A DNA stretch of 64,000 nt from Terriglobales bacterium. GTDB taxonomy: Bacteria > Acidobacteriota > Terriglobia > Terriglobales > Acidobacteriaceae. The notes below the pieces were generated by a model, which worked only from the letters and a program-made list of their open reading frames with translations, ran no database searches and was not told the DNA's origin. Made by a program: the position numbers and the translations under genes. The stretch is from assembly GCA_035764005.1 (NCBI GenBank), contig DASTZZ010000027.1, forward strand, positions 1 to 64,000, read 5' to 3'. Below, piece by piece: positions 1 to 64,000 of the stretch (positions are counted from its first letter, which is position 1; every line of letters begins with the position of its first letter).

Positions 1-701
1 GTCGCTCCTGTGCCGGAGAGCGCGATGGTGGTTGGAGAATTGACTGCGCTGCTGACAATCGAAGCTGTTCCGCTATAGCTTCCTGCGGAAGTGGGCGAGA
101 AGCTCACCTTTAATGATGTCGTACCGCCCGCGGCTAATGTATAGGGAGTCGATAGGCCGCTCACCGAGAATTCGGTTCCAGTGGCGCTTACCTGATTGAT
201 CGTCGCGCTCGTGTTTCCTTTGTTCGTCAACGTGATCGTCTGGGTTGCCGTCGTTCCAACGTTTGTGTTGCCAAAGTTTTCAGTGGCCGGATTCGCGGAG
301 AGTTGAGCTTCAGGAGATTGATTTCCCGTTCCGGAGAGCGCGATGTTCAGAGGTGAGTTTGTTGAATCGGAGGTGACACTCACGGTGCCGGAGTAGCTTG
401 TGGCTGTCTGAGGCGCGAATGTGATGCTGAGGGTTACTGTACCTCCTGCAGCAAGTGTGAATGGCGTTGTGATGCCGGTGGTCGTGAAAGCTGGGTTGCT
501 CACGCTGACCTGGCTGATGGTGGTGTTGGTGCTGCCGCTATTGGTCAGGGTCATGCCGATGGTGCTGCTCGACCCTGCGTTCACGGTGCCGAAAGCAATA
601 AGAGGGGTGATCTGGCCTCCCTGAGCCATTGCTGAATTTGTGCTGATTGATAAAAACGCAGAAGTAGCTACGAGAATTGCGGCAACACGCATTCGCGACA
701 T
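1..701 (-). CDS. Choice-of-anchor D domain secreted protein (3' end outside window)
   Basis: The reverse strand is open from an ATG at 701 to the window edge, about 233 residues with no stop, so the C-terminus is missing. The N-terminus is a signal peptide (MSRMR, a hydrophobic stretch, then an Ala-Met-Ala-Gln cleavage-like site near residue 28). It is followed by repeated beta-sandwich units with the signatures F-G-x-V-N-x-G, T-L-T-N-x-G and A-L-S-G-T-G, which mark ASPM-SPD-2-Hydin / choice-of-anchor D domains. At least two units are visible. Such proteins are exported in Acidobacteriota; their function is not known, and adhesion or matrix roles are inferred. The same domain is repeated five times in the next gene downstream of the intergenic region, also on the minus strand. 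Confidence 0.85.
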   Translation of the reverse strand, partial: MSRMRVAAILVATSAFLSISTNSAMAQGGQITPLIAFGTVNAGSSSTIGMTLTNSGSTNTTISQVSVSNPAFTTTGITTPFTLAAGGTVTLSITFAPQTATSYSGTVSVTSDSTNSPLNIALSGTGNQSPEAQLSANPATENFGNTNVGTTATQTITLTNKGNTSATINQVSATGTEFSVSGLSTPYTLAAGGTTSLKVSFSPTSAGSYSGTASIVSSAVNSPTTIALSGTGA

Positions 702-1285
702 GTCGTTGTATTTACCTGTCTTTGGAGTTGTCGGCCTGAGGTTTGGGACTACAAGCGAGCACGTGCAACGCCAAGCCGCTCGGCGAGTAATGTCTCTCTT
801 AATTACGTAATGCGATAAGCATAAGAAGCTCGGTGGTTTATTGGGAATACCAGGGGAGCGGTGTAATGAAGGAAATGGTGCTACAGCAGAGAATTTAGTG
901 GTCGGCTGGTGCGAGTACAGTGCTAACTCTATGCATTGATATGCTAATTCTCAGTTTTGTTCTATAATGGTCCGAGTGCTGGATGTTAGACACTCGCCAG
1001 AGTCTCTGAGGAACTTAGAGATCACTAGGATGTACGAGAGTTTCGGAATTGGAATTTTTCGCTGTTAATACGCTGTTATTCTCGCAAGATCCGAGCTGGA
1101 AATAGATAACTCGATGCCAACTGTGAGTTAGGAAGATGAGTAGGCTTATTCGCTGTTATTTCCCTGTTCCCGCGCAGAGAGTTGACGAAATCGCTGGATT
1201 CACGCGCATTCTGCCGAATTCGCCGAAACTTTTCGCTGTTAATTTCGCTGTTAGCAGCGAAAGCTAATATTCCTCTTCGCACCGC
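702..1285. other. Intergenic region without a supported gene
   Basis: This stretch of 584 bases holds the upstream region of the partial gene ending at 701 and the downstream region of the gene ending at 1286. A minus-strand frame at 1076-1282 (68 codons) is open, but its amino acids come from a repeated TAACAGCG motif (see the repeat entry) and it has no ribosome-binding site, so I do not call it a gene. An AT-richer part lies at about 800-1000. Confidence 0.6.
1055..1253. repeat. Cluster of TAACAGCG repeats
   Basis: The octamer CGCTGTTA (TAACAGCG on the minus strand) occurs at 1060-1067, 1071-1078, 1151-1158, 1234-1241 and 1246-1253, mostly preceded by TTT or ATT. The pairs at both ends are 11-12 bp apart (start to start). 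A related CCCTGTT lies between them at about 1162. The arrangement is seen directly. The role is unknown: it could be a dispersed acidobacterial intergenic repeat, a recombination relic or a set of protein-binding sites. Confidence 0.6.
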
Positions 1286-4279
1286 CTACTGCACCTTGAT
1301 CATGTACACGTCGGAGCAATCGTTGGCCACATGCATGTTCGCGGGACAGCCGTTGGGATGAGCCATATCGCTGGTGAAGATGACGTACTTGCCGTCGCGG
1401 CTGATAGCAGCATGAGGCTGTGCCCAATAGCTTTCCATGCTGCGCGAGCGCGCATGCGCGAGACGATAGACCTGTGAAGCATCTACTTTCTCCAGGATGA
1501 TCTCGTCCTCATAGAGCTGCCAGTTCGCCGTCGACGCGGTTTGGTAATTGCTGTCGGTGAAGAAGAACTCGGGACTGGGCGTTCGGGAATCGAAGAACGA
1601 AATCGCGAACCATGGTTGAGATGCACTGCCGCGATAACTGATGTGCCAGTATGGCTGATTGTCTAGCAGGCAGATGGCTGACTTGATGTTGTTCAACTGT
1701 CGGACGTCTAATCCCCATCCGCTGGCGCATGGACTCGTGGCGCTGGAAAGAACCGTCGAGTTCACAACACTGGCGTAGATTGGATTGCCGTTCAGATCAG
1801 AGCCGGTGTCATAGTGGTTGGTATTGACGTCTTGCATGTGGACTAAGGTGCTGCCGGTCCAGAGTCTGACTCCCTGCTCAGCTCCCGTTCCTTCGTTCGT
1901 GAATTGAATCGTCAAACGATTGTCCGGAGTAAGTTGCAGCTTGTGCAAACATCCGGGTTGTCCTGCTCCGGCGACGGTGCCAGTGCAACTCGTTGTGTAA
2001 ACCGAGGTCTTCGCTTTCTGGCTGAAGGACCACACGAAGATGTCCATGGTGCTGTTGCTGTTCTGTCCGATGAGCGCCATGTGATCGCCGTCCTGCGAGA
2101 GGTCGGCCATATCCATCGACGTGACCGCGCTGTACTCGGTGAAGGTATGAAGATTGGTCGAAGTGAGCGAAGTACCGCTGATGGTTCCGCTGAACACGCT
2201 ATTATTCAGCGCGTAGTAGAAGACATTTCCGTTGGTAGCGTCCCACACCGGATGTCCACTGAAGTTCGGCATTTTGCTGGTGGCGATCACAACGTTGCCG
2301 CTGGTGCCGCGAATGCTCCAGTTTCCATCCGTCGCTACGACAAACAGCATGTTGTCGGCAGCATTGAGTGCGGTCAGCGTCGAGTAAAAGTTCATCAAGC
2401 CGGGATGCGTTCCGTCACCGAGAGTTTCTGCGCTGCCATTGGTCACTCGCTGCACAGTACAGCCGAATACAGGATCGACGTAGCTCTGTCCGGCGGCTGG
2501 CGGTGTAAAGGTGTCATAGTTTGGCGGCAGGTGAACTAATCCATCATTCAACTTGCCGCAGATCGGTCCTGAGCTGGCGGTCGTGCCCGCGCCCGAGAGA
2601 GAGACTGTGGTCGGCGAGTTGGCCGCATTGCTCACAAACGAAACCTGCCCGGTGACGCTGCCCGTTGCTGCCGGCGCAAATTGCGCGGTGTAGTTCACGC
2701 TTTGTCCTGCAGCGAGTGTGAGCGGCACCGTGATGCCGGTTCCGCTGAAGCCGCTGCCGGACGGCGTGATTTGGGAGATCGTCACATTCGCATTACCTGT
2801 GTTGGTCACCGCGATCGATTGCGTCGCTGTGCTGCCGATATTTACGTTTCCAAAATTAATGCTGATCGGATTCGCAGTGAGCTGCAGAACCGTCGCAGCG
2901 GCGCCCGTTCCGGATAGAGAAACGACTGTCGGGCTATTCGACGCGTTGCTGGTAAAGGTGACCTGTCCGGAGGCGCTGCCCGTAGCGGTCGGAGCAAATT
3001 GGGCGGTGTAAGTTGCGTTTTGTCCTGGCGTAAGCGTGAGCGGAGCGGTAATACCACTCCCGCTGAATTCGCCTCCTGTAACGGTAATTTGAGAGATCGA
3101 TACGTTTGCGTTGCCGCTATTCGTGAGCACAACGGTTTGCGAACTGCTGTTTCCTACAGTGACACTGCCAAATGCCAGACTACTCTGGCTCACTGACAGC
3201 TGAAGCACTGTCGCAGTTGCGCCTGTACCAGATAGGGAAACGCCAGGATTGGTCGGCGAGTTGCTGGCGAACGAGATCTGTCCGGAGGCGCTGCCCGTTG
3301 CGGCGGGAGCAAACTGGACTGAGTAGTTGGCTGTCTGCCCGGGCGTCAACGTCAGCGGCAGCGTAATTCCAGTTCCGCTGAAACCTGCTCCCGAGGTAGA
3401 TATCTGCGTGATCGTGAGATTGGCATTACCGGTATTGCTGATCGTGACTGCTTTCGTGCTGGAACTTCCCATCGTCACGCTGCCGAAGCTGAGACTCGTA
3501 GGACTCACGCTTAATTGAGGCGTCGGCGCCGCCACACCCGCGCCGCTCAGCGGCATGCTGGCCGGGGAATTCGGCGCGTTGCTTACCAGCGACACATTAC
3601 CGGCTACGCTGCCTGTCGCTGAAGGGGCAAAACTCACTGAAAACGATGTACTCGCTCCCGCCGCAAGAGTGGTTGGCAGTGAAAGTCCGCTGACGCTATA
3701 ACCTGCGCCAGTCGCACTAATCTGCGAAATTGTCAGGCTCGCACTTCCGGTGTTGGTAATCGCAACTGATTTGCTAGACGAACTGCCGACGGTCACGTTT
3801 CCGAAGCTCACAGACGCTGGATTAAGCGAAAGCACCGGCGCGGGCTGAGCAGATGCGACGGTCGTCAAAACCACCGATGTCGGAGAGTTTGCGGCATTGC
3901 TGACGATGCTCAGGGTGCCCGAACTCGTGCCGGTGCTCTGGGGATTCGCCGTGACCGTAAGAGTCGTGTTCGCACCGGCCGCAATGGTCACCGGAAGCGA
4001 AATGCTGGAAAGGCTAAAAGCGGCCCCGCTCACGTTGATCTGGCTGATAGTCACGCTTGCAGTACCGCTTGCGGTCAACGTCAAAGACTTGCTGGATGGG
4101 GTTCCTAGAACAGTATTGCCGAAATCGAGCGTGCTGCTGCCCGCTGTCAATTGACTGCTGCCGGAGCCGCTGCTGCCAGAAGGGTAGGCGCCAGTAGTTC
4201 CACAACCTGTTATGGCTATGATCGAGAACGAAGCAGCGAGAAGAACGAGCGGGCGTACCAGGCGCGAATAACCCGACAT
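1286..4279 (-). CDS. Lipoprotein with five choice-of-anchor D repeats and a C-terminal propeller-like domain
   Basis: The product has 997 residues. Residues 1-26 are a lipoprotein signal ending in the lipobox I-T-G-C (Cys26), so export and lipid anchoring are expected. Residues about 45-570 contain five ASPM-SPD-2-Hydin / choice-of-anchor D units of about 105 residues, each with F-G-x-V-x-x-G, T-N-x-G-x-A-x-x-x-I-S and A-P-x-x-T-G-S signatures. Residues about 571-997 form a separate domain beginning with C-G-K-L-N-D-G-L. It contains recurring D-L-S-Q-D-G-D-H and A-I-S-R-D-G-K-Y motifs typical of TolB/WD-like beta-propeller blades. This C-terminal domain is closely similar to the whole mature product of the divergent neighbour at 4569-5957, so a duplication followed by domain fusion is inferred. 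The divergent promoters lie in 4280-4568. The substrate or ligand is unknown. Confidence 0.85.
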   Translation of the reverse strand: MSGYSRLVRPLVLLAASFSIIAITGCGTTGAYPSGSSGSGSSQLTAGSSTLDFGNTVLGTPSSKSLTLTASGTASVTISQINVSGAAFSLSSISLPVTIAAGANTTLTVTANPQSTGTSSGTLSIVSNAANSPTSVVLTTVASAQPAPVLSLNPASVSFGNVTVGSSSSKSVAITNTGSASLTISQISATGAGYSVSGLSLPTTLAAGASTSFSVSFAPSATGSVAGNVSLVSNAPNSPASMPLSGAGVAAPTPQLSVSPTSLSFGSVTMGSSSTKAVTISNTGNANLTITQISTSGAGFSGTGITLPLTLTPGQTANYSVQFAPAATGSASGQISFASNSPTNPGVSLSGTGATATVLQLSVSQSSLAFGSVTVGNSSSQTVVLTNSGNANVSISQITVTGGEFSGSGITAPLTLTPGQNATYTAQFAPTATGSASGQVTFTSNASNSPTVVSLSGTGAAATVLQLTANPISINFGNVNIGSTATQSIAVTNTGNANVTISQITPSGSGFSGTGITVPLTLAAGQSVNYTAQFAPAATGSVTGQVSFVSNAANSPTTVSLSGAGTTASSGPICGKLNDGLVHLPPNYDTFTPPAAGQSYVDPVFGCTVQRVTNGSAETLGDGTHPGLMNFYSTLTALNAADNMLFVVATDGNWSIRGTSGNVVIATSKMPNFSGHPVWDATNGNVFYYALNNSVFSGTISGTSLTSTNLHTFTEYSAVTSMDMADLSQDGDHMALIGQNSNSTMDIFVWSFSQKAKTSVYTTSCTGTVAGAGQPGCLHKLQLTPDNRLTIQFTNEGTGAEQGVRLWTGSTLVHMQDVNTNHYDTGSDLNGNPIYASVVNSTVLSSATSPCASGWGLDVRQLNNIKSAICLLDNQPYWHISYRGSASQPWFAISFFDSRTPSPEFFFTDSNYQTASTANWQLYEDEIILEKVDASQVYRLAHARSRSMESYWAQPHAAISRDGKYVIFTSDMAHPNGCPANMHVANDCSDVYMIKVQ

Positions 4280-4568
4280 CTGGCCTCCTAGCGAACTGCG
4301 TGCTACCCCAAGTCGCGCCGAACAGGGATTCAGTCAGGGTAAGAACTGATCACTGGCACGAACTGTAAAGGTGGAGGCCGAGGGTCAGTAGATTACGACT
4401 GGACTAGTCGCGCGGTAACGGGTTGCATGTGCTTGCGATTCCGTCCGTTGCTGCAGTCACACTTTTTGACAGTCGCACGCGGATGAGACTTTCGTAACCC
4501 AGGCCCTGTACGGAACTGGGCAACCTCATGTCTTTAACAAAATTGCTAAACCAATGTTAGGAGGCATC

Positions 4569-5957
4569 ATGCGATATCGATTCCTCTATTCAGCACTTCT
4601 TCTGTTTGGTTTCGCGGCTCTTCCGGCTAGTGCCCAGAGTGCGATCCTTTGCGGAAAGCTGAACGATGGACTTGTGTACCTAGCTCCAAATTGGGACTCG
4701 TTCAGCCCTCCTGGAACGGGCCAAAGTTACGTTGATCCAGTTTTCGGATGTCCGGTAAAGCGGTTAACGAACAGCGCCACTGACGAGACGGCCTGGGATG
4801 GGAAATATCTAGGCTTCATGCACTACTACTCCACATTCACGCCGATAAATGCGACCGACACGATGGTGTTCATCATTTCCAGCGATGGAATGTGGAGGAT
4901 TAAAGATCTGAACGGAAACGTTGTTGTTCCCACAGCAAATACGCCAATTTTTGGCGGACATCCGGTGTGGGATGCGACAAACGCAAATGTTTTCTACTAC
5001 GCCTCATACAACACTCTCTTCAGTGGCACGGTTTCCGGGAATAAGATTCAAAGCACTCCTCTGCACACATTCAGCGAATACAGCGGTATCGTTTCGCCGG
5101 ATTCAGCGGATCTGTCTCAGGACGGCGATCACCTCGCGCTAGTTGGGCAAAACGCCGATAACACGATGGATGTCTTCGTGTGGTCTCTCAGTCAACAGGC
5201 CAAAACGTCGGTGTACAGAACGAGTTGCACGATCAATGGAAGCGTGGCCAGCGCTGCTCAACCAGGCTGCCTGCACAAGCTGCAGCTAACAGCAGACAAT
5301 CAGCTGACGATGGAGTTCACGTATAACGGCACCGCTTCAGAAGACGGGATTCGACTGTGGACCGGCAGTTCGCTGATCCATCTGCAAGACAACACTGATC
5401 ACTACGACACCGGATTCGACATGAACGGTAACTCAATTTTCATTGCGATGAACAACTGGGTTACTTTATCGAATCTCCTGAATCCTTGCCCGACTGGATG
5501 GGGAATGGATGTGAGACCGTTTCAGGACATCATTGCCGGACAGGCAACCGGTCCGGGAACGATATGTTTACTCGATCGCCCACAATATTGGCACGTGAGT
5601 TATCGTGGATCCGCAACTCAGCCTTGGGCGGCAATTTCTTTCTTCGATGCGCGACCACAAGGACCAGAGTTTTATACCAGTGATCCTAATTACCAAGTTC
5701 CACCAACAGCCAGTAGATGGGAACTGTATGAGGACGAGATCATGCTGGCTAAGATCGACGGCAGTGCCGTGTATCGCCTGGCACATGCTCGTTCCCGCAG
5801 CAGCGCAGGTTACTGGCCTGAACCACGCGCGGCAATCAGCCGCGACGGTAAATACATAGTATTCACCAGCAACATGGCATATCCAAACGGCTGCCCAACT
5901 AACATGCATGTGCCCGGGCAGTGCACCGATGTGTATCTGATCCAAGTTCAGCCATAA
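4569..5957 (+). CDS. Secreted propeller-like protein, paralogue of the neighbouring lipoprotein C-terminus
   Basis: The start is set by a perfect AGGAGG at 4558-4563, five bases before the ATG at 4569. An upstream in-frame ATG at 4554 overlaps that ribosome-binding site and is rejected. The product has 462 residues: a cleavable signal peptide (MRYRF, hydrophobic core, A-S-A-Q at about residue 23), then one domain starting with C-G-K-L-N-D-G-L and ending with a Cys-containing segment C-T-D-V-Y-L-I-Q. Motifs D-L-S-Q-D-G-D-H-L, A-I-S-R-D-G-K-Y-I and G-H-P-V-W-D-A-T-N suggest beta-propeller blades. Four or more conserved cysteines match the divergent paralogue and probably form disulphides outside the cytoplasm. 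The biochemical function is not recognised. Confidence 0.85.
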   Translation: MRYRFLYSALLLFGFAALPASAQSAILCGKLNDGLVYLAPNWDSFSPPGTGQSYVDPVFGCPVKRLTNSATDETAWDGKYLGFMHYYSTFTPINATDTMVFIISSDGMWRIKDLNGNVVVPTANTPIFGGHPVWDATNANVFYYASYNTLFSGTVSGNKIQSTPLHTFSEYSGIVSPDSADLSQDGDHLALVGQNADNTMDVFVWSLSQQAKTSVYRTSCTINGSVASAAQPGCLHKLQLTADNQLTMEFTYNGTASEDGIRLWTGSSLIHLQDNTDHYDTGFDMNGNSIFIAMNNWVTLSNLLNPCPTGWGMDVRPFQDIIAGQATGPGTICLLDRPQYWHVSYRGSATQPWAAISFFDARPQGPEFYTSDPNYQVPPTASRWELYEDEIMLAKIDGSAVYRLAHARSRSSAGYWPEPRAAISRDGKYIVFTSNMAYPNGCPTNMHVPGQCTDVYLIQVQP

Positions 5958-6031
5958 CCGACAGCGCTCTGGTCCTGTCGTCCTCTAGAAATTAAGACTC
6001 AAATTTCAACACTCAACGGAGGCTCGTCCCT

Positions 6032-7393
6032 ATGCCTACGACAATTCATTGCTCTGATTTGCAGGAGCAGACTTTCATCGAAAAAATCAGAACGCGCCAG
6101 GCTCGTGTTGGGATTATCGGACTCGGGTACGTAGGACTGCCGCTCGCTCTGCTGTTCAGCGAAGAGAAGTTCCGCGTCACCGGCTTCGATATCGACCAAA
6201 AAAAAGTCGAGATCCTTGAAAGCGGCGGTTCATACATCTACCGCATTCCGAGAGAAGAGCTCGCAACGGCCAGGTCTTCCGGTTTTTGTGCGACGACAGA
6301 TTTTGCCCAGCTTTCCCGCATGGACGCGATCATCATTTGCGTCCCCACTCCGCTCAACGAACATCATGAACCCGATCTCAGCTACATCGAGAGCACGGCA
6401 CATGCGATCGCCCCGAATCTGCGTGCAGGGCAGTTGATCGTCCTCGAAAGCACAACCTATCCCGGAACAACCGAGGAGGTTCTTGTGCCCATTCTCGAGC
6501 GAGAAAACAAATGTCAGTTGAAGGCTGCTCGCGTGGGCGCCGCGGATCGTGACGTCTTCTTCGTCAGCTTCTCGCCGGAGCGTGAGGACCCGGGAAATAC
6601 TGAGGTTGCTCGTAGAGATATCCCGAAAGTAATTGGCGGAGTTGATGCCTACGCTACGGAATATGCCGGGGCTCTCTACAACACGGTCTTTCGCCGAGTA
6701 GTTCCTGTATCTTCTCCCGCCGCCGCAGAGATGACAAAGCTGCTCGAGAACATCTACCGTTGCGTGAACATCGCGCTGGTCAATGAGCTGAAGCTGCTGT
6801 GTCTACGGATGGGCATCGACATCTTTGAGGTGATTCGCGCAGCCGCGACCAAGCCGTTCGGATTCCAACCCTTCTACCCAGGCCCCGGATTGGGTGGACA
6901 CTGTATTCCCATCGACCCGTTTTATCTTTCGTGGAAAGCGAAGGAATTCGATTTCAGGACGAAGTTCATCGAATTGGCCGGTGAAGTGAATTTGCACATG
7001 CCGTACCACGTGGTGGCAAGCGTGGCGGAGGCGCTGAATAAGCGCAAGCAAACGCTGAACGGATCCAAAGTCCTGGTGCTCGGCGTCGCTTTCAAGAAAG
7101 ACATCGATGATCTGCGTGAATCACCTTCACTCACGATTATCGAGCTGTTGCAAAAAGAGGGCGCCATCGTCGCTTACAACGATCCTTTCTTTCCTTTTGT
7201 GGGGCGCGGGAGAAAATACGATCTGCAGATGCAAAGTACGCCGCTGACACAGATAGAAGAATTTGATTGCGTGCTCATCGCCACAGACCACTCAAACTAT
7301 GACTACCGGGACATCGTCCAACGAGCTAAGTTGGTGATAGACACGCGCAACGCGACGCACGGGATTGCAGCGGAGAATATCGTCATCTGTTAA
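6032..7393 (+). CDS. wbpA: Nucleotide sugar dehydrogenase, UDP-N-acetylglucosamine 6-dehydrogenase type
   Basis: The 453-residue protein has the family's usual length and the three domains of the UDP-glucose/UDP-ManNAc/UDP-GlcNAc dehydrogenase family. There is an N-terminal Rossmann fold with G-L-G-Y-V-G at about residues 31-36. The central dimerisation helix region contains E-N-I-Y-R-C-V-N-I-A. The catalytic cysteine lies in G-G-H-C-I-P-I-D-P (Cys291). The C-terminal UDP-binding domain contains G-V-A-F-K-K-D-I-D-D-L-R-E-S-P. It oxidises the C6 hydroxyl of a UDP-sugar to the carboxylate with two NAD+ for polysaccharide synthesis. The sequence resembles the WbpA/TviB branch more than UDP-glucose dehydrogenase, but the exact substrate is not proven. 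It stands alone, without glycosyltransferases nearby, and is followed by a clear intrinsic terminator. Confidence 0.9.
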   Translation: MPTTIHCSDLQEQTFIEKIRTRQARVGIIGLGYVGLPLALLFSEEKFRVTGFDIDQKKVEILESGGSYIYRIPREELATARSSGFCATTDFAQLSRMDAIIICVPTPLNEHHEPDLSYIESTAHAIAPNLRAGQLIVLESTTYPGTTEEVLVPILERENKCQLKAARVGAADRDVFFVSFSPEREDPGNTEVARRDIPKVIGGVDAYATEYAGALYNTVFRRVVPVSSPAAAEMTKLLENIYRCVNIALVNELKLLCLRMGIDIFEVIRAAATKPFGFQPFYPGPGLGGHCIPIDPFYLSWKAKEFDFRTKFIELAGEVNLHMPYHVVASVAEALNKRKQTLNGSKVLVLGVAFKKDIDDLRESPSLTIIELLQKEGAIVAYNDPFFPFVGRGRKYDLQMQSTPLTQIEEFDCVLIATDHSNYDYRDIVQRAKLVIDTRNATHGIAAENIVIC

Positions 7394-7421
7394 TGCTGCA
7401 CCCTGCTAATACGAAAACATA

Positions 7422-7450
7422 AAAGCCAGCCTTCAAGGGCTGGCTTTTTT
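7422..7450 (+). terminator. Intrinsic terminator after the nucleotide-sugar dehydrogenase gene
   Basis: An eight-base-pair GC-rich stem (AGCCAGCC at 7424-7431 with GGCTGGCT at 7438-7445) closes a six-base loop and runs into TTTTTT at 7445-7450. It lies 29 bases after the stop codon. The A-run before the stem means it could also act on the convergent S8 peptidase transcript. Confidence 0.85.
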
Positions 7451-7466
7451 ATTGGCGACCGCAACT

Positions 7467-8921
7467 TCACTGAACAGTAGCCTGGCAAGACAGAGAAGAA
7501 CAAGAGATTGCGACGTTCACACTTAGAAAATTCTGCCACGCTTGTAGTGCCTGATAAGTGTCCAGAACGCCGAAGCCATATTGTGTCTGCGGAATCGGTT
7601 GCGCATGAGAGAGGGCCTGGGCTGCGGTTGCTTGGTTCAGCAGGCCAGCATTTGTCGAATCCAAGCTCGCCATCAGAGCTACGGTTCCAGAGACGAAAGG
7701 CGCGCTAAACGAAGTACCCCATCCCACTGCGTAGGTTCCGTAAGGGTAGGTAGTAAGTACCGCCTCTCCGGGCGCTGAAATCCAGACCGGAGGAGTGCCA
7801 TAGTTCGAGAACCAGGATGGAGTATTGTTGTTCGAGGTCGAGGCCACATCAATCACATTCGGCAAACCCGAGGGATAAACGATCGTTATCGATGCATCGT
7901 TCCCGGCCGAGGCCACACAGATCACGCTTTTACTAGTGGCATAAGTAATGGCGGTCGCGAGCTCGACGGACGGGGTAGTGAACTCAAAACTCATGTTAAT
8001 TACTTTTGCATTGTGATTTACCGCATAGTAAATCGCGCGCAAAACATCAGATACATAACCTGTACCGTCAGCATTGAACGATTTCAACGGCATCAGCGAT
8101 GCATTTGGGGCCACAAGGTGAACGATGCCGGCAGTCATGGTTCCATGTCCAAATGCGGAATACTGCGACCCGTCGATGACTCCAGCAGTTGATTGGTTCA
8201 CGACACCTGAGGAGCCGCTCGTCCCAACAGTTTGTCCTGAGCCGTCTATGACACCCGCCGTGGATTGAGTGACATCGCCCATCTCCGATCCACCCTGCAT
8301 GTTGCGGGTGAAGTCGTAACCACCCACAAGATGCGGAGCAAGAATGGAATTATTCGGATCGACGCCCGTGTCGATCAACGCAACTATTGTCCCCCCGCCA
8401 GCAACGTTGAATGAAGACTGCGTGGACGAGGTGCGAACGATTTGGTTGGGCGTTTGAACCACATAGCCTTCCCATACAGTGGCGCCGTAGTAAGAGATTG
8501 GGACCTGATCGTATGCGTACCAAGGCATCGTGTCCGTCGGGGGTGGGGGTGTATTCCCAGTCAGGTCTGGTTCGGCATCAGCTATTCCAAACGATGCCAG
8601 TAATCGCGTCAGGAATGCCTGAGCGTTGAGCAGTCCTGAGGTCTGAATTACGAAGAGTTGCCCGTTGGGGTCGCCGATGGCTTGGACAACCTGGCATCCA
8701 AGAAGGAAACAGGTGAGCTTCAGCGCAGGCAATCCCAGCGTGTCGCGGACGATAAAGCGTGCGGGAGAAGAGACATTACCGCCCAACTGCGCGTCCAACG
8801 CGATGGACGGCATCGGTCTTCCCGCAGACGGCTGAGGTGTTAGCACCACAAAGCACAACGAAAATGCGCAAACAGCAACTTTCGCCCAGCAGGGACACCA
8901 ATTTCGATCTGTCGCTTTCAT
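7467..8921 (-). CDS. Secreted subtilisin-family (S8) serine peptidase
   Basis: The start at 8921 is chosen because GGGAG lies eight bases upstream and a signal peptide follows at once (MKATDRNW, then a hydrophobic core to about residue 32); a longer frame to 8978 exists. The product has 484 residues. The S8 triad is complete: Asp184 in A-L-I-D-T-G-V-D, His259 in F-G-H-G-T-M-T-A-G, and Ser404 in G-T-S-F-S-A-P, with the oxyanion Asn in V-A-S-A-G-N-D. Between Asp and His is an unusual insert with the decapeptide Q-S-T-A-G-V-I-D-G-S present twice. The region before the catalytic domain may act as a propeptide. It lies 64 bases downstream of the gene at 8986-9501 and is probably co-transcribed with it. 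Its substrate is unknown. Confidence 0.9.
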   Translation of the reverse strand: MKATDRNWCPCWAKVAVCAFSLCFVVLTPQPSAGRPMPSIALDAQLGGNVSSPARFIVRDTLGLPALKLTCFLLGCQVVQAIGDPNGQLFVIQTSGLLNAQAFLTRLLASFGIADAEPDLTGNTPPPPTDTMPWYAYDQVPISYYGATVWEGYVVQTPNQIVRTSSTQSSFNVAGGGTIVALIDTGVDPNNSILAPHLVGGYDFTRNMQGGSEMGDVTQSTAGVIDGSGQTVGTSGSSGVVNQSTAGVIDGSQYSAFGHGTMTAGIVHLVAPNASLMPLKSFNADGTGYVSDVLRAIYYAVNHNAKVINMSFEFTTPSVELATAITYATSKSVICVASAGNDASITIVYPSGLPNVIDVASTSNNNTPSWFSNYGTPPVWISAPGEAVLTTYPYGTYAVGWGTSFSAPFVSGTVALMASLDSTNAGLLNQATAAQALSHAQPIPQTQYGFGVLDTYQALQAWQNFLSVNVAISCSSLSCQATVQ

Positions 8922-8985
8922 ATCATCTCCCATGGGGAACAGGGCGATTTGAGTTGCAAGCAATCTGGCTCGAGGCATTCAGAAG

Positions 8986-9501
8986 CTATGCAGGTTCCGT
9001 TGTTGAGCACTCGCCCATCCCGGCACTCGCCTTGCGCTTCTTTCCGAATGCCTGAGTGTCTACCTGGAGCTGCGTAACCATGATGGGCAAATGAACGGGA
9101 TGTCGACGATCGATACACAGCTCAAGCTTAAGTTCGTTGCTTGCATCAAACTCAAACCGGAATTCGCCATTGTCGTTGCTTAATGTCCTAACAACATTGC
9201 GTCCGCGCTCGATCAAGCAAACGGGAACACCGGTTAAAGGATGTCCAGGTCTTGCACTGTCCAGCATCTGGCCAACTACTCGCCAACGCTGCGAACTGCC
9301 TTGTCGCTCGAACTCCATATCGACGTAAACCGAACCGATTCTGTAGAGGACCTGGCGATCACTGACGAATGAACTTCGCGCACCCGCGGGCAGCGGTTGC
9401 GCCGTACTGTCAAACAAGATCTCCAGCGGATTGCGGCTGTTGCCATCTTTTTCGATGGCAATGGAAGCATTTACGGTCAGAACGACTTGGGCGGGAGACA
9501 T
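8986..9501 (-). CDS. Carboxypeptidase-regulatory-like domain protein, probable partner of the S8 peptidase
   Basis: The frame is open upstream to 9777, but I start at the ATG at 9501 because CAGGAG lies about ten bases before it and the upstream residues look non-coding. The 171-residue product has M-S-P-A-Q-V near its start. It then has the segment Q-P-L-P-A-G-A-R, a segment Y-V-D-M-E-F-E-R, and a beta-sandwich-like region V-V-G-Q-M-L-D ... G-H-P-L-T-G-V-P-V-C-L ... N-D-N-G-E-F-R-F-E-F, which is the carboxypeptidase-regulatory / Cna-B fold signature. No signal peptide is visible, so it is probably cytoplasmic. From general knowledge, similar acidobacterial proteins occur next to S8 or CHAT-type peptidases and sigma-factor genes. 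Its role is not established. Confidence 0.7.
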   Translation of the reverse strand: MSPAQVVLTVNASIAIEKDGNSRNPLEILFDSTAQPLPAGARSSFVSDRQVLYRIGSVYVDMEFERQGSSQRWRVVGQMLDSARPGHPLTGVPVCLIERGRNVVRTLSNDNGEFRFEFDASNELKLELCIDRRHPVHLPIMVTQLQVDTQAFGKKRKASAGMGECSTTEPA

Positions 9502-9851
9502 AAAATGAGCGCTCCTGAAGCCCAACAAGCGCAATGCAGCGGGGCGAGTCCGCCAGCATGCCAGGTGGCTGCAGCCAGAGTAGATGCTCAGTAGTCGGTT
9601 TTCGGTTGTTTGCTTCGGGCGGCCTTTTTGCCGCAGAGCTTGATCTAATCGAACGAAAGAGAACTTAGAAGGAAGGCCCCAAAAAGATAGATGCCAATGG
9701 CTGCGACCCCTCCCCAGGAGAGATTGGCATTGCATACGCTCCCCATTTTCGCCGCAATCGCCGTCCCGGCCGTGCACGCCATCTGAGGCCCTTCAAGATT
9801 GTCGCTTGACTGACGCTAACCTGCCCGTTACAAAATCGCATCCGACTTTCC
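9502..9851. other. Intergenic region between divergent genes
   Basis: These 350 bases separate the minus-strand operon from the plus-strand receiver-like gene and must hold both promoters. The minus-strand frame remains open to 9777, so an N-terminal extension of the upstream gene cannot be fully excluded. I see no further gene, hairpin or repeat. Confidence 0.5.
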
Positions 9852-10217
9852 ATGAAGAAGAACGGCACTCGGCTCAGCTTTCTGGCGGTGGAAGCCGAGG
9901 AAGGTCATCCCGTCTCCACCCGCAAGCTATTGCTCGAATCCGCGAAGCACACCGTAATCACCGCTTACTCCGCAGAAGAAGGTCTTGAGATGCTGAAACG
10001 CTTTCCCAAAGTGGACGCGGTTGTAATCGACAGCGAGTTGAAAGGCGCCAAACAGCTCGCCGAACACGTGAGAGCCGAAAGCGACAGCATCCGCATAGTC
10101 TGCCTCGACCCACGCATAAGCGCGAGATGCTCGTGGGCAGACAAAACCGTCAGCACACACGATCCAGGGGAACTACTGAAGATGATGGAAGAGTTGGGTG
10201 GACGCACCGACATCTAG
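9852..10217 (+). CDS. Stand-alone receiver-like protein (degenerate CheY fold)
   Basis: The 121-residue product follows the receiver fold: a beta-1 strand L-S-F-L-A-V-E-A-E-E-G, helix 1 with S-T-R-K-L-L-L-E, beta-3 with A-V-V-I-D-S-E-L (probable phospho-acceptor Asp58), beta-4 with I-R-I-V-C-L-D, and beta-5 with D-K-T-V-S (Lys of the K-T or K-P type). The acidic pair normally at the end of beta-1 is replaced by E-A-E-E, so phosphorylation is uncertain. There is no output domain and no adjacent kinase. It may be a single-domain response regulator or a pseudo-receiver that binds a partner protein. Confidence 0.65.
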   Translation: MKKNGTRLSFLAVEAEEGHPVSTRKLLLESAKHTVITAYSAEEGLEMLKRFPKVDAVVIDSELKGAKQLAEHVRAESDSIRIVCLDPRISARCSWADKTVSTHDPGELLKMMEELGGRTDI

Positions 10218-10652
10218 GACGAGCGATCCATTCGCGTAGACGCGAAGAGGCGTACGAAAGCGGAATACGGATCAGAGCGGTGCTGACGTTCTTCTTCCTT
10301 ATCATTTGTACGCCACCAATAAGCGCGAGCCTCAGAGACTTGATCCCATCGCATGCCCTCCTGGTCTGCGAGTCTTCACATTAAAGCAGGCGATGAAACA
10401 GGAGTGACGTTGGTAAACGCAGCAGTATTGGCCATCTGATTTTGTGGCGCAAGTCCAAGATTTCCTTACCACAGTTTCATAGCTGCTGCGATTTGTGTTG
10501 CTGTGAATGGTTGAGGCGACAGTTTGTCTTATTGATCACTAGTGCATACATGATCACAGGTCATGGCCTTTGGGAATAGATATGTACTTGGCGGCGCGAA
10601 CCACTTACGGTAGGCTTAGTCGGACTTTTCACAAAACTGGAGGATATCCATA
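10218..10652. other. Intergenic region upstream of the MoxR cluster
   Basis: This stretch of 435 bases holds no supported gene. A plus-strand frame at 10127-10384 overlaps the receiver gene and lacks protein-like composition. The promoter of the large cluster starting at 10653 probably lies in the AT-richer part at about 10440-10630. A plausible ribosome-binding site, GGAGGA, is at about 10639-10644. Confidence 0.5.
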
Positions 10653-11294
10653 ATGGGCCAGCAAACTCCGATCGAAACAGTCTTAGAGTGTTCCCAATGC
10701 CGACGGCCACTCGCTCACTCCGACTTGGTCCAGATCGCCGGAAACTGGTTGTGCGCCGAGTGCAAGCCGGCATTCCTGAGTCGGCTGATGGCGAGCGGCG
10801 CTGCCGGCGCTTCGCCACTGGCCTGGCAGTACGGCGGATTTTGGGTTCGTTTCGGTGCACGCATCATTGACAGCTTGGTATTCGTGGTCCCGATCCTGAT
10901 CTTCGCGGCTGTGCTTATCCCAAACCTGTTGCGTGCGGGGAACCAAGCGAGAAATGCGGCCGGCGCACCCAATCCGGCCGTGTTCGGGTACGGGATGATC
11001 ACTTTTTTCGTTGCTTTTTACCTCCTGGCAGCTTGCTACGAGATCCTGTTCCTGAAGTACCGCAGTGCGACTCTTGGAAAGATGGCGTGCGGACTAAAAG
11101 TGGTCCGATCTGACGGCCGCAGCCTGGGTTGGGGCGTATGCTTTGGGCGTTTTTTCATGTGGAATGTTGTCACCAGCGGCATTCCCTATGTAAATACCGT
11201 CCTCATGTTGATTAGCTCGATCATGTTGGGCGTGGATGATGAGAAGCGAGCCTTGCATGACCGGGTATGTGACACGAGGGTGATCTACAAATAG
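10653..11294 (+). CDS. RDD-family membrane protein with N-terminal zinc ribbon
   Basis: The 213-residue product begins with a zinc-ribbon-like segment with cysteines in C-S-Q-C (about residues 13-16) and C-A-E-C (about 34-37). It continues as an RDD domain: the first helix carries G-F-W-V-R-F-G-A-R-I-I-D (Arg-Asp-Asp family signature), then helices at about 70-90, 113-135 and 165-190. Between them lies the G-K-M-A-C-G-L-K-V-V motif, and D-E-K-R-A-L-H-D is near the end. RDD proteins are integral membrane proteins of uncertain, possibly transport-related, role. GGAGGA eight bases before the ATG supports the start. It is the first gene of a long co-directional cluster; the next gene begins eight bases after its stop. 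Confidence 0.85.
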   Translation: MGQQTPIETVLECSQCRRPLAHSDLVQIAGNWLCAECKPAFLSRLMASGAAGASPLAWQYGGFWVRFGARIIDSLVFVVPILIFAAVLIPNLLRAGNQARNAAGAPNPAVFGYGMITFFVAFYLLAACYEILFLKYRSATLGKMACGLKVVRSDGRSLGWGVCFGRFFMWNVVTSGIPYVNTVLMLISSIMLGVDDEKRALHDRVCDTRVIYK

Positions 11295-11302
11295 GGCATG
11301 CT

Positions 11303-11959
11303 GTGAACCTTAGTATCAATCCGTTCACAGCCGATGCGACGCGCTCTTCCTCAAGCGATCAGTTGCCATCGTCGGGTATGGGAACCACAGCAGTCTCATG
11401 TCCCATTTGCGGAGGGGACGTGGTACCGATTGAGACTGACGGAGGATGGCAGTCCTGCGCGTTCTGCACCAGCCGACTGCAGATCTGTCTCTGGCCCGTT
11501 GTCCGGCAGAACACAACGCCCGCTACGGCTCTTTCCGCTCAAGCGACCTGCTTTTTTCATCCCGATAAGGCGTTTCAGGCTTGCTGTGAACGGTGCGGCC
11601 GGTTCGTCTGCCGGTTGTGCGATTTGCAATTAGGAGCCGAACACGTTTGTCCGGCGTGCTTTGAGCGGGGGCGCGACCAATCTGGCGCTGAAGCCGGCAA
11701 AGCGGAATGGCGGTATCGCGATGTGCTCTATGATTCCATCGCGGTGGCAATAGGATGGGGTTGGATTCTCTTTTGGCCAGTCATTGTAGCGGCGATTCCG
11801 GCAGTGATCGTCTTGCACGTGAAGTACCGCAAGGCGCCACGTTCTTATTTGATTCCGCGGTCTGGGTGGCGTTTCTGGGTGGCGTATGTCGGCCTGGCCT
11901 GGCTGCCACTTTTGTTTGCCGGCGCGACGTTGGGACGTTGGATGGCGGGAGCGCGCTGA
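11303..11959 (+). CDS. Membrane protein with zinc ribbon and B-box-like zinc finger
   Basis: The start is a GTG at 11303, eight bases after the previous stop and preceded by AGGG; a later in-frame ATG near 11378 is possible. The 218-residue product has one C-P-I-C ... C-A-F-C zinc ribbon (about residues 34-55). It is followed by a B-box-like finger C-F-F-H-P ... C-C-E-R-C ... C-R-L-C ... C-P-A-C (about residues 83-118). Two hydrophobic segments (about 148-170 and 185-210) place it in the membrane. Function unknown. Position between an RDD gene and DUF4129 suggests it belongs to the same envelope module. Confidence 0.75.
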   Translation: MNLSINPFTADATRSSSSDQLPSSGMGTTAVSCPICGGDVVPIETDGGWQSCAFCTSRLQICLWPVVRQNTTPATALSAQATCFFHPDKAFQACCERCGRFVCRLCDLQLGAEHVCPACFERGRDQSGAEAGKAEWRYRDVLYDSIAVAIGWGWILFWPVIVAAIPAVIVLHVKYRKAPRSYLIPRSGWRFWVAYVGLAWLPLLFAGATLGRWMAGAR

Positions 11960-12511
11960 TTGAGCAGTGCATTCCGCAGAATATCGCGCGTCAGCAGCCT
12001 AACTGGCGGCACGAAGTGGTATCTAAGCCACGACTGTTTGCTTGCCGCGAAGCGCACCATGTATGCGGTCGAGTATCGGCGGTTTTATCTGCGCGACCTG
12101 GAATCCGTCATTGTGTGGCCCAGCCCTCGCTGGCGGCTCCGCTTCATTCCAGGGATACTGTTTGCATTTCTCGGCGCCTATTTGTGGGAGTTTGTGAATT
12201 CCACCGCCGGCGAGATTTTCGTCGGCCTGGCTCTGGCGTGGATGGCATTGGAACTGGCGCTCGGGCCGACCGCCAGGTCGCGCATTCGCATTACGGGAGC
12301 AACGGTCGACTTGCCGCTGGTGAAGCGAACTCGTAACGCGCAGAAGGTACTTGCCAAAATTGATGCCGCGGTTCGCCCGACTCGCACGTTTATCGAACAC
12401 GCACCCGATGCGCGAACGACTACCTCACCGGCGGAACCTCACGCTGAAACGAGGTCCGAAGCATCCGCGACTGCTTCCATCGCGGTTGTGACGCAGACGA
12501 ATGGCTCCTGA
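11960..12511 (+). CDS. Uncharacterised membrane protein of the MoxR cluster
   Basis: The frame starts with TTG at 11960 directly after the previous stop TGA (11957-11959). The early residues R-V-S-S-L-T-G-G-T-K-W-Y-L look protein-like and belong to the domain, which favours this start over the internal ATG at about 12059. The 183-residue product has a soluble N-terminus with the segment Y-R-R-F-Y-L-R-D-L-E-S-V, a hydrophobic hairpin at about residues 61-100, and a charged disordered C-terminus rich in Ala, Thr and Glu. This resembles a PH-like/bPH domain with a membrane hairpin, but that is only a guess. Its end overlaps the next gene by 11 bases. Confidence 0.65.
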   Translation: MSSAFRRISRVSSLTGGTKWYLSHDCLLAAKRTMYAVEYRRFYLRDLESVIVWPSPRWRLRFIPGILFAFLGAYLWEFVNSTAGEIFVGLALAWMALELALGPTARSRIRITGATVDLPLVKRTRNAQKVLAKIDAAVRPTRTFIEHAPDARTTTSPAEPHAETRSEASATASIAVVTQTNGS

Positions 12512-12875
12512 GAAACCAGCCGATATTTTCCGCAAATCTCCCGCGACCGGATTGAGCCATGCTCGGTGTTTGTTTCATCCGTTGCGGGAGGCGGCGGCAA
12601 GATGCCCGCACTGTGGAGGAACATTCTGCCGCGAATGCGTAACCGATGAGGAGGGAAAGCTTGCCTGCCCGCCCTGTCTGCGTCGGTTAGCGCGTCCGCT
12701 CGCACCGAAGGCATCGCTGCGGCGTTTATTGTGGGATCTGCTTGCTGGATTCGCCGCCATCGTCTGTCTCACCGCGCTTTTCTTTGCTCTGCTGAGTTGG
12801 CGAACGAATCGACCAGAAGAACATTTGAAGTTTGGACCCGCCGCCGAAGACCGAGGTGCCTCGGCAACGCCATGA
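12501..12875 (+). CDS. Small B-box-type zinc finger membrane protein
   Basis: The 124-residue product has a zinc-binding segment C-L-F-H-P ... C-P-H-C-G-G-T-F-C-R-E-C ... C-P-P-C (about residues 23-59), the same pattern as the second finger of the protein at 11303-11959. One transmembrane helix follows at about residues 78-100 and then a short tail. Translation is coupled: its start lies inside the preceding gene and its stop TGA overlaps the ATG of the next gene (ATGA at 12872-12875). It is the third zinc-finger membrane protein in this cluster. Function unknown. Confidence 0.75.
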   Translation: MAPEKPADIFRKSPATGLSHARCLFHPLREAAARCPHCGGTFCRECVTDEEGKLACPPCLRRLARPLAPKASLRRLLWDLLAGFAAIVCLTALFFALLSWRTNRPEEHLKFGPAAEDRGASATP

Positions 12876-14635
12876 GTGAAGCTGCACAGGTTCCGTCGTT
12901 ACCACAACGCGCGCACCTGGCGTCTGCGCGCGCGCGCCGAAACCGGTTAAGCCCGCTGGAAGCACTGGAACGCGGATTTGCGCTGTTTCGGTCAACATTC
13001 GGACGCGAGGCTTGGCGCTACTACATCGGCACCGCGCCGCTGGTTGTTTGTTTCATTCCGATGTGGGTGATCAACGGGCAGATTCGCTTATCGAATGGAA
13101 CTTTACTGCTGGAATCCGCGCTGCTCGCCGGTGCGTATCTTTTCCGCATCTGGATGGTCGGCAGCTACATGCGCCATGTTCGCGAGCTGGCGTTCAACAC
13201 GCCTACGTCGAAAGTTGAAGGCATAGGCGCGAAAATGGCGGCTGTAGGACGTCTCGTTGCGTGGAAGATCGTGCTGACCGCCGGCGCGCTGATCACATTG
13301 GCGACTGTCGCCGGAGCATCATGGTTCTACAACGCGTGCCAGTTTGCCAGCTTTGAAGTGCAGAAAGATGGCGGCGAGAAGCATTCTTTTGCCGGCTGTC
13401 TGGCGCTCGGGAGTCAATGGTTCGGCGGAGGGTTGCTTCTCTTCCTGATGCTCTTTCCTCTCTGGATCGCCGTGTGGCTGAACAGCCTTCTGCTGGCCAT
13501 GATTGTCCCGCAGCTTCTCCATTCGATATTTGGCGTGAACACACTGCTGTCTACACGAATGGGAATGTCCGCGCTGACGCAGAGTTCGGCATTCTGGCTT
13601 TCGTTGTTTGCGGGCGCATGGTTGGCGCTTGATGCCATCGTGAAGTGTACGTTCGTTGTGGTTTATCAGCATTTGCGATCGAGGCGTGAAGGAGATGACC
13701 TGCGCGCGTTAATGGCGAGCCTGCCGCGCGAGCAGCAGAAGAAGGAACAGATGATGACATCCAGGACGACCGGCAAAGGCGTGACCGTCGGACTGTTCCT
13801 CTTGGCCACGATTCTGGCTGGCGTTTCCTTGACTGCAAGCGCACGCGCATCCCAAGTCCCGCGCGCTGGAAGCACCACCGAGGTGCCTAGCGACTCCGCT
13901 CGCGAGGCGAGGGTTCAAAAATTGCGTCAAGCTGTGGATCACGAGTCACAGCGTGCGATTTACCGCTGGCACGATGCCGAGCATCCGAGCCCGCCCACAT
14001 GGCTCGACAGGCTGTTGGAAAAGATCGGCGTCAAAATCGAATACGCTTGGAATAAGTTTTGGGAGTTTCTTCGCAAACTGCTGCCCGGCTTGCGCCTGAC
14101 GCTCGGAACGGAAAACCACGGCGCCTGGCAACTGAAGAACGCTCGCTTGTGGCTGACACTTGTCGGGATTTTGACTCTCGCGGTGGGAGTAGTGTTCTTC
14201 TGGCTGCGACGGCGGCCCAAAACGGAACAGGTTTCCATTCCACTGAGCCTTGCGCCGCATGCCGATCTGAACGACAGTGCGGTGGCGGGCGAACGCTCTG
14301 AAGAGGAATGGTTCGCGATGGCAAGGCGGTTAGAGTTGGAAGGCGAACTGCGGTTCGCTCTCCGCGCCGCATACTTTGGTTTGCTCGCGGGACTGGAGCA
14401 CCGCGAATGGCTGACGATTCGTCGTGATCGCACGAATCGCGAGTATCTCAGTGAGTTTTCCCGCCGATGGCGTCGGCGGCCGCAAGCAGTGGTCGAAGAG
14501 CGGGCGGAAATTCCTGAGAGACTGCGCGGCAGTCTGCGGCAATTCGATCGTGTGTGGTACGGGCGGCATATGGTAACGCCGGAGGCAGTCAGTGCGTATC
14601 GCCACGATCAGCGGGAGTTCCTCAACTGTGTTTAA
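12872..14635 (+). CDS. Multi-pass membrane protein with C-terminal DUF4129
   Basis: The frame is open from 12731, but the ATG at 12872 overlaps the previous stop (ATGA) and gives the natural N-terminus M-S-E-A-A-Q. The 587-residue product has about five hydrophobic helices in residues 45-270 and one at about 305-320. A periplasmic-type stretch contains Y-R-W-H-D-A-E-H-P, another helix lies near residue 430, and a cytoplasmic DUF4129 domain follows (about 475-580, with E-L-R-F-A-L-R-A-A-Y and R-T-N-R-E-Y-L). DUF4129 proteins are usual partners of MoxR ATPases and DUF58 proteins. The middle resembles the W-L-D-R-L-L-E-K region seen in transglutaminase-linked relatives, but no transglutaminase triad is present. 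Confidence 0.85.
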   Translation: MSEAAQVPSLPQRAHLASARARRNRLSPLEALERGFALFRSTFGREAWRYYIGTAPLVVCFIPMWVINGQIRLSNGTLLLESALLAGAYLFRIWMVGSYMRHVRELAFNTPTSKVEGIGAKMAAVGRLVAWKIVLTAGALITLATVAGASWFYNACQFASFEVQKDGGEKHSFAGCLALGSQWFGGGLLLFLMLFPLWIAVWLNSLLLAMIVPQLLHSIFGVNTLLSTRMGMSALTQSSAFWLSLFAGAWLALDAIVKCTFVVVYQHLRSRREGDDLRALMASLPREQQKKEQMMTSRTTGKGVTVGLFLLATILAGVSLTASARASQVPRAGSTTEVPSDSAREARVQKLRQAVDHESQRAIYRWHDAEHPSPPTWLDRLLEKIGVKIEYAWNKFWEFLRKLLPGLRLTLGTENHGAWQLKNARLWLTLVGILTLAVGVVFFWLRRRPKTEQVSIPLSLAPHADLNDSAVAGERSEEEWFAMARRLELEGELRFALRAAYFGLLAGLEHREWLTIRRDRTNREYLSEFSRRWRRRPQAVVEERAEIPERLRGSLRQFDRVWYGRHMVTPEAVSAYRHDQREFLNCV

Positions 14636-15887
14636 CCATCGCTTCAGCCAAGGCATGGCGCTCAATTGGCGAGGTCCGCTGATGGCCGCCGGAATTTTTG
14701 CGGCAGTGTTCGCGATCCTGCTCCTCATGGCGCACCAGAACGAGTCGAATACGAGCGATATGGGATCCAGCCTGCGCGAGGATCCCTACGGCACCAGCCT
14801 GTTGTTCGATTCTTATGCGCGCGCTGGTTATCAAGTGAAGCGCAGCCAGGACGAGGACACCCTCTCAGATGAGAACGCGTCGCGGACAACAGCATTCTTT
14901 ATCGGCGGCTTCCCCTCGAATGACTGGAAAATGGAAGGCGGAAAATTCCAGGTCGGGGAGAAGCTTCGCGGGCGCTTGGAAGATTTTCTTGTGCGTGGCG
15001 GGCGCGTCGTGCTGGTCGCTCCCAGTTGGGGATTGAAATCCAAGTCTCAGGATTGGGAAGTCGAAAACCAGTGGAGCAAAGCTCCACATGCCGGACCAAT
15101 CTGGATCGCTCCCGATCCGGGCGCAATGTCGGCAGACAGCGAGAAAATGTTTCTCTCCGCCGATGCCCCGTGGCTCAAGACCGACCCGGCCTGGACCATC
15201 CTTTATTCAAGTTCCGTTGAGGCCAAAGCAGAGGCTGACTCACCGGTGCATGTTTATATGGCAATGCGGAGAGTCGGAAATGGCGAACTTATCGCCGCAA
15301 GCCAGGAATCGTTCTTGTTGAACGAAGCCATCGAGAGGAGTCCAAATCCGGCGCTGCTGGATTTTCTCGCCGGCGGCCGGCCCGTCGTTTGGGTGGATGA
15401 AACATTGCACGGACTTCACCAGAATCAAGGCGTGCTCTGGCTGCTGCAGCGCTACCGGCTCGATGGCGCGCTGCTGCTTTTCTGGGCGACTTTGCTGGCG
15501 CTGCTTTGGAGCATGAGCGGTGATTTGTGGCGACACCCGGCCCGCGAGCAGAACGCGGAGATCGTGCGTCATAGCGAAGGCGCCGGAGTGGCTGCGCGAC
15601 GCCTGCTCCAGCGCAGCATCGCGGCAGAACAGGTCGTTGCGGAGTGTTGGGAAGAGTTCCGCCGTCGCTCACCGCAAGATGCGCAGGCGATTTCAGCAGA
15701 TCCACAGACCAGCATGCGGCTGCGCACCGCACTGGCGCAGCCTCCCCTGGCCGGCTACAGGGAATTGAGTCGGCTTATCGAGGAGCGGCGCCTAGCCGCA
15801 ACAGGTTCGGCTCGACCTGCGCGAGATACGCATGACAATTCCACATCTTCACCGAAGAAGGGTATCGAGGAGGCACGGTTCGCATGA
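14628..15887 (+). CDS. DUF4350 domain membrane protein
   Basis: I choose the GTG at 14628, which overlaps the stop of the DUF4129 gene and has GGGAG at 14612-14616. A GTG at 14592 and an ATG at 14655 are alternatives. The product has about 419 residues. It has an N-terminal transmembrane helix ([15 protein letters not shown]), a large extracytoplasmic domain beginning with [10 protein letters not shown] and containing F-I-G-G-F-P (DUF4350, glutamine-amidotransferase-like fold), a second helix near residue 285, and a cytoplasmic tail. DUF4350 proteins accompany DUF4129, MoxR and DUF58 in many bacteria. Its end overlaps the MoxR gene by four bases. Confidence 0.85.
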
Positions 15888-16909
15888 ACGAGAAATCGTT
15901 AGTGGGTCCGAATGCGCAAACAGAAGCGGCGTCCACAGAAACGGCGTCGGCCGCGTCCGCGATCGTTACGAGTGCAGCGGGCCGGCTTCGAGAAGCGCTG
16001 GGCCGCGTGATCGTCGGCCAGAACGAAGCCATCGATCTCGCGCTCGTCACCCTGCTCGCCGGCGGACATGCGCTCATTGAAGGCGTTCCCGGAGTGGGAA
16101 AAACTCTGCTCGTGAAGGCGCTGGCGCGGGCGGTCGCGGGCGAATTTCAGCGGATTCAATTTACTCCGGACTTGATGCCTGCCGACATTACCGGCACCAG
16201 CATTTTCGACCTGAAGACGCAAGAATTCAGGTTGGTGCGGGGGCCGATTTTCAGCAATTTTCTCCTGGCGGATGAAATCAACCGTGCGCCCGCCAAAACA
16301 CAGTCTGCCTTGCTCGAAGCGATGCAAGAGCGACAGGTAACAATTGATCGCGCAACGTGCGCGCTGCCTGCTGTCTTTGTTGTTTTCGCAACGCAAAACC
16401 CGATCGAGCACCAGGGAACATATCCTCTTCCAGAAGCTCAGAAGGACCGCTTTCTCGTAAAAATTCGCATGGGGTATCCGGTGGCAGAAGAAGAAAACGA
16501 ACTGGCGCGAATGGTAGCTGACGGTGAAGCGCCGGAGCGCCGATTGGCCGAAGAATTACAGGTGCCGGTTTTGCAGCCTGATGAAATCGAGCAATTGCGG
16601 GCAGCCACGGAGCGTGTGCGCGTCAGCGAGGCAGTAAGCAGCTACATCGTGAATATAGTTCGTCAAACACGCCAACACGCGGCAGTTTGGGTTGGTGCTG
16701 GGCCGCGCGGGACACTCGCGTTGTTATCGGCATCACGCGCGCTTGCAGCGCTTGAGGACCGCGATTTTGTACTTCCCGAGGACGTAAAGATGCTAGCCAT
16801 ACCCGTGCTGGAACATCGCATGCTGTTGCGGCCTGATTTCGAGATGGAAGGCGTCGAGGTTCGCGAGGTCATCAATGCGGTGCTGGAAACAGTAGAAGTA
16901 CCGCGGTGA
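15884..16909 (+). CDS. MoxR-family AAA+ ATPase
   Basis: The 341-residue product has the full MoxR AAA+ core. The Walker A motif is G-V-P-G-V-G-K-T at residues 67-74, and Walker B is L-L-A-D-E-I-N-R at about 127-134. Sensor 1 is in F-A-T-Q-N-P-I-E, the [10 protein letters not shown] arginine-finger segment follows, and the C-terminal lid domain contains [10 protein letters not shown] (sensor 2). The residues before about 35 are Ala/Ser/Thr-rich and probably disordered. MoxR ATPases act as chaperones that mature or insert partners carrying von Willebrand/DUF58 domains. Here the partner is most likely the DUF58 protein encoded 40 bases downstream. ATGA overlap with the preceding gene indicates coupled translation. 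Confidence 0.95.
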
Positions 16910-16949
16910 GCCGCCTTGCTGGTGAGCGCTCCGAAGGAGGGCACCGAAA

Positions 16950-18539
16950 TTGAGAGCGGGAGATGCGATGCAGGCGGAGGTTGGTACGCGAGGCGCGGTT
17001 ATCGTGGCCGAAGCCGAAGCTACGGCTATGCCGACGCATTCTCACCCGCTCATAAAGAAGAAGGAATTTGCGCGACGGATCCCGCTTCGCCCAGTAGGAA
17101 CTCAGTTCAGTCCAGAGATCTGGTTCGCTTGGGTGCTGGGATTGCTGGCTCTCGGAGCCTGCATTGCACCCTGGCCGCGCCACGGTTGGCAGTTTTTCGG
17201 ACTGGTCGGCGCAACCGTGATGCTGCTGGTGTGCGGTGATGCGCTCGCTCTGTGGCTCACTCGACAAGAAGGCGCACCAGTCCTGCTGTGTTCAGAAAAA
17301 GGTCTTCGCGGACGTGAAGGACAGACGATCCAGGTTCCGCTGGCGCTTACCGGCTCGAGCTCACGCCTACCGTTTCGGGAATTCCGGGTAGCAATCATGC
17401 CGGCAACACAAGAGAGCGACACTGCTTTTCGAGTGCAAAGGGAACCTCAGCGGTTAAGCGTGGAGCAGTCGAATTCGGCGGAAAAACAATCGACCAATCC
17501 AAAAACGCAGCCTACTCAGCTGTGGTGCTGGATGCCGGAGATCGCTTTACTTCGGCGAGGGTTGTGGCCTGGGCCGCGCATCGGAATCGAGCGAACTTCG
17601 CACCTGAAAATCTGGCGCTTGCGGCAGTGGTTTGATTTGCCGGAGCCCTTGCGAATCGAAGCCGATTTGCGATCCGCGCGGCGGGAGATTCTGCGCAGCC
17701 CGGTTTATCGATCCTTTGTAGCTTCTCAACAGACGCCGTGGATCGGCCACGGGCGCGATTTCGAGCGCCTGCGGGAATACCAGCCTGGGGATAACTTCTC
17801 AGAGATCGCGTGGAAGTCGACGGCGCGTCGCCTCAGCCCGGTCACACGGCTTTTTCAGTGGGAGCAGAAGCAGGAAGTATATTTCGTAATCGACCAATCG
17901 CGGGCGTCGGCGCTTGCACTCCATCCAGCCACAGCTTCCGAGAGTGATCTCTCACCACAACGAGCGCCGCGGCGACTTTTGGATTTGATTGTGGAGACGG
18001 CATTGGTCGGCGCCAGCGTCGCGCTTGAACTTGGCGATGAGTTCGGGCTGGTCACCTACGCGGATGAGCCGAAGTCCTGGTTACGCGCAGGAAGCGGTCA
18101 ATCACAGTTTCATCAATTCCGTGAGCGCCTGCTGCACATTGAACCTTTGCCGACAACCGCGGATTATGAAGCGTTATTTGGCGAAATACGGGTCCGTCTG
18201 CGGCGGCGCGCCTACCTGCTGTTGCTGGCAGACTTGGCGGAGCGCTCGGTTTCCGATTCTCTGCGTCGCGGAGTTGGCCTGGTCGGAACGTCACATGCGC
18301 TGTTAATGACTAGCATCCTGCCGACACACGCACGGTCCGCATTTTCGGCCGGTGAAGAGTTGCAAACCGAAGAGGATGTGTACGCGGCGCTCGCGAGTGA
18401 AAAAGAAAACCAGCGTCTCGGCGCCTTCGCCCGGCAAATGCGCAAAATGAACGTCCATGTGCGCTATATCCCTGCGCAGATGTTCCTGCGAACCGCTGTT
18501 GAAGGATATCTGGAAAGCAAACGGGAGCAGCGACTGTGA
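16950..18539 (+). CDS. DUF58 (VWA-like) membrane protein
   Basis: The start is TTG at 16950, set by AAGGAGG at 16934-16940 nine bases upstream; no ATG fits as well. The 529-residue product has two hydrophobic helices at about residues 52-95. A DUF58 domain follows, with the hallmark segment R-E-Y-Q-P-G-D-N-F-S-E-I-A-W-K-S-T-A-R (about residues 272-290). The VWA-type strand V-Y-F-V-I-D-Q-S-R follows, in which D-Q-S replaces the usual D-x-S-x-S metal site in reduced form. DUF58 proteins are the usual clients of MoxR. The N-terminal 50 residues are an unusual charged, cytoplasmic extension. Confidence 0.9.
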   Translation: MRAGDAMQAEVGTRGAVIVAEAEATAMPTHSHPLIKKKEFARRIPLRPVGTQFSPEIWFAWVLGLLALGACIAPWPRHGWQFFGLVGATVMLLVCGDALALWLTRQEGAPVLLCSEKGLRGREGQTIQVPLALTGSSSRLPFREFRVAIMPATQESDTAFRVQREPQRLSVEQSNSAEKQSTNPKTQPTQLWCWMPEIALLRRGLWPGPRIGIERTSHLKIWRLRQWFDLPEPLRIEADLRSARREILRSPVYRSFVASQQTPWIGHGRDFERLREYQPGDNFSEIAWKSTARRLSPVTRLFQWEQKQEVYFVIDQSRASALALHPATASESDLSPQRAPRRLLDLIVETALVGASVALELGDEFGLVTYADEPKSWLRAGSGQSQFHQFRERLLHIEPLPTTADYEALFGEIRVRLRRRAYLLLLADLAERSVSDSLRRGVGLVGTSHALLMTSILPTHARSAFSAGEELQTEEDVYAALASEKENQRLGAFARQMRKMNVHVRYIPAQMFLRTAVEGYLESKREQRL

Positions 18540-19564
18540 TTTTGAATCTCGAACGATTTCAGGCACAGGCGCGGCCGCGCTGGAAGAACCTCGAATCACT
18601 GCTGGGCGTGCTCGAGAGCCGACCGGAGCGCCGGTTGAATCCAGATGAAGCGCAACAACTGCAAGAGCTTTACGCCCAGGCTTCCACGGATTTGAATCGC
18701 GTTACTCACGGCGCCCTCGCGCCCGAACTAACACAGTACCTTGAGCGATTGGTCGCGCGAGCTTATGCCGAGCTATACTATGCGCCGCCCACGCGCTCCC
18801 AAATCTGGCAGCCGCGCCGCTGGTTAAGAATTTTTGTGACATTTCCCGAAACGGTACGGCGGCAGTCCCGCTATTTTGCTCTGGCTGTGCTGGTCACGGT
18901 CTTGGGTTGTACCCTGGGCGGACTCGCGGTGCGCTATGATCCCGCCTCGGTGGACGTGCTGCTGCCGGCGAATTACCTGCGTAATCCGGCCGAGCGTGTG
19001 CACGAAGAGGAGCAAGGAGCGGCACACGAGAAGTCCGCACAGACGGAAGCCGCGTTCTCAGGGCAACTCATCAGGCACAACATCGAGGTCGCGCTGCTCG
19101 CAGCCGCACTCGGCGTAACGTTTGGCATTGGGACGGCACTCCTTCTTTTCGAGAACGGAGTACTGCTCGGCGCCGTAGCCGTTCACTATACGAAGCAAGG
19201 CTTTGGACTGTTCATGACGGCGTGGCTACTGCCACACGGCGTGTTTGAGATCCCATCGATTTTGATCGCCGGACAAGCGGGGTTTTACTTGGCGCGCTTA
19301 CTGCTGCATCGGCGCGAGAACCGCAATGTTCGTCAATCGATGCGCGAATGGTTAGTGCTGGTCGCCGGCCTGGCGATGATGCTGGTATGGGCCGGAATCA
19401 TGGAGGCCTTTTTTTCACAACATCACGCGCCAGTTCTGCCGTATGGATTCAAGGTTGGGATTGCTCTAGCAGAATTATTGCTGCTCACCATGTATCTGCT
19501 GCTGATTGGACGAACAGGGACCGCGACCAAGATGGGCTCTGCCATTCCTTCGGAGAACAAGTGA
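18536..19564 (+). CDS. SpoIIM-like (DUF95) integral membrane protein
   Basis: The start GTG at 18536 overlaps the DUF58 stop (GTGA). The 342-residue product begins with a cytoplasmic helical region (R-W-K-N-L-E-S-L-L ... L-Y-A-Q-A-S-T-D-L-N-R-V). It continues with five to six transmembrane helices: about 115-135, 180-210, 215-240, 265-285 and 305-330. N-I-E-V-A-L-L-A-A-A-L-G and L-L-P-H-G-V-F-E-I-P are the hallmark segments of the stage II sporulation protein M family. The family occurs widely outside spore formers, commonly beside RDD, MoxR and DUF58 genes, as here. Sporulation itself is not implied. Confidence 0.9.
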   Translation: MILNLERFQAQARPRWKNLESLLGVLESRPERRLNPDEAQQLQELYAQASTDLNRVTHGALAPELTQYLERLVARAYAELYYAPPTRSQIWQPRRWLRIFVTFPETVRRQSRYFALAVLVTVLGCTLGGLAVRYDPASVDVLLPANYLRNPAERVHEEEQGAAHEKSAQTEAAFSGQLIRHNIEVALLAAALGVTFGIGTALLLFENGVLLGAVAVHYTKQGFGLFMTAWLLPHGVFEIPSILIAGQAGFYLARLLLHRRENRNVRQSMREWLVLVAGLAMMLVWAGIMEAFFSQHHAPVLPYGFKVGIALAELLLLTMYLLLIGRTGTATKMGSAIPSENK

Positions 19565-20355
19565 CGGATATTCGCTCCGCTAACGCGTCCACGGCGGTAC
19601 AACTGACCATTGCTACGCCCGAAGGCGTGCTTTTTCGGTTGCCACTGGCCGGTCCCGCCTCCCGGCTCTATGCCGTTTTGCTCGATACCGTGATTGTGCT
19701 GGGAACAGTAAACGGAATCGGGTTGCTCGTTTACTGGATCTTCGCGAAAGCGCCGGGATTTGGCGTGATGGCTACTACGCTGGCGGAGCTCGCAATTGGG
19801 TTTGCCTATAGCGCGGTGCTGGAGGGTCTTTGGAACGGACAAACGATTGGAAAACGCCTCTTTCATTTGCGCGTAATTGACCAGACCGGATTTCCGCTGC
19901 GCATCGAACAGGCATGGATACGGAATCTGATGCGCGTTGTTGATGCGCTACCGTTCGCATATCTAGTCGGAGGAATTTCCGTATTGAGTAGCCCTCTGAT
20001 GCAACGCTTCGGCGATCAAGTGGGGGGGACGCTGGTTGTACGCCAAACGCCGCTGACCATACCGTGGGAGGAGTCCTGGACTCGCCAGAAGTACAACTCC
20101 TTCATGGAATATCCGACAATCGCGGTGCATCTACGCCGAGCAGCAACGCCGCAACTGGCCAGTCTGATCCAGGATGCGCTACGCCGTCGCAACCAACTAG
20201 CTTCCTATGCGCGGCGGGAAATCTATCGTGAGCTCGCCGAATACCTGCAGAACGAAATCTGTCGATTCCCTGACGAATTGGTTGAGAGGCTCAGCGACGA
20301 ACAGTACTTGATTAATGCCTCCGGCATCCTGTTCGGAGATCAACGAAGGTCGTGA
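19561..20355 (+). CDS. RDD-family membrane protein
   Basis: The GTG at 19561 overlaps the preceding stop (GTGA); the frame is open further upstream inside the SpoIIM-like gene but that part is out-of-frame coding there. The 264-residue product has an RDD domain in residues about 15-155: P-A-S-R-L-Y-A-V-L-L-D-T near the first helix, then helices at about 35-60 and 65-85. The characteristic G-Q-T-I-G-K-R-L-F-H-L-R-V-I-D is at about residues 92-106, followed by R-N-L-M-R-V-V-D. A soluble helical tail follows. It is the second RDD protein in the cluster and closes the MoxR-DUF58-SpoIIM-RDD block found in many phyla. Confidence 0.9.
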   Translation: MTDIRSANASTAVQLTIATPEGVLFRLPLAGPASRLYAVLLDTVIVLGTVNGIGLLVYWIFAKAPGFGVMATTLAELAIGFAYSAVLEGLWNGQTIGKRLFHLRVIDQTGFPLRIEQAWIRNLMRVVDALPFAYLVGGISVLSSPLMQRFGDQVGGTLVVRQTPLTIPWEESWTRQKYNSFMEYPTIAVHLRRAATPQLASLIQDALRRRNQLASYARREIYRELAEYLQNEICRFPDELVERLSDEQYLINASGILFGDQRRS

Positions 20356-20465
20356 TGCTATCTCGTGCCTGAGATTGTGCATGTTTGCAGGTTTTAGATT
20401 CCCCGCGCCGAAGCACACAACGCTGCTATGATGTTCGCCTCATCTCACTAACACAGCTGTTATCA

Positions 20466-20660
20466 ATGAGTGTAGAAAAGCAGACGCTCCTGCGTTCCAA
20501 GCTGGAAGATCTCCGTCAAGAGCGGGAAAAACTGCGTCACGAGGTCGAAGATCGACTGAAGAAGATCGGGGAGATCGATAACGTCATTCGGAAATTCCTC
20601 CAGCTGAAGCAAAACACGATCACCGAAGAAAGAGCCAGGCGCGCACAAAAAAAGAAGTAA
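20466..20660 (+). CDS. Small coiled-coil protein
   Basis: The ATG at 20466 begins a 64-residue product that is almost entirely a charged coiled coil, with heptad-like leucines and isoleucines in L-R-S-K-L-E-D-L-R, V-E-D-R-L-K-K-I-G-E-I and V-I-R-K-F-L-Q-L-K, and ends in a lysine tail. The frame is open upstream to 20385 but that part is not protein-like. No strong ribosome-binding site is visible. It lies 110 bases after the RDD gene and may still belong to that transcript. Function unknown. Confidence 0.65.
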   Translation: MSVEKQTLLRSKLEDLRQEREKLRHEVEDRLKKIGEIDNVIRKFLQLKQNTITEERARRAQKKK

Positions 20661-20681
20661 GGAGCGTGGCTCGTCGAAATT

Positions 20682-20960
20682 TTATTCGGCTCCCGCAGCC
20701 ATCGCCCGGCATCTGGTCGCCTCCAGAATAGGCATCAGGCGAATCGCGGCCAGGCGCAAGTTTCGATTCGGGAATCGCTTGATCAGCATCCGCTGCCCAA
20801 ACTCCCAAGCCTTATGCACGTGTTCTTTGCAGACGATCACCTGCGTGCGGGGTCCCTGGCGGGATACGAGTTCCAGAAGGTAGAAGCCTGCCAATCGGCA
20901 GAGAGGGTCGTCATCGTACTTCCGGTAAGAGCATGGACGTTGTGACGCCTTCGGGCTCAT
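20682..20960 (-). CDS. Hypothetical small protein
   Basis: The minus strand carries an open frame whose last 92 residues, from the ATG at 20960, look protein-like: P-L-C-R-L-A-G-F-Y-L-L-E, then V-I-V-C-K-E-H-V-H-K-A-W-E-F, then N-L-R-L-A-A-I-R-L. Cysteine and histidine in C-K-E-H-V-H could bind a metal. The frame runs upstream to 21218, but that part has no convincing composition. No clear ribosome-binding site precedes 20960. It is convergent with the coiled-coil gene. I do not recognise a family. Confidence 0.4.
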   Translation of the reverse strand: MSPKASQRPCSYRKYDDDPLCRLAGFYLLELVSRQGPRTQVIVCKEHVHKAWEFGQRMLIKRFPNRNLRLAAIRLMPILEATRCRAMAAGAE

Positions 20961-21683
20961 CGGCAAAGGATGACGAGTATTGCGATGCACCGGGCGCGAA
21001 CATTGTAGCCTCGTGCATTTGTGCTTAGCCCGTTCGCGAGCGAACGGCGACCTATCAAACGCGCGCCTGGAAAAGCCGCAGTCAGCCGCCATCTGAAAAA
21101 GAGACCCTCTGAAAACAGGAGAGCGACGAATCAAGAACGTCTCGTCTGTCGCACGCCAGTGGAATCCCTGGAGGTGCATTCCATTTCGGGAAATACGTCC
21201 CACCGTAACCACCCACAATAATCAACGAACTGCCGGATTGATTTCCCGGCAAGGAAGAAAGCAGAAATTCCAGGTGGAATTCCGCATTCCTCGAGACACC
21301 TCGCTCGTCCGCGCGCGCCATAAGGTTGAAGGCTCGGATCGGCCTTGTAATGACTGTCAACGGCAGCAGTCGCGAGCACCTGCAGGCTGTCGGAAACTAC
21401 TCTGCCGCAGTGGGAATTATTAAAGGTGGCGGTACGAACCGGGAACTAAAGCGTTCAAGCACGGAACGATTTCCATACTAGGACTCAGTGCACCTGTGCA
21501 TTTGGATCGCTGCAGGGCCCGCTAGCCGCTCCCATAGGCCAAACGAAAGACGAACCCGAATCGAGCGCGGCGCGACCAACAAATCCAGAGAGGCTCGATT
21601 TTTTCGACCGGTTTGGGAACACTTGGCCGACTTTGGCGCATCGTAGTTTTTACACGAACAAGTTCAGAGCAGGAGAGGCACTC
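20961..21683. other. Long region without a confident gene
   Basis: These 723 bases contain only weak frames on both strands. One possible micro-frame starts at about 21351 (M-T-V-N-G-S-S-R-E-H, 43 codons) and has no good ribosome-binding site. No hairpin or repeat family seen elsewhere in the window occurs here. Together with the micro-genes to 22732 it looks like gene-poor, decaying DNA. Confidence 0.45.
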
Positions 21684-21917
21684 GTGGAAGCCCGGGATCA
21701 TCTCGTCATTTGCGGCTACGACGGCATTCTCAATCACTATCGCATCGACGCAGGAAGGCTGCGGTTTCGATGCATCACCGAGGACAAAGCCGGCAAATGG
21801 CGAACGCTGTCAGATGGAGATGTGCTCATGCACTTGATGCTGAAAACGCGGGTTGCAGAGTGGCTCTATCAAAGACACGGGCTCAAATCGGGAGCGTTGC
21901 TGAAAGTCGCAGCGTAA
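21684..21917 (+). CDS. Hypothetical 77-residue protein
   Basis: The GTG at 21684 is preceded by AGGAG at 21671-21675 with eight bases between, so I prefer it to an upstream ATG at 21633. The 77-residue product has a beta-rich start (H-L-V-I-C-G-Y-D-G-I-L-N-H-Y-R-I-D-A-G), then R-T-L-S-D-G-D-V-L, and a helical end with V-A-E-W-L-Y-Q-R-H-G-L. No family is recognised. It is the first of four small plus-strand frames reaching 22732. Confidence 0.55.
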   Translation: MEARDHLVICGYDGILNHYRIDAGRLRFRCITEDKAGKWRTLSDGDVLMHLMLKTRVAEWLYQRHGLKSGALLKVAA

Positions 21918-22092
21918 CCTCGCAGCCTGAGATCCGATACCAGGGAGGCTACATAAAACACTGAAGCGCAGGAGCGGTTCCTGAATCGGGGAGCTGGAAC
22001 GGCAGTTTCCTGTCATCCAACCGGGCACTATTGAACGGACATCGCAATCAGTAAGGCCCTCACAGATTGGAAACAAGGAGGTATTCGCGATC

Positions 22093-22272
22093 ATGCATGA
22101 ACCGCATGCCGCGCAGGAAAAGTGTGGGAACATCAAGACTCAGGGAGCCGTTCCAGAAGCTCTGATCGAGCGCATGAAATTGGTCTTCCGCACGACCCAC
22201 GGAACGGAAATGACGGAGGAGGATCGCAACTTTCTCGGCATTCCGCCGTGCTCTGGAGAGTGCTGCCCATAA
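22093..22272 (+). CDS. Micro-protein with VFRTTH-EMTEEDR motif
   Basis: A 59-residue frame starts at the ATG at 22093, with AAGGAGG at about 22075-22081. The product has an N-terminal part with one Cys, then a conserved-looking core V-F-R-T-T-H-G-T-E-M-T-E-E-D-R, and a Cys-containing end C-S-G-E-C-C-P. The core recurs in the next frame (22289-22479), which is strong evidence that it is coding. Function unknown; the cysteines could bind metal. It was found by reading, as it is below usual length cut-offs. Confidence 0.6.
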   Translation: MHEPHAAQEKCGNIKTQGAVPEALIERMKLVFRTTHGTEMTEEDRNFLGIPPCSGECCP

Positions 22273-22288
22273 ATTTAAGGAGTAGCCA

Positions 22289-22479
22289 GTGAGGAGAGCT
22301 GGTAGAAGCAAGAGGAGCGTTCACACAAAAACGGCTCCAACGGCCGTTCTCGAATCGTCATCCGCGCGATGGAGAAGGTGTTTCGTTCCACCCACGATCG
22401 GGAAATGACTTCCGAGGAGCGCCAGGGCTTTCGGCTACCCCCGCCTGGAACAACGCCTCGAAATATAACAGCAGAGTGA
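22289..22479 (+). pseudogene. Frameshifted second copy of the micro-protein gene
   Basis: AAGGAG at 22277-22282 and a six-base spacer precede a GTG at 22289, an ideal start. That frame gives K-T-A-P-T-A-V-L-E, which aligns with K-T-Q-G-A-V-P-E-A-L of the first copy, but it then leaves the homologous frame. From 22369 the next frame gives M-E-K-V-F-R-S-T-H-D-R-E-M-T-S-E-E-R, matching the first copy's core, up to TGA at 22477-22479. A single-base indel at about 22367-22369 would join the two. It is therefore either a recent pseudogene, a programmed frameshift, or a shorter gene starting at the ATG at 22369. Confidence 0.5.
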
Positions 22480-22534
22480 CACACCTGTGTTACACTCCTG
22501 CTGTTCAGAACCGCTGTTTCCCCAAGTGCACGCC

Positions 22535-22732
22535 ATGCCGAAGAAGAACGTTCCAGGAGCCTGGGCAAGAGCGAAGCGCTCCATCGAGAGTCCGGACAAG
22601 GACCGCGAACTGGGTCTTTAGAGCGATTACAATCTGCTGCGAAAACGTCCGAACCGCACGTCAATCGTCATTCACGACGGCTCTCCTGTTGTGGAGAGCC
22701 GGTATCTTCAACTAGCCGATCTGGCGCTCTGA
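22535..22732 (+). pseudogene. Small frame interrupted by one in-frame TAG
   Basis: From the ATG at 22535 the frame encodes 28 residues (M-P-K-K-N-V-P-G-A-W-A-R ...), then TAG at 22619-22621, and continues open for 36 more residues to TGA at 22730-22732 (S-D-Y-N-L-L-R-K-R ... G-S-P-V-V-E-S-R-Y-L-Q-L-A-D). Both halves have protein-like composition. A nonsense mutation in a small gene is the simplest reading, since the neighbouring micro-gene is also broken. No ribosome-binding site is obvious. Confidence 0.35.
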
Positions 22733-22803
22733 CCTTCTAATCCTAAAAGGGAAAGCTAACAACTAAATTTTCCTGGTTCGGGAATTAGGTTGCAAAGCTT
22801 CCC

Positions 22804-24186
22804 CTATCGCGCTTCGCTGGTGCTCACTGCGGGATCGTCGGAGAGTATGTTGTAAAGCGTCGATCGGCTGATGCCGAGAACCTCTGCAGCCTTCTGCTTG
22901 CTTCCCCCGAAAGCTTCCAACACTTCGCGCGCGTACTTCCTTTCCAGTTCCCGCAGTGAGACGAACTTTGAGCAGGTTATGCTCACAGGCGAAGCAATCA
23001 GGGTTGCGGGAAAATCTTCCAGGTCGAGCACCGGACCTTCACTCAGGATGCACGCTCCGGCGATCACGTTTTCGAGTTCGCGAATATTGCCGGGCCAATC
23101 GTAGCGGGCGAGCATCTCTTGCGCGCGGCGGCTTATGCCCGTGAAGATCCGCCCGTATTGCTTGGCGTATTTCTCGAGAAAATGCCGCTCCAGCAGAGGC
23201 AAATCCTCTTTTCTTTCCGCGAGTGCGGGAAGCCGCAACTGGACGGCAGAAAGACGGTAAAACAAGTCTTCACGGAAGCGGCCTTCGGCTACTTCGGCGG
23301 TCAAGTCGCGATTGCTGGCAGCGATAACGCGAATGTTCAGTTTGCGCCCATCACCCGATCCGAGGCGCTGAACTTCGTGAGTCTGCAGCACGCGCAGAAG
23401 CTTCGCCTGCATGGCCACCGACATCTCGCTGATTTCGTCGAGAAAAATCGTGCCCTGATCGGCGCGTTCGAACAGCCCCGGTGTGTCTTGAAAGGCGCCG
23501 GTGAACGTTCCTTTGCGAAACCCGAAAAACTGACTTTCGGCGAGCGACTCAGGAAGTGCAGCACAGTTGCACGCAATAAAGGGCCCCTGATTTAACGGAG
23601 AAAGATCGTGAAGGGCGCGGGCCACCAGTTCCTTGCCCGTTCCCGAAGATCCCGTGAGCAATACCGTGGTGAAGTGCGGCGCGATGCGAGTGACCTTGTT
23701 AAAGACGTCGAGCATGCGCGGACTTCGCCCGACCATTCCCTGAAAACTAAACGAGGCTCGCAGTTGGGCGTCCAATTCGCCGGTTTTCCGCTTTTTGTCC
23801 GCGGCCTTGAGCGCGCGCGCCACCCTGGCGCGAAGCTCGGAAACATCCACCGGTTTGACTAAGAATTCCGCAGCGCCTTTTTGAATCGCTTCGATAGCCA
23901 GCGAAGGCGAATATTCGCCCGACAAAAGAATCACTTCGACACCTTGATCGAAAGCGGCGAGGCGCGCGAGGAGTTCCATTCCGTTAGCGCCGCGTAGCTT
24001 TAGATCCAGGAAGACGAGACGCGGGCGATGTTGCCGGAAGAGAGCCCATCCGGCCTCCTCGTCCTGGGCGACAAGGATTTTGACCGGCATGTCCGCGAAG
24101 ATTTCCGGCATGACGTCGACGACATGCTCCTCATCGTCGACCACCAGCACCGTGAAGAGTTCCTGCGACTCAAAGACAAGGACCAT
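22804..24186 (-). CDS. Sigma-54-dependent response regulator (NtrC/AtoC type)
   Basis: The ATG at 24186 is preceded by AAAAGG and begins the receiver domain at once; the frame extends upstream to 24348 without support. The product has 460 residues. The receiver domain (1-125) has acidic Asp17/Asp18, phospho-acceptor Asp61 and Lys111. The AAA+ sigma-54 interaction domain (150-385) has Walker A G-S-S-G-T-G-K-E (179-186) and Walker B I-F-L-D-E (247-251). The sigma-54 contact loop reads G-T-F-T-G-A (226-231) instead of the usual G-A-F-T-G-A. The Fis-type helix-turn-helix is at about 425-450 (K-A-A-E-V-L-G-I-S-R-S-T-L-Y). It activates sigma-54 promoters on phosphorylation. No kinase gene is adjacent. 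It is probably co-transcribed with the gene at 24245-24646. Confidence 0.93.
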   Translation of the reverse strand: MVLVFESQELFTVLVVDDEEHVVDVMPEIFADMPVKILVAQDEEAGWALFRQHRPRLVFLDLKLRGANGMELLARLAAFDQGVEVILLSGEYSPSLAIEAIQKGAAEFLVKPVDVSELRARVARALKAADKKRKTGELDAQLRASFSFQGMVGRSPRMLDVFNKVTRIAPHFTTVLLTGSSGTGKELVARALHDLSPLNQGPFIACNCAALPESLAESQFFGFRKGTFTGAFQDTPGLFERADQGTIFLDEISEMSVAMQAKLLRVLQTHEVQRLGSGDGRKLNIRVIAASNRDLTAEVAEGRFREDLFYRLSAVQLRLPALAERKEDLPLLERHFLEKYAKQYGRIFTGISRRAQEMLARYDWPGNIRELENVIAGACILSEGPVLDLEDFPATLIASPVSITCSKFVSLRELERKYAREVLEAFGGSKQKAAEVLGISRSTLYNILSDDPAVSTSEAR

Positions 24187-24244
24187 TGAGACCTTTTCGA
24201 GCCTGCCGAGTTCGGAGACGTAAATGTACCATTGTTGAACGCAT

Positions 24245-24646
24245 TCAGCCCTCGTGAGCCCGCTGGACCTGCAAATGCGTGACAGCCGCGCTCTGCAAGC
24301 TCTGGGCTGGTTTGTGCGAAATCTCGACCTCGGAAGCCGACGAAGCACTCACGCCGAGCTTTTGCTCGAGTTCGAGCAGCAGATACGAAAGCCGGTCGCA
24401 ATTACTGAATACGGCGTCAGACCGGAGCAGATCACAGACTGCCGAGATCGCCGATCGCGTGTCACTCGTGCCAAACAGATCAAGATCCCTTGTCAACTCG
24501 GCTGCAAGTGCGCGAGCGTCACAAAGTGCGCGAGCCTGCAGGGAATGGATCAGGCGCCCTGCCTTCGACTGAATGCGATCTGTGGCATCACGTCCAAGCC
24601 AGGGCAGGATTTCGTTGATCTCATCGTTTGTTGCTTCTCGCCCCAT
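24245..24646 (-). CDS. Hypothetical protein upstream of the sigma-54 activator
   Basis: AGGAGG lies nine bases before the ATG at 24646, which supports a real gene. The 133-residue product is largely helical: E-I-N-E-I-L-P-W-L-G-R-D-A, then A-R-A-L-A-A-E-L-T-R-D-L, then R-L-S-Y-L-L-L-E-L-E-Q-K-L. No membrane segment or known motif is visible. It lies 58 bases upstream of the response regulator on the same strand and may be a helical partner or regulator of it. The opposite-strand frame over the same bases is rejected for lack of a ribosome-binding site. Confidence 0.65.
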   Translation of the reverse strand: MGREATNDEINEILPWLGRDATDRIQSKAGRLIHSLQARALCDARALAAELTRDLDLFGTSDTRSAISAVCDLLRSDAVFSNCDRLSYLLLELEQKLGVSASSASEVEISHKPAQSLQSAAVTHLQVQRAHEG

Positions 24647-25042
24647 GAAAATTTCTCCTCCTGAGGCTATCTACAACTAATGGGCCATTGCAAACAAATG
24701 AGAGAAATGATTACCGCAATTGAGCCTTTCTCCTTAGACTTTCGCCTTAACTCCACAGCAAAGTCTCAACACGGATGCTCCAAGCCCAAGTTTTTTTAGT
24801 GGGGAGATTCACATGCTGCAGCAGATGGTGACTCCAGGACAGTGTCCCTCAGTAACTGAAGTAGCACTGCCAGATTGCCGAGTGTGCAAATTCTGAACAC
24901 GCTTCCAAAATTCAGACACTCGATCTAGTCAAATTCAACCCTGTTTTGGCACAAACCTTTGAAAAGCAAAGGGCGGGCTCACATCCCACCATCGTGGTAG
25001 CGGGGTTGCATCGCATATTCGGAAGCGTTTAACAAAACGGCA
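24647..25042. other. Divergent intergenic region
   Basis: This region of 396 bases separates the minus-strand regulator operon from the plus-strand genes starting at 25043 and should contain both promoters. It includes a T-run at 24791-24797 without a convincing stem, and a possible tiny Cys-rich frame listed separately. Confidence 0.5.
24813..24896 (+). CDS. Possible 27-residue Cys-containing peptide
   Basis: GGGGAG at 24801-24806 precedes an ATG at 24813 by six bases. The short frame ends with TGA at 24894-24896 and encodes a peptide with three cysteines, finishing in P-D-C-R-V-C-K-F. The ribosome-binding site is good, but with a single copy and so few residues coding cannot be shown. It could be a small secreted or modified peptide, or chance. 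Confidence 0.2.
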   Translation: MLQQMVTPGQCPSVTEVALPDCRVCKF

Positions 25043-25390
25043 ATGCACTTCCCCATCAGCAAATCGGTTATTGCGACAAAAGCATTCGCGCTGTGTGCAA
25101 TTACTGTGAGCTTGTGCGCGGTTGCGAGTTGCGCCGAAGCAAACCGCATCACGCAGAGCACGCCGCGAAGCGCCTCCGCTGCGCTGCATTTGACGGTGTT
25201 TGTAGTCCCAGTTCTTCACGCGCGTCCTGAGGCCGCGCCGAAGCGAGAGGATTCTTCGATTACGTTCACGTTCGCGAAACCGGCGTTGAACGGAAGCTAT
25301 GACGTTCGTACGTTTTCTCCCGCCGAGAACAAACACGGGGGAAGGCAGCAGCCGGCAATTCTGCAAACTTTGACGATTGTTCCAAAATGA
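25043..25390 (+). CDS. Putative exported hypothetical protein
   Basis: The 115-residue frame starts with a signal-peptide-like segment (S-V-I-A-T-K-A-F-A-L-C-A-I-T-V-S-L) ending in A-V-A-S-C-A, which may be a lipobox with Cys30. The rest (L-T-V-F-V-V-P-V-L ... S-Y-D-V-R-T-F-S) shows no known motif. The stop TGA overlaps the ATG of the next gene (ATGA at 25387-25390), which argues for a real, translationally coupled gene. No strong ribosome-binding site is seen before 25043. Confidence 0.45.
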   Translation: MHFPISKSVIATKAFALCAITVSLCAVASCAEANRITQSTPRSASAALHLTVFVVPVLHARPEAAPKREDSSITFTFAKPALNGSYDVRTFSPAENKHGGRQQPAILQTLTIVPK

Positions 25391-26160
25391 AATCCGTCGG
25401 AAGCGAGAGAAATAGAGCTATGAATAACTTTTCTGAACTTCAGGCCGTAGTGGTCTCGTACGACACGGCAGTTCTTGGTGCGATTTCAACGTGCCTTAGC
25501 GAACTCGGGATTGCAGGAATATGTCATCCCGATTGTGAATCGGCGATTGGCCTTCTGCAGAAGCAAAAGATCGACGCTTTCTTCGTCGATCAGGAGCTGG
25601 ATGCTGAATTGTCGGTGCTGGAACGTATGCGGCGTTCGTCGTCAGGACGGGGCGCGGTTGGCTTTGCCATCGTACCGGGCACGAGCGACGGCATTCGCGC
25701 GTGTCGTGCTGCTGATTTCGTGATCACAAAGCCGCTCACAAAAATGGAAGTTGCACGCGTTCTGCGTGCCGCATACGGAATGATGTTGAAAGAACGGCGC
25801 CGCTACTCGCGTCACAATCTTCGTTGCGAAGCGATTCTTTCTGACGCCACCGGCCGGAAGTGTCTAGCTCGAACCACGAACATTAGCCAGACTGGGATCG
25901 CCTTGGAATGCGAACTTTCGTTGCCTGCCGGTGCGGTTGTGCAGCTTCAACTCACACTTCCGCACAGTTTGGAGGTGTGCAAGTTTGAAGGCCGGGTAAT
26001 TTGGTCAGCGGCGAACGGTAAAGCGGGATTAACCTTCACGCATATGAGCTCTCGCGACCGAGAGCACCTGACAGAATGGGTGGATGCAGAGTTCTTACGT
26101 CAGTGGCATCCAGTGATCCCGCAGAGTGTGGCATGGAGTTTTGTGCGTGCGGCTCATTGA
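25387..26160 (+). CDS. Receiver-like plus PilZ domain protein
   Basis: The 257-residue product starts with M-K-S; an alternative start M-N-N-F-S-E at 25420 has GAGAG upstream. Residues about 15-130 form a degenerate receiver fold (V-V-V-S-Y-D-T, D-A-F-F-V-D-Q-E-L, V-I-T-K-P-L-T). Residues about 137-245 are a PilZ domain with the cyclic-di-GMP signature R-R-R-Y-S-R-H-N (RxxxR type) and T-N-I-S-Q-T-G-I-A-L (the D/NxSxxG motif with Asn in the first position). It probably binds cyclic-di-GMP and controls motility, adhesion or polysaccharide export through protein contacts. It is convergent with the transporter gene that ends at 26166. Confidence 0.85.
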   Translation: MKSVGSERNRAMNNFSELQAVVVSYDTAVLGAISTCLSELGIAGICHPDCESAIGLLQKQKIDAFFVDQELDAELSVLERMRRSSSGRGAVGFAIVPGTSDGIRACRAADFVITKPLTKMEVARVLRAAYGMMLKERRRYSRHNLRCEAILSDATGRKCLARTTNISQTGIALECELSLPAGAVVQLQLTLPHSLEVCKFEGRVIWSAANGKAGLTFTHMSSRDREHLTEWVDAEFLRQWHPVIPQSVAWSFVRAAH

Positions 26161-26165
26161 GTTGC

Positions 26166-28376
26166 CTAAGCCGCTTGTAAGCGTTCCCGATCGAGATCGG
26201 ACTTCTTGCGGCCAAATGAGATGCTTGCGAGCCATGGAAACATGAACAGAGCGGCGGTTGCTGCGGTAGCGGAACCGAACATCACAAACAATCCAAATCG
26301 CTGAGTGGGCGGAAAATTCGACAGCAGGAAGATACCAAACCCGCAGCAGATCACTAACAGGTTTGTCCCAATCGGACGCCACAGATGCGAGCATGCCCGT
26401 GACCATGGTCCCCACGAGTTGCGGCCCGAGGACTTGCGCTCCGTACTCGCCCGCTTGGCGAACATCGTGAGATAGATCATTGCGTCCACGCCCATGCCCA
26501 AATCGAGATTGGCTGCGGACGAAGTGATGAAATCCAGAGGCATTCCCAAAAAGGCAATATATCCGCGTACCACAACGGGAATTACCAGCAGCGTGAGCAG
26601 CATCGCAAAGGCAACCCGGAGCGATCGGGAGAAGAGATAGCCCATGACGGTGAAAATGCCGATCAAGATGCCCACGCCAGTGATGATGCTGGAGTTGATG
26701 AGCCGGCCCATCTGACTCAGCAGGCTGTACTCACCACCGACCAACAACACACGAAAGCCTTCGTGTTCAGCCGTCCTCTCTACGCGATGGATGACGTCTG
26801 CGCGCGGCGCGCTTCGCACCGTCTCGCGCATTCGCAAGAGGAACAGCGCCCTTTTGTGATCAGCCGTTAGAAACTGGCGGGCGACCGCTCCGTGTTTCGG
26901 GTCCTCCAGGATGCTGATCTCCTTCCCTGTAGTTAAGAACATCGTGTACCAGTGGCGCCTGACTTCGCTGAGCACGACCGGCAGCGACATGACTTTGCCG
27001 ACGGCGGGATCTTTTTCCAGCGCGTTCTGAAGATCCCAGAGGTGGTTATAACCGTCAGTGTTATCGAGCGCAGCGCCGCTCCTCTCTTCGACCATGAGTT
27101 TCAGCGGGCTGCTGCCACCGGAGCGATCGACAGCCTCGAGTCCTTGCCGAATGTCACTTCCCTTTTTGAAATACGCGAACAACGGTGGATCGGTATTCAG
27201 ACGGAATACGCCAATCGCAGCAACCGCGCCGACGACCATCACTCCAATCGCAACCAGTCGGTGGCGCTCGGAAAAGAACGATCGCACTCGCGACGCGAAG
27301 GCCTCCGTCCAGCGCAGCTTTGCGTGCGGCGGGGAGGCCAGAGCCAGAAACCATGGATACACCGCATATGCAGCGGCAAATGCCATCGCCGCGCCAACCG
27401 CGCCGCCGGTGCCGAGATGCTTCATCGGTGTTGATGAGACCAACAGAAGGCTGATGAAGCCCAGCAGCATGCAGACTGCGCTCCAGAAAGATGGCGCAAC
27501 CGTCTCCTTCACTGCACTCCAAACGGCAGCCCGTCCCGTCGATTTCTGCTGCTCACAAATTCGTTTCCAGTTAAAGGTGAGAAAGACCATGGGTGAAAGT
27601 GTCATGACAAACACCATGGTCGAGAGATTCGCCGTCACTGGCCCGATCGGAATATGAATGGCCTGGGTAACGATGAGCGTTGCAGCACTCGAGTTAGCAC
27701 AGGCGCTGAACGCGCCCAACAGAACCCATGGTGAACGAAAGATCACGAATAAGATCACGGCGAAGACGCCGACTGCCGCCAGGCTGAAGGTCCGCAGATC
27801 TCTTTCCAGGGTGCGCGAAATCAATTCCGTGACATAGGGCAGTCCCGAGATCACCACATGGAATCCGCGATGGTCGAATCTCTTCTTGAGCGCCTGCAGA
27901 TCGTTGATTGTTTGCGGGCCAACTTTGTCTTTTACCGTCGCGATCACGTCAGTAGATTTGTGATCCTTGCCAATGAGAACGTGCGTCCAGAGACGGCTCT
28001 TTAACGCATCCTTGAGGTCCTTCGGCACCGGCTTCCGGCCCAGTGATATGACATCGGTGACTCCGGGCACCTTCGCGATTGCATCCGACAATTCCCGAAT
28101 GCGGTCCACGTACCACTGCGACCCGATGTCGCCGCTGACCGTCAAGTCAATCTCGGTCATTTCGGGAAAAGTCCTGGATATCTCATTGTCGGCGCGGACT
28201 TGAGGATCGTTTTTTGAGAAGAAGAAATTCTCGCCCACCTTCGGTTTTAGATCGACTGTGCGAAGAAACATGAACATCACCAGCGCGGTAACACCAAAGC
28301 ACACAAGAATCGGGACTGCTAAAGGCACAAAGCGTCCGCGATTCTGCTTGGAGCTAATTGGGATTGGCTTCTTCAT
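26166..28376 (-). CDS. RND-superfamily (MMPL type) transporter
   Basis: The ATG at 28376 is preferred to a TTG two codons earlier. The 736-residue product has the RND half-and-half layout: one N-terminal helix, a periplasmic domain, five further helices at about residues 195-345, a soluble linker with the following helix at about 375, a second periplasmic domain and five helices at about 565-720. The conserved S-S-A-A-N-L-D-L-G-M-G-V-D-A segment in the second half corresponds to the G-x-x-x-D proton-relay motif of MMPL and HpnN proteins, and the first half carries N-L-S-T-M-V-F-V. Such pumps export lipids or hydrophobic compounds. The substrate is not evident and no outer-membrane or adaptor gene is adjacent. 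Confidence 0.88.
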   Translation of the reverse strand: MKKPIPISSKQNRGRFVPLAVPILVCFGVTALVMFMFLRTVDLKPKVGENFFFSKNDPQVRADNEISRTFPEMTEIDLTVSGDIGSQWYVDRIRELSDAIAKVPGVTDVISLGRKPVPKDLKDALKSRLWTHVLIGKDHKSTDVIATVKDKVGPQTINDLQALKKRFDHRGFHVVISGLPYVTELISRTLERDLRTFSLAAVGVFAVILFVIFRSPWVLLGAFSACANSSAATLIVTQAIHIPIGPVTANLSTMVFVMTLSPMVFLTFNWKRICEQQKSTGRAAVWSAVKETVAPSFWSAVCMLLGFISLLLVSSTPMKHLGTGGAVGAAMAFAAAYAVYPWFLALASPPHAKLRWTEAFASRVRSFFSERHRLVAIGVMVVGAVAAIGVFRLNTDPPLFAYFKKGSDIRQGLEAVDRSGGSSPLKLMVEERSGAALDNTDGYNHLWDLQNALEKDPAVGKVMSLPVVLSEVRRHWYTMFLTTGKEISILEDPKHGAVARQFLTADHKRALFLLRMRETVRSAPRADVIHRVERTAEHEGFRVLLVGGEYSLLSQMGRLINSSIITGVGILIGIFTVMGYLFSRSLRVAFAMLLTLLVIPVVVRGYIAFLGMPLDFITSSAANLDLGMGVDAMIYLTMFAKRASTERKSSGRNSWGPWSRACSHLWRPIGTNLLVICCGFGIFLLSNFPPTQRFGLFVMFGSATAATAALFMFPWLASISFGRKKSDLDRERLQAA

Positions 28377-28654
28377 TCCCAAACCGGATCCACCTGAAAT
28401 CGTCTTCCCGAATACGTAATCCTTTCAATTGGATGCACTCAAGTTGGCTTACTTCTGGCCATTTGAAAGATGGGAGCACAAGAGTACATTTCCTGAGTTG
28501 CCGCGGACGACTTCTAACAGGAGAGATACTCTGGAATGGCTTGAAACACGGTGCCGCGCTGTTTGCAGTCTGAGCTGAAGAAGAAAATGAAAGATCATCG
28601 ACACGCAAGATAGCGGGCATGAGCCCACACCGCGTTAGGGCGCAGCTTTAGCCC

Positions 28655-30592
28655 TTGGCTAGCTGGGGAAATCTTCAGGCGGAACTGCAGAGTTTTTGCT
28701 TGATCACGTCATACTGGTGGATGTTTACGTCGATCGTCGTGCTGGTGTTAGTGTCATTCAGTTATTTCTTAGTCCTGAATTCCTTGCAGAAGAGGTGCAC
28801 TCCCTTGCTGTGTAGAAAAGGCAAAGGCACGTTCGCGATCGCGACAGTGTGGCTTGTCGTTAGTGGCATTTTATGCGCTTCCGATTCTCCTTCTGCGCAA
28901 CCGCTTCAAAAAGGGGAGGAAGTGCAGACTGCGTCGATGTCAACTGGTGTTCGAGGTGGCACCCTCGTTGTAGCGCAGCGCGCGGAACCAAAGACGCTCA
29001 ATCCGGTGATGGCGTTCGATGTGCCGTCGCGCGACGTGCTCGGGCGAATGATGGCGGATTTAATTCATATCAACCGGGTCACGCAAAAAACAGAGCCAGC
29101 ACTGGCAAGTTCGTGGAAGATTTCTCCCGATGGGCGCAGGTTCATTTTGAAGCTGCGGCATGGGGTCAGGTTCTCCGACGGCCAGCCTTTTAACGCCGAT
29201 GACGTGTTGTTCACGTTCAAGGTTTATCTCGACGAGAAGGTGCACTCGCCTCAGCGCGACCTGCTCGTGATCAACGGCAAGCCGCTCTCGGTCACAAAGC
29301 TCGACTCCTACACTGTTCGCTTCGATCTCGATCGGCCCTATGCTGCAGCGGAACGAATTTTTGACAGTCTCGCAATTCTTCCGCGCCATCTTCTCGAGAA
29401 AGCTTATGAGCAGGGCAAGTTTGCAGAAGCCTGGACGCTCAATACCGCACCAACAGAAATTGCGGGACTAGGACCATTTCGCTTCAAGCAGTACGTCCCC
29501 GGCCAGCGCATCGTGTTGGAGCGCAATCCTTATTATTGGAAGATGGATCGCAACCGGAACCGTTTGCCTTATCTCGATGAACTTGTTTTTTCATTCGTAG
29601 GAACAGAGGATGCGCAGGTCATCCACTTCCAAACCGGTGAAAGTCAGATCATCAATCGATTTGGCACTGACAACTTCAGAATTCTGGCGAAGGACCAGCA
29701 AGCTCGCGGATACCATGTAGAGGACCTTGGCCCCAGTCTGGAATTCAACTTCCTGGTCTTCAACCTAAACGATCTTCCATCTGACCAACTGCCCGATATC
29801 CAGCGCGAACAAAGATGGTTTCGCGATTTGAAGTTTCGGCAAGCGGTTTCTTTGGCGATTGATCGTGATGCCATCGTGCGGCTCGTCTATCAAGGACATG
29901 GCGCTGCGCTTTGGGGCAATGAAACTCCCTCCGATAAGAGATGGGTAGACGAAGCTCTGCCGCACCCGGCCCGATCACTTGGACATTCGCGGGACCTCCT
30001 GAAGTCAGCAGGGTTTTCCTGGAGCAGCGAAGGCAAACTCCTCGACCGTGAAGGCAAAGCGGTAGAGTTTACGATCATCACCAGCTCATCCAATGCTCAG
30101 CGTGTAAAGATGGCAACCATCATTGCCGATGATCTGGGGCAGCTCGGCATGAATGTGCATCCGATACCGCTGGAATTCCGCGCCGTTGTGGATCGCGTGT
30201 TCCAGAGCAACAATTACGAGGCTTGCATTCTGGGCCTCGGAGGAGGAGACGCCGATCCGAATGTGGCGATGAATGTATGGCTATCGAATGGGCCGACTCA
30301 TGTTTGGAACCTGCACGAGACGCATCCGGCTACGGCTTGGCAGGCGGAGATCGATCGTCTGATGAATGAGCAAATGATCACGGTGGACTATCGCCGTCGC
30401 AAACAACTCTACGACAGCGTACAGCAACTGATTGCGGATAATTTGCCTCTGATTTTCCTTGCGACTCCGAACGTTCTTGTCGGCGCCAGAGACGATATCG
30501 GCAACTTCAATCCCGGTGTGCTCGAACCGTATGCGCTCTGGGATATGGGGGAACTCTTTTTCAAGCCTCACGCTGGAGCCAAGGCTCGATGA
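28655..30592 (+). CDS. ABC-type substrate-binding protein, family 5 (peptide/nickel type)
   Basis: The frame opens with TTG at 28655; a start at ATG 28721 or later is possible, since two hydrophobic segments occur (about residues 22-45 and 58-75). The second of these looks like the true signal peptide (A-T-V-W-L-V-V-S-G-I-L-C-A). The mature part (from about 90) is a typical SBP_bac_5 protein: L-V-V-A-Q-R-A-E-P-K-T-L-N-P, then L-A-S-S-W-K-I-S-P-D-G, L-R-H-G-V-R-F-S-D-G-Q-P-F-N-A-D-D-V, and F-R-Q-A-V-S-L-A-I-D-R. It binds oligopeptides or similar solutes in the periplasm. No permease or ATPase gene is nearby, so its partner must be elsewhere. Confidence 0.88.
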   Translation: MASWGNLQAELQSFCLITSYWWMFTSIVVLVLVSFSYFLVLNSLQKRCTPLLCRKGKGTFAIATVWLVVSGILCASDSPSAQPLQKGEEVQTASMSTGVRGGTLVVAQRAEPKTLNPVMAFDVPSRDVLGRMMADLIHINRVTQKTEPALASSWKISPDGRRFILKLRHGVRFSDGQPFNADDVLFTFKVYLDEKVHSPQRDLLVINGKPLSVTKLDSYTVRFDLDRPYAAAERIFDSLAILPRHLLEKAYEQGKFAEAWTLNTAPTEIAGLGPFRFKQYVPGQRIVLERNPYYWKMDRNRNRLPYLDELVFSFVGTEDAQVIHFQTGESQIINRFGTDNFRILAKDQQARGYHVEDLGPSLEFNFLVFNLNDLPSDQLPDIQREQRWFRDLKFRQAVSLAIDRDAIVRLVYQGHGAALWGNETPSDKRWVDEALPHPARSLGHSRDLLKSAGFSWSSEGKLLDREGKAVEFTIITSSSNAQRVKMATIIADDLGQLGMNVHPIPLEFRAVVDRVFQSNNYEACILGLGGGDADPNVAMNVWLSNGPTHVWNLHETHPATAWQAEIDRLMNEQMITVDYRRRKQLYDSVQQLIADNLPLIFLATPNVLVGARDDIGNFNPGVLEPYALWDMGELFFKPHAGAKAR

Positions 30593-30764
30593 GTATCGTT
30601 GCCGCATGCTGCCAAACGCTATCGCGCTGCCATAAACCTGTATATGGCAGCTATAAAGTGATCCGAGAACCTGAGAGAAGGAACGGAGGCTCGGCTCTGG
30701 TACCGCTGTGTGATAGTGGGTGCTCTCCCCCGAGATAATCTGGGCTTTCGCTGGAGCGTCGCAA

Positions 30765-32537
30765 ATGATGTGGAAAAACCTCCTTATTTTGTGCGTCACC
30801 ATGGTGGGAATCGCAATGCAGGCACAGGAAAAGAACAGTGTGAAGATCAGTCCAGCAGCTAAGGCGAGCAGGAATGGTTTTCCCGATGCTGCACAACTCA
30901 AACAAATGATCGCGCGCTTCGCTCCGACTCCGCTCGAAGTGGACGTAAACGCGCTTTCCGACGGCGACAAAAAGGCTTTGGCAAAGCTGATTGAGGCCAG
31001 CCGGGTTATCAACGACATCTTCCTTACGCAGCTCTGGTCGGGCAATCACGCCGAATTGGCCAAGCTCGAGAAAGATTCTTCACCGCTGGGCCGCGAACGC
31101 CTGCATTACTTCTGGATTAACAAGAGTCCGTGGTCTGACCTCGACGCACACTCTGCCTTCTTGCCTGGAGTTCCGCCCAAGAAGTTGCCGGGAGCGAACT
31201 TCTATCCCGCCGACATGAGCAAAGAACAGTTCGAAACTTGGGTGAAGACGCTCCCTCAATCCCAGCGCGAGCAGGCCGAAGGATTTTTCACTGTGATCCG
31301 TCGCGATACGCAGCACAAACTGACGATCGTTCCTTATAGCACCGAGTATCGCAGCAATCTTCAGAAAGCTGCTGACTTGTTGAAGCAGGCCGCAGCACTC
31401 ACTGACAACGAAACGCTAAAGAAATTCCTTACGACTAGGGCGGAAGCGTTTCTATCCAATGATTATTACCAGAGCGACCTCGCCTGGATGGACCTTGACG
31501 CGCCGCTCGATATCACCATCGGTCCCTACGAAACCTACAACGACGAATTGTTCGGATACAAAGCTGCTTATGAAGCTTACGTAAACATCCGCGACGAGGA
31601 GGAATCGGCCAAGCTCGCAGCCTTCTCCGAGCACCTGCAGGAAATTGAGAACAACCTGCCGATTGATGCGCGGTATCGTAATCCCAAATTGGGAGCGGCC
31701 TCGCCGATCCGGGTGGTGAACCAGGTCTTCTCCGCCGGAGACGGCAGCCATGGCGTGCAGACCGCTGCCTACAATCTTCCCAATGACGATCGCGTGATCC
31801 AGCAAAAAGGCAGCAAGCGCGTCATGCTGAAGAACGTGCAGCAAGCCAAGTTCCGCACGATCCTAACTCCCATCGCCGCCGAGGTGCTCGCACCTGCCGA
31901 TCGTCAATATCTTGATTTCGATTCCTTTTTCACGCACATCCTGGCGCATGAACTGACGCATGGCCTTGGCCCGCACCAGATCACTGTGAATGGACGCAGC
32001 ACGAATCCGCGGCAGGAACTCAAAGAGCTTTACAGCGCTGTGGAAGAAGCAAAGGCTGACGTCACCGGTCTGTTTGCGTTGCAGTTCCTCATGGACCACG
32101 GCAGTCCCACAGTTCCGCACGGCGAAGATGCAGAACGCAAACTCTACACGACGTTTTTGGCATCATCGTTTCGCACTCTGCGCTTCGGACTCAAAGAAGC
32201 TCACGCGCGTGGAATGGCCGTGCAATTCAATTACCTGTTGGATAAAGGTGGATTCAAAGCCAATCCGGACGGGACGTTTTCTGTGGATTTCAGCAAGATC
32301 AAGCAGTCAGTGAGTGATCTCGATCACGATTTACTAACGATAGAAGCTGTGGGCGACTATTCCGGTGCAAAGCAAATGCTGGATTCGCTCGGCGTGATCC
32401 GTCCGCAGGTGAAGCGAGCGCTCGATGGCCTCACGCACATTCCCACTGATATCGAGCCAATCTTTGTAACGGCGGACCAGGTCGCGCCGGCAGGAAAGAA
32501 CGAATTAGGCTCCGAACCGGCGGCACTAAGACGTTAA
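30765..32537 (+). CDS. Secreted zinc metallopeptidase, DPP III (M49)-like
   Basis: GGAG at 30752-30755 supports the ATG at 30765; a GTG at 30720 is less likely. The 590-residue product has a signal peptide (M-M-W-K-N-L-L-I-L-C-V ... A-M-Q-A-Q). The zinc site is H-E-L-T-H-G-L-G-P-H at about residue 390, followed some 35 residues later by E-E-A-K-A-D, giving two His ligands and a Glu ligand. That pattern matches the dipeptidyl-peptidase III-like group of bacterial proteins often named Zn-dependent hydrolases; classic DPP III has H-E-x-x-G-H instead. A peptidase role outside the cytoplasm is likely, but the substrate is not known. It has no operon partner. Confidence 0.8.
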   Translation: MMWKNLLILCVTMVGIAMQAQEKNSVKISPAAKASRNGFPDAAQLKQMIARFAPTPLEVDVNALSDGDKKALAKLIEASRVINDIFLTQLWSGNHAELAKLEKDSSPLGRERLHYFWINKSPWSDLDAHSAFLPGVPPKKLPGANFYPADMSKEQFETWVKTLPQSQREQAEGFFTVIRRDTQHKLTIVPYSTEYRSNLQKAADLLKQAAALTDNETLKKFLTTRAEAFLSNDYYQSDLAWMDLDAPLDITIGPYETYNDELFGYKAAYEAYVNIRDEEESAKLAAFSEHLQEIENNLPIDARYRNPKLGAASPIRVVNQVFSAGDGSHGVQTAAYNLPNDDRVIQQKGSKRVMLKNVQQAKFRTILTPIAAEVLAPADRQYLDFDSFFTHILAHELTHGLGPHQITVNGRSTNPRQELKELYSAVEEAKADVTGLFALQFLMDHGSPTVPHGEDAERKLYTTFLASSFRTLRFGLKEAHARGMAVQFNYLLDKGGFKANPDGTFSVDFSKIKQSVSDLDHDLLTIEAVGDYSGAKQMLDSLGVIRPQVKRALDGLTHIPTDIEPIFVTADQVAPAGKNELGSEPAALRR

Positions 32538-32656
32538 CGCGCACGCTGCCATGCAGGTTATGAAAAGTCCAGTTGAGTGAGGACTGGCTGGCTGTCGATA
32601 CGAGGTAATCGAAGTCGACCATTCCCGACCAGAATGACGCGCACATATTTTCCGGA

Positions 32657-34000
32657 ATGACCATGTCACCGAGAACCCGGGTGATGCTTGCAGGCGCGAT
32701 CGGCAACATCGTCGAGTGGTACGACTTCGGCTTGTATGGACTCCTGGCTCCGGTGCTCGCCTCATTGTTCTTCCCTTCCCACGATCGGGTTGCTGCGCTG
32801 CTCGGAGTGTATGGCGGCTTCGCCGTTGGCTTTGCAATTCGACCGATCGGTGCGGTGATACTGGGGCGAGTCGGCGACCGCAAAGGACGTCAGTTCGTCC
32901 TGGTCCTCTCCGTGGCTTTAATGGGAGTGGCAACCGTCGCGATAGGAGTCCTGCCCTCATATCACGCAATCGGCATTTGGGCGCCGGTTCTGTTGATCGG
33001 CATTCGTCTATTTCAAGGATTCTCCGTTGGCGGAGAGTTCGTAGGATCTGTCACGTATCTGGTCGAGACTGCGCCCGCGCAGCGGCGGGGCCTCGCGGGC
33101 AGTGTGGCGAATATCGGCGCCACAATCGGCATGCTGGTCGCGGCTGCAGCAGCGGCGCTGGCGGAAACGCATGCATCCTCGTTTCCGCAGGTATGGAGGA
33201 TTCCGTTTCTCTTCGGCGGCGCGTTAGCGTTTGCGGGCTATTGGCTGCGACGTCATTTGCCGCCAGAGCAGCCTGAAGTTGGGTCTGCGTCTTCATCCGC
33301 GCCAACCGAGGCTAGAACAGTAGGCGCTGATGCGATTGGCGTAGTGGTTGCACGGGCTTCCCAGTTTGGGAAGCTCACTCAACAATGGCCAGCCCTACGC
33401 GCTTTTCGGGAAGTGCCGCGCACCATGCTGGTTGCCACGCTCTTCACCTGCGGTTACGGAGTTTCCAATTATGTGATCATGGTTTTCCTGCCGACTTTCG
33501 GCCGTGAGTTTGCCGACATTCCGGAAGCAAGTGCGCTGCGGATCAACACGGCAGGACAATTCGTCGCGCTCATTGTGGTACCGCTGGCAGGCTGGGTTTC
33601 AGATCTCTGGATTCGACGGCGCACCATGTTATGGGGAGCGTTCCTCCTGCAGGCACTTGTCGCCTGGGAGTTATTCAATCTGGTTTTACATCGGAACACG
33701 GCAGGCTTGTGGACGGCGCAACTCCTTCTCGCCTGTCTGCTGGCAATCGTCATGGGCACAGCACCGGCGATGCTCGCCGAGCAATTCCCTCGCGGATATC
33801 GCGTGAGCGGTCATGCTGTCGTGCTAAACGTTGGTATCGGAATCGCCGGCGGCACCGCGCCGATGATTGCGGTCGCCCTCATTCGCGCGACCGGAAGCAG
33901 CATGGCTCCGGCCGTGTACCTCGCCGGCGCGTGCATGGTCTCAGTCATTTCAGTGCTGTTGCTGAAGGAGCGCAGTCGCGCAGCGTTGAAGCCAGTGTAG
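32657..34000 (+). CDS. MFS transporter of the metabolite:H+ symporter (MHS) family
   Basis: The 447-residue product has twelve predicted transmembrane helices. It carries the MHS signature G-N-I-V-E-W-Y-D-F-G-L-Y-G in the first helix. The MFS loop motif G-R-V-G-D-R-K-G-R is between helices 2 and 3, and F-Q-G-F-S-V-G-G-E-F-V-G-S is in helix 4. MHS proteins import proline, betaine, shikimate, citrate or alpha-ketoglutarate with protons. The sequence alone does not decide the substrate. The gene is single, between a metallopeptidase and a glycoside hydrolase on the same strand. Confidence 0.9.
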   Translation: MTMSPRTRVMLAGAIGNIVEWYDFGLYGLLAPVLASLFFPSHDRVAALLGVYGGFAVGFAIRPIGAVILGRVGDRKGRQFVLVLSVALMGVATVAIGVLPSYHAIGIWAPVLLIGIRLFQGFSVGGEFVGSVTYLVETAPAQRRGLAGSVANIGATIGMLVAAAAAALAETHASSFPQVWRIPFLFGGALAFAGYWLRRHLPPEQPEVGSASSSAPTEARTVGADAIGVVVARASQFGKLTQQWPALRAFREVPRTMLVATLFTCGYGVSNYVIMVFLPTFGREFADIPEASALRINTAGQFVALIVVPLAGWVSDLWIRRRTMLWGAFLLQALVAWELFNLVLHRNTAGLWTAQLLLACLLAIVMGTAPAMLAEQFPRGYRVSGHAVVLNVGIGIAGGTAPMIAVALIRATGSSMAPAVYLAGACMVSVISVLLLKERSRAALKPV

Positions 34001-34035
34001 AAGAGCGCCTCTCCTTCAGCTATGGATAAAAGCCA

Positions 34036-36435
34036 TTGAACATTTCAAGGTCTTCGCGGAGGGAATTTCTTCGAAGCTGCGGGCTAGGCAGCTTAGCGCT
34101 CGCTGCCAATCCGATCTTGCACTGGCAGGGTTTCGGCGCAGCGACAAAGCCGCCAATCGCCGGAGCGGCTCAGCGAACGCTTTTATTAGATCGGGACTGG
34201 ATCTTCGGTGGAAGGGTGCGCGGCAATTCTTCCGCAAAGCAACTCGATGACTCTGCTTCAATCATCAGCCTTCCACATTGTGTCAGCGCGCTGTCTTGGC
34301 AAAACTGGGATCCTGCACAGTGGGAAGATCTCTGGATTTATCGCAAACGCTTCCAGCTCCCTGCGGAGTTGTCGGGGCTTCGCGTCTTCCTGCATTTCGA
34401 TCGAGTGATGACCGGCGCTGAGCCCTCGATCAATCATCACAAACTCCCGCCGCACCTCGGAGGCTACCTGCCGTTCCAGTATGAAATTACAGATTTCCTG
34501 GCGCCGACCGACAACGTGCTCGACGTAGTTGTGGATTCCCGTTGGAGCAATGTGCCTCCCGAAGGATCGCCAGGCGGGCCATCGACAATAGATTATCTGG
34601 AGCCGGGCGGCATTCACGGTTCGGTGCGCTTAAACGCGGTTCCCGCAATTTTCATCCGCGATGTGTTTGCAAGGCCTGTTCATGTGCTCGACGAGACTCG
34701 AGCCATCGACGTCACATGCTCGATCGACGCAGCTGCCCTCGCTTCTGCTGAGCTACAAATCGAATTGAGGAACAGTGCTGGTCAGGTGCTCTCGCGGACG
34801 CGAAAGCAGGTAAGCATAGAGAAGGTTGGGCAAACTGAGGTAAAACTGGTTCTATCCCGCATTGGGAACATCTCGCTGTGGGACATAGATTCTCCTCAGC
34901 TATATGACGTGGTTTGCACGTTGTGGATCGATGGCAAACCAGCGCACGATTATCGAGTACGGATTGGATTCCGCGATGCTCGTTTCGAACTCGATGGATT
35001 CTTCCTAAATGGACGGCGTCTGCAACTCTTCGGTTTAAACCGGCATGAGTTGTTTCCATACGTCGGCGCTGCCATGCCGGCTCGAGTTATGCGCCGTGAT
35101 GCGGAGATCCTGCGCAAAGATTTCAATTGCAACATCGTTCGCTGCTCGCACTATCCCCAGTCAGAAGCATTTCTCGATCGCTGCGACGAACTCGGCTTGA
35201 TGGTGTGGGAAGAAGTTCCCGGCTGGCAGTACATAGGCGACGATACTTGGAAGGACCTGTTGGTCCGAGATACGAAAGATATGATCGTTCGCGATCGCAA
35301 TCATCCTTCCATCGTGATATGGGGAGTGCGCGCGAACGAGTCGGCGAATGACGTCGAACTCTATGGACGCACGACCAGTGCGGCAAAGAGCCTCGACGAT
35401 TCGCGGCCAGCTTCCGGCTCGATGACGCCTTCGTCGCGAAAAGACTGGAAAGAACGCTGGCACGAGGACGTATTCGCCTTCGACGACTACCATTCCGCTC
35501 CTGACGGCACTGTCGGCATTGAAGAGCCGGTAGAGGCAGTTCCCTATTTCCTTGCGGAAGCTGTGGGCCAATTCAACTATGAGCGTCGCAAGGGTTTTGA
35601 CAATCGTTACCGCCGCGCCGGCGACGTGCACTTGCAGCAGCAGCAAGCCCTCTGGCACGCGCAAGCTCACGACAAAGCCGCGGCCAACCGTCGCTTCTGC
35701 GGAGTGATTGCGTGGTGTGCATTCGACTATGGAAGTCTTATGAATGCCTACCAGACGGTGAAGTGCCCCGGCGTTGCAGACGTGTTTCGCATTCCCAAAC
35801 TGGGAGCTTCGTTTTATTTGTCTCAGGTCGATCCGAAGATCCGTTCCGTCATTCAACCGAGCTTCTACTGGGATTTTGGGCCGCAGACTCCGCATGGGCC
35901 AGGAAAGCGCGCGGCAATCTTTTCTAATTGTGATCGGCTGGAGCTTTCCATCGGCGGAAAACCGCACTCGACTCTGTATCCAGATCGGGAAGGCTTTCCC
36001 AATCTGAAATACCCGCCGTTTGTCGCCGATCTCGAGATCGACGGAGCTGGAAATCCTGAGCTGCGCATCGATGGCTTCGTAGCGGGACGGATGGTGCTCT
36101 CGCGCAAATTCTCCTCTGACCACTCGCAGGATGGCTTTCGGCTAAAGTCGGACGACCCTGAACTGGTTGGCGATGGCATCGATGCAACCAGGCTGGCTTT
36201 CGGAGTCGTCGATAAATATGGAGCGGAGCGGGCCTTTGCCGGCGGAAGCGTAAGGTTTGAGATTACTGGTCCCGGAGTCATTGTTGGTGATAACCCATTC
36301 TCCCTCGAAGCCAGCGGCGGAGTTGGAGCGGTCTGGATTCGAACCGTTCCGAACGCTCGCGGCGATATTCGAATAGAAGCGACGCATTCGACGTTAGGAG
36401 CTGCGCGCGCCCAGATCAGGGTTCAGAAGCAGTAG
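34036..36435 (+). CDS. Tat-exported glycoside hydrolase family 2 protein (beta-galactosidase-like)
   Basis: The start is TTG at 34036; it places a twin-arginine signal S-R-R-E-F-L-R-S at residues 7-14, followed by a hydrophobic core, so the folded enzyme is exported by Tat. The 799-residue product has the GH2 order: a sugar-binding jelly roll (W-I-Y-R-K-R-F-Q), an Ig-like domain, and a TIM barrel from about residue 320 beginning with G-L-N-R-H-E. It carries the acid/base Glu in I-V-I-W-G-V-R-A-N-E (about 435) and a nucleophile candidate Glu in P-Y-F-L-A-E-A-V (about 513). Substrate could be beta-galactoside, beta-glucuronide or beta-mannoside. A W-C-A-F-D-Y-G motif near the barrel end is typical of the family. 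Confidence 0.85.
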   Translation: MNISRSSRREFLRSCGLGSLALAANPILHWQGFGAATKPPIAGAAQRTLLLDRDWIFGGRVRGNSSAKQLDDSASIISLPHCVSALSWQNWDPAQWEDLWIYRKRFQLPAELSGLRVFLHFDRVMTGAEPSINHHKLPPHLGGYLPFQYEITDFLAPTDNVLDVVVDSRWSNVPPEGSPGGPSTIDYLEPGGIHGSVRLNAVPAIFIRDVFARPVHVLDETRAIDVTCSIDAAALASAELQIELRNSAGQVLSRTRKQVSIEKVGQTEVKLVLSRIGNISLWDIDSPQLYDVVCTLWIDGKPAHDYRVRIGFRDARFELDGFFLNGRRLQLFGLNRHELFPYVGAAMPARVMRRDAEILRKDFNCNIVRCSHYPQSEAFLDRCDELGLMVWEEVPGWQYIGDDTWKDLLVRDTKDMIVRDRNHPSIVIWGVRANESANDVELYGRTTSAAKSLDDSRPASGSMTPSSRKDWKERWHEDVFAFDDYHSAPDGTVGIEEPVEAVPYFLAEAVGQFNYERRKGFDNRYRRAGDVHLQQQQALWHAQAHDKAAANRRFCGVIAWCAFDYGSLMNAYQTVKCPGVADVFRIPKLGASFYLSQVDPKIRSVIQPSFYWDFGPQTPHGPGKRAAIFSNCDRLELSIGGKPHSTLYPDREGFPNLKYPPFVADLEIDGAGNPELRIDGFVAGRMVLSRKFSSDHSQDGFRLKSDDPELVGDGIDATRLAFGVVDKYGAERAFAGGSVRFEITGPGVIVGDNPFSLEASGGVGAVWIRTVPNARGDIRIEATHSTLGAARAQIRVQKQ

Positions 36436-36447
36436 GTACGGAACTGC

Positions 36448-38262
36448 TTAGTGCAGCCACCAGAGGAACGCAAGCCCGACAATCGCTGTCCCGAAGGACA
36501 TCCACGCGACGTAGTCTCCGGGATGCCCGCTATGTGCTCGTCTTAGCCATGAACTTCCCAATTCAAGACTGCGCGTGAAGTTCACTGCGCGACCGAGCTT
36601 ATCCCGAAAGACAGTGCTCAGCGCTAGCAAGACCGCAAGCAGCAAAGCAATCACCGAATGAACAATGGACGATGAGAGATTCTCGGTTTCAGCGTTGTGC
36701 GCTGAAGTAATCTGCACGTTCTCGAGCACGCTCTGCGCGTACGCGTTCTGATTCGCGAACCCGTGCGCGGAGTCGATGGCTCTGCTTTGTATTTGCGGCA
36801 GAAACGTGAGGACGATACCAAGCAATATCAGCGCGGCGGCAGGCAAAAACATTGCCGCAGGGGTTCGTTCATGACTCTGTTCCGTTTCAGGCTTCTCTTC
36901 GATTTGAGAGGATTTGTCGCTTGGCGCCGGCTGACCCCATCCAAAAAAGATTCTGAAGGCCATTCGGAGGACCGCAGCGCTGGTGAGGACCTCAGCAAAA
37001 ATAAAGATGTAGACGAGCCAGTGCAGATGCACTGCTTCAGCAGAATGGGAAACGAAATGTTCCCCCAGCAAGGTGGCAAATGGCGGCGCGCCTGCCAAGC
37101 CCCATGCTCCCAGGATGAACAGTGCGGCGGTGTACCACATGCCACGTCCACATCCATGAAGATGGTCTTCGCCGATCTTCTGAAAGCGATGCAGCACGAT
37201 CCCTGCGCATAGGAACAGCCCACCTTTGATCACTCCATGGGAAAGCACATAGAGAACGAATCCCGCGAGTGCGCCAGGTGATAGCAAACCGACACCGACG
37301 AGCATGAGTCCGGAATGGGCAATCGTCGAAAACGCTAGCAGCCGTTTGAGGTGGTGTTCGGCATAACACATCACCGCACCGACAACTGCGGTGATCGAGG
37401 CCATGATTGTGAAAATCATGCGCAGCTCATGCGCGTGTCCTGCGAGGCTTCCCGCGAAGATCGTCCAGTAAATCCGAGCCACAGCGTAGATTCCAAGTTC
37501 CACCATCACTCCAGAGAAGAGCACGCACACAGGACTTGGCGCGACAGCATGCGCGTCGGCGAGCCAGAAATGAAAAGGAACGATGGCCGCTTTGGCGAGA
37601 TACCCAACAACGATCAGCAGAAATGCGAGCAGCACAAGCGCATCGGCATGCGTGCCCAGCGATCGTCCGACCTGCGCAAAATTGAGCGCGCCGGTACGGG
37701 CATAAAGCATCCCGATGCCCATCACGATCATGAATGCGCCGACGGTATTTACGATGGCGAAATTGAATGCGCCTTGCAGCGGAGCCGGTTCGAGTGTCTT
37801 GAGTCCGCAGAGCGCGAAAGCGGAGACGCTCATTAGCTCGAAGAAGACAAACAGATTGAAAAGGTCGCCGGTATAGCTGAAGCCGCACATGGCGGCCATG
37901 AAGATCAACATCAGCGGTTGAAAATGATTTTCTGTATCTTCAAAGATCTTCCAGGAGAAGATCAGGCCGGCAAGCGTAAGCACCGCGACCAGTAGAGCCA
38001 GCGCCGCGCCGAATGTGTCCACCACGAAGCTGATGCCGAGAGCGACGCCTCCGCTGCGCGGCCACCAATTCCCAAACCAGTACACCTGTGGCTGCGACCA
38101 GGTGCCGTGCAAAATGATCGCAGTCATCCACAAGTTCGCTGCGGCGGTCGCAATGGCGAGAAGGTCACACGCGCGGCGTCCAATGCCTTTGCCGGCGAAG
38201 GCCAGAAACGCCGCTACGATCAGCGGAATTGCAATCGGCAGTGGGATCAGTGCTGTGGTCAT
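36448..38262 (-). CDS. mrpD: Mrp/Mbh antiporter large subunit (MrpD/MbhH type)
   Basis: The 604-residue product is a NuoL/M/N-like proton-translocating subunit with about fourteen helices. Key residues are visible: the helix-5 glutamate in F-V-F-F-E-L-M-S, the helix-7 lysine in G-Y-L-A-K-A-A-I-V-P-F-H-F-W-L, and the family segment A-P-S-P-V-C-V-L-F-S-G-V-M-V. A C-terminal extension with two more helices is typical of MrpD/MbhH relatives. It is the last gene of a minus-strand operon whose order equals mbhA to mbhH. It overlaps the stop of the preceding gene by one base. No MrpA-type subunit or hydrogenase follows; the next gene is convergent GH2. Confidence 0.9.
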   Translation of the reverse strand: MTTALIPLPIAIPLIVAAFLAFAGKGIGRRACDLLAIATAAANLWMTAIILHGTWSQPQVYWFGNWWPRSGGVALGISFVVDTFGAALALLVAVLTLAGLIFSWKIFEDTENHFQPLMLIFMAAMCGFSYTGDLFNLFVFFELMSVSAFALCGLKTLEPAPLQGAFNFAIVNTVGAFMIVMGIGMLYARTGALNFAQVGRSLGTHADALVLLAFLLIVVGYLAKAAIVPFHFWLADAHAVAPSPVCVLFSGVMVELGIYAVARIYWTIFAGSLAGHAHELRMIFTIMASITAVVGAVMCYAEHHLKRLLAFSTIAHSGLMLVGVGLLSPGALAGFVLYVLSHGVIKGGLFLCAGIVLHRFQKIGEDHLHGCGRGMWYTAALFILGAWGLAGAPPFATLLGEHFVSHSAEAVHLHWLVYIFIFAEVLTSAAVLRMAFRIFFGWGQPAPSDKSSQIEEKPETEQSHERTPAAMFLPAAALILLGIVLTFLPQIQSRAIDSAHGFANQNAYAQSVLENVQITSAHNAETENLSSSIVHSVIALLLAVLLALSTVFRDKLGRAVNFTRSLELGSSWLRRAHSGHPGDYVAWMSFGTAIVGLAFLWWLH

Positions 38263-38612
38263 CAGCCCATCAGGAATCGTAGTTCCTCAGGATCAACCGT
38301 TCCCGCCAGTTCATTGGCTTTGACGACCATTGAAAGCAGGAGCGCCATCACTGCGGCTTCAACCACAATGTCGGTGAGCATCAACGCTTGTACCAGCGGA
38401 TCGACTACGCTCGTGCCGACGGGAATGTCCGCAAACACGGGAGCGGTGCCGCCCACTTTGTATCCAATCGCGAGCAGCAAAACGTAAGTTGAGGTCTGGA
38501 GAATTGCCACGCAGACGACCTGGTGCACAAGGTTCTTGCTCGTGACGATTCCATATAGTCCCCAAAGGAAGACCCATGCGGCAACTGCATACGGCAGGTA
38601 AGCCAGCATCAT
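38262..38612 (-). CDS. mrpC: Mrp antiporter subunit C (NuoK-like)
   Basis: The 116-residue product has three transmembrane helices and the NuoK/MrpC pattern. A conserved acidic residue lies in the second half of A-L-M-L-T-D-I-V-V-E-A-A-V, and the helix S-T-Y-V-L-L-L-A-I-G-Y-K comes before it. It forms the small membrane subunit next to the large antiporter subunit. Its start overlaps the stop of mrpB (ATGA type, 38609-38612) and its own stop overlaps the next start by one base. Confidence 0.9.
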   Translation of the reverse strand: MMLAYLPYAVAAWVFLWGLYGIVTSKNLVHQVVCVAILQTSTYVLLLAIGYKVGGTAPVFADIPVGTSVVDPLVQALMLTDIVVEAAVMALLLSMVVKANELAGTVDPEELRFLMG

Positions 38613-39367
38613 TTCTCCTTCCGCAGGCGTTCTTCGATGATTTCGCGCAAGTAGTTCTGCATCAACAGCACGAAACCGCCGGCGATTTCTAAGCCGACGA
38701 CGGCGCTAATCACAGCAATCGTGCCCGACGAGAACAAATCTCCTGTAGTTCCGAGAGGCACAATGTTGGTTAGAAAATGAGCGCCGAAGAGAAGCGCGGC
38801 CGTTCCGATAGCCGCATAGCCGGCGGCTCCGCCACACTCGGCGAGCTTCACGAGTGGACTGGAAACAATCGCTTCGAAGGTTTTTACATTGCCCGACAAA
38901 TAGACAACCAGCGGAGCAGAAGCCAAAATTACTCCACCCTGAAATCCGCCTCCTGGCGTGAGCTGACCGTGAGTCGCCATGTACACGCCGAAGACGATCA
39001 TGATCCCGACCATCGCCTGCATGCTCACGCGCAGCGTATCTGAGATTGGCAATGTGTCTTCCGACTTTGTCTCGCGCTTCCCCTTCTTGTCCTCGTCTCC
39101 CGCAGGACGAAAGAGCAGCAGTACGCCCAGCACTGACGCGAAGAAGATGAATTCCTCTCCAAGGGTGTCGAATGCACGATAGTCATAGTTGATGGCGTTC
39201 ACTACGTCGGTTGCATGTCGCTCGTACACCGCGACCTGCGTGACAGCGTTTCCGTAGGGTCCTCGATAATCGCCGAGAGGCGGAAGATCGCGAATTCCGC
39301 AGGCAAAGACAAACGCCAGCACCGCAGCCGAACACAAAAAGAAAGCAGTCCGCGTTCGGGAACTCAT
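38609..39367 (-). CDS. mrpB: Fused MbhE-MbhF (MrpA C-terminus plus MrpB) subunit
   Basis: The 252-residue product combines two parts. Residues 1-90 resemble MbhE / the MrpA C-terminal segment, with N-A-I-N-Y-D-Y-R-A-F-D-T-L-G-E-E before a helix. Residues about 110-245 are MrpB, with H-G-Q-L-T-P-G-G-G-F-Q-G-G-V-I and four helices. In archaeal Mbh these are separate genes (mbhE and mbhF), so this is a fusion. It keeps the correct position in the operon, between the DUF4040 (MbhD-like) gene and mrpC, with four-base overlaps on both sides. Confidence 0.88.
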   Translation of the reverse strand: MSSRTRTAFFLCSAAVLAFVFACGIRDLPPLGDYRGPYGNAVTQVAVYERHATDVVNAINYDYRAFDTLGEEFIFFASVLGVLLLFRPAGDEDKKGKRETKSEDTLPISDTLRVSMQAMVGIMIVFGVYMATHGQLTPGGGFQGGVILASAPLVVYLSGNVKTFEAIVSSPLVKLAECGGAAGYAAIGTAALLFGAHFLTNIVPLGTTGDLFSSGTIAVISAVVGLEIAGGFVLLMQNYLREIIEERLRKEK

Positions 39368-39627
39368 TTCTTCCCTTCGCGCTCACGCCGGAGATTCTGA
39401 CGACGCATCTTCGTGAGCGCCAGCATAATCATCAGCGGCAACATCACAGCTCCAATCGTGATCTGCGACAGCGCCACATCAGGAGCTTGAAATATGAAGA
39501 ACATCAGAGCGCAGATCAGGCCATAAAAGCTCAGGGTCACTACCTGCGATTTCGGATCGCGGCTTAACACGACTGCCGGAGCCACTCCGGCTACGAGCAA
39601 CAGGATGACCCATTGCAGCAATCGCAT
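39364..39627 (-). CDS. MbhD-like (DUF4040) subunit
   Basis: The 87-residue product has three short helices and the segment V-T-L-S-F-Y-G-L-I-C-A-L-M-F-F, then Q-A-P-D-V-A-L-S-Q-I-T-I-G-A, which is the DUF4040/MbhD signature equal to the first part of the MrpA C-terminal region. It has a conserved acidic residue in P-D-V-A. It starts inside the stop of mrpG and ends overlapping the next start, so translation is coupled throughout the operon. Confidence 0.88.
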   Translation of the reverse strand: MRLLQWVILLLVAGVAPAVVLSRDPKSQVVTLSFYGLICALMFFIFQAPDVALSQITIGAVMLPLMIMLALTKMRRQNLRREREGKK

Positions 39628-39980
39628 CAGCCTTGCTCCTCTTCTACTCTTTCGTCAGAAGAGAGAATCGGGACTTCTTCGCCCTCCGCAGGATCCCAAT
39701 CTGGGACTTCCGCAATGCGGAATGCGCGTGCAGCCGCGTGCGTCACAATGGTGTTCATGCTCACCAGGACCAGAACGACAAAGAGCGCTTTGAACGATTC
39801 CGGCTTGAGTCCTCTTTGAATAAAGATTGCAATGCAGATCAGCAATGAGCTCAGCGAAGCGGGGGGAGCGATGTAGTGCATGCGCTGATAGGGATCGTGG
39901 ACCCGCAGCATTCCCAAAACGGAGATGATCGTGATCAGCACTGCGGCAGCGAGAAAGACGTCGATCAGAATGGCCTTCAT
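39627..39980 (-). CDS. mrpG: Mrp antiporter subunit G
   Basis: The 117-residue product has three helices and the MnhG/MrpG signature: F-L-A-A-A-V-L-I-T-I-I-S-V-L-G-M-L-R, then D-P-Y-Q-R-M-H-Y, then T-H-A-A-A-R-A-F after the last helix. The C-terminal 30 residues are acidic and cytoplasmic. It overlaps mrpF upstream by four bases. Confidence 0.9.
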   Translation of the reverse strand: MKAILIDVFLAAAVLITIISVLGMLRVHDPYQRMHYIAPPASLSSLLICIAIFIQRGLKPESFKALFVVLVLVSMNTIVTHAAARAFRIAEVPDWDPAEGEEVPILSSDERVEEEQG

Positions 39981-40231
39981 CGCAGATGTCGCGCAAAGAA
40001 ACGCGCGAAGACGATTCCGCCGCCGAAAGACATCAAAGCCAGCGTGATCGCGAGGTCCATCATCGGCATGCGGTTGAATGCCAGTGTCAGCAGCATCATC
40101 AGTAGCGTGATCACAACGCCCGCCATATAGAACGAAACCAGACGCTGACGCGGATCGCCTTTGCTCGCCAGCCAGGTGAGAGGCACCAGAACGAAGATCA
40201 TCACTTGGGCTGCAAGCTCCCAGACATTCAT
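39977..40231 (-). CDS. mrpF: Mrp antiporter subunit F
   Basis: The frame is open upstream to 40348, but the ATG at 40231 lies in the ATGA overlap with the mrpE stop (40228-40231), which defines the start. The 84-residue product has three helices and the MrpF features D-P-R-Q-R-L-V in the first loop and M-M-D-L-A-I-T-L-A-L-M-S-F in the last helix, then F-A-R-F-F. Confidence 0.9.
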   Translation of the reverse strand: MNVWELAAQVMIFVLVPLTWLASKGDPRQRLVSFYMAGVVITLLMMLLTLAFNRMPMMDLAITLALMSFGGGIVFARFFARHLR

Positions 40232-40710
40232 GGCAAAGCTCCTAAGTCTTGCGTCATCTTCGGAACTGAGCTGCGCTCGATCTGATGAAAGAGGAGCGTC
40301 TGATCGCTTGCGTTTATGCCCAGGACAATGAAATTCGGCGCCGCACACGTGTATCCAGCGGCAAGCACTCGACGCGCATTTGCCCGGGGATCGTCTTTAT
40401 CGCCGGCATCGAAACGCGCAATTCGGAAAAGGGACTTCGCCGGTTTGATGCCGATCAAGTCTTTCGCCGCAACGACAGCGATCTCCCACGTTCCGCTCAG
40501 CACGTACCACGGAAGCCGCCAGATCGCGAGCAAGTTCGATGCGGTGGGCCCAAATCTGGCGGGATACTGGAGATTGATCACCGCCATCCCACCCGTCGCG
40601 AGCACGGCTCCGATGGTGCCAATGAGGAGTTCATGGGTGGCAAACGATCCGGAAAAAACGATCCAGAACAGATAGAACGTGACCACGCTTATGCTTACCA
40701 ACAATGTCAT
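40228..40710 (-). CDS. mrpE: Mrp antiporter subunit E
   Basis: The 160-residue product has two N-terminal helices (F-Y-L-F-W-I-V-F-S-G-S-F and L-L-I-G-T-I-G-A-V-L-A) and a W-Y-V-L-S-G-T-W-E-I-A-V-V-A-A-K-D segment typical of MrpE, followed by a cytoplasmic domain with N-F-I-V-L-G-I-N. It is the first gene of the seven-gene operon, so the promoter should lie in 40711-40944, shared with the divergent rhodanese gene. Confidence 0.9.
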   Translation of the reverse strand: MTLLVSISVVTFYLFWIVFSGSFATHELLIGTIGAVLATGGMAVINLQYPARFGPTASNLLAIWRLPWYVLSGTWEIAVVAAKDLIGIKPAKSLFRIARFDAGDKDDPRANARRVLAAGYTCAAPNFIVLGINASDQTLLFHQIERSSVPKMTQDLGALP

Positions 40711-40944
40711 TGTGGAACAGTCTTAGTTACAGCATCACCAGCTATATAGAGAACTCGCAAGGAGACGCGGTTGTATGCAGGCAGCTTGGCAGCGCGATGA
40801 ATGGACGTCGCCGCAGAACCGCCGCTTCGCGCCAAAATGCAACTGCCAGTCACGTTGGTCAGGGCCATCTTTGGAGATGACGCCGCACATCACACCCTCT
40901 GATCGTGCGAAGCCTGCGGGCAAACCAATCAGGGGGTCTTGCGA

Positions 40945-41292
40945 ATGTCAGATGATCTAAGAATTTCCATCGATGACCTGCGAAAACGAATGAAAGCGGG
41001 AGAAGACTCCACAATCCTCGACGTTCGCAACCCGACGGCATGGGCAGAGTCGGACGTAATGGTTCCGAATGCGCGCCGCGTTCCTCTCGATGATTTTGAA
41101 AGCCACCTTTACGAAATTCCCAAAAATAAACCGATTGTCGCGTATTGCACTTGACCAAACGAAGGTTCAAGCGCCAGTTTGGCGCAAAAGCTTCGCGAAC
41201 GTGGCTTTCAGAAGGTTTGGGCTCTTAAAGGCGGCTTCGATGCATGGCGCAATGCCGGTCTTCCTGTGGAGTCAAAGCTGGAGGCGGCGTAG
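40945..41292 (+). CDS. Rhodanese-domain protein with in-frame TGA, candidate selenoprotein
   Basis: The ATG at 40945 has AGGGGG at 40931-40936. The frame gives 69 residues, then TGA at 41152-41154, then 45 more residues to TAG at 41290-41292, about 115 in all. Both halves are rhodanese. Before the TGA are T-I-L-D-V-R-N-P-T, N-A-R-R-V-P-L-D-D and P-I-V-A-Y-C-T. After it come P-N-E-G-S-S-A, L-R-E-R-G-F-Q-K-V and L-K-G-G-F-D-A-W. Known single-domain relatives read Y-C-T/S-C-P-N-E, so the TGA replaces the second Cys. The first Cys, the usual sulphur acceptor, is kept. A hairpin fitting the bacterial SECIS model follows (separate entry). Reading the TGA as selenocysteine gives an intact C-x-U protein. 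The alternative is a nonsense mutation. No sel genes are in the window. Confidence 0.6.
41155..41195 (+). promoter_or_regulatory. Candidate bacterial SECIS hairpin
   Basis: Directly after the TGA is a two-tier stem-loop. The outer stem is CGAAG (41160-41164) with CTTCG (41191-41195). An internal loop separates it from the inner stem GCGCCA (41171-41176) with TGGCGC (41180-41185). The apical loop is GTT (41177-41179). The apical loop begins 22 nt after the TGA and its first base is G. Both fit the published bacterial SECIS description (apical loop about 16-37 nt from UGA, G among the first two loop bases). A second, competing pairing CCAAAC with GTTTGG is also possible. Confidence 0.5.
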
Positions 41293-41340
41293 AAGAGTTT
41301 CCGAGGTCAGTCCCAGATTCACGCTTAAGCCCACTTAGCA

Positions 41341-41530
41341 AGGCTGCGGAAAAATGCGGGCGCGACGAGGGTAACGGAACCGGCGCCGGTAGGCGGAGGG
41401 CAGCCGCGTGCGTTGCGGCTGCGTATCTACGCAATTGCTGGCAGTATCGTCGCATTCGGAGTTCGCCTTTCGGCGACCTCCGACCCACCGGCTACCGCCG
41501 GCGGTTCTGTTTTGCATTTTTCCGCAGCCT
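41341..41530. repeat. MITE-like inverted-repeat element
   Basis: The 17-mer AGGCTGCGGAAAAATGC at 41341-41357 is exactly inverted at 41514-41530, giving a 190-bp unit with perfect terminal inverted repeats. Inside are further hairpins (GGCGCCGG; GCCGCG with its complement), and there is no coding frame. The internal GGAACCGGCGCCGGTAGG also occurs at 57325-57342 in another repeat. It looks like a non-autonomous mobile or dispersed element. Confidence 0.6.
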
Positions 41531-41541
41531 GTTAGAGCCGA

Positions 41542-42186
41542 TCAGCTTTTGAAGCGCTCGAACCGGTAGGCTAACTCTGGTCCTCCCTCGCCTTCGTATG
41601 CGAGTTGTGCCACGAGCAGCGCAAAGGGCTCAGTGTAGCGCGCGATTCGGAGCTGCCCGCAATCCACTGGCTCAAAACCTACATCAGTGATCAACTTCAC
41701 CGCGACTTCTTTTGCACGCTGGTCGTCGCCGCAGTACACGAGTCCGGGGCGATTTTTCTTGCGCTTGGACTCGAAAACGCCAAACAGCACCTCGCTCGGC
41801 ACAGTGTTGAACGCGCAAACAATGCGAGACTTCGGAGCTTTTTTCGCAAGCTCCTCCGCCCCTGATGAATTATTTGCGACGATTAGCTTCGTGTTGTCGG
41901 CGTCCATGGGTAGGCAGCAGGTGACGATCACCTTGTTCGAAAGATCGCCTGCCTGCTTCGCCACATCATCGACGCGTGACCAGTGCACAGCAAGCAACAG
42001 CGCGTCAGCATTCTCCGCAGCCTCTTCTGGCGTGCCTGCTCGTGCATTGCCTTTGGCTGAGCGCGCCAGTTTCTTGAGTTTGCCTTCGGTTCGCGCGTAG
42101 CTGAACACAACCTCGTGCCCTGCTCGCGCGAAGATCGTTCCCAACTTGCCGCCCATTAGCCCTGAACCGAGAATGCCGATTTTCAT
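41542..42186 (-). CDS. NADP oxidoreductase, F420-dependent type (Rossmann fold)
   Basis: The 214-residue product has an N-terminal nucleotide-binding motif G-I-L-G-S-G-L-M-G-G, then F-S-Y-A-R-T (the R-T/S-R segment that binds the NADP phosphate in this family). A-L-L-L-A-V-H-W and K-V-I-V-T-C-C-L-P follow. This is the F420H2:NADP-oxidoreductase-like family (also annotated NADPH-dependent reductase BI), usually about 210 residues. The actual electron donor cannot be read from the sequence, and many bacterial members do not use F420. It lies 24 bases downstream of the aldo/keto reductase gene and is probably co-transcribed with it. Confidence 0.85.
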   Translation of the reverse strand: MKIGILGSGLMGGKLGTIFARAGHEVVFSYARTEGKLKKLARSAKGNARAGTPEEAAENADALLLAVHWSRVDDVAKQAGDLSNKVIVTCCLPMDADNTKLIVANNSSGAEELAKKAPKSRIVCAFNTVPSEVLFGVFESKRKKNRPGLVYCGDDQRAKEVAVKLITDVGFEPVDCGQLRIARYTEPFALLVAQLAYEGEGGPELAYRFERFKS

Positions 42187-42210
42187 GCTGCTCTACTTTC
42201 CAGCTGCTGG

Positions 42211-43209
<999 letters not shown>

Positions 43210-43273
43210 TTAGCAGTCGCTCGATGCTACTGCAATTGAGGGCACACCGTCGTCCAACGACAGCTCCGCCAAA

Positions 43274-43351
43274 GTGGACTGCGTGGACTTCGTGGATTGA
43301 AATCCACGCAAATCGTCCATTTGCTGCGTCCACACAGTCCACTAAGTCCAC
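43274..43351. repeat. Inverted arrays of a 9-nt GTGGAC repeat
   Basis: GTGGAC or GTGGAT occurs at 43274, 43283 and 43292 (period 9). The complement GTCCAC occurs at 43328, 43337 and 43346 (period 9). Incomplete complement copies lie in between at 43302 and 43315. The two arrays can pair as a long imperfect hairpin in the intergenic region between the divergent genes at 43200 and 43447. Confidence 0.6.
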
Positions 43352-43398
43352 CGGAGGCATTCACACCATGTAACGAGCAACTCTGGAATTCTGCTTGG

Positions 43399-43416
43399 GT
43401 TCTAACAATTTAGAAC
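43399..43416. promoter_or_regulatory. Palindrome, possible operator
   Basis: GTTCTAA, four bases, TTAGAAC: a perfect seven-base inverted repeat that ends 30 bases before the start codon of the gene at 43447. Size and position suit a dimeric repressor site overlapping its promoter. No regulator gene is adjacent. Confidence 0.35.
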
Positions 43417-43446
43417 TAGCAGTAGAAGTGTATTCCGGCACCTGAG

Positions 43447-44469
43447 ATGCGACTTCTAAAGCCTTTTCTATTTCTGCTGTTTCTCGCGCTTACATCCAGC
43501 CTGTATGGCAGCGTAGCGCTATTTGTGGAGGAGCCATATGGCACCTTCGGCCATATGAATCCCACTGGCCATGCGGCCGTTTATTTCTCGAACATTTGCG
43601 CCGAAACTCCTGTGAAGCTTCGCGCCTGCCTGCCAGGGGAGTCAGGTGTGGTCATCAGCCGTTATAACGGCATCGCGGGCTATGACTGGGTTGCGATTCC
43701 GCTGATTCCTTATTTATATGCGGTTGAGGAGCCGGACCAGGTACCGGCTTCTGCCGATGCTGCAACTGTCGAGCGCCTGCGTGACGAGTACCGGCGGGCG
43801 CATCTGCGCGACTTTGCCCCTGACGCCCCCAATGGATCTGTACCGAGCGGGCACTGGGAGGAACTGGTGGGTGCGGCGTTCATCCGTCGCATCTACGTTT
43901 TACAAATTGAAGTTCCTGCCGGAAAGGACGCTCAACTCATCGAGCGACTCAATTCGCGGCCGAATCGAAGCCAATTCAACCTGCTGTTTCACAATTGTGC
44001 GGACTTCTCACGTAACATTATTAACTTCTACTACCCCAAGGCACTGCATCGGAACGTGATCGCCGATGTCGGCATCAGCACGCCAAAGCAAATGGCGAAG
44101 ACATTGGTGCGCTACAGCCGGCGACATGCAAAGCTCGAGCTATCAAAATTCATCATTCCTCAAGTACCGGGAGCCATGCCCCGCAGCGAAGCCGTGCACG
44201 GCGTGCTCGAATCCGTAGTACGTTCAAAGAAATATGCTGTGCCCTTGCTCTTGCTTCATCCATTTGTCGCAAGCAGTGTTGCCGTCGGCTATGTAGCGAA
44301 TGGCCGATTCAATCCGGCTCGTGACGCCACGCTGATTTCCAGTCCACTTGAACTCGAGAAGTCGCTGGCAGCCGATTCCCGCAGCGAAGAGCAATTCAAT
44401 CCGGCTTCGGGAAGTCAGGATGGCGCACTGCTGTTCGACGACGGGGGGGCTACTGGATTCTTGTACTAG
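43447..44469 (+). CDS. Exported protein with permuted NlpC/P60-like (papain-fold) signature
   Basis: The 340-residue product has a signal peptide (M-R-L-L-K-P-F-L-F-L-L-F-L-A-L-T). A conserved His lies in N-P-T-G-H-A-A-V-Y-F (about residue 41), and a later Cys in L-L-F-H-N-C-A-D-F-S-R-N (about residue 188). A His before and a Cys after in these contexts is the arrangement of circularly permuted NlpC/P60 or DUF4105-like hydrolases, so a peptidase, amidase or acyltransferase acting at the envelope is suggested. The C-terminal third has one helix (about residues 260-280). No operon partner. Confidence 0.6.
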   Translation: MRLLKPFLFLLFLALTSSLYGSVALFVEEPYGTFGHMNPTGHAAVYFSNICAETPVKLRACLPGESGVVISRYNGIAGYDWVAIPLIPYLYAVEEPDQVPASADAATVERLRDEYRRAHLRDFAPDAPNGSVPSGHWEELVGAAFIRRIYVLQIEVPAGKDAQLIERLNSRPNRSQFNLLFHNCADFSRNIINFYYPKALHRNVIADVGISTPKQMAKTLVRYSRRHAKLELSKFIIPQVPGAMPRSEAVHGVLESVVRSKKYAVPLLLLHPFVASSVAVGYVANGRFNPARDATLISSPLELEKSLAADSRSEEQFNPASGSQDGALLFDDGGATGFLY

Positions 44470-44498
44470 GGCTCCACTGGCCAACCCACCGTCCTCTG

Positions 44499-47048
44499 CT
44501 ATCGCGCTCGATCGAGCGCAATCAATGTTTCCAACAGGTAATACTGGCCGTAAATCAGCATGCCGTCGGACGGGCGCGTGCCGCTACCGTGGCGCAGGAC
44601 GCCAGCTGGCGAATTGTCGCCCTGCAATGTTGGTGTGAGATAGCGATCAATCAGTGAATGCGTGATCCGCTCTGCTTCTGCGCGGTACAACTGAGCTTTC
44701 TGCGCGTTCTGTTCGAGTGCAGACAACTGCAAGAAGCCGTTAGCCGCAATCGCTGCTGCCGAAGTGTCGCGATTGCGATAGATCACGCCTTCGTCGTTGA
44801 AGTCATACCAGGGTACGTAGTCGTCGGGGAGATTGGCGGCAATGAAATCGGCGACTTTTTGTGCCGCCTGCAGTAGCCGTGAATCGTGCGTCTCGCGATA
44901 TGCGGTCGCGAGCCCGTACAGCGCCCAGGCCGTGCCGCGTGACCAGCTTGTTTCCCAGGAGAATCCCTGATGCGTGTGATAAAAGACGCGCTCGCCTGGT
45001 TTTGCATTGTTCGGAAACAGGAATGGCTGGTCGCCGCGAGGAGCGCCGCCATGCAGACGAAACTCCTGGCGATTGTCGCCGGGATTGTAGTGAACCGACT
45101 GAATAACAGATCCGTCATTGCGCACAAACCAATCGGCGGAGCGCAACGCATGTTTAAGCGCCGCACCGCGATATTTTGAGTCACCGGTCTCGCGGCTCGC
45201 CCACCACAGCAGTTGTAGGTTCATCATCGTGTCGATGATGCTGTCATCGCCATTCTTCTCCCACGCGGGAATGAGTTGAGTGACAGGGTTGTACATGCTC
45301 AGCAGATGATCGGCAGCTCGAATCGCGCTCTCGCGCAGCTTGGCGTCATGCGTCTGCTCGTATCCGGCTACTGAGGAATAGAAGTAGAGAAAGCCGGTGT
45401 CGTGGTTCTGATCGTTTTCTGCTCCGGTCATGCGCGAAGTCCAGAGCTCCGCCCAGCGGCGATATTTCTCGTCTCGCGTAAGCGAGTACATCTTCCACAG
45501 CTCGCCGGTCCAGAAGCCGCCAGTCCAGAAGAAGCCTTTTTGCGATTGCCATTCGCCGGTTTGGTTATCGCCGTCGGTGAAGAATCCTGCACCGGCGTGG
45601 GCATTCACGCTGCCGGGCTGTGCTGCGGTGATGATTGGCTCCCATTTTGTTGCCGTGCGGTCGATTTCTTTTTGCAGTAGATCGATGGCTTGCTTGTAAG
45701 TGCGCGTGCCGATCGGATGCAGCGTATCGGGCGGCGCGCTCTGGACCTCGGCGGCGGTCGAGAGCAGTTTTACGCCTGCCGGAGCTTTCATGCGAGCGGC
45801 AACGTCTTTGACATAGGAGATCAGCTTGTCTTTGCTGGTGATGTTGTCGATTCCCGCGACTCGCGCAACATATTCGCGCGGTTCCTTTGCTCCGGGAACG
45901 GGAATGGGATCGTTTGTTCCTTCGTGATCCCAGGCTGCAAGCGAGTACCAGGTCGCTGTCCCGTTCTTGAGCAGGAAGGTATAGAGATAGTCCTTGGCGT
46001 CCTTGTTGCTGGACGCCGCAGTTCCTGGACCCATAATCACCGCGAGTCCCAAATTGGTACCGCGCATGATCGGCGACACAGCTTTGTTCCCGCCTTCAAC
46101 CGCCTGCTCTCCCCACATCGCCAGCCAGGCAGGATCTTCGCCGCTACCAGAGCGCAGCTCAGGAATTCCCTGTTGCTGGGTCAGGCCGGTGGCAAAGACG
46201 AGATCGCCGGCCTCTTCTGAGGTGAGTGTTTGCGTGAACCCGCGTTCGCCCGCCCATTGCGTTGCGCGGACTTTCACGTTCACGCTCTTGCCCGCAACCT
46301 TCCAGCCTTCATATGTGAACTCGACGATTGCGCGCACCGGGCCCGTGGAGATGATTCGCCAACTGCGATTCGTAACGTCGGAAATGTGCTGCGCGGTTCC
46401 GTTCACCCACGCCGCAGGCGCGCCGATTCCCAACGCGTCGGCGACGAGGTAGATGTCGCGGCCATCTGGCGAGTAGTTGTGGTAAACGTAGCCGGGCGTC
46501 GCGTAGCGATCGAGCTGCAATGTCGGCCGCGGCTTGCCGTAAAGATCGATCGCATTGCGCGGATCGAAGTAGAGCCGAAATGCATTGCGCTTCGACTCCC
46601 ATCCCATGCCGTCGATCTTCCTGGTAAAGATCGCATTCGTTTGCGGCTCGTAATCGCCGCGCAACCGAAAAATGCGATCCGGCGGTCCCCAGGTGATAGT
46701 CACGATTCGAGTCTGATGCGGCTTGAGATCGATTTGGAACGCGAGTTCGTCGGCTTTGAAGTCGCCATCAAGATCATCGACCTGCGAGGGAAGCTCTGTC
46801 GCGTGAAGGATGGTAGCGTCCTCTGCCACGGTGCTTGCGTCTGTGGCAGTGACGATCTGTGACCCGGGATAAAAATCCGGAGCAATCTTGCGAAGCTCCG
46901 CAACAGAAACGACGATGTTCTCGGCCGGTCGGTTTTGGCCAGTAGGATTAGTGACCGCGAGCTTGACGCATTTCAGATGGGGTTGAGCGAAAGAGAGTGG
47001 AACAAAAAAGAACAGCGCGATACAAATAACCGCGAATTTAGTTTTCAT
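44499..47048 (-). CDS. DUF4861-GH88 fusion protein, unsaturated glucuronyl hydrolase-like
   Basis: The 849-residue product has a signal peptide (about 1-21). A beta-rich DUF4861 domain follows (about residues 25-430, with [15 protein letters not shown]). The C-terminal (alpha/alpha)6 barrel is of GH88/GH105 type (about 470-849). Barrel signatures are [20 protein letters not shown], and [13 protein letters not shown], each with acidic catalytic candidates. GH88 enzymes release unsaturated uronic acid from oligosaccharides made by lyases. It is the last gene of the uronate operon, 270 bases after eda, and would supply the substrate of KduI. Confidence 0.85.
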
Positions 47049-47318
47049 TGTCGCTGTCGCTTGTTGACGGAACCTTAATAAAGACTGTCATCCCTCGGGC
47101 CGCTACGAAACCGCTATTAAAGTCGAAACCCAAAAGCGGCCCGGGGGACCTGCTTTTGCTATTTCCGCCGAAAAGCAGATCCCGCGCGCCGCAAGAGCCA
47201 GACTTCTCGAAGCACGAGTGGTGTCGCTGCGGCGCGAGAGATGACAGTAAGCTTTAGATGATTCGCGCAAAGGTGCACTTGCGATTCGCTCAAATGGACT
47301 CTTGTCGGGTATTTCGTG
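47049..47318. repeat. Intergenic region with dispersed-repeat-like hairpin
   Basis: CAAAAGC at 47132-47138 and GCTTTTG at 47153-47159 form a stem around a GC-rich loop. The stretch to about 47250 (AAAAGCAGATCCCG ... GAGAGATGACAG) resembles known acidobacterial intergenic repeat relics. No gene is seen. A separate promoter for the downstream GH88 gene could lie here. Confidence 0.4.
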
Positions 47319-47993
47319 TCACCCAGCCATCGCGGGTTTGGCTTCTGCCTCGCGCACCTGCTGCACGATCTCGAGGTACTGGCGCGCAAGCGCGGTGATC
47401 TGCGCCGTCTCTCCGCTCTTGAGCGCTGCGGCGAGCACGAGCTCTCCACCGATGCCGAGCGCCGAGGCTCCAGCGCGAAGAAAATCGGCTGCCGTGTTCA
47501 GGTTCACTCCGCCGGTGGGCACAAGCGGAACCTGCGGCAATGGTCCACGCAGCGCTTTCAGGTACGCCGCGCCACCCACGGCGCTGGCGGGAAACACTTT
47601 TACGAAATCCGCTCCGGCCTTCCAGGCGGTGATGACTTCTGTCGGCGTGAGCGCGCCCGCCATGATCAGCTTTCCGGCATCCTGCGCTGCCTTGATCGTC
47701 CCCAAATCGAGACCAGGACTCACCAGGAACTCCGCGCCTGCATCAAAGCACTGGCGGGCCGCCTGCGCATCGAGCACGGTACCGGCCCCCACTATAACTT
47801 CGCTGCCCAGTGTTTTAATGAGCTGCGAGATGGCATCGAGTGCACCGGGAACCGTCATGGTAACTTCGACGATGGTGATTCCCCCCGCGGCAACCGCGAC
47901 AGCGGCGGAGATCGCTTGTTTGGCCGATGTGGCCCGCACGACCGGCACGATTCCAACTTCAAGCACGCGTGCGCGGACTTGTTCCCTGGTCAT
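47319..47993 (-). CDS. eda: KDPG/KHG aldolase
   Basis: The 224-residue product is a complete class I KDPG aldolase. It carries Glu43 in I-V-E-V-T-M-T, the phosphate-binding segments V-G-A-G-T-V-L and G-A-E-F-L-V-S-P, the Schiff-base Lys132 in D-F-V-K-V-F-P-A, and V-P-T-G-G-V-N-L near the end. It cleaves 2-keto-3-deoxy-6-phosphogluconate to pyruvate and glyceraldehyde-3-phosphate, the last step of uronate degradation. Its ATG overlaps the stop of the transporter gene (47990-47993). The KDG kinase that must act before it is not in the window. Confidence 0.95.
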   Translation of the reverse strand: MTREQVRARVLEVGIVPVVRATSAKQAISAAVAVAAGGITIVEVTMTVPGALDAISQLIKTLGSEVIVGAGTVLDAQAARQCFDAGAEFLVSPGLDLGTIKAAQDAGKLIMAGALTPTEVITAWKAGADFVKVFPASAVGGAAYLKALRGPLPQVPLVPTGGVNLNTAADFLRAGASALGIGGELVLAAALKSGETAQITALARQYLEIVQQVREAEAKPAMAG

Positions 47994-49333
47994 GAATTAC
48001 TCCGAGTGAGATCGATGTGCGCCGGCTCCAGCCGCGGCGACAGTAGTTGAATGACGAGCAACGCAAATAGATATGCCGATCCAGCGATGAAGAATAGCGT
48101 GCGGTAGCTGTGAGTGGCCTCGAGGCGATGTCCCGTAAACCATGCAAGGAACATTCCGCCAAGCGCGCCGCCAAATCCACCCAGCCCCACGATAGACGCG
48201 ACGGCCTGTTTCGGGAACATATCTGAAGCCGTGGTGAAGATGTTGCAGGACCACCCTTGATGCGCCGCAGTCGCAAGACTGATCAGGCCCACCACCGGCC
48301 ATAACCCGCCGATACGTGAAACGAACAAAACCGGGAGTACGCACAGGGCGCAAACCAGCATTGCCGTTTTGCGGGCCCGATTGACGCTCCATCCGCGTTT
48401 AATCAGGGTCCCCGACAACCAGCCCCCGCCAATGCTGCCGATATCGGCAGCTACATAGATCGCGACCAGTGGCGGCCCCAACTGGGTGAGACTGAGTCCG
48501 TGCTTCGCGTTCAGATATTTCGGAAGCCAGAAAAGATAAAACCACCAGATTGGATCCGTCAGGAACTTGCCGAGTACGAAGGCCCATGTTTGGCGATGCG
48601 GAAGCAGGTGAAGCCACGGAATTTTCGTTGTCGGTTCGACCGGATCGCTTTGAATGTAGCGCAGCTCCTCAGGCGAAAGTTTCGGATGCTGTTGCGGCCG
48701 GCGATATAAGACCAGCCAACAAATCAACCACGTCGCGCTGAAAAAGCCGGTGAACAAGAATGCCCAGCGCCATCCCCAATGAGTTGCGATCCAGGGAACG
48801 GTGAGCGGCGCGATGACCGCGCCTACGTTTGTTCCCGAATTGAAAATGCCCGTAGCTAGAGCGCGTTCCTTTTTAGGAAACCACTCCGCGACCGTCTTGA
48901 TCGCTGCAGGAAAGTTGCCGGATTCGCCGAGCCCTAACATGGCGCGTGCGAATCCGAAGCCTAGTACGGAATTTGCAAGCGCATGACCCATTGCCGAAAG
49001 GCTCCATATGCCAATGGAGAGGGCATATCCGATGCGGGTGCCGAGGCGATCAATTAATCCCCCGACGAGTAGAAGCCCTATGGCGTAGGCCGCTTGGAAT
49101 GCAAAAACAATGTCTCCGTACTGGATCTCGTTCCACCCGATCGTCCTTTGCAGAAATGGTGCGAGTATCCCCAGGACCTGGCGGTCCATGTAGTTGATGG
49201 TCGTGGCGAAAAACAGGAGTGCGCAGATAACCCAGCGCAAGTTTCCGCCGGCTCGCGCGTGGACTGCGGCGTCAATCGCGGCAGGGGTGGGAGCGCATCC
49301 AGGCTGATCGGTTCGAGTTGAAGTTTGCTGCAC
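47990..49333 (-). CDS. exuT: MFS transporter, hexuronate type (ACS family)
   Basis: The 447-residue product has twelve helices and the ACS-family signatures: N-Y-M-D-R-Q-V-L-G in the first helix, G-G-L-I-D-R-L-G-T-R in loop 2-3, and G-L-G-E-S-G-N-F-P-A-A in helix 4. E-W-F-P-K-K-E-R-A-L-A follows. The family imports glucuronate, galacturonate or related acids with protons. Its position between kduD and eda makes a uronate or unsaturated-uronate substrate very likely. Confidence 0.88.
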   Translation of the reverse strand: MQQTSTRTDQPGCAPTPAAIDAAVHARAGGNLRWVICALLFFATTINYMDRQVLGILAPFLQRTIGWNEIQYGDIVFAFQAAYAIGLLLVGGLIDRLGTRIGYALSIGIWSLSAMGHALANSVLGFGFARAMLGLGESGNFPAAIKTVAEWFPKKERALATGIFNSGTNVGAVIAPLTVPWIATHWGWRWAFLFTGFFSATWLICWLVLYRRPQQHPKLSPEELRYIQSDPVEPTTKIPWLHLLPHRQTWAFVLGKFLTDPIWWFYLFWLPKYLNAKHGLSLTQLGPPLVAIYVAADIGSIGGGWLSGTLIKRGWSVNRARKTAMLVCALCVLPVLFVSRIGGLWPVVGLISLATAAHQGWSCNIFTTASDMFPKQAVASIVGLGGFGGALGGMFLAWFTGHRLEATHSYRTLFFIAGSAYLFALLVIQLLSPRLEPAHIDLTRSNS

Positions 49334-49347
49334 GAGGATCCTTAAAA

Positions 49348-49439
49348 TGGCTGCTGGCTTCTGGCCACTAGCTGCTGGCCCAAACAGTGCCGATGCTCAA
49401 GTGCGCTAGCCAGAAGCCAAAAGCCAGCGGCCAGTAGCC
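49348..49439. repeat. Inverted arrays of a 7-nt GGCTNCT repeat
   Basis: The left arm (49349-49380) reads as heptads GGCTGCT, GGCTTCT, GGCCACT, AGCTGCT. The right arm (49405-49439) is the inverted complement: GGCTACT, GGCCGCT, GGCTTTT, GGCTTCT on the minus strand. The arms can pair around a 24-base spacer. The element fills the 110-base gap between kduD and the transporter gene. Confidence 0.65.
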
Positions 49440-49443
49440 CGTC

Positions 49444-50205
49444 TTATCTTCCCATCCAACCACCATCGACTACTAACACGTGCCCATGAATATAGCTGCT
49501 CGCTGGCGATGCGAGGAAAACTACCGTTCCGGCCATGTCGTTGGGTTCTCCCCAGCGGCCTGCTGGAATTCGATCGAGAATTTGGCGATTGCGAACGTCA
49601 TCGCGCTGCAATGCGGCGGTATTGTCCGTTCGCATATATCCAGGAGCAATCGCGTTCACGTTGACATCGTGTGCCGCCCATTCGTTGGCCAGCGCCTTCG
49701 TCAATTGCGCGACAGCTCCTTTTGACGCAGCATACGCCGGAACAGTAATCCCTCCCTGAAACGTAAGCAGGGAGGCAATGTTAATGATCTTTCCGCCTGT
49801 CTTTCTCGAGAGAAACGCGCGACCCGCAGCCTGGCACAGCTTCCAAACAGAGTTGAGATTTACCTGCAGCACCGCGCCCCAATCGTCGTCGCTGTATTCA
49901 GTTGCCTTTGCCCGACGGATCGTTCCCGCATTGTTCACGAGAATGTCCACGGGCGCAAACTGCTGGGCCTTCGCGAACAGCTCCTCAGCAGCTCCGTGCT
50001 TCGACAAATCAGAGGTGACGGTCGCAGCCTTACGCCCGAGCTTCTCAATCTGACGGCACGTTTGCTCCGGCGAACGCGAATTGCCGTGGCAAATCACGTC
50101 CGCGCCAGCTTGAGCAAGGGCGATCGCCATCGCTGCGCCCAAACCAGCCGACGCGCCTGTGACCAGCGCGGTCTTGCCCTCGAGCCTGAACTGATCGAGG
50201 ATCAC
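49444..50205 (-). CDS. kduD: 2-deoxy-D-gluconate 3-dehydrogenase / 5-keto-4-deoxyuronate reductase step
   Basis: The 253-residue short-chain dehydrogenase has T-G-A-S-A-G-L-G near the N-terminus (NAD(P) binding), N-N-A-G in V-N-N-A-G-T-I-R-R, Ser in I-N-I-A-S, and the catalytic Y-A-A-S-K. P-G-Y-M-R-T-D and V-D-G-G-W at the end fit KduD. It interconverts 2,5-diketo-3-deoxygluconate and KDG in pectin or glycosaminoglycan uronate breakdown. It lies four bases after kduI, which supports the assignment. Confidence 0.92.
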   Translation of the reverse strand: MILDQFRLEGKTALVTGASAGLGAAMAIALAQAGADVICHGNSRSPEQTCRQIEKLGRKAATVTSDLSKHGAAEELFAKAQQFAPVDILVNNAGTIRRAKATEYSDDDWGAVLQVNLNSVWKLCQAAGRAFLSRKTGGKIINIASLLTFQGGITVPAYAASKGAVAQLTKALANEWAAHDVNVNAIAPGYMRTDNTAALQRDDVRNRQILDRIPAGRWGEPNDMAGTVVFLASPASSYIHGHVLVVDGGWMGR

Positions 50206-50209
50206 CCGG

Positions 50210-51049
50210 CTACTTTCTGCTCGCTTCCAGTCCCGATCCCGACTGCGCGAATTCGGGCTGCACGTTTACCACTCCAAACTGACGATCTTCCTTTTCGCGA
50301 TGCGCCGCCATCGCCCAAAGAAAGCCAATGCGATGCCCCGGAGCGGCAACGTTGGGATGGTAGCCACGCGGCATCAGCACGGCGTCGCCGTCGCGCACGA
50401 TGGTTGCGAGTTCCGGTTCCTTCGTATCGGTATAGACAAACTGAATTCCGAATCCTGGAGGGGGCATGTGCGTGTACACGTACATCTCTTCGAGCATCTC
50501 GGCATGCTCGTGCGGAGGCCAACTCGTCCAGTTACCCGGTTCCGAAATGGTCAGGCCTGCAACCAGGCGTCCGGCTTGCACGTTCTTGCCGATTAGGATA
50601 TTCAGATCGCGCGTAGTCGCTGCGCCACCGGCGGTGAAATGAAGAGTCTTATCATCTTTGATGTCGGAATAGCGCACGAGCTGGAGCGGATATTTATTTT
50701 CAACGTCGGAGGAAAATTCGGCGATATCGGCATGAGAGCGCGTCTGGAGCTGAATTGAAAAGCCGCGCGGAATGTACACGGAATCGCGTTCTCCCAACTT
50801 GAAGCGCTCACTCCCAACCGCCACCTCTACTTCTCCGGAAAGGCAGATCAGCGCTGTTTCCTGCTTCCCATTTTCGAACTTCACGTTCGGAGTTCCCGAA
50901 TCGAGAATGGTTCGCGCATAGCACAGGTGCTTCATCGTGCTGTTCGATGGAGTGATAAAAACCTTGCGCCCTTTGTGCGCGTTAGTCTTGCGAAACACAT
51001 TTCCTTCGCGGGTAACCGGTTCATTTAAGACGGGGGATAAGGTGCTCAT
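50210..51049 (-). CDS. kduI: 5-dehydro-4-deoxy-D-glucuronate isomerase
   Basis: The 279-residue cupin-fold isomerase matches the family length (about 278). Metal ligands are seen in H-E-H-A-E-M-L-E-E-M-Y-V-Y (His, His, Glu) and in M-P-R-G-Y-H-P. N-terminal features G-R-K-V-F-I-T-P-S-N and the Y-I-P-R-G loop also fit. It converts 4-deoxy-L-threo-5-hexosulose uronate to 2,5-diketo-3-deoxygluconate. It is the first gene of the operon; an upstream region of about 240 bases contains a GCGATTT inverted repeat (51116-51122 with 51139-51145) that could be regulatory. Confidence 0.93.
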   Translation of the reverse strand: MSTLSPVLNEPVTREGNVFRKTNAHKGRKVFITPSNSTMKHLCYARTILDSGTPNVKFENGKQETALICLSGEVEVAVGSERFKLGERDSVYIPRGFSIQLQTRSHADIAEFSSDVENKYPLQLVRYSDIKDDKTLHFTAGGAATTRDLNILIGKNVQAGRLVAGLTISEPGNWTSWPPHEHAEMLEEMYVYTHMPPPGFGIQFVYTDTKEPELATIVRDGDAVLMPRGYHPNVAAPGHRIGFLWAMAAHREKEDRQFGVVNVQPEFAQSGSGLEASRK

Positions 51050-51073
51050 GATGTACTCCTAAGAAACCTGGAA

Positions 51074-51093
51074 CCGACCGCCCTCGGCCGGGT
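51074..51093. repeat. Degenerate copy of the GGCCGCCCTCGGCCGG repeat
   Basis: A 20-base copy of the GC-rich hairpin unit that occurs in better form at 57353, 57468 and 58014. It lies just upstream of kduI. Confidence 0.55.
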
Positions 51094-51292
51094 GTTTTCT
51101 TCCATTCCCGATCTCGCGATTTGCTGATTTTGCTTGCGAAATCGCTCAATCACTAATCACGAATCTCGCAGCCTCCATTATCCGGTTAGAACAATCGAGA
51201 GGCTACTTAAGTTCAATACGTAAGACGCACGCGGTTTCAGTTATTATCCAGGGCCCATCAAAGTAAGTAGAAAGTCCGTGCAAAGAACCTGC

Positions 51293-52339
51293 TCAACGAC
51301 GCAATCGCGCGTAGTGCTGCGAAAACTTATTGCGCGAGTTGGTGACATCGAACGAGCCGTCCTGATGCGCCACCACCTTGATGTAATTGCCGTCAGCGTC
51401 ACCGGTGTTCGCTATAAGGTCGTCGCGGGTATTGTGTGCCTTGTCGGAATCGGCGGCATAATGAAGCTGCCAGAAGCCTTCGAGCCCGGGCGAGTCGTGC
51501 ACGATCTGCCACGCGCCTGGGCTGCCACCCTTGTGCGCGCCGTTCGGCATAATCGCTACACGCGGATGCAGTGCGTTCAGCAGGGATTTGCTATTCGACG
51601 GATCCCAGCCATGATGGCTCACGAGATACAAATCCACTTTGCCGACCTTGTTGTTGGGGCAGACCAGCTCGATTTCTTTTTTCTTAGTCAGATCACCTAG
51701 ATCAATAAAGCGAAATTTGCCGTAAGTAACCAGCACTCCGAGTGAAGCCGAGTTCTCGGTCGGATCATCGGCTTGTGCCGGCTCGCTGCTGCAATCGTCG
51801 TTGGGCTGGCCGGCCCCGAGAAGAGGGCTGGAAATCTCTTTGCGTCCGGCGGTGAGGACCTCAATATTCAGTCCCGAAACAGGAATGCGATCGCCGGGCT
51901 TTACCGTCAGGCGTTTCGCGCCCGTCTTGGCGAGCGTGGCTTCGTAGTTGGCGAAATCTTTCCTGACGTTATCCGCACTTTCAAGATTCTCGCCGTGGTC
52001 TACGAAGGTGCCGATCTTCACCTTATCGGCAAGCTGGGGCACCCCGCCGACGTGGTCAACGTGATAGTGCGTGATCAGCACGTAGTCGAGTCGCTGCACG
52101 CCGGCAAGCTTCATCGCATCGACGATGCGATCGGCGTCGCGGCCGTTGGAGCCTGCCCAGCCGGTGTCGATGAGCATGGATTGTCCGCTAGGGCTCACTA
52201 GTAATGTCGATTGACCACCCTCAACGTCAATCGAATAGATTTGCAGCGCCGGCTTTGTACCTTGAGCAGCGGCGAAAGTTGCGCCGACAACAAGCACGGA
52301 CAGAAACAGAAAAACTCGCTTATAGGTTCTCGATCGCAT
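51293..52339 (-). CDS. Exported MBL-fold metallo-hydrolase
   Basis: The ATG at 52339 is preferred to a TTG at 52354. The 348-residue product has a signal peptide (Y-K-R-V-F-L-F-L-S-V-L-V-V-G ... A-A-A-Q) and a metallo-beta-lactamase fold with I-D-T-G-W, the metal-binding H-Y-H-V-D-H-V-G-G, and later histidines in V-S-H-H-G-W-D-P-S. It resembles the periplasmic ComEC-C-terminal-like hydrolases. Cys in D-D-C-S-S and a glycine-rich loop are not diagnostic. The substrate may be a phosphodiester, nucleotide or lactone. It is downstream of the cupin gene on the same strand. Confidence 0.85.
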   Translation of the reverse strand: MRSRTYKRVFLFLSVLVVGATFAAAQGTKPALQIYSIDVEGGQSTLLVSPSGQSMLIDTGWAGSNGRDADRIVDAMKLAGVQRLDYVLITHYHVDHVGGVPQLADKVKIGTFVDHGENLESADNVRKDFANYEATLAKTGAKRLTVKPGDRIPVSGLNIEVLTAGRKEISSPLLGAGQPNDDCSSEPAQADDPTENSASLGVLVTYGKFRFIDLGDLTKKKEIELVCPNNKVGKVDLYLVSHHGWDPSNSKSLLNALHPRVAIMPNGAHKGGSPGAWQIVHDSPGLEGFWQLHYAADSDKAHNTRDDLIANTGDADGNYIKVVAHQDGSFDVTNSRNKFSQHYARLRR

Positions 52340-52426
52340 GGTGTCTTCATCCAAGTAGATTTTGAAATCACAGCGCTCTTTGCCGCGTGTGGCGCTGGAA
52401 CTTGCCAGTCGAGCACTCGATGGCAG

Positions 52427-52909
52427 CTACTCCGCCGTCTTCACCTTCATCACGAAGTACAGCAGCGTGCCTTCGACATCCTTCATCCAGTGCGGCACGC
52501 CGGCGGGAATCACCATAGCATCGCCGGCCGAGAGATGCCGCGTCTGGCCACCTTCGATGGAATCGCCGCGCGGTTCTTCCGGGTTCGTTGCCTTCTCACC
52601 GATCACTTTGCCGCCGGTCACGATATTCGTGCTGCCCTGTACGATATAGAAGACGTCGGTGTAGCTGCGGTGGATCTCGACATTTCCCGATTCGGTACGA
52701 TGGGCAGTCATCACCCGGTAATTCGGTTCTGTGACCAACGTAGCGCCTTTGGCGAACGATGCCGCGAGGTCGTCTTTGGAGTAGTACTTCACCGAGTCAG
52801 CGGACATCGGGTTCGCCTGGGCGGTGCTGGACGGGGTTGAGGTCTGGGTCATGGCCATGGTGCTGAGGAACACTATCAGCAACATGCCTGTTTTGGGAAG
52901 ATTCTGCAT
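52427..52909 (-). CDS. Exported cupin-domain protein
   Basis: The ATG at 52909, with GGGAG upstream, gives a 160-residue product with a signal peptide (M-L-L-I-V-F-L-S-T-M-A-M-T). The single cupin domain has motif 1 in I-H-R-S-Y-T-D-V-F-Y-I-V-Q-G-S and motif 2 in I-P-A-G-V-P-H-W-M-K, with metal-binding His candidates in both. Function is unknown; extracytoplasmic cupins can be dioxygenases, isomerases or binding proteins. It is divergent from the dehydrogenase at 53030 and followed after 87 bases by the MBL-fold gene. Confidence 0.8.
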   Translation of the reverse strand: MQNLPKTGMLLIVFLSTMAMTQTSTPSSTAQANPMSADSVKYYSKDDLAASFAKGATLVTEPNYRVMTAHRTESGNVEIHRSYTDVFYIVQGSTNIVTGGKVIGEKATNPEEPRGDSIEGGQTRHLSAGDAMVIPAGVPHWMKDVEGTLLYFVMKVKTAE

Positions 52910-53029
52910 TTGTTTCGACTCCCGAAATTTTCGTGCTCCCAAGGTCGGAGCTGAGTGCCCAACGAGTGTACGGAATCACGGCAATAAAATCTTCATCCGA
53001 TTGGAGAGTTTCGTAATGCGAGACACGCA

Positions 53030-54055
53030 ATGAGTGTGGCTGCCGAAACGCGAGTGTCTTATGACGAGCTGCAGAGCACGCTCGCCGGGATTCTCCGCGA
53101 GCTTGGTTTCTCGGACGATCGCGCGCGGCTCTCGGCACGTTTATTCGCTGATGCCAGCCGCGACGGCGTGGCCTCGCACGGACTGAATCGTTTCCCGCGC
53201 TTCGTACGCGGCATTCGCAGCGGACTGATCGATCCCAAAGCGATGCCGACCCCCACTTCCCGATTTGGGGCGCTGGAGCGCTGGGACGGACATCGCGGCC
53301 CCGGCAACCTCAATGCTTATGCGGCCATGCAGCGGGCTATCGAACTAGGCCGCGAACACGGAATCGGCTGTGTAGGTTTGGGCAATACCAATCACTGGAT
53401 GCGCGGCGGCAACTACGGCTGGCAGGCAGCAGACGCCGGCCTGATCGGTATCTGCTGGACGAACACAATGCCCAACCTGCCGCCATGGGGATCGAGCGAT
53501 CCGCGCCTTGGCAACAATCCGATCATTATCGCCGTCCCACGCAAAGCCGGGCATGTTGTTTTGGATATGGCGATGTCGCAGTTTTCTTATGGAGCCATCG
53601 AATCCTACCGCCTGAAGAAGCAATTGCTCCCCGTTCCGGGAGGGTTCAATGCTGAAGGCGAGCTGACACGCGATCCCGCGGAAATCGAGCAATCGCAGCG
53701 CGCGCTGCCCGTGGGCTACTGGAAGGGATCGGGGATGGCGTTGATGCTCGATATGATTGCGACCATGTTGGCCGGCGGCAGTGCGACGCATCAGATTCCG
53801 GCGGATTCAGAACGGGAAACTGCGCTCTCGCAGGTGTTCATCACGATCGATCCCTCGAAAGTCGGCGGAGCGCAGGACATCGCAGACAAGATCATTGAGG
53901 ATCTGCACAAGGCAACCGCTTCTGGCGACGCGCCGGTGCGTTATCCGGGAGAGCAGGTGTTGAAGATTCGTCGCGAGAACATGGAGCGCGGTATTCCCGT
54001 GAATGCGGCGATCTGGGAAGAGGTTCGCAGTTATGGTGACAGCCCTCGCCTTTAG
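53030..54055 (+). CDS. Malate/L-lactate dehydrogenase-family oxidoreductase (DlgD-like)
   Basis: The 341-residue product has the family's unusual NAD-binding fold. It has the catalytic His in V-A-S-H-G-L-N-R-F, the cofactor segment G-L-G-N-T-N-H-W-M-R-G-G, a P-W-G-S-S-D-P-R-L-G-N-N-P-I segment, and G-Y-W-K-G-S-G-M-A-L near residue 240. It is most similar in motif to 2,3-diketo-L-gulonate reductase (DlgD/YiaK); alternatives are ureidoglycolate or malate dehydrogenase. The last residues S-P-R-L and the stop lie inside a palindromic repeat (54041-54059), so the C-terminus may have been changed by its insertion. The uronate operon is nearby, which fits a sugar-acid substrate. Confidence 0.88.
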   Translation: MSVAAETRVSYDELQSTLAGILRELGFSDDRARLSARLFADASRDGVASHGLNRFPRFVRGIRSGLIDPKAMPTPTSRFGALERWDGHRGPGNLNAYAAMQRAIELGREHGIGCVGLGNTNHWMRGGNYGWQAADAGLIGICWTNTMPNLPPWGSSDPRLGNNPIIIAVPRKAGHVVLDMAMSQFSYGAIESYRLKKQLLPVPGGFNAEGELTRDPAEIEQSQRALPVGYWKGSGMALMLDMIATMLAGGSATHQIPADSERETALSQVFITIDPSKVGGAQDIADKIIEDLHKATASGDAPVRYPGEQVLKIRRENMERGIPVNAAIWEEVRSYGDSPRL

Positions 54056-54210
54056 GCGAAGGCGCGGCTGCAAGCCGCGTCTAAACGACACGCAAGGAAA
54101 TTGCGCTTTAGCGCTGGCCTCGCGTGCCTGCGCTAAAGCGCGAGTGTTTCGCAATTCCTGGATTCGCGAATGCTAACGCATTCGCTCACCCTCGCCTAAA
54201 GGCGAGGGCT
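54041..54210. repeat. Composite palindromic repeat element
   Basis: A 19-mer AGCCCTCGCCTTTAGGCGA at 54041-54059 is exactly inverted at 54192-54210. Inside are two more inverted pairs: GCGGCTGC with its complement, and GCGCTTTAGCGC with GCGCTAAAGCGC. The element overlaps the last five codons of the dehydrogenase gene and lies downstream of the FecR/DUF6600 gene's end. Its strong hairpins could end transcription from both sides. Confidence 0.65.
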
Positions 54211-54274
54211 CCACCGGGGTAGGAATCGGGCAGATGGTTGACAGTCCCGATGCACGAGCGAAAAACCACTCGGC

Positions 54275-57004
54275 TTATCGGTCCTGCACCTTTCCGTGAT
54301 CGCCACCCTGAAAGCTCGAGGTGGCGTGCGAGTTTCCGTTTCCACCTGAACCTCTGCTGGGCATAGGACGCGACTGAGGCTGTGACGCTCGTTGTACAAC
54401 CGGCGCGGGGCGTGAATTTCCGCGATCCGCCTGCACTGGACGTTGCGCCTGCTGCTGCACCGGAGCGCTCTGCGACGAATACGACGGTTGTCGCATCTGC
54501 CGCTGTGGCATCGGATAATCGCGCTGGTTGTTCGCCTGCGGCTGCTGCATCATGGGCTGCGGACGGTTCGTGACTCCCTCGCGCGGTCTGGGCACATCGC
54601 GCTCGGCCTGCTGCTGCGAAGCTGCCGGAGCCTGGTAGACGGGCTGCGGCGAACGTTCCATTCCGGGATTCATGCCATTGCCCTGCCCACTGTTCGCAGG
54701 CTGAGCCGGCGGACGCGGCACCTGGCGATTACCCGAGTTTCCGTCCTGGTTTGGACGGCTCCAGGCCGGGCTTTGCGCCTGCTGGCCACCATTGCCGGCA
54801 TTGCCGCCGTTCGCGTTGCTGTTGTTGGCGTTCTGTCCGTTATTCCAATTCGGACCGTTGCCGTTGCCATGGCCGCGGTTGCCGCGATCGTCGCTCGCCT
54901 GTGAGCCCTGGCCTTGGTTGGGCTGGTTGTTACTCGCCGAGCTTGGCTGCGAGTTGCCATTGTTGGATGGACCAGCTGGACTCGATGGACCTGATGGACG
55001 CGGATAGTTGGGCGAACCTGAAGCGCCTTGATGTGGCACGCCGGCCCAATCCGGACGGCCTCGGCGGCCGTTGTTGCCGTTATCGTTTCCATTGCCGTTG
55101 CCATTGCCGTTTTGGGCGTTCTGGTTCTGTCCACCATTGCCGTTCTGCTGGCCGGAGTTTCCAGGCTGATTGTTGCCAGAGGAACTCGGCTGCGAATGAT
55201 CGCCATCCGATGAACGCGGCGGACGAGGATAACGCGGCGAATCCGAAGAGCCTTCATGCGGAACGCCGGCCCAGTCCGGACGGCCTCGACGGCCGCGATC
55301 ATCATTGTCATTGTTCCCGTTATGGGCATTCTGGTCCTGGCCATTCTGATCATGGCCGTTGTTCGCGTTCTGCTGTCCATGGTCATCATCGTGACCACGG
55401 CCAGGATGCGGGAAATCGCGTCCACGATCGGCGACCGGATCGCGGCGCCCGTCATCGTTTCCATTGCGATCATGGTCGGCATCATTGCCGTGTCCGTAGC
55501 CGTGATTCGAAGCATCGTTATCGCCGTGCTGCGGGTTCGGCGTGTGGCCATCCGCTCGGTGATCGTCGTTGTTCCACGGACGTCCGTTGTCGCCGCGTCG
55601 AGGCTCAAACGGCTCGCGCCTCGCAGGCGGCGTCATTTTCACGACTACCGGGCGCTGGTTAATGCGCTCCGGAATCCTGGCGCGCTCGCCTGCATGCACG
55701 CCAAGGACGCTCTCGTGCGAAGGAGCACATGCGGGACCAGCGGTGACCCAACCATCATGGTGATTGCGCCAATCGTCGTTGTGACCGATGAACACAGTGT
55801 GATTCACCGGCCGCGAATTGACGATTACTTCGTTATTCACCACGGTCGTGCCAAATGACTGGTTTACGTAATGGATGTTCGTGATGTGAACGTTGGTGAC
55901 GTTGTAGTACGTGTTGGTGACGTACGTGATGTTCGTGATGCGCGTATTACGCACGTTGATGGTTTCAAAGTATCCGCGGCTCACGTGGTACGACGGGATA
56001 TAAGGCTCGCCGTAGCCGAGCGGGAACCATCCGATTCCGGCTCCGCTGCTGCCTACCCACGCGACAAGAGCGGGTGCGTAAACAGGACGCACATAAGCGG
56101 GTCCGGGCGCCCAGGCCCATGCTACGCCGATATGTACCCATCGCCCATAATGGAACGGAGCAAATCCCCAGGGCGCGTCGTCTACCCAGGTCCAGCCCCA
56201 AGGCGCGATCCAAACCCAATGACCGACGCTGTACGGCGCCCAACCCGCGGCGACAACTGGAACCCAGACGCGTCCGTACGTTGGATATTCGCGCCATGTG
56301 CCGTAGCCGTCGAGGTCCTCATAACCCACGACATCAGGCGAAACGTAACGTACGGAGGCGATGTTGGCTTCGCGATCGGTGCGCACCTGGCACCATTGGT
56401 CAAATCCATCCTGGTGAGGCGCTCCATACATCGCGTGCATCAGCGACATGCCATCGGTGAAGCGAACTTGCTTGTGTGAATCGATCCTCACGGCCTCGCC
56501 GTTGCCGGTGGCAATGCCTTTGCCTTTCCACACGGTGACGAGCGTTGTGTCAGATTGGGAATCGACGTCGAAGCGATAGGCGCCCGGTTTGGTCAACGTA
56601 AACGCCATGTTGGGCGTGTCGACTTCGTAGATTTCGCCGTTGTACAGACGCATGACATCGAGGTTCAGCGTGCCCTGATCGAGCTCGAGCTGAACTGCGT
56701 TGTCGGAGAGATTCGTCAGCGTGAGGCTGGTCTCGCTGTTCATGCGCATGGCGGCATTGCCAAGGCGCAATTCCGCGCGCGAGTCCTTATCGGTCCACAG
56801 ACGGTCGGCCGTCGTCATCGGGCGGTTGACCGTTGCTTCCGCCCAGTCGTTTACCCCGCCGGGCTGCATCGAGACCTGTCCGCTGATGTACTTCAAGCGC
56901 GCCACGCGCGACGGCGGATCGGCTTCGGCAAACAACGCTGCGGTCGATGACGCTGCGAACAACGCCACAAAAGCTGCAAAGACGAATTGCCGGAGGTTTT
57001 TCAT
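54275..57004 (-). CDS. FecR-domain/DUF6600 exported protein with long N/G/Q-rich tail
   Basis: The ATG at 57004 has GGAG and AGGAG upstream. The 909-residue product has a signal peptide (about 1-27), then a FecR-type domain (about 35-190, with V-S-G-Q and L-R-L-G-N-A-A). A W/Y-rich DUF6600 domain follows (about 235-345, with D-L-D-G-Y-G-T-W-R, W-V-P-V-V-A-A-G-W-A-P-Y and W-V-D-D-A-P-W-G-F-A-P-F-H-Y-G-R-W). After a Y-x-T-N-x-x-N region comes a 450-residue disordered tail of Asn, Gly, Gln, Asp and Pro. A unit of about 75 residues with R-R-G-R-P-D-W-A-G-V-P-H is present twice. It is probably cell-surface or periplasmic. Several long frames on both strands over the tail are composition artefacts. 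Confidence 0.85.
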   Translation of the reverse strand: MKNLRQFVFAAFVALFAASSTAALFAEADPPSRVARLKYISGQVSMQPGGVNDWAEATVNRPMTTADRLWTDKDSRAELRLGNAAMRMNSETSLTLTNLSDNAVQLELDQGTLNLDVMRLYNGEIYEVDTPNMAFTLTKPGAYRFDVDSQSDTTLVTVWKGKGIATGNGEAVRIDSHKQVRFTDGMSLMHAMYGAPHQDGFDQWCQVRTDREANIASVRYVSPDVVGYEDLDGYGTWREYPTYGRVWVPVVAAGWAPYSVGHWVWIAPWGWTWVDDAPWGFAPFHYGRWVHIGVAWAWAPGPAYVRPVYAPALVAWVGSSGAGIGWFPLGYGEPYIPSYHVSRGYFETINVRNTRITNITYVTNTYYNVTNVHITNIHYVNQSFGTTVVNNEVIVNSRPVNHTVFIGHNDDWRNHHDGWVTAGPACAPSHESVLGVHAGERARIPERINQRPVVVKMTPPARREPFEPRRGDNGRPWNNDDHRADGHTPNPQHGDNDASNHGYGHGNDADHDRNGNDDGRRDPVADRGRDFPHPGRGHDDDHGQQNANNGHDQNGQDQNAHNGNNDNDDRGRRGRPDWAGVPHEGSSDSPRYPRPPRSSDGDHSQPSSSGNNQPGNSGQQNGNGGQNQNAQNGNGNGNGNDNGNNGRRGRPDWAGVPHQGASGSPNYPRPSGPSSPAGPSNNGNSQPSSASNNQPNQGQGSQASDDRGNRGHGNGNGPNWNNGQNANNSNANGGNAGNGGQQAQSPAWSRPNQDGNSGNRQVPRPPAQPANSGQGNGMNPGMERSPQPVYQAPAASQQQAERDVPRPREGVTNRPQPMMQQPQANNQRDYPMPQRQMRQPSYSSQSAPVQQQAQRPVQADRGNSRPAPVVQRASQPQSRPMPSRGSGGNGNSHATSSFQGGDHGKVQDR

Positions 57005-57555
57005 ATCTCCAGCTCCTCTCCAAGACCCGTCTTCTACCGATTTGAGAAGACGTGGTCTTTTGGCCTGCACTTCTGAAAACCCAGAGACTCACACACTGTT
57101 CTGGGAATTTTGGGTACCTGGCTCGGTTACTTCCGTTATCCGGCGAGGACGCGTTTCTGCGACCTCGGCGGAGACGACCGGCCAAAGATTTTTTGGGGGG
57201 AGGGCCGTTTCGAGCCGTAAAGCTCTACAAAATGCAGAAATCTCGGGGGGATAGGGACATAGTGGCCGGGATTGCGCACGGCGGCAAATTACCGAAGCTA
57301 TGGGAGTGCATTGGCCGTCTGGACGGAACCGGCGCCGGTAGGTTACGTGGAGCCGGCCGCCCTCGGCCGGGTTTTCGTCGACCTAGCGACGGCGGCGTCA
57401 TTTGGCGATTTCGTAATTTAGAAGCACGATCTCACAACAGCACCCACTCTGAAGGTTCCGCCAGACACCCGGCCGAGGGCGGCCGGCTCCACGTCACCCA
57501 CACCGGCGCCAATTCTGCTTCCGCTTTCCAGCTTGTACACTAGACGCTCTTCACG
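57005..57555. other. Intergenic region holding a large inverted repeat
   Basis: The 551 bases contain the promoter of the FecR/DUF6600 gene at about 57010-57080, then an unassigned stretch and the inverted-repeat element at 57331-57510. No protein-like frame with a ribosome-binding site is visible. Confidence 0.55.
57331..57510. repeat. MITE-like element with ~40-bp inverted ends built from GGAGCCGGCCGCCCTCGGCC
   Basis: The left end (57331-57371) reads GGCGCCGGTAGG, then ACGTGGAGCC, then a GGCCG-CCCT-CGGCC hairpin. The right end (57467-57510) is the same sequence inverted with a few differences. About 95 bases of unrelated sequence lie between. The left end shares GGAACCGGCGCCGGTAGG with the repeat at 41341-41530. 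Confidence 0.65.
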
Positions 57556-58005
57556 ATGTCCACTCACCCACTCAACACCATTGCCGACATGATGGAGCAA
57601 TACGCCGCCGATGCCGTACGCCTCGCGCATGAGTTCGGCGTTGCGCTCGATTATTCGGAGGCCAGTCTTGAGGATCTCGAACGCATCCTGGATCAGCTCG
57701 CGGGTAAGATACCGAGTCCCGAACCGGAACCTCGCTCGGAAGACTCGATGCAGAAGGAACTTGATTCGACCGCACGCATTTGGGGTGGATACTTCGGCGA
57801 AACTATTCGCCGGCTCTGGGGTGGTGAGTGGGGTGTTGAGACCTATCCGGGAACGGTTGCTCCGGTTATCTCAATCGACATCGGCGGAGCCAAGCTCTTT
57901 CCCGTTATGAAAATCTATCGGCGGCTCACAAAAGGGCAAGACGAGAATGTATGGCGGTTCTATGGGATGGTGCGGGCGAGAGTCTCAGAGCGCCAAACAC
58001 AATAA
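57556..58005 (+). CDS. Hypothetical soluble protein
   Basis: The 149-residue product begins M-S-T-H-P-L-N-T-I-A and has helical segments (A-A-D-A-V-R-L-A-H-E-F-G-V-A-L-D-Y-S, then L-E-D-L-E-R-I-L-D-Q-L) and a core with W-G-G-Y-F-G-E-T-I-R-R-L-W-G-G-E-W. S-I-D-I-G-G-A and F-P-V-M-K-I-Y-R-R follow. This W-G-G-Y-x-G-E pattern occurs in small bacterial proteins of unknown function (DUF3806-like in layout, not verified). It has no signal peptide or membrane segment. It stands alone between repeat elements and is followed by a terminator formed from one such repeat. Confidence 0.7.
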   Translation: MSTHPLNTIADMMEQYAADAVRLAHEFGVALDYSEASLEDLERILDQLAGKIPSPEPEPRSEDSMQKELDSTARIWGGYFGETIRRLWGGEWGVETYPGTVAPVISIDIGGAKLFPVMKIYRRLTKGQDENVWRFYGMVRARVSERQTQ

Positions 58006-58013
58006 ACGTGGAG

Positions 58014-58037
58014 CCGGCCGCCCTCGGCCGGTTTTTT
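58014..58037 (+). terminator. Intrinsic terminator formed by a GGCCG-CCCT-CGGCC repeat copy
   Basis: CCGGCCG (58014-58020) pairs with CGGCCGG (58025-58031) around CCCT, followed by TTTTTT (58032-58037). It begins eight bases after the stop of the gene ending at 58005. Other copies of the same unit have a shorter T-run (TTTT at 57372). Confidence 0.8.
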
Positions 58038-58145
58038 GCGTCATCTTCAGACTCGGTAATTTCAGATTGTGAGTTGACGCCTTGAAGTCACAACACCGAA
58101 GAAAGAGTGCCGCCCCGCCGGGGCTCGTTTCATCTATTCCCACCA

Positions 58146-58190
58146 CCCAGCACTTACGTGCTGGGCTATCATATGTCGCGCCTCCGGCGC
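58146..58190. repeat. Paired hairpins of REP type
   Basis: CCCAGCAC with GTGCTGGG (58146-58165, loop TTAC), then GCGCC with GGCGC (58178-58190, loop TCC). Two adjacent hairpins separated by 12 bases are the layout of repetitive extragenic palindromes. The surrounding 58006-58319 has no gene. Confidence 0.55.
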
Positions 58191-58319
58191 TTTGGGCTGC
58201 GTTCGCTCGCCTCTCACAATGCTCACGTTCACGCTTGGTAACTCGCAGTGAACGGCGCGCGGACCCAGCGGACTTTTTATGGTTGATGGGGTGGTATACA
58301 AGTCGGATTCACGTTCAGT

Positions 58320-59741
58320 TCAGTGTCCTGCTTCCCTCTTCCGAATCTCTGCGATCGTCTGATCGGCCTGTTGTTTCATTCCGGCCTGTAAGTAGGAACG
58401 TGCGAGTCCCCGCAATGGCTCGATTTCGTTCGGATGGATCTCTGCCGCTTTCTTATAAAACAAGATCGCGTTCTTCGGCTCGTTGTGCTTCTCATACATG
58501 CTCGCGAGCGCGATCTGCGCGTCGTACAGATTCGGATCCATCTGGATCGCCTGGCGGTAATGTGCGATCGCCTCGCTGTCCTGATTGAGTTGCTGCAGTG
58601 CGCGTCCAAGAAGCACATGGCCATAGGCGTTCTGCGGCTGCAGAGCGAGCGATTGGGTGAGCAGATCGCGTGCGCCAATCGCGTTGTTCTCTTTCAGCTC
58701 AATGGATGCAAGCACATTCGTGGCAATGTCGTTGCGAGGATCCCGCTCCAGCAACTGGCGCATGTATTTGCTCGCTTCGGCATCGTTGCCCTGGTAATAC
58801 AGAGCGGTTCCCAGAACCGTTAATACGTCGTCGCGATTCGCGAGATGACGCAAAGCAAGCCGCGCTTCCTTTTCCGCCTGAGCGAACTGCGAAGCTCCAA
58901 GCGCCTCCTCAGCGTTGGCGAGATGGACGAGCGGTTCCCCGTGTCTTTGTGCCGCGAGGGCGAACGGCACCATCGCGGCAAACGGCACGATGAGGCAGAT
59001 GGCGCGAAGGGGACGTTGAGCACTCGCGCCGGCGCGTCGCGTCAGGCTGAGCAGGAGGCCCATGATCAGGCCGCAGACCAGGCCGCCAACATGCGAGGCA
59101 TTATCGATTCGCGGAAGAATGCCGATGAGGAGCGTGAGCACAGCCCCTTGCACCAAACTCCGCATCGTCGATCGCGTTACTTCCTTTGGCAGCGGCAGGT
59201 GGGCAAACTTCAGGACGCTGACTTCTGCTCCCAGGAGTCCCATAATGGCACCCGACGCGCCCGCGCCCACGACCACCGGATTCCAATAGACGCTGGTGAT
59301 GGAGCCGGCAATCGCACAGACCAGATAAACGCCGATGTACAGCCACGTTCCCAGAATGGCCTCGGCCAACGTGCCCAGCACCCACAGCGCCCACATATTC
59401 ATGATGATGTGAGCAGCCCCAATGTGGACGAATGCCGAGGTAATGATTCGCCACCACTGGTTATGAAGGAGAACCTTGTCGCCCGAATCGCCGCCCCATC
59501 GGATCAATTGTTCAACTGTAGGCCCAGAAACAGGCACATGATTCAGCACCATGGCAATGAATACGGCGACATTGATGCCGATCAGAACGGTGGTCGCTGG
59601 AAATCTCCTGACGTAGTCGGAGACGTTCGGACGGCGCCGCTGAGGCGGGGCCTGGGCGCCAACCAAGCGGCATTCCGGACAGAAGTACTCTCCGGTTTGT
59701 GCGGTTTGAAGTTGGGCGCCGCAGTTGGGACAGTTGGGCAA
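58320..59741 (-). CDS. Rhomboid intramembrane serine protease with zinc ribbon and TPR repeats
   Basis: The start is TTG at 59741, set by AGAAGGA about eight bases upstream; a longer frame runs into the repeat at 59773. The 473-residue product has an N-terminal zinc ribbon (Cys4, Cys7, Cys21, Cys24). The rhomboid core (about 45-235) has W-W-R-I-I-T-S-A-F-V-H-I-G-A-A-H-I-I-M-N-M-W, the catalytic Ser163 in G-A-G-A-S-G-A and catalytic His217 in D-N-A-S-H-V-G-G. A C-terminal region of five or so TPR units follows (about 270-465). The fusion suggests substrate recruitment by the TPR part. The gene is divergent from purH across a repeat-filled region. Confidence 0.92.
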   Translation of the reverse strand: MPNCPNCGAQLQTAQTGEYFCPECRLVGAQAPPQRRRPNVSDYVRRFPATTVLIGINVAVFIAMVLNHVPVSGPTVEQLIRWGGDSGDKVLLHNQWWRIITSAFVHIGAAHIIMNMWALWVLGTLAEAILGTWLYIGVYLVCAIAGSITSVYWNPVVVGAGASGAIMGLLGAEVSVLKFAHLPLPKEVTRSTMRSLVQGAVLTLLIGILPRIDNASHVGGLVCGLIMGLLLSLTRRAGASAQRPLRAICLIVPFAAMVPFALAAQRHGEPLVHLANAEEALGASQFAQAEKEARLALRHLANRDDVLTVLGTALYYQGNDAEASKYMRQLLERDPRNDIATNVLASIELKENNAIGARDLLTQSLALQPQNAYGHVLLGRALQQLNQDSEAIAHYRQAIQMDPNLYDAQIALASMYEKHNEPKNAILFYKKAAEIHPNEIEPLRGLARSYLQAGMKQQADQTIAEIRKREAGH

Positions 59742-59772
59742 CGATGATGTCCTTCTGTATTGGAGACGTCGG

Positions 59773-59926
59773 ATACAGCAATAGGCAATAAGCAATAGGC
59801 GATAGGCAGAACCAAACGCACAGCTTTTCCCTGCGAAAGCGAAATGGCTATCCGGCCAAGGAACATTGTGACGAGCAGTGGTTCTGGTCTATCGCCTACT
59901 GCCTACCGCCTATCGCCTATTGCCGC
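59773..59926. repeat. Inverted arrays of a 7-nt GGCNATA repeat
   Basis: The left arm (about 59773-59809) reads as heptads of the type ATAGGCA, ATAAGCA, ATAGGCG. The right arm (about 59886-59926) is the complement with GGCAATA, GGCGATA, GGCGGTA, GGCAGTA on the minus strand. They can fold back on each other around about 75 bases. The element lies between the divergent rhomboid and purH genes. Confidence 0.65.
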
Positions 59927-60009
59927 TTCTCCCGCATCATAGACGATGCACTCGCCAACTCTCGGCTGACCTCTTAGAATCGACTCATCTCAACCCCCGA
60001 GGAAATTCC

Positions 60010-61611
60010 GTGCCCCAGACTGAAGCTCTCGAAGTGCCTGCCGCTGTTACGCAATCGGATGTGAAGCCTGTTCACCGCGCCATTTTGAGTGTGACTGACA
60101 AGACCGGCATCGCCGACTTCGCGCGCGGGCTCGAAAAACTCGGAGTGGAACTGGTTTCTACGGGCGGCACGGCGAAGTTGCTGCGCGACTCTGGCATTCG
60201 CGTGAAAGACATATCTGAGCTCACGGGCTTCCCCGAGATGCTCGACGGCCGCGTGAAGACGCTTCATCCAAAAGTCCACGGCGGCATTCTGCACATTCGG
60301 GAGAATGAGGCTCACCGGCAGGCCGTCACGGATCATGACATTCCGGCCATCGATATGGTCGTCGTGAACCTGTACGCGTTTGAGAAGACGGCAGCAAAGC
60401 CTGGAGTCACATTCGAGGAGATCATCGAGAACATCGATATTGGCGGCCCCTCGATGTTGCGGTCTGCGGCAAAGAATTTTCAGGATGTTGCGGTGATAAC
60501 TTCGCCATCGGATTATTCGCAAACTCTCGAAGAACTCCGCAGCTCCGGCGGTCTTTCGCTTAAAACAAAATGGAAGCTAGCCAAAAAAGCATTCGCCACC
60601 ACCGCGGCTTACGATTCGGCGATCAGTTCCGCACTGGAGACCATCTCAGCGCCCGGCGAACTCCCCCAACCTGGCGAGAAGTTCCCCTCTCGCCTGCGCG
60701 TCTCATTCTCCAAACTGGCTGATCTTCGCTACGGCGAGAACCCGCACCAGAAAGCTGCGGTCTATTCCGACGGCTCTGGCCTAGGCATTGCTAATGCGCG
60801 CCAGCTTCAGGGCAAAGAGCTCTCATACAACAATCTCGTAGATCTCGATGCTGCCTGGGAGCTGTGTCGCGAGTTCGACGACCCGATGTGCGCGATCATC
60901 AAGCACACGAACCCATGCGGGGCTGCAACCGGTCCCGACATTGTCACAGCCTATAAACGCGCGCTCGAAGCTGACCCTGTTTCGGCGTTCGGTGGGGTGA
61001 TCGGCATCAACCGCGAAATCGATGAGGCGTCCGCTGAGGAGATTGCGAAGCTCTTCGTTGAAGCCATCGCCGCGCCGGGATACTCGGCGGGAGCTCTCTC
61101 GCGATTCTCGGCCAAGAAGAATCTTCGCCTGCTTCAAGTCCGTCCTGCCGAGCAAGCCACCGTTCTCAAGCAGGTCTCAGGCGGCGCACTTCTTCAGGAT
61201 GCGGATGTTCATCAACTCTCCCGCTCTGATCTGAAAGTCGTGAGCAAACGCCCTCCCACCGAAGAAGAGCTTTCCGCTCTGCTATTCGCCTGGAAGATCT
61301 GCAAGCACGTCAAATCGAATGCCATTGTCTATGCCCGCAATGGGCAGACAATCAGCGTTGGCGCCGGCCAGATGAGCCGCGTCGATTCCTGCAAGTTCGG
61401 CGCTGCTAAGGCCGTTTTGCCGCTGAAAGGCAGCGTGGCCGCATCCGACGCTTACTTCCCTTTCGCTGACGGTGTCGAGGAGATCGCCCGCGCCGGAGCA
61501 ACCGCCGTAATTCAGCCCGGAGGCTCAGTCAGGGATGGAGAGGTGGTCGAGGCCGCCGACCGGCTGGGACTGGCGATGGTATTCACCGGGGTACGGCACT
61601 TCCGTCACTAA
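60010..61611 (+). CDS. purH: Bifunctional AICAR formyltransferase / IMP cyclohydrolase
   Basis: The start is GTG at 60010 with GAGGAA five bases upstream; the longer frame to 59878 is rejected because it reads through the repeat. The 533-residue product has the usual PurH length. The cyclohydrolase domain (about 20-215) has I-L-S-V-T-D-K-T-G-I, L-V-S-T-G-G-T-A and G-R-V-K-T-L-H-P-K-V-H-G-G. The transformylase domain has R-Y-G-E-N-P-H-Q, K-H-T-N-P-C-G-A and S-D-A-Y-F-P-F-A-D. It performs the last two steps of purine synthesis, to IMP. No other pur gene is adjacent. The gene is followed 170 bases later by a TPR protein. Confidence 0.97.
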   Translation: MPQTEALEVPAAVTQSDVKPVHRAILSVTDKTGIADFARGLEKLGVELVSTGGTAKLLRDSGIRVKDISELTGFPEMLDGRVKTLHPKVHGGILHIRENEAHRQAVTDHDIPAIDMVVVNLYAFEKTAAKPGVTFEEIIENIDIGGPSMLRSAAKNFQDVAVITSPSDYSQTLEELRSSGGLSLKTKWKLAKKAFATTAAYDSAISSALETISAPGELPQPGEKFPSRLRVSFSKLADLRYGENPHQKAAVYSDGSGLGIANARQLQGKELSYNNLVDLDAAWELCREFDDPMCAIIKHTNPCGAATGPDIVTAYKRALEADPVSAFGGVIGINREIDEASAEEIAKLFVEAIAAPGYSAGALSRFSAKKNLRLLQVRPAEQATVLKQVSGGALLQDADVHQLSRSDLKVVSKRPPTEEELSALLFAWKICKHVKSNAIVYARNGQTISVGAGQMSRVDSCKFGAAKAVLPLKGSVAASDAYFPFADGVEEIARAGATAVIQPGGSVRDGEVVEAADRLGLAMVFTGVRHFRH

Positions 61612-61780
61612 AGCTTGCGTCTTAAAAGGCTGCTCAGGCGTACAATTTAGGAAGGGTAAGTCTGTCCATTACATGGGCGTCGCGAGGCTGCAGCTCTGCA
61701 TCGAAATAGTCAAGCTGCGGATTCGTGAGTCGCGCATCCAATACTTCGGGAGTTGAAGCTTCTCTTCTTAATCGATCCAC

Positions 61781-63982
61781 ATGACCAGTCTCGGTGTACG
61801 CCTGTCTTCTCTTGTTCTTATTAGCTCCTTGTTCGGCTTCGCTCAAGCTCCCACGAATCAGAATCCCGGAGTCACGCCGCCGGCCAAAGCGCCTGCCGCC
61901 CAGGCCCCGCAGAATGCGCCGACGAATCAGAATCAGGCGCCAGACACGGTTGCTCCTCCCGCGAAGAAAGGACAGCAGCCTCAGCCTTCGGCGACAAAGC
62001 CCTCCACGGACAGCACTCCGCCCGCAGAACGTGATCGCGCGCAGGCTTACTACCACTACGCGCTCGCGCACATGTATGAGGAGATGGTCTCGGTTTACGG
62101 CCACTCGGAATACGCGAGCAAAGCCATCGACGAATATAAGCTGGCGCTTCAGAACGATCCCGGGTCCGAAGAGCTAAACGCCGGACTTGCTGAGCTTTAC
62201 TTCAAAACGGGACACATCCGCGACGCCGTGACCGAATCGCAGGAGATCATCAAGCGCGATCCGAATAATCTGGATGCCCGCAAGCTCTTGGGGCGAATCT
62301 ATCTGCGCTCGCTGGGCGACATCCAAGGCGGAGCGCAGTCCTCCGACATTCTGAAGCTAGCCATCGAGCAGTTCAGCCAGATTACGCGGCTCGAGCCTGA
62401 CAATATCGACGATCACCTGCTGCTCGGCCGCCTTTACATCATCGACAAGGACTACCTGAAAGCCGAAGGCGAATTCAAAGCCGCGCGCAAGATTCAGCCT
62501 GATTCGGAAGAAGCCGTCATCAATCTCGCGTATCTGTACAACGAAGAGGGTGATAACAAGAAAGCCGTCGACATTCTGCAGTCGCTGCCCGACGCCGCGC
62601 GCAGCGGCAAGCTTTACGCTGTGCTCGGCTACACCTACGAGCAGCAGAAGGACTACAAGCAGGCGATTAATTCCTACAAGCACGCCCTCGACATCGACAA
62701 AGATAACCTCGATGCGCAGCGCGGGCTCGCCAGCAGCTTGCTCGGCGACAACCAGATCGACGCCGCGCTCGATCAGTACAAGCAGGTCGCCGACGCCGAT
62801 CCGCAGGACGCTCAGGCTTATCTGAAGATGAGCGAGATCTATCGTCGCGAAGGTAAGTACACCGACGCGATGGCGACGCTCAAGAAGGCCGACTCGCTGG
62901 TGCAGGACTCGCTCGAAGTCCCATACAACGAAGCGCTGATCGATGAAGCTCAGGGCAAGTACGACGAAGCCATCCAGATCCTGCAGGACCTGATCGATAA
63001 GAACCAGAAGCCGGCTGCGACCTACAGCAGCAGCGAGCGCAATAATCGCTCGGTGTTCCTGGAGCGCCTGGGTTCGATCTATCGAGAGACTGGACGCGAT
63101 CAGCAGGCGATCGATACCTTCCGCAAGATGCTGGAGCTAGGCGACGACAGCGCCAAGCGCGGTTATGGCCAGATCATCGATACCTATCGCGACGACAAGC
63201 AGTTCAATCAAGCGGTAGCAACCGCCCAAGAAGCTGTCAAGGCGATGCCGAAAGAGACCGACATGCGCCTGGTGCTCGCCGGTCAGCTTGCCGATAACGG
63301 CAAGGCCGATGAAGGCATCGCGATGGCGAAGGAACAGCTCAAGGGCGGCGCCGATGACCGCGACGTGTACCTGGCAATTTCGCAGATTTACGCTCGCCTG
63401 CGCCGCTGGTCCGACGCCGAGCAGGCCCTCGACAAAGCCAGCGCCCTCTCCAATAAGCCCGAGGACAAGAGAGCCGACAACTTCCTTCGTGGCTCGTACT
63501 TGGAGCGGCAGAAGAAATATGAGCCGGCCGAAGAGATGTTCCGCAAAGTTTTGGCCAACGATCCACGTGACGCCGGCGCTTTGAACTATCTCGGCTACAT
63601 GCTGGCCGACCGCGGCGTGCGCCTGGAAGAAGCGCTGCAGCTCATCAAGCGCGCCGTACAGGAAGAGCCGCAGAACTATGCGTATCTGGACTCGCTCGGT
63701 TGGGCTTATTTCAAGCTCGGCAACTACGAGATGGCAGAAGAGAACCTGCGCAAGGCCATGGACCGCAACAGCAAGGATCCAACTGTCCACGACCACATGG
63801 GCGAAGTCTATGCCAAGACCGGGCGCCTGAAGCTGGCAGCCGCTCAGTGGGAGCGCGCGCTCGAAGAATGGAACCGCTCGCTTCCGGCGGATGTTGAGAC
63901 CAACGACGTGGCTCGCGTTCAGAAACAGCTTGAGAGCACCAAGGTCAAGTTAGCCAAGCAGCAGGGCGGCGACAAAGAGTAA
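61781..63982 (+). CDS. Exported protein with many TPR repeats
   Basis: The 733-residue product has a signal peptide (M-T-S-L-G-V-R-L-S-S-L-V-L-I-S-S-L-F), a Pro/Gln/Ala-rich linker (about 23-85), and then at least twelve tetratricopeptide units to about residue 700. Typical units read A-I-D-E-Y-K-L-A-L-Q-N-D-P-G-S-E-E and A-I-N-S-Y-K-H-A-L-D-I-D-K-D-N. TPR proteins of this kind act as scaffolds for periplasmic or outer-membrane assemblies; the partner is not seen. No clear ribosome-binding site precedes the ATG. The coding region ends 18 bases before the window end. Confidence 0.85.
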   Translation: MTSLGVRLSSLVLISSLFGFAQAPTNQNPGVTPPAKAPAAQAPQNAPTNQNQAPDTVAPPAKKGQQPQPSATKPSTDSTPPAERDRAQAYYHYALAHMYEEMVSVYGHSEYASKAIDEYKLALQNDPGSEELNAGLAELYFKTGHIRDAVTESQEIIKRDPNNLDARKLLGRIYLRSLGDIQGGAQSSDILKLAIEQFSQITRLEPDNIDDHLLLGRLYIIDKDYLKAEGEFKAARKIQPDSEEAVINLAYLYNEEGDNKKAVDILQSLPDAARSGKLYAVLGYTYEQQKDYKQAINSYKHALDIDKDNLDAQRGLASSLLGDNQIDAALDQYKQVADADPQDAQAYLKMSEIYRREGKYTDAMATLKKADSLVQDSLEVPYNEALIDEAQGKYDEAIQILQDLIDKNQKPAATYSSSERNNRSVFLERLGSIYRETGRDQQAIDTFRKMLELGDDSAKRGYGQIIDTYRDDKQFNQAVATAQEAVKAMPKETDMRLVLAGQLADNGKADEGIAMAKEQLKGGADDRDVYLAISQIYARLRRWSDAEQALDKASALSNKPEDKRADNFLRGSYLERQKKYEPAEEMFRKVLANDPRDAGALNYLGYMLADRGVRLEEALQLIKRAVQEEPQNYAYLDSLGWAYFKLGNYEMAEENLRKAMDRNSKDPTVHDHMGEVYAKTGRLKLAAAQWERALEEWNRSLPADVETNDVARVQKQLESTKVKLAKQQGGDKE

Positions 63983-64000
63983 CGCCCTGCTCAATTCTGT

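Follow-up and report, generated by a model that had tools for sequence, protein, structure and literature searches.

The Mrp-type operon of a Terriglobales bacterium, a soil acidobacterium, has the subunit order of the membrane half of archaeal membrane-bound hydrogenase (Mbh), which raises the question of whether it encodes a stand-alone ion exchanger or the membrane arm of a redox complex whose remaining genes lie elsewhere. We analyzed this operon in a window of 64,000 nucleotides (the whole stretch of DNA under study; contig DASTZZ010000027.1 of assembly GCA_035764005.1), where seven Mrp-type genes occupy positions 36448-40710 of the minus strand:

40228..40710, minus strand: MrpE (MbhA-like), 160 aa; Pfam MnhE, 21.4 bits (cut-off 27)
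39977..40231, minus strand: MrpF (MbhB-like), 84 aa; Pfam MrpF_PhaF, 28.1 bits
39627..39980, minus strand: MrpG (MbhC-like), 117 aa; Pfam PhaG_MnhG, 55 bits
39364..39627, minus strand: MbhD (DUF4040), a separate gene, 87 aa; Pfam MbhD, 61.3 bits
38609..39367, minus strand: MbhE + MrpB (MbhF) fusion, 252 aa; Pfam MnhB, 74.1 bits, and MbhE, 25.8 bits
38262..38612, minus strand: MrpC (MbhG/NuoK-like), 116 aa; Pfam Oxidored_q2, 63.1 bits
36448..38262, minus strand: MrpD, 604 aa, the sole antiporter-like subunit of the operon; Pfam Proton_antipo_M, 175.1 bits

The open reading frames and their Pfam matches bore out the subunit order, strand and junction overlaps described in an earlier, sequence-only reading of the window. 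From mrpE/mrpF onward the overlaps are 4, 4, 1, 4, 4 and 1 bases, with no junction lacking one, and mrpF starts at the ATG at 40231, overlapping mrpE by 4 bases. The name MrpE was retained because the gene order and the relatives back its sub-cut-off match; the MbhE match on the fusion lies 1.2 bits under its cut-off. Homologues of MrpB, C, D, E, F and G thus occur together in one operon, as defines the Mrp (CPA3) family. The GH2 gene that had been said to follow the operon is present, but it lies on the plus strand, convergent with the operon and 12 bases from its end. Folding of the leader RNA of the operon gave no signal (z 1.37).

Pfam profile searches over the whole assembly, which is 97.49% complete, found no MrpA, the largest of the Mrp subunits: PF13244 had one match and PF00361 four, three of them in the complex I cluster. 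The full MrpA of Mrp groups 1 and 2, separate or fused with MrpB, is therefore lacking genome-wide by both profiles. Since group 2 has a fused MrpA, the layout is not that of a routine group 2 operon, as the earlier reading had allowed. The same searches found neither a NiFe-hydrogenase large subunit nor a NuoH/MbhM beyond the one of complex I. The single PF00374 match was sub-threshold (25 bits, cut-off 25.8) and was rejected as a hydrogenase, being a NuoD-like frame between NuoE- and NuoC-like frames (names assigned by eye), and the single PF00146 match lies inside the nuo cluster. The large subunit and the MbhM/NuoH-type link that characterize Mbh and the related sulfane sulfur reductase Mbs are thus represented by complex I matches only. 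The claim of an operon with neither hydrogenase nor MrpA therefore extends to the assembly, in which the proposed search for unlinked copies retrieved neither, whereas the suggestion of an unlinked Mbh-type redox module went unsupported. The Mbh A-H gene order, together with MbhH as the top PDB sequence match to MrpD, would fit an Mbh-type hydrogenase whose membrane arm is encoded here and its catalytic half elsewhere, and the remaining 3% of the genome could still hide that half; with only a NuoD-like PF00374 match and one NuoH/MbhM member, in complex I, we consider this extremely improbable. As characterized in PMC8415708, group 3 Mrp operons have no mrpA and only mrpD, in one or more copies, and the present operon agrees with that description; another review describes group 3 by irregular gene order (PMC5703873).

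To find relatives, we searched with the peptide patterns V[NT]A[IV]N[YF]DY and [GA]FDTLGEE and similarity to the fusion protein; the named loci are the best 80 of 221 confirmed stretches. In all 80 of these loci, the detected subunits followed the same order and included the MbhE+MrpB fusion; all seven were detected in 66. Because the loci were found via the fusion protein, conservation of the fusion is partly selected for. One antiporter-like frame was present in 75 of the 80, none was detected in 4, and one locus had a single frame plus a fragment. Given the order kept in 80/80 loci, the arrangement is not due to chance; the compact layout is widespread across bacterial groups, and the Terriglobales locus is one of many. 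Apart from formate-related genes, recurrent neighbors were a short-chain dehydrogenase (14 loci), an enolase-like protein (8), a luciferase-like protein (7), GH15 (7) and a TPP enzyme (5).

We then asked where the single antiporter-like subunit belongs. The AF2 model of MrpD (pLDDT 92.1, pTM 0.94; 71.9 pLDDT for an earlier model from 6 sequences) superimposed on BpMrpD (7qru_D) with Z 45.2 and rmsd 2.0 over 484 aligned residues, and on 6z16_D and 7d3u_D with Z 43.5 and 41.2. The phylogeny that had been proposed as a check gave a divided answer. In the tree, the MrpD proteins of compact operons form one clade (FastTree support 0.83) on a long branch beside canonical MrpD, with MbhH and MbsH outside it. 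Profiles, by contrast, favored MrpA-less operons with several D-like subunits: most of their first D-like subunits scored higher with the family profile (up to 420 bits) than their counterparts in MrpA-bearing operons (248-326 bits); a profile comparison gave 613 for the D subunit of other MrpA-less operons versus 510. Folds did not separate MrpD from MbhH: MbhH ranked fourth in Foldseek (3.1e-22) against two MrpD chains (7.6e-23 and 2.2e-22), and was absent among the 50 matches listed in a second fold comparison. A firm placement with canonical MrpD was given up, the support being modest, the branch long and the profile scores in disagreement. The C-terminal extension of MrpD forms helices at 530-551 and 581-603. 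Its resemblance to NuoL/MrpA is weak on its own, with a profile match probability of 0.7 against MrpA and 45 against the NuoL of the genome; the likeness to MrpA TM15-16 comes from an end-to-end profile alignment and a structural alignment with NuoL that reaches residue 587.

The residue pattern was evaluated in 73 MrpD sequences (the window, 71 loci and L161) against 54 other antiporter-like subunits, leaving out 10 matched stretches shorter than 450 residues (7 loci) and 4 loci without an MrpD match. The TM5 glutamate and TM7 lysine (E142 and K224; the E137/K219 pair), whose loss is reported in PMC5703873 to abolish antiport in characterized Mrp complexes, are each invariant (73/73). At the place of the TM8 lysine (K250), the window has E255, and lysine occurs in 0/73 members, which mostly have Glu; the lysine is kept in 49/54 of the other subunits, all types taken together, and in 5/5 MrpD-like PDB chains. 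This replacement could mean a blocked or a different proton path. In TM12, the window has E401, and the lysine is kept in 34/73 members and lost in 39/73, a loss that is expected because its published partner, the TM5 Glu of MrpA, is absent. Family-specific charges are found at E365 (71/73) and D583 (70/73). The candidate H316 (71/73) was weakened by His in 9/54 of the other subunits.

The subunits facing the cation path show a comparable mixture. MrpC carries a membrane aspartate, D81, beside T80 (AfMrpC T75), in 80/81 members versus 0/22 others; E85 was dropped as a NuoK-type Glu, being kept in 39/81 only. The fusion protein has R64, D67 and E71 in 83/83 members and an additional acid, E72, next to them, an invariance that is partly by construction, since the search patterns cover D67, E71, E72 and the E+B fusion. 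The first three were matched by spacing and motif, rather than by alignment with the AfMrpA chain, to R789, D792 and E796 of AfMrpA, which are described as cation-exit residues (PMC7419157). MrpC lacks the two cation-site histidines (T40 and Y43 in the window), the window MbhD has Q55 at the place of MbhD E69 (Q in 48 and E in 29 of 83 members) and G59 at that of AfMrpA E706, and only 33/80 members have an acidic residue at the Asp position of the MrpF "DR" motif. Cation transport may therefore be altered or lost. One reading of the MrpC and MbhD losses, with the absent TM8 lysine and a TM12 lysine kept in fewer than half of the members, is that true cation coupling has disappeared, leaving a proton-only or weakly coupled module that acts as a regulated proton/cation leak. 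However, the Glu/Lys pair, the cation-exit-matched residues, MrpC D81 and MrpD E365 and D583 are all conserved, and such family-specific charges argue for a defined coupled function, making a leak decidedly unlikely.

Taken together, the operon probably specifies a cation/proton exchanger of Mrp type that stands alone, lacks MrpA and has MrpD as its single proton-handling subunit, so that of the two readings offered at the outset, the stand-alone antiporter is the better one, as a prediction of activity from the Mbh/Mbs layout, the free-standing position and the missing MrpA. We infer its antiport activity, cation, stoichiometry, direction and role along the following lines. The coupling unit would consist of MrpC, MbhD and the MbhE part of the fusion, and the cation-path unit of MrpE, F, G and the MrpB part. 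The invariant Glu/Lys pair of MrpD would couple one proton movement to one cation, which would move along the MrpC/MbhD/MbhE face and exit at R64/D67/E71, with MrpC D81 and fusion E72 predicted to sit next to this exit. The TM8 lysine of the proton path is exchanged, mostly for an acid, and the TM12 lysine would be free to vary. Without MrpA and the proton path it provides, the complex is expected to move one H+ per cation, whereas 2H+ per cation has been proposed for MrpA-containing complexes; the exchange would thus be near electroneutral, and a gradient of pH or of the cation, not voltage, would drive it. By analogy with the proposal for the Mrp of Pyrococcus furiosus, it is likely to help balance pH and cations in the cytoplasm under acidic or stressful conditions.

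A different assignment comes from the genes around the relatives: the complex might work with an apparently cytoplasmic formate dehydrogenase (FDH; alpha, Fe-S beta and NrfD-like gamma subunits) and a formate transporter (FNT), either in a loose proton-balancing partnership or as a redox-linked pump driven by formate oxidation. FDH alpha lies within 5 kb of the operon in 9/81 loci (L056, L061 and L068 are cut by the contig end), a tenth (L097) has the NrfD-like gamma alone at a contig end, and four further loci of the 81 have an FNT gene within 5 kb, a limit that leaves out FNT matches at 5.9 kb (L067) and 9.3 kb (L088). In L067, alpha, beta and gamma immediately precede mrpE and share its strand; in L023, from the genus of the window, an FNT gene begins ~50 bases past mrpD. 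A molybdopterin-enzyme fragment 155 bases from the operon in L108 (32% identity) was not counted as FDH. The association requires 7 parsimony changes for 10 labeled tips, indicating repeated gain or loss, although this is the lowest value among 300 shuffles (mean 9.6), so the association is partly just inherited. Gene orientation varies, and 71/81 loci have no FDH in their visible flank, many of these being short (5 kb is present upstream in 54 and downstream in 55 of the 81 loci).

Beside the window operon, neither FDH nor FNT was found among the window frames that were read or Pfam-scanned. The genome has FDH-N matches over the cut-off on contigs C69 and C24, and two FNT matches, on C2 and C105; an alpha-beta-gamma set on another contig shares 55, 51 and 39% identity with that of L107, but is unlinked to the operon. 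Across 61 genomes, FDH-N over the cut-off was found in 4/6 with the operon versus 19/55 without, which is no clear co-occurrence and was set aside as proof of a functional link; one operon-bearing genome without FDH-N is only 83% complete. Adjacency is a stronger sign of a link than genome co-occurrence. The cytoplasmic placement was deduced from how a single alpha subunit, that of L107, begins, and NrfD is not known to be homologous to the MbhM/NuoH link. The FDH beside 9/81 loci hints at a possible partner, but we regard formate coupling as unlikely, and the single-subunit exchanger remains our preferred explanation.

Neither the charge changes in the proton path nor the recurrent formate genes had been visible to the sequence-only reading. 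The mechanism of proton-sodium coupling in Mrp, and by homology that of redox coupling in complex I, is still debated; the current models presented in PMC7419157 and PMC9568556 give weight to two antiporter-like subunits and to the lysines of TM8 and TM12. The compact operon, a variant widespread in nature, has just one such subunit, lacks the TM8 lysine and treats the TM12 lysine as optional; should its complex exchange ions all the same, these models must change. Whether it moves 1 or 2 protons per cation would bear directly on the idea of one proton per antiporter-like subunit, and it could show what a minimal exchanger needs. The recurrent FDH neighborhood is a lead on its physiological role in soil bacteria. 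The boldest synthesis is that these operons form an unrecognized subfamily of bacterial ion translocators, where a single charge-inverted MrpD with MrpA/NuoL-like C-terminal helices replaces two subunits and which, in several lineages, is joined to an apparently cytoplasmic FDH (alpha-beta-NrfD) and a formate transporter as a formate-linked converter devoid of hydrogenase and MrpA; we judge this quite unlikely as a whole.

Among known systems, the group 1/2 Mrp complexes (Bacillus, Anoxybacillus and Dietzia structures) are the tree neighbors of MrpD and top its fold lists, but they have a full MrpA, and hence two antiporter-like subunits, and differ in gene order and proton-path residues. The Pyrococcus Mbs and Mbh membrane modules share the subunit order, which upholds the proposed Mbh-like layout, except that Mbs, with E and F fused, is closer than Mbh proper: MbsE, an E+F fusion like that of the window, is the best PDB match of the fusion (profile over 11-244), and MbsG and MbsD are those of MrpC and MbhD. 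Both modules carry a redox half that the Terriglobales operon lacks, and in MbhH and MbsH the lysines of both TM8 and TM12 are retained. Acidobacteriota have further MrpA-less operons (L018, L022 and L150-L160), nearly all with the E-F-G-MbhD-E-B-C-D order; their MrpC scores 67-109 bits with the family profile versus 37-52 for MrpA-bearing operons, but their D-like subunits number two or three or are fused (L156 runs into a contig edge). The cluster MrpEFGBBBCD of candidate phylum NPL-UPA2, likened here by its gene listing in PMC6305446, is also bacterial, with a single D and no A, but it contains three B-like genes, and its genome encodes MrpDD separately. The closest free-standing layout, absent from the earlier reading, is the Mrp of P. 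furiosus, PF1147-53, which PMC8415708 presents as a stand-alone, MrpA-less group 3 system that affects acid sensitivity and is read there as Na+-coupled. As described, it shares seven genes (E-F-G-B-B'-C-D), one antiporter-like subunit and the lack of MrpA and of a redox module; in P. furiosus the fusion joins MbhD to MbhE and leaves MbhF as its own gene, whereas in the window it joins MbhE to MrpB/MbhF and leaves MbhD on its own. The MrpA-less stand-alone Mrp is thus already known as a kind from P. furiosus.

The seven genes of the compact Mrp operon, all on the minus strand, follow the order MrpE-MrpF-MrpG-MbhD-(MbhE+MrpB fusion)-MrpC-MrpD with an overlap at each junction, just as the sequence-only reading had proposed. 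Downstream, 12 bases separate the operon from a convergent GH2 gene; the gene on its upstream side is divergent.

40710 down to 36448, minus strand: compact Mrp operon, mrpE, mrpF, mrpG, mbhD, mbhE+mrpB fusion, mrpC, mrpD
40945-41289, plus strand: rhodanese-like gene (PF00581), divergent from mrpE

Separately, the window carries an Acido-Lenti-1 RNA at 58146-58191 on the plus strand (63.1 bits), in keeping with an acidobacterial host.

The 5.1-Mb assembly (97.5% complete; the window is its contig C27) was searched for the parts missing from the operon. It contains one MbhD-domain match and four Proton_antipo_M matches, three of which lie within a complex I cluster that also holds the only NuoH-family match, and the single NiFe-type match is weak and corresponds to a NuoD-like ORF. 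Therefore, these domain searches detect no MrpA, Mbh-type hydrogenase or second linking subunit in the assembled sequence, confirming the lack of hydrogenase and MrpA within that sequence and arguing against the suggestion that an Mbh-type redox module is encoded elsewhere in the genome.

We used the fusion protein as the query in a named scan, which returned 221 confirmed stretches, the best 80 of which were retained. In all of these best 80, the detected subunits occur in the same order with the E+B fusion; all seven subunits were detected in 66, and one antiporter-like ORF was found in 75, none in four and an extra fragment in one. The titles among the best 80 include Acidobacteriota, Actinomycetota (Streptomyces, Streptacidiphilus, Kitasatospora, Solirubrobacterales, Pseudonocardiales), Minicystis, Polyangium, Geomonas, Geomesophilobacter, Acetobacteraceae, Roseomonas, Phycisphaerales, Nitrospira and others, with some of the higher ranks being those to which we take these hosts to belong. 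Bin titles may mislead in places: L042, for example, is named as Rhodanobacteraceae but falls among acidobacteria in the tree. Within a set comprising the window genome and 60 relatives at genus, family and order rank, the operon is present in 6/61 (G000, G004, G005, G009, G038 and G041; 5/60 relatives), and its flanks differ among the six. An MbhE-domain match was found in 57/297 Acidobacteriota genomes, a survey that may undercount the compact type, since the window's own match (26.6 bits) is near the cut-off of 27. Among 20 regions read from genomes with such a match, one (L161) is of the compact type, eight have the MrpA-bearing layout (one of them also with a second operon that is multi-D, that is, with more than one MrpD-like subunit), in ten the D-like subunits number two or three or are fused, and the last (L156) is fused as far as the sequence goes, stopping at a contig edge. 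In two MrpA-less acidobacterial operons not of the compact type (L152:10062-13205 and L157:5052-8216), two MrpD-like domains share a single frame of ~1050 residues, and one acidobacterial contig (L148:4782-17740) carries, beside an MrpA-type operon, a divergent second set in which MbhD, E/B and C accompany several D-like genes.

The phylogeny of MrpD was inferred with FastTree from 132 antiporter-like sequences, including 73 compact-operon MrpD. These 73 group as a single clade (support 0.83) set off by a long branch, neighboring the canonical group 1/2 MrpD that include three Mrp structures, and MbhH and MbsH of Pyrococcus, NuoL/M/N and the main multi-D subunit groups are placed elsewhere; an unfinished iqtree topology, which carries no support values, agrees. 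The profile scores, however, point elsewhere: in most multi-D MrpA-less operons, the first D-like subunit scores up to 420 bits with the MrpD profile, versus 248-326 for group 1/2 MrpD, the hhalign scores are 613 and 510, respectively, and MrpC and MbhD likewise score higher in multi-D MrpA-less operons than in MrpA-bearing ones. The family may thus attach either beside canonical MrpD or nearer to the first D-like subunit of multi-D operons.

A structure model of MrpD built with 60 homologues (pLDDT 92.1, pTM 0.94) aligns best, leaving aside the integrative model 9a6h_B (Z 45.8), with BpMrpD of a characterized MrpA-containing Mrp (7qru_D; Z 45.2, rmsd 2.0, 484 residues). Residues 2-587 of the model also align with E. 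coli NuoL (7z84_L; Z 41.1, rmsd 3.0, 516 residues), indicating that part of the C-terminal extension has a structural counterpart there. The family profile aligns end-to-end with MrpA (columns 18-606 on 16-589), and with group 1/2 MrpD it extends to column 531, where the shorter protein ends.

The charged residues were compared, with MrpD mapped on BpMrpD (E142=E137, K224=K219, E255=K250, E401=K392). E142 and K224 are invariant (73/73). The TM8 position is E in 53 of 72 members (Q 6, D 4, S 3, A 3, and V, G and T 1 each) and also in the 73rd, L161, and is Lys in 49/54 other antiporter-like subunits and 5/5 MrpD-like chains in the PDB. According to PMC7419157, models treat this Lys as the sole protonatable TM8 residue in MrpD and pair the TM12 Lys with a Glu in MrpA TM5. 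The TM12 Lys is retained in 34/73 compact-operon MrpD versus 53/54 other subunits, a loosening that is understandable because its MrpA partner is absent. MrpD also has family-specific charges at E365 (71/73) and D583 (70/73). In MrpC, D81 (80/81 members versus 0/22 others) adjoins T80, the counterpart of AfMrpC T75, and the histidines are replaced (S/T/A at 40, Y43). In the fusion, R64, D67 and E71 are retained (83/83), and E72, found in 83/83 members versus 2/22 others (an invariance partly due to the construction of the search), adjoins E71, which we match to AfMrpA E796. The MbhD/MrpA carboxylates are changed in the window (Q55, G59); across the family, position 55 is Q in 48 and E in 29 of 83.

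Formate genes lie near some of the operons. Within 5 kb, a formate dehydrogenase (FDH)-type alpha gene occurs in 9 of 81 loci (the best 80 of 221 plus L023): L056, L061 and L068, where it is partial at contig ends, and L060, L063, L067, L086, L107 and L109, where beta and gamma genes stand beside it, some parts slightly past 5 kb. L097 has a lone NrfD-like gamma at a contig end, and four other loci (L023, L039, L040, L098) have a formate transporter (FNT) gene. Pfam and NCBIfam scans of representative neighbors confirmed the FDH-N alpha and, by Pfam, the NrfD gamma of L107, as well as the FNT of L023; the FDH-beta-like proteins of L107, L067 and L060 fell below the model's cut-off. One locus is a formate-Mrp cluster (L067:1565-12824), in which FDH alpha, beta and gamma lie immediately upstream of a complete compact operon on the same strand; the opposite strand carries an FNT gene (1565-2320).

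FDH-N exceeded the cut-off in 28 of 51 host genomes (that of the window plus 50 picked from the named 80 so as to cover all nine FDH loci). Roughly 0.1 adjacent FDH-operon pairs would be expected by chance (35 copies over the cut-off plus a few partial, mean genome 5.6 Mb), an estimate that carries no probability, since the loci share ancestry and the feature was singled out after inspection. The FDH label requires 7 changes for 10 tips on the tree (300 shuffles: mean 9.6, minimum 7), so the neighborhood has been gained or lost repeatedly and partly inherited. Among the 61 genomes, FDH presence showed no clear link to that of the operon (4/6 with, 19/55 without). In the window genome itself, contig C24 encodes a similar FDH and contig C2 an FNT, neither of them linked to the operon.

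The rhodanese-like gene is a candidate selenocysteine protein, judging from its sequence. An in-frame TGA (41152-41154) directly follows the codons for YCT, and its reading as selenocysteine gives a 115-residue rhodanese scoring 58.9 bits for PF00581 versus 30.5 for the truncated ORF. A hairpin 3' of the TGA has a z of -2.19 (6/200 shuffles equally good) and no Rfam match. The genome encodes a tRNA-Sec (65 bits) and has FDH genes containing an in-frame TGA.

We found no description of the compact subfamily, its residue changes or its FDH neighborhood in searches of an open-licence library. Several bacteria are reported to have group 3 operons that are multi-D or irregular (PMC5703873, PMC7784846 and PMC13274419), and PMC6305446 lists a bacterial MrpEFGBBBCD in which D is single, alongside a separate MrpDD. 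The compact operon most likely encodes a free-standing, one-module Mrp exchanger, as predicted here. Models of the complex with two antiporter-like subunits give 2H+ per Na+ (PMC9568556 and PMC7419157), so a single subunit would predict 1:1 proton:cation exchange. Like the compact operon, the stand-alone Mrp of one archaeon, P. furiosus, is without MrpA; according to PMC8415708, it has a role in acid sensitivity, read as H+ export against Na+ entry.
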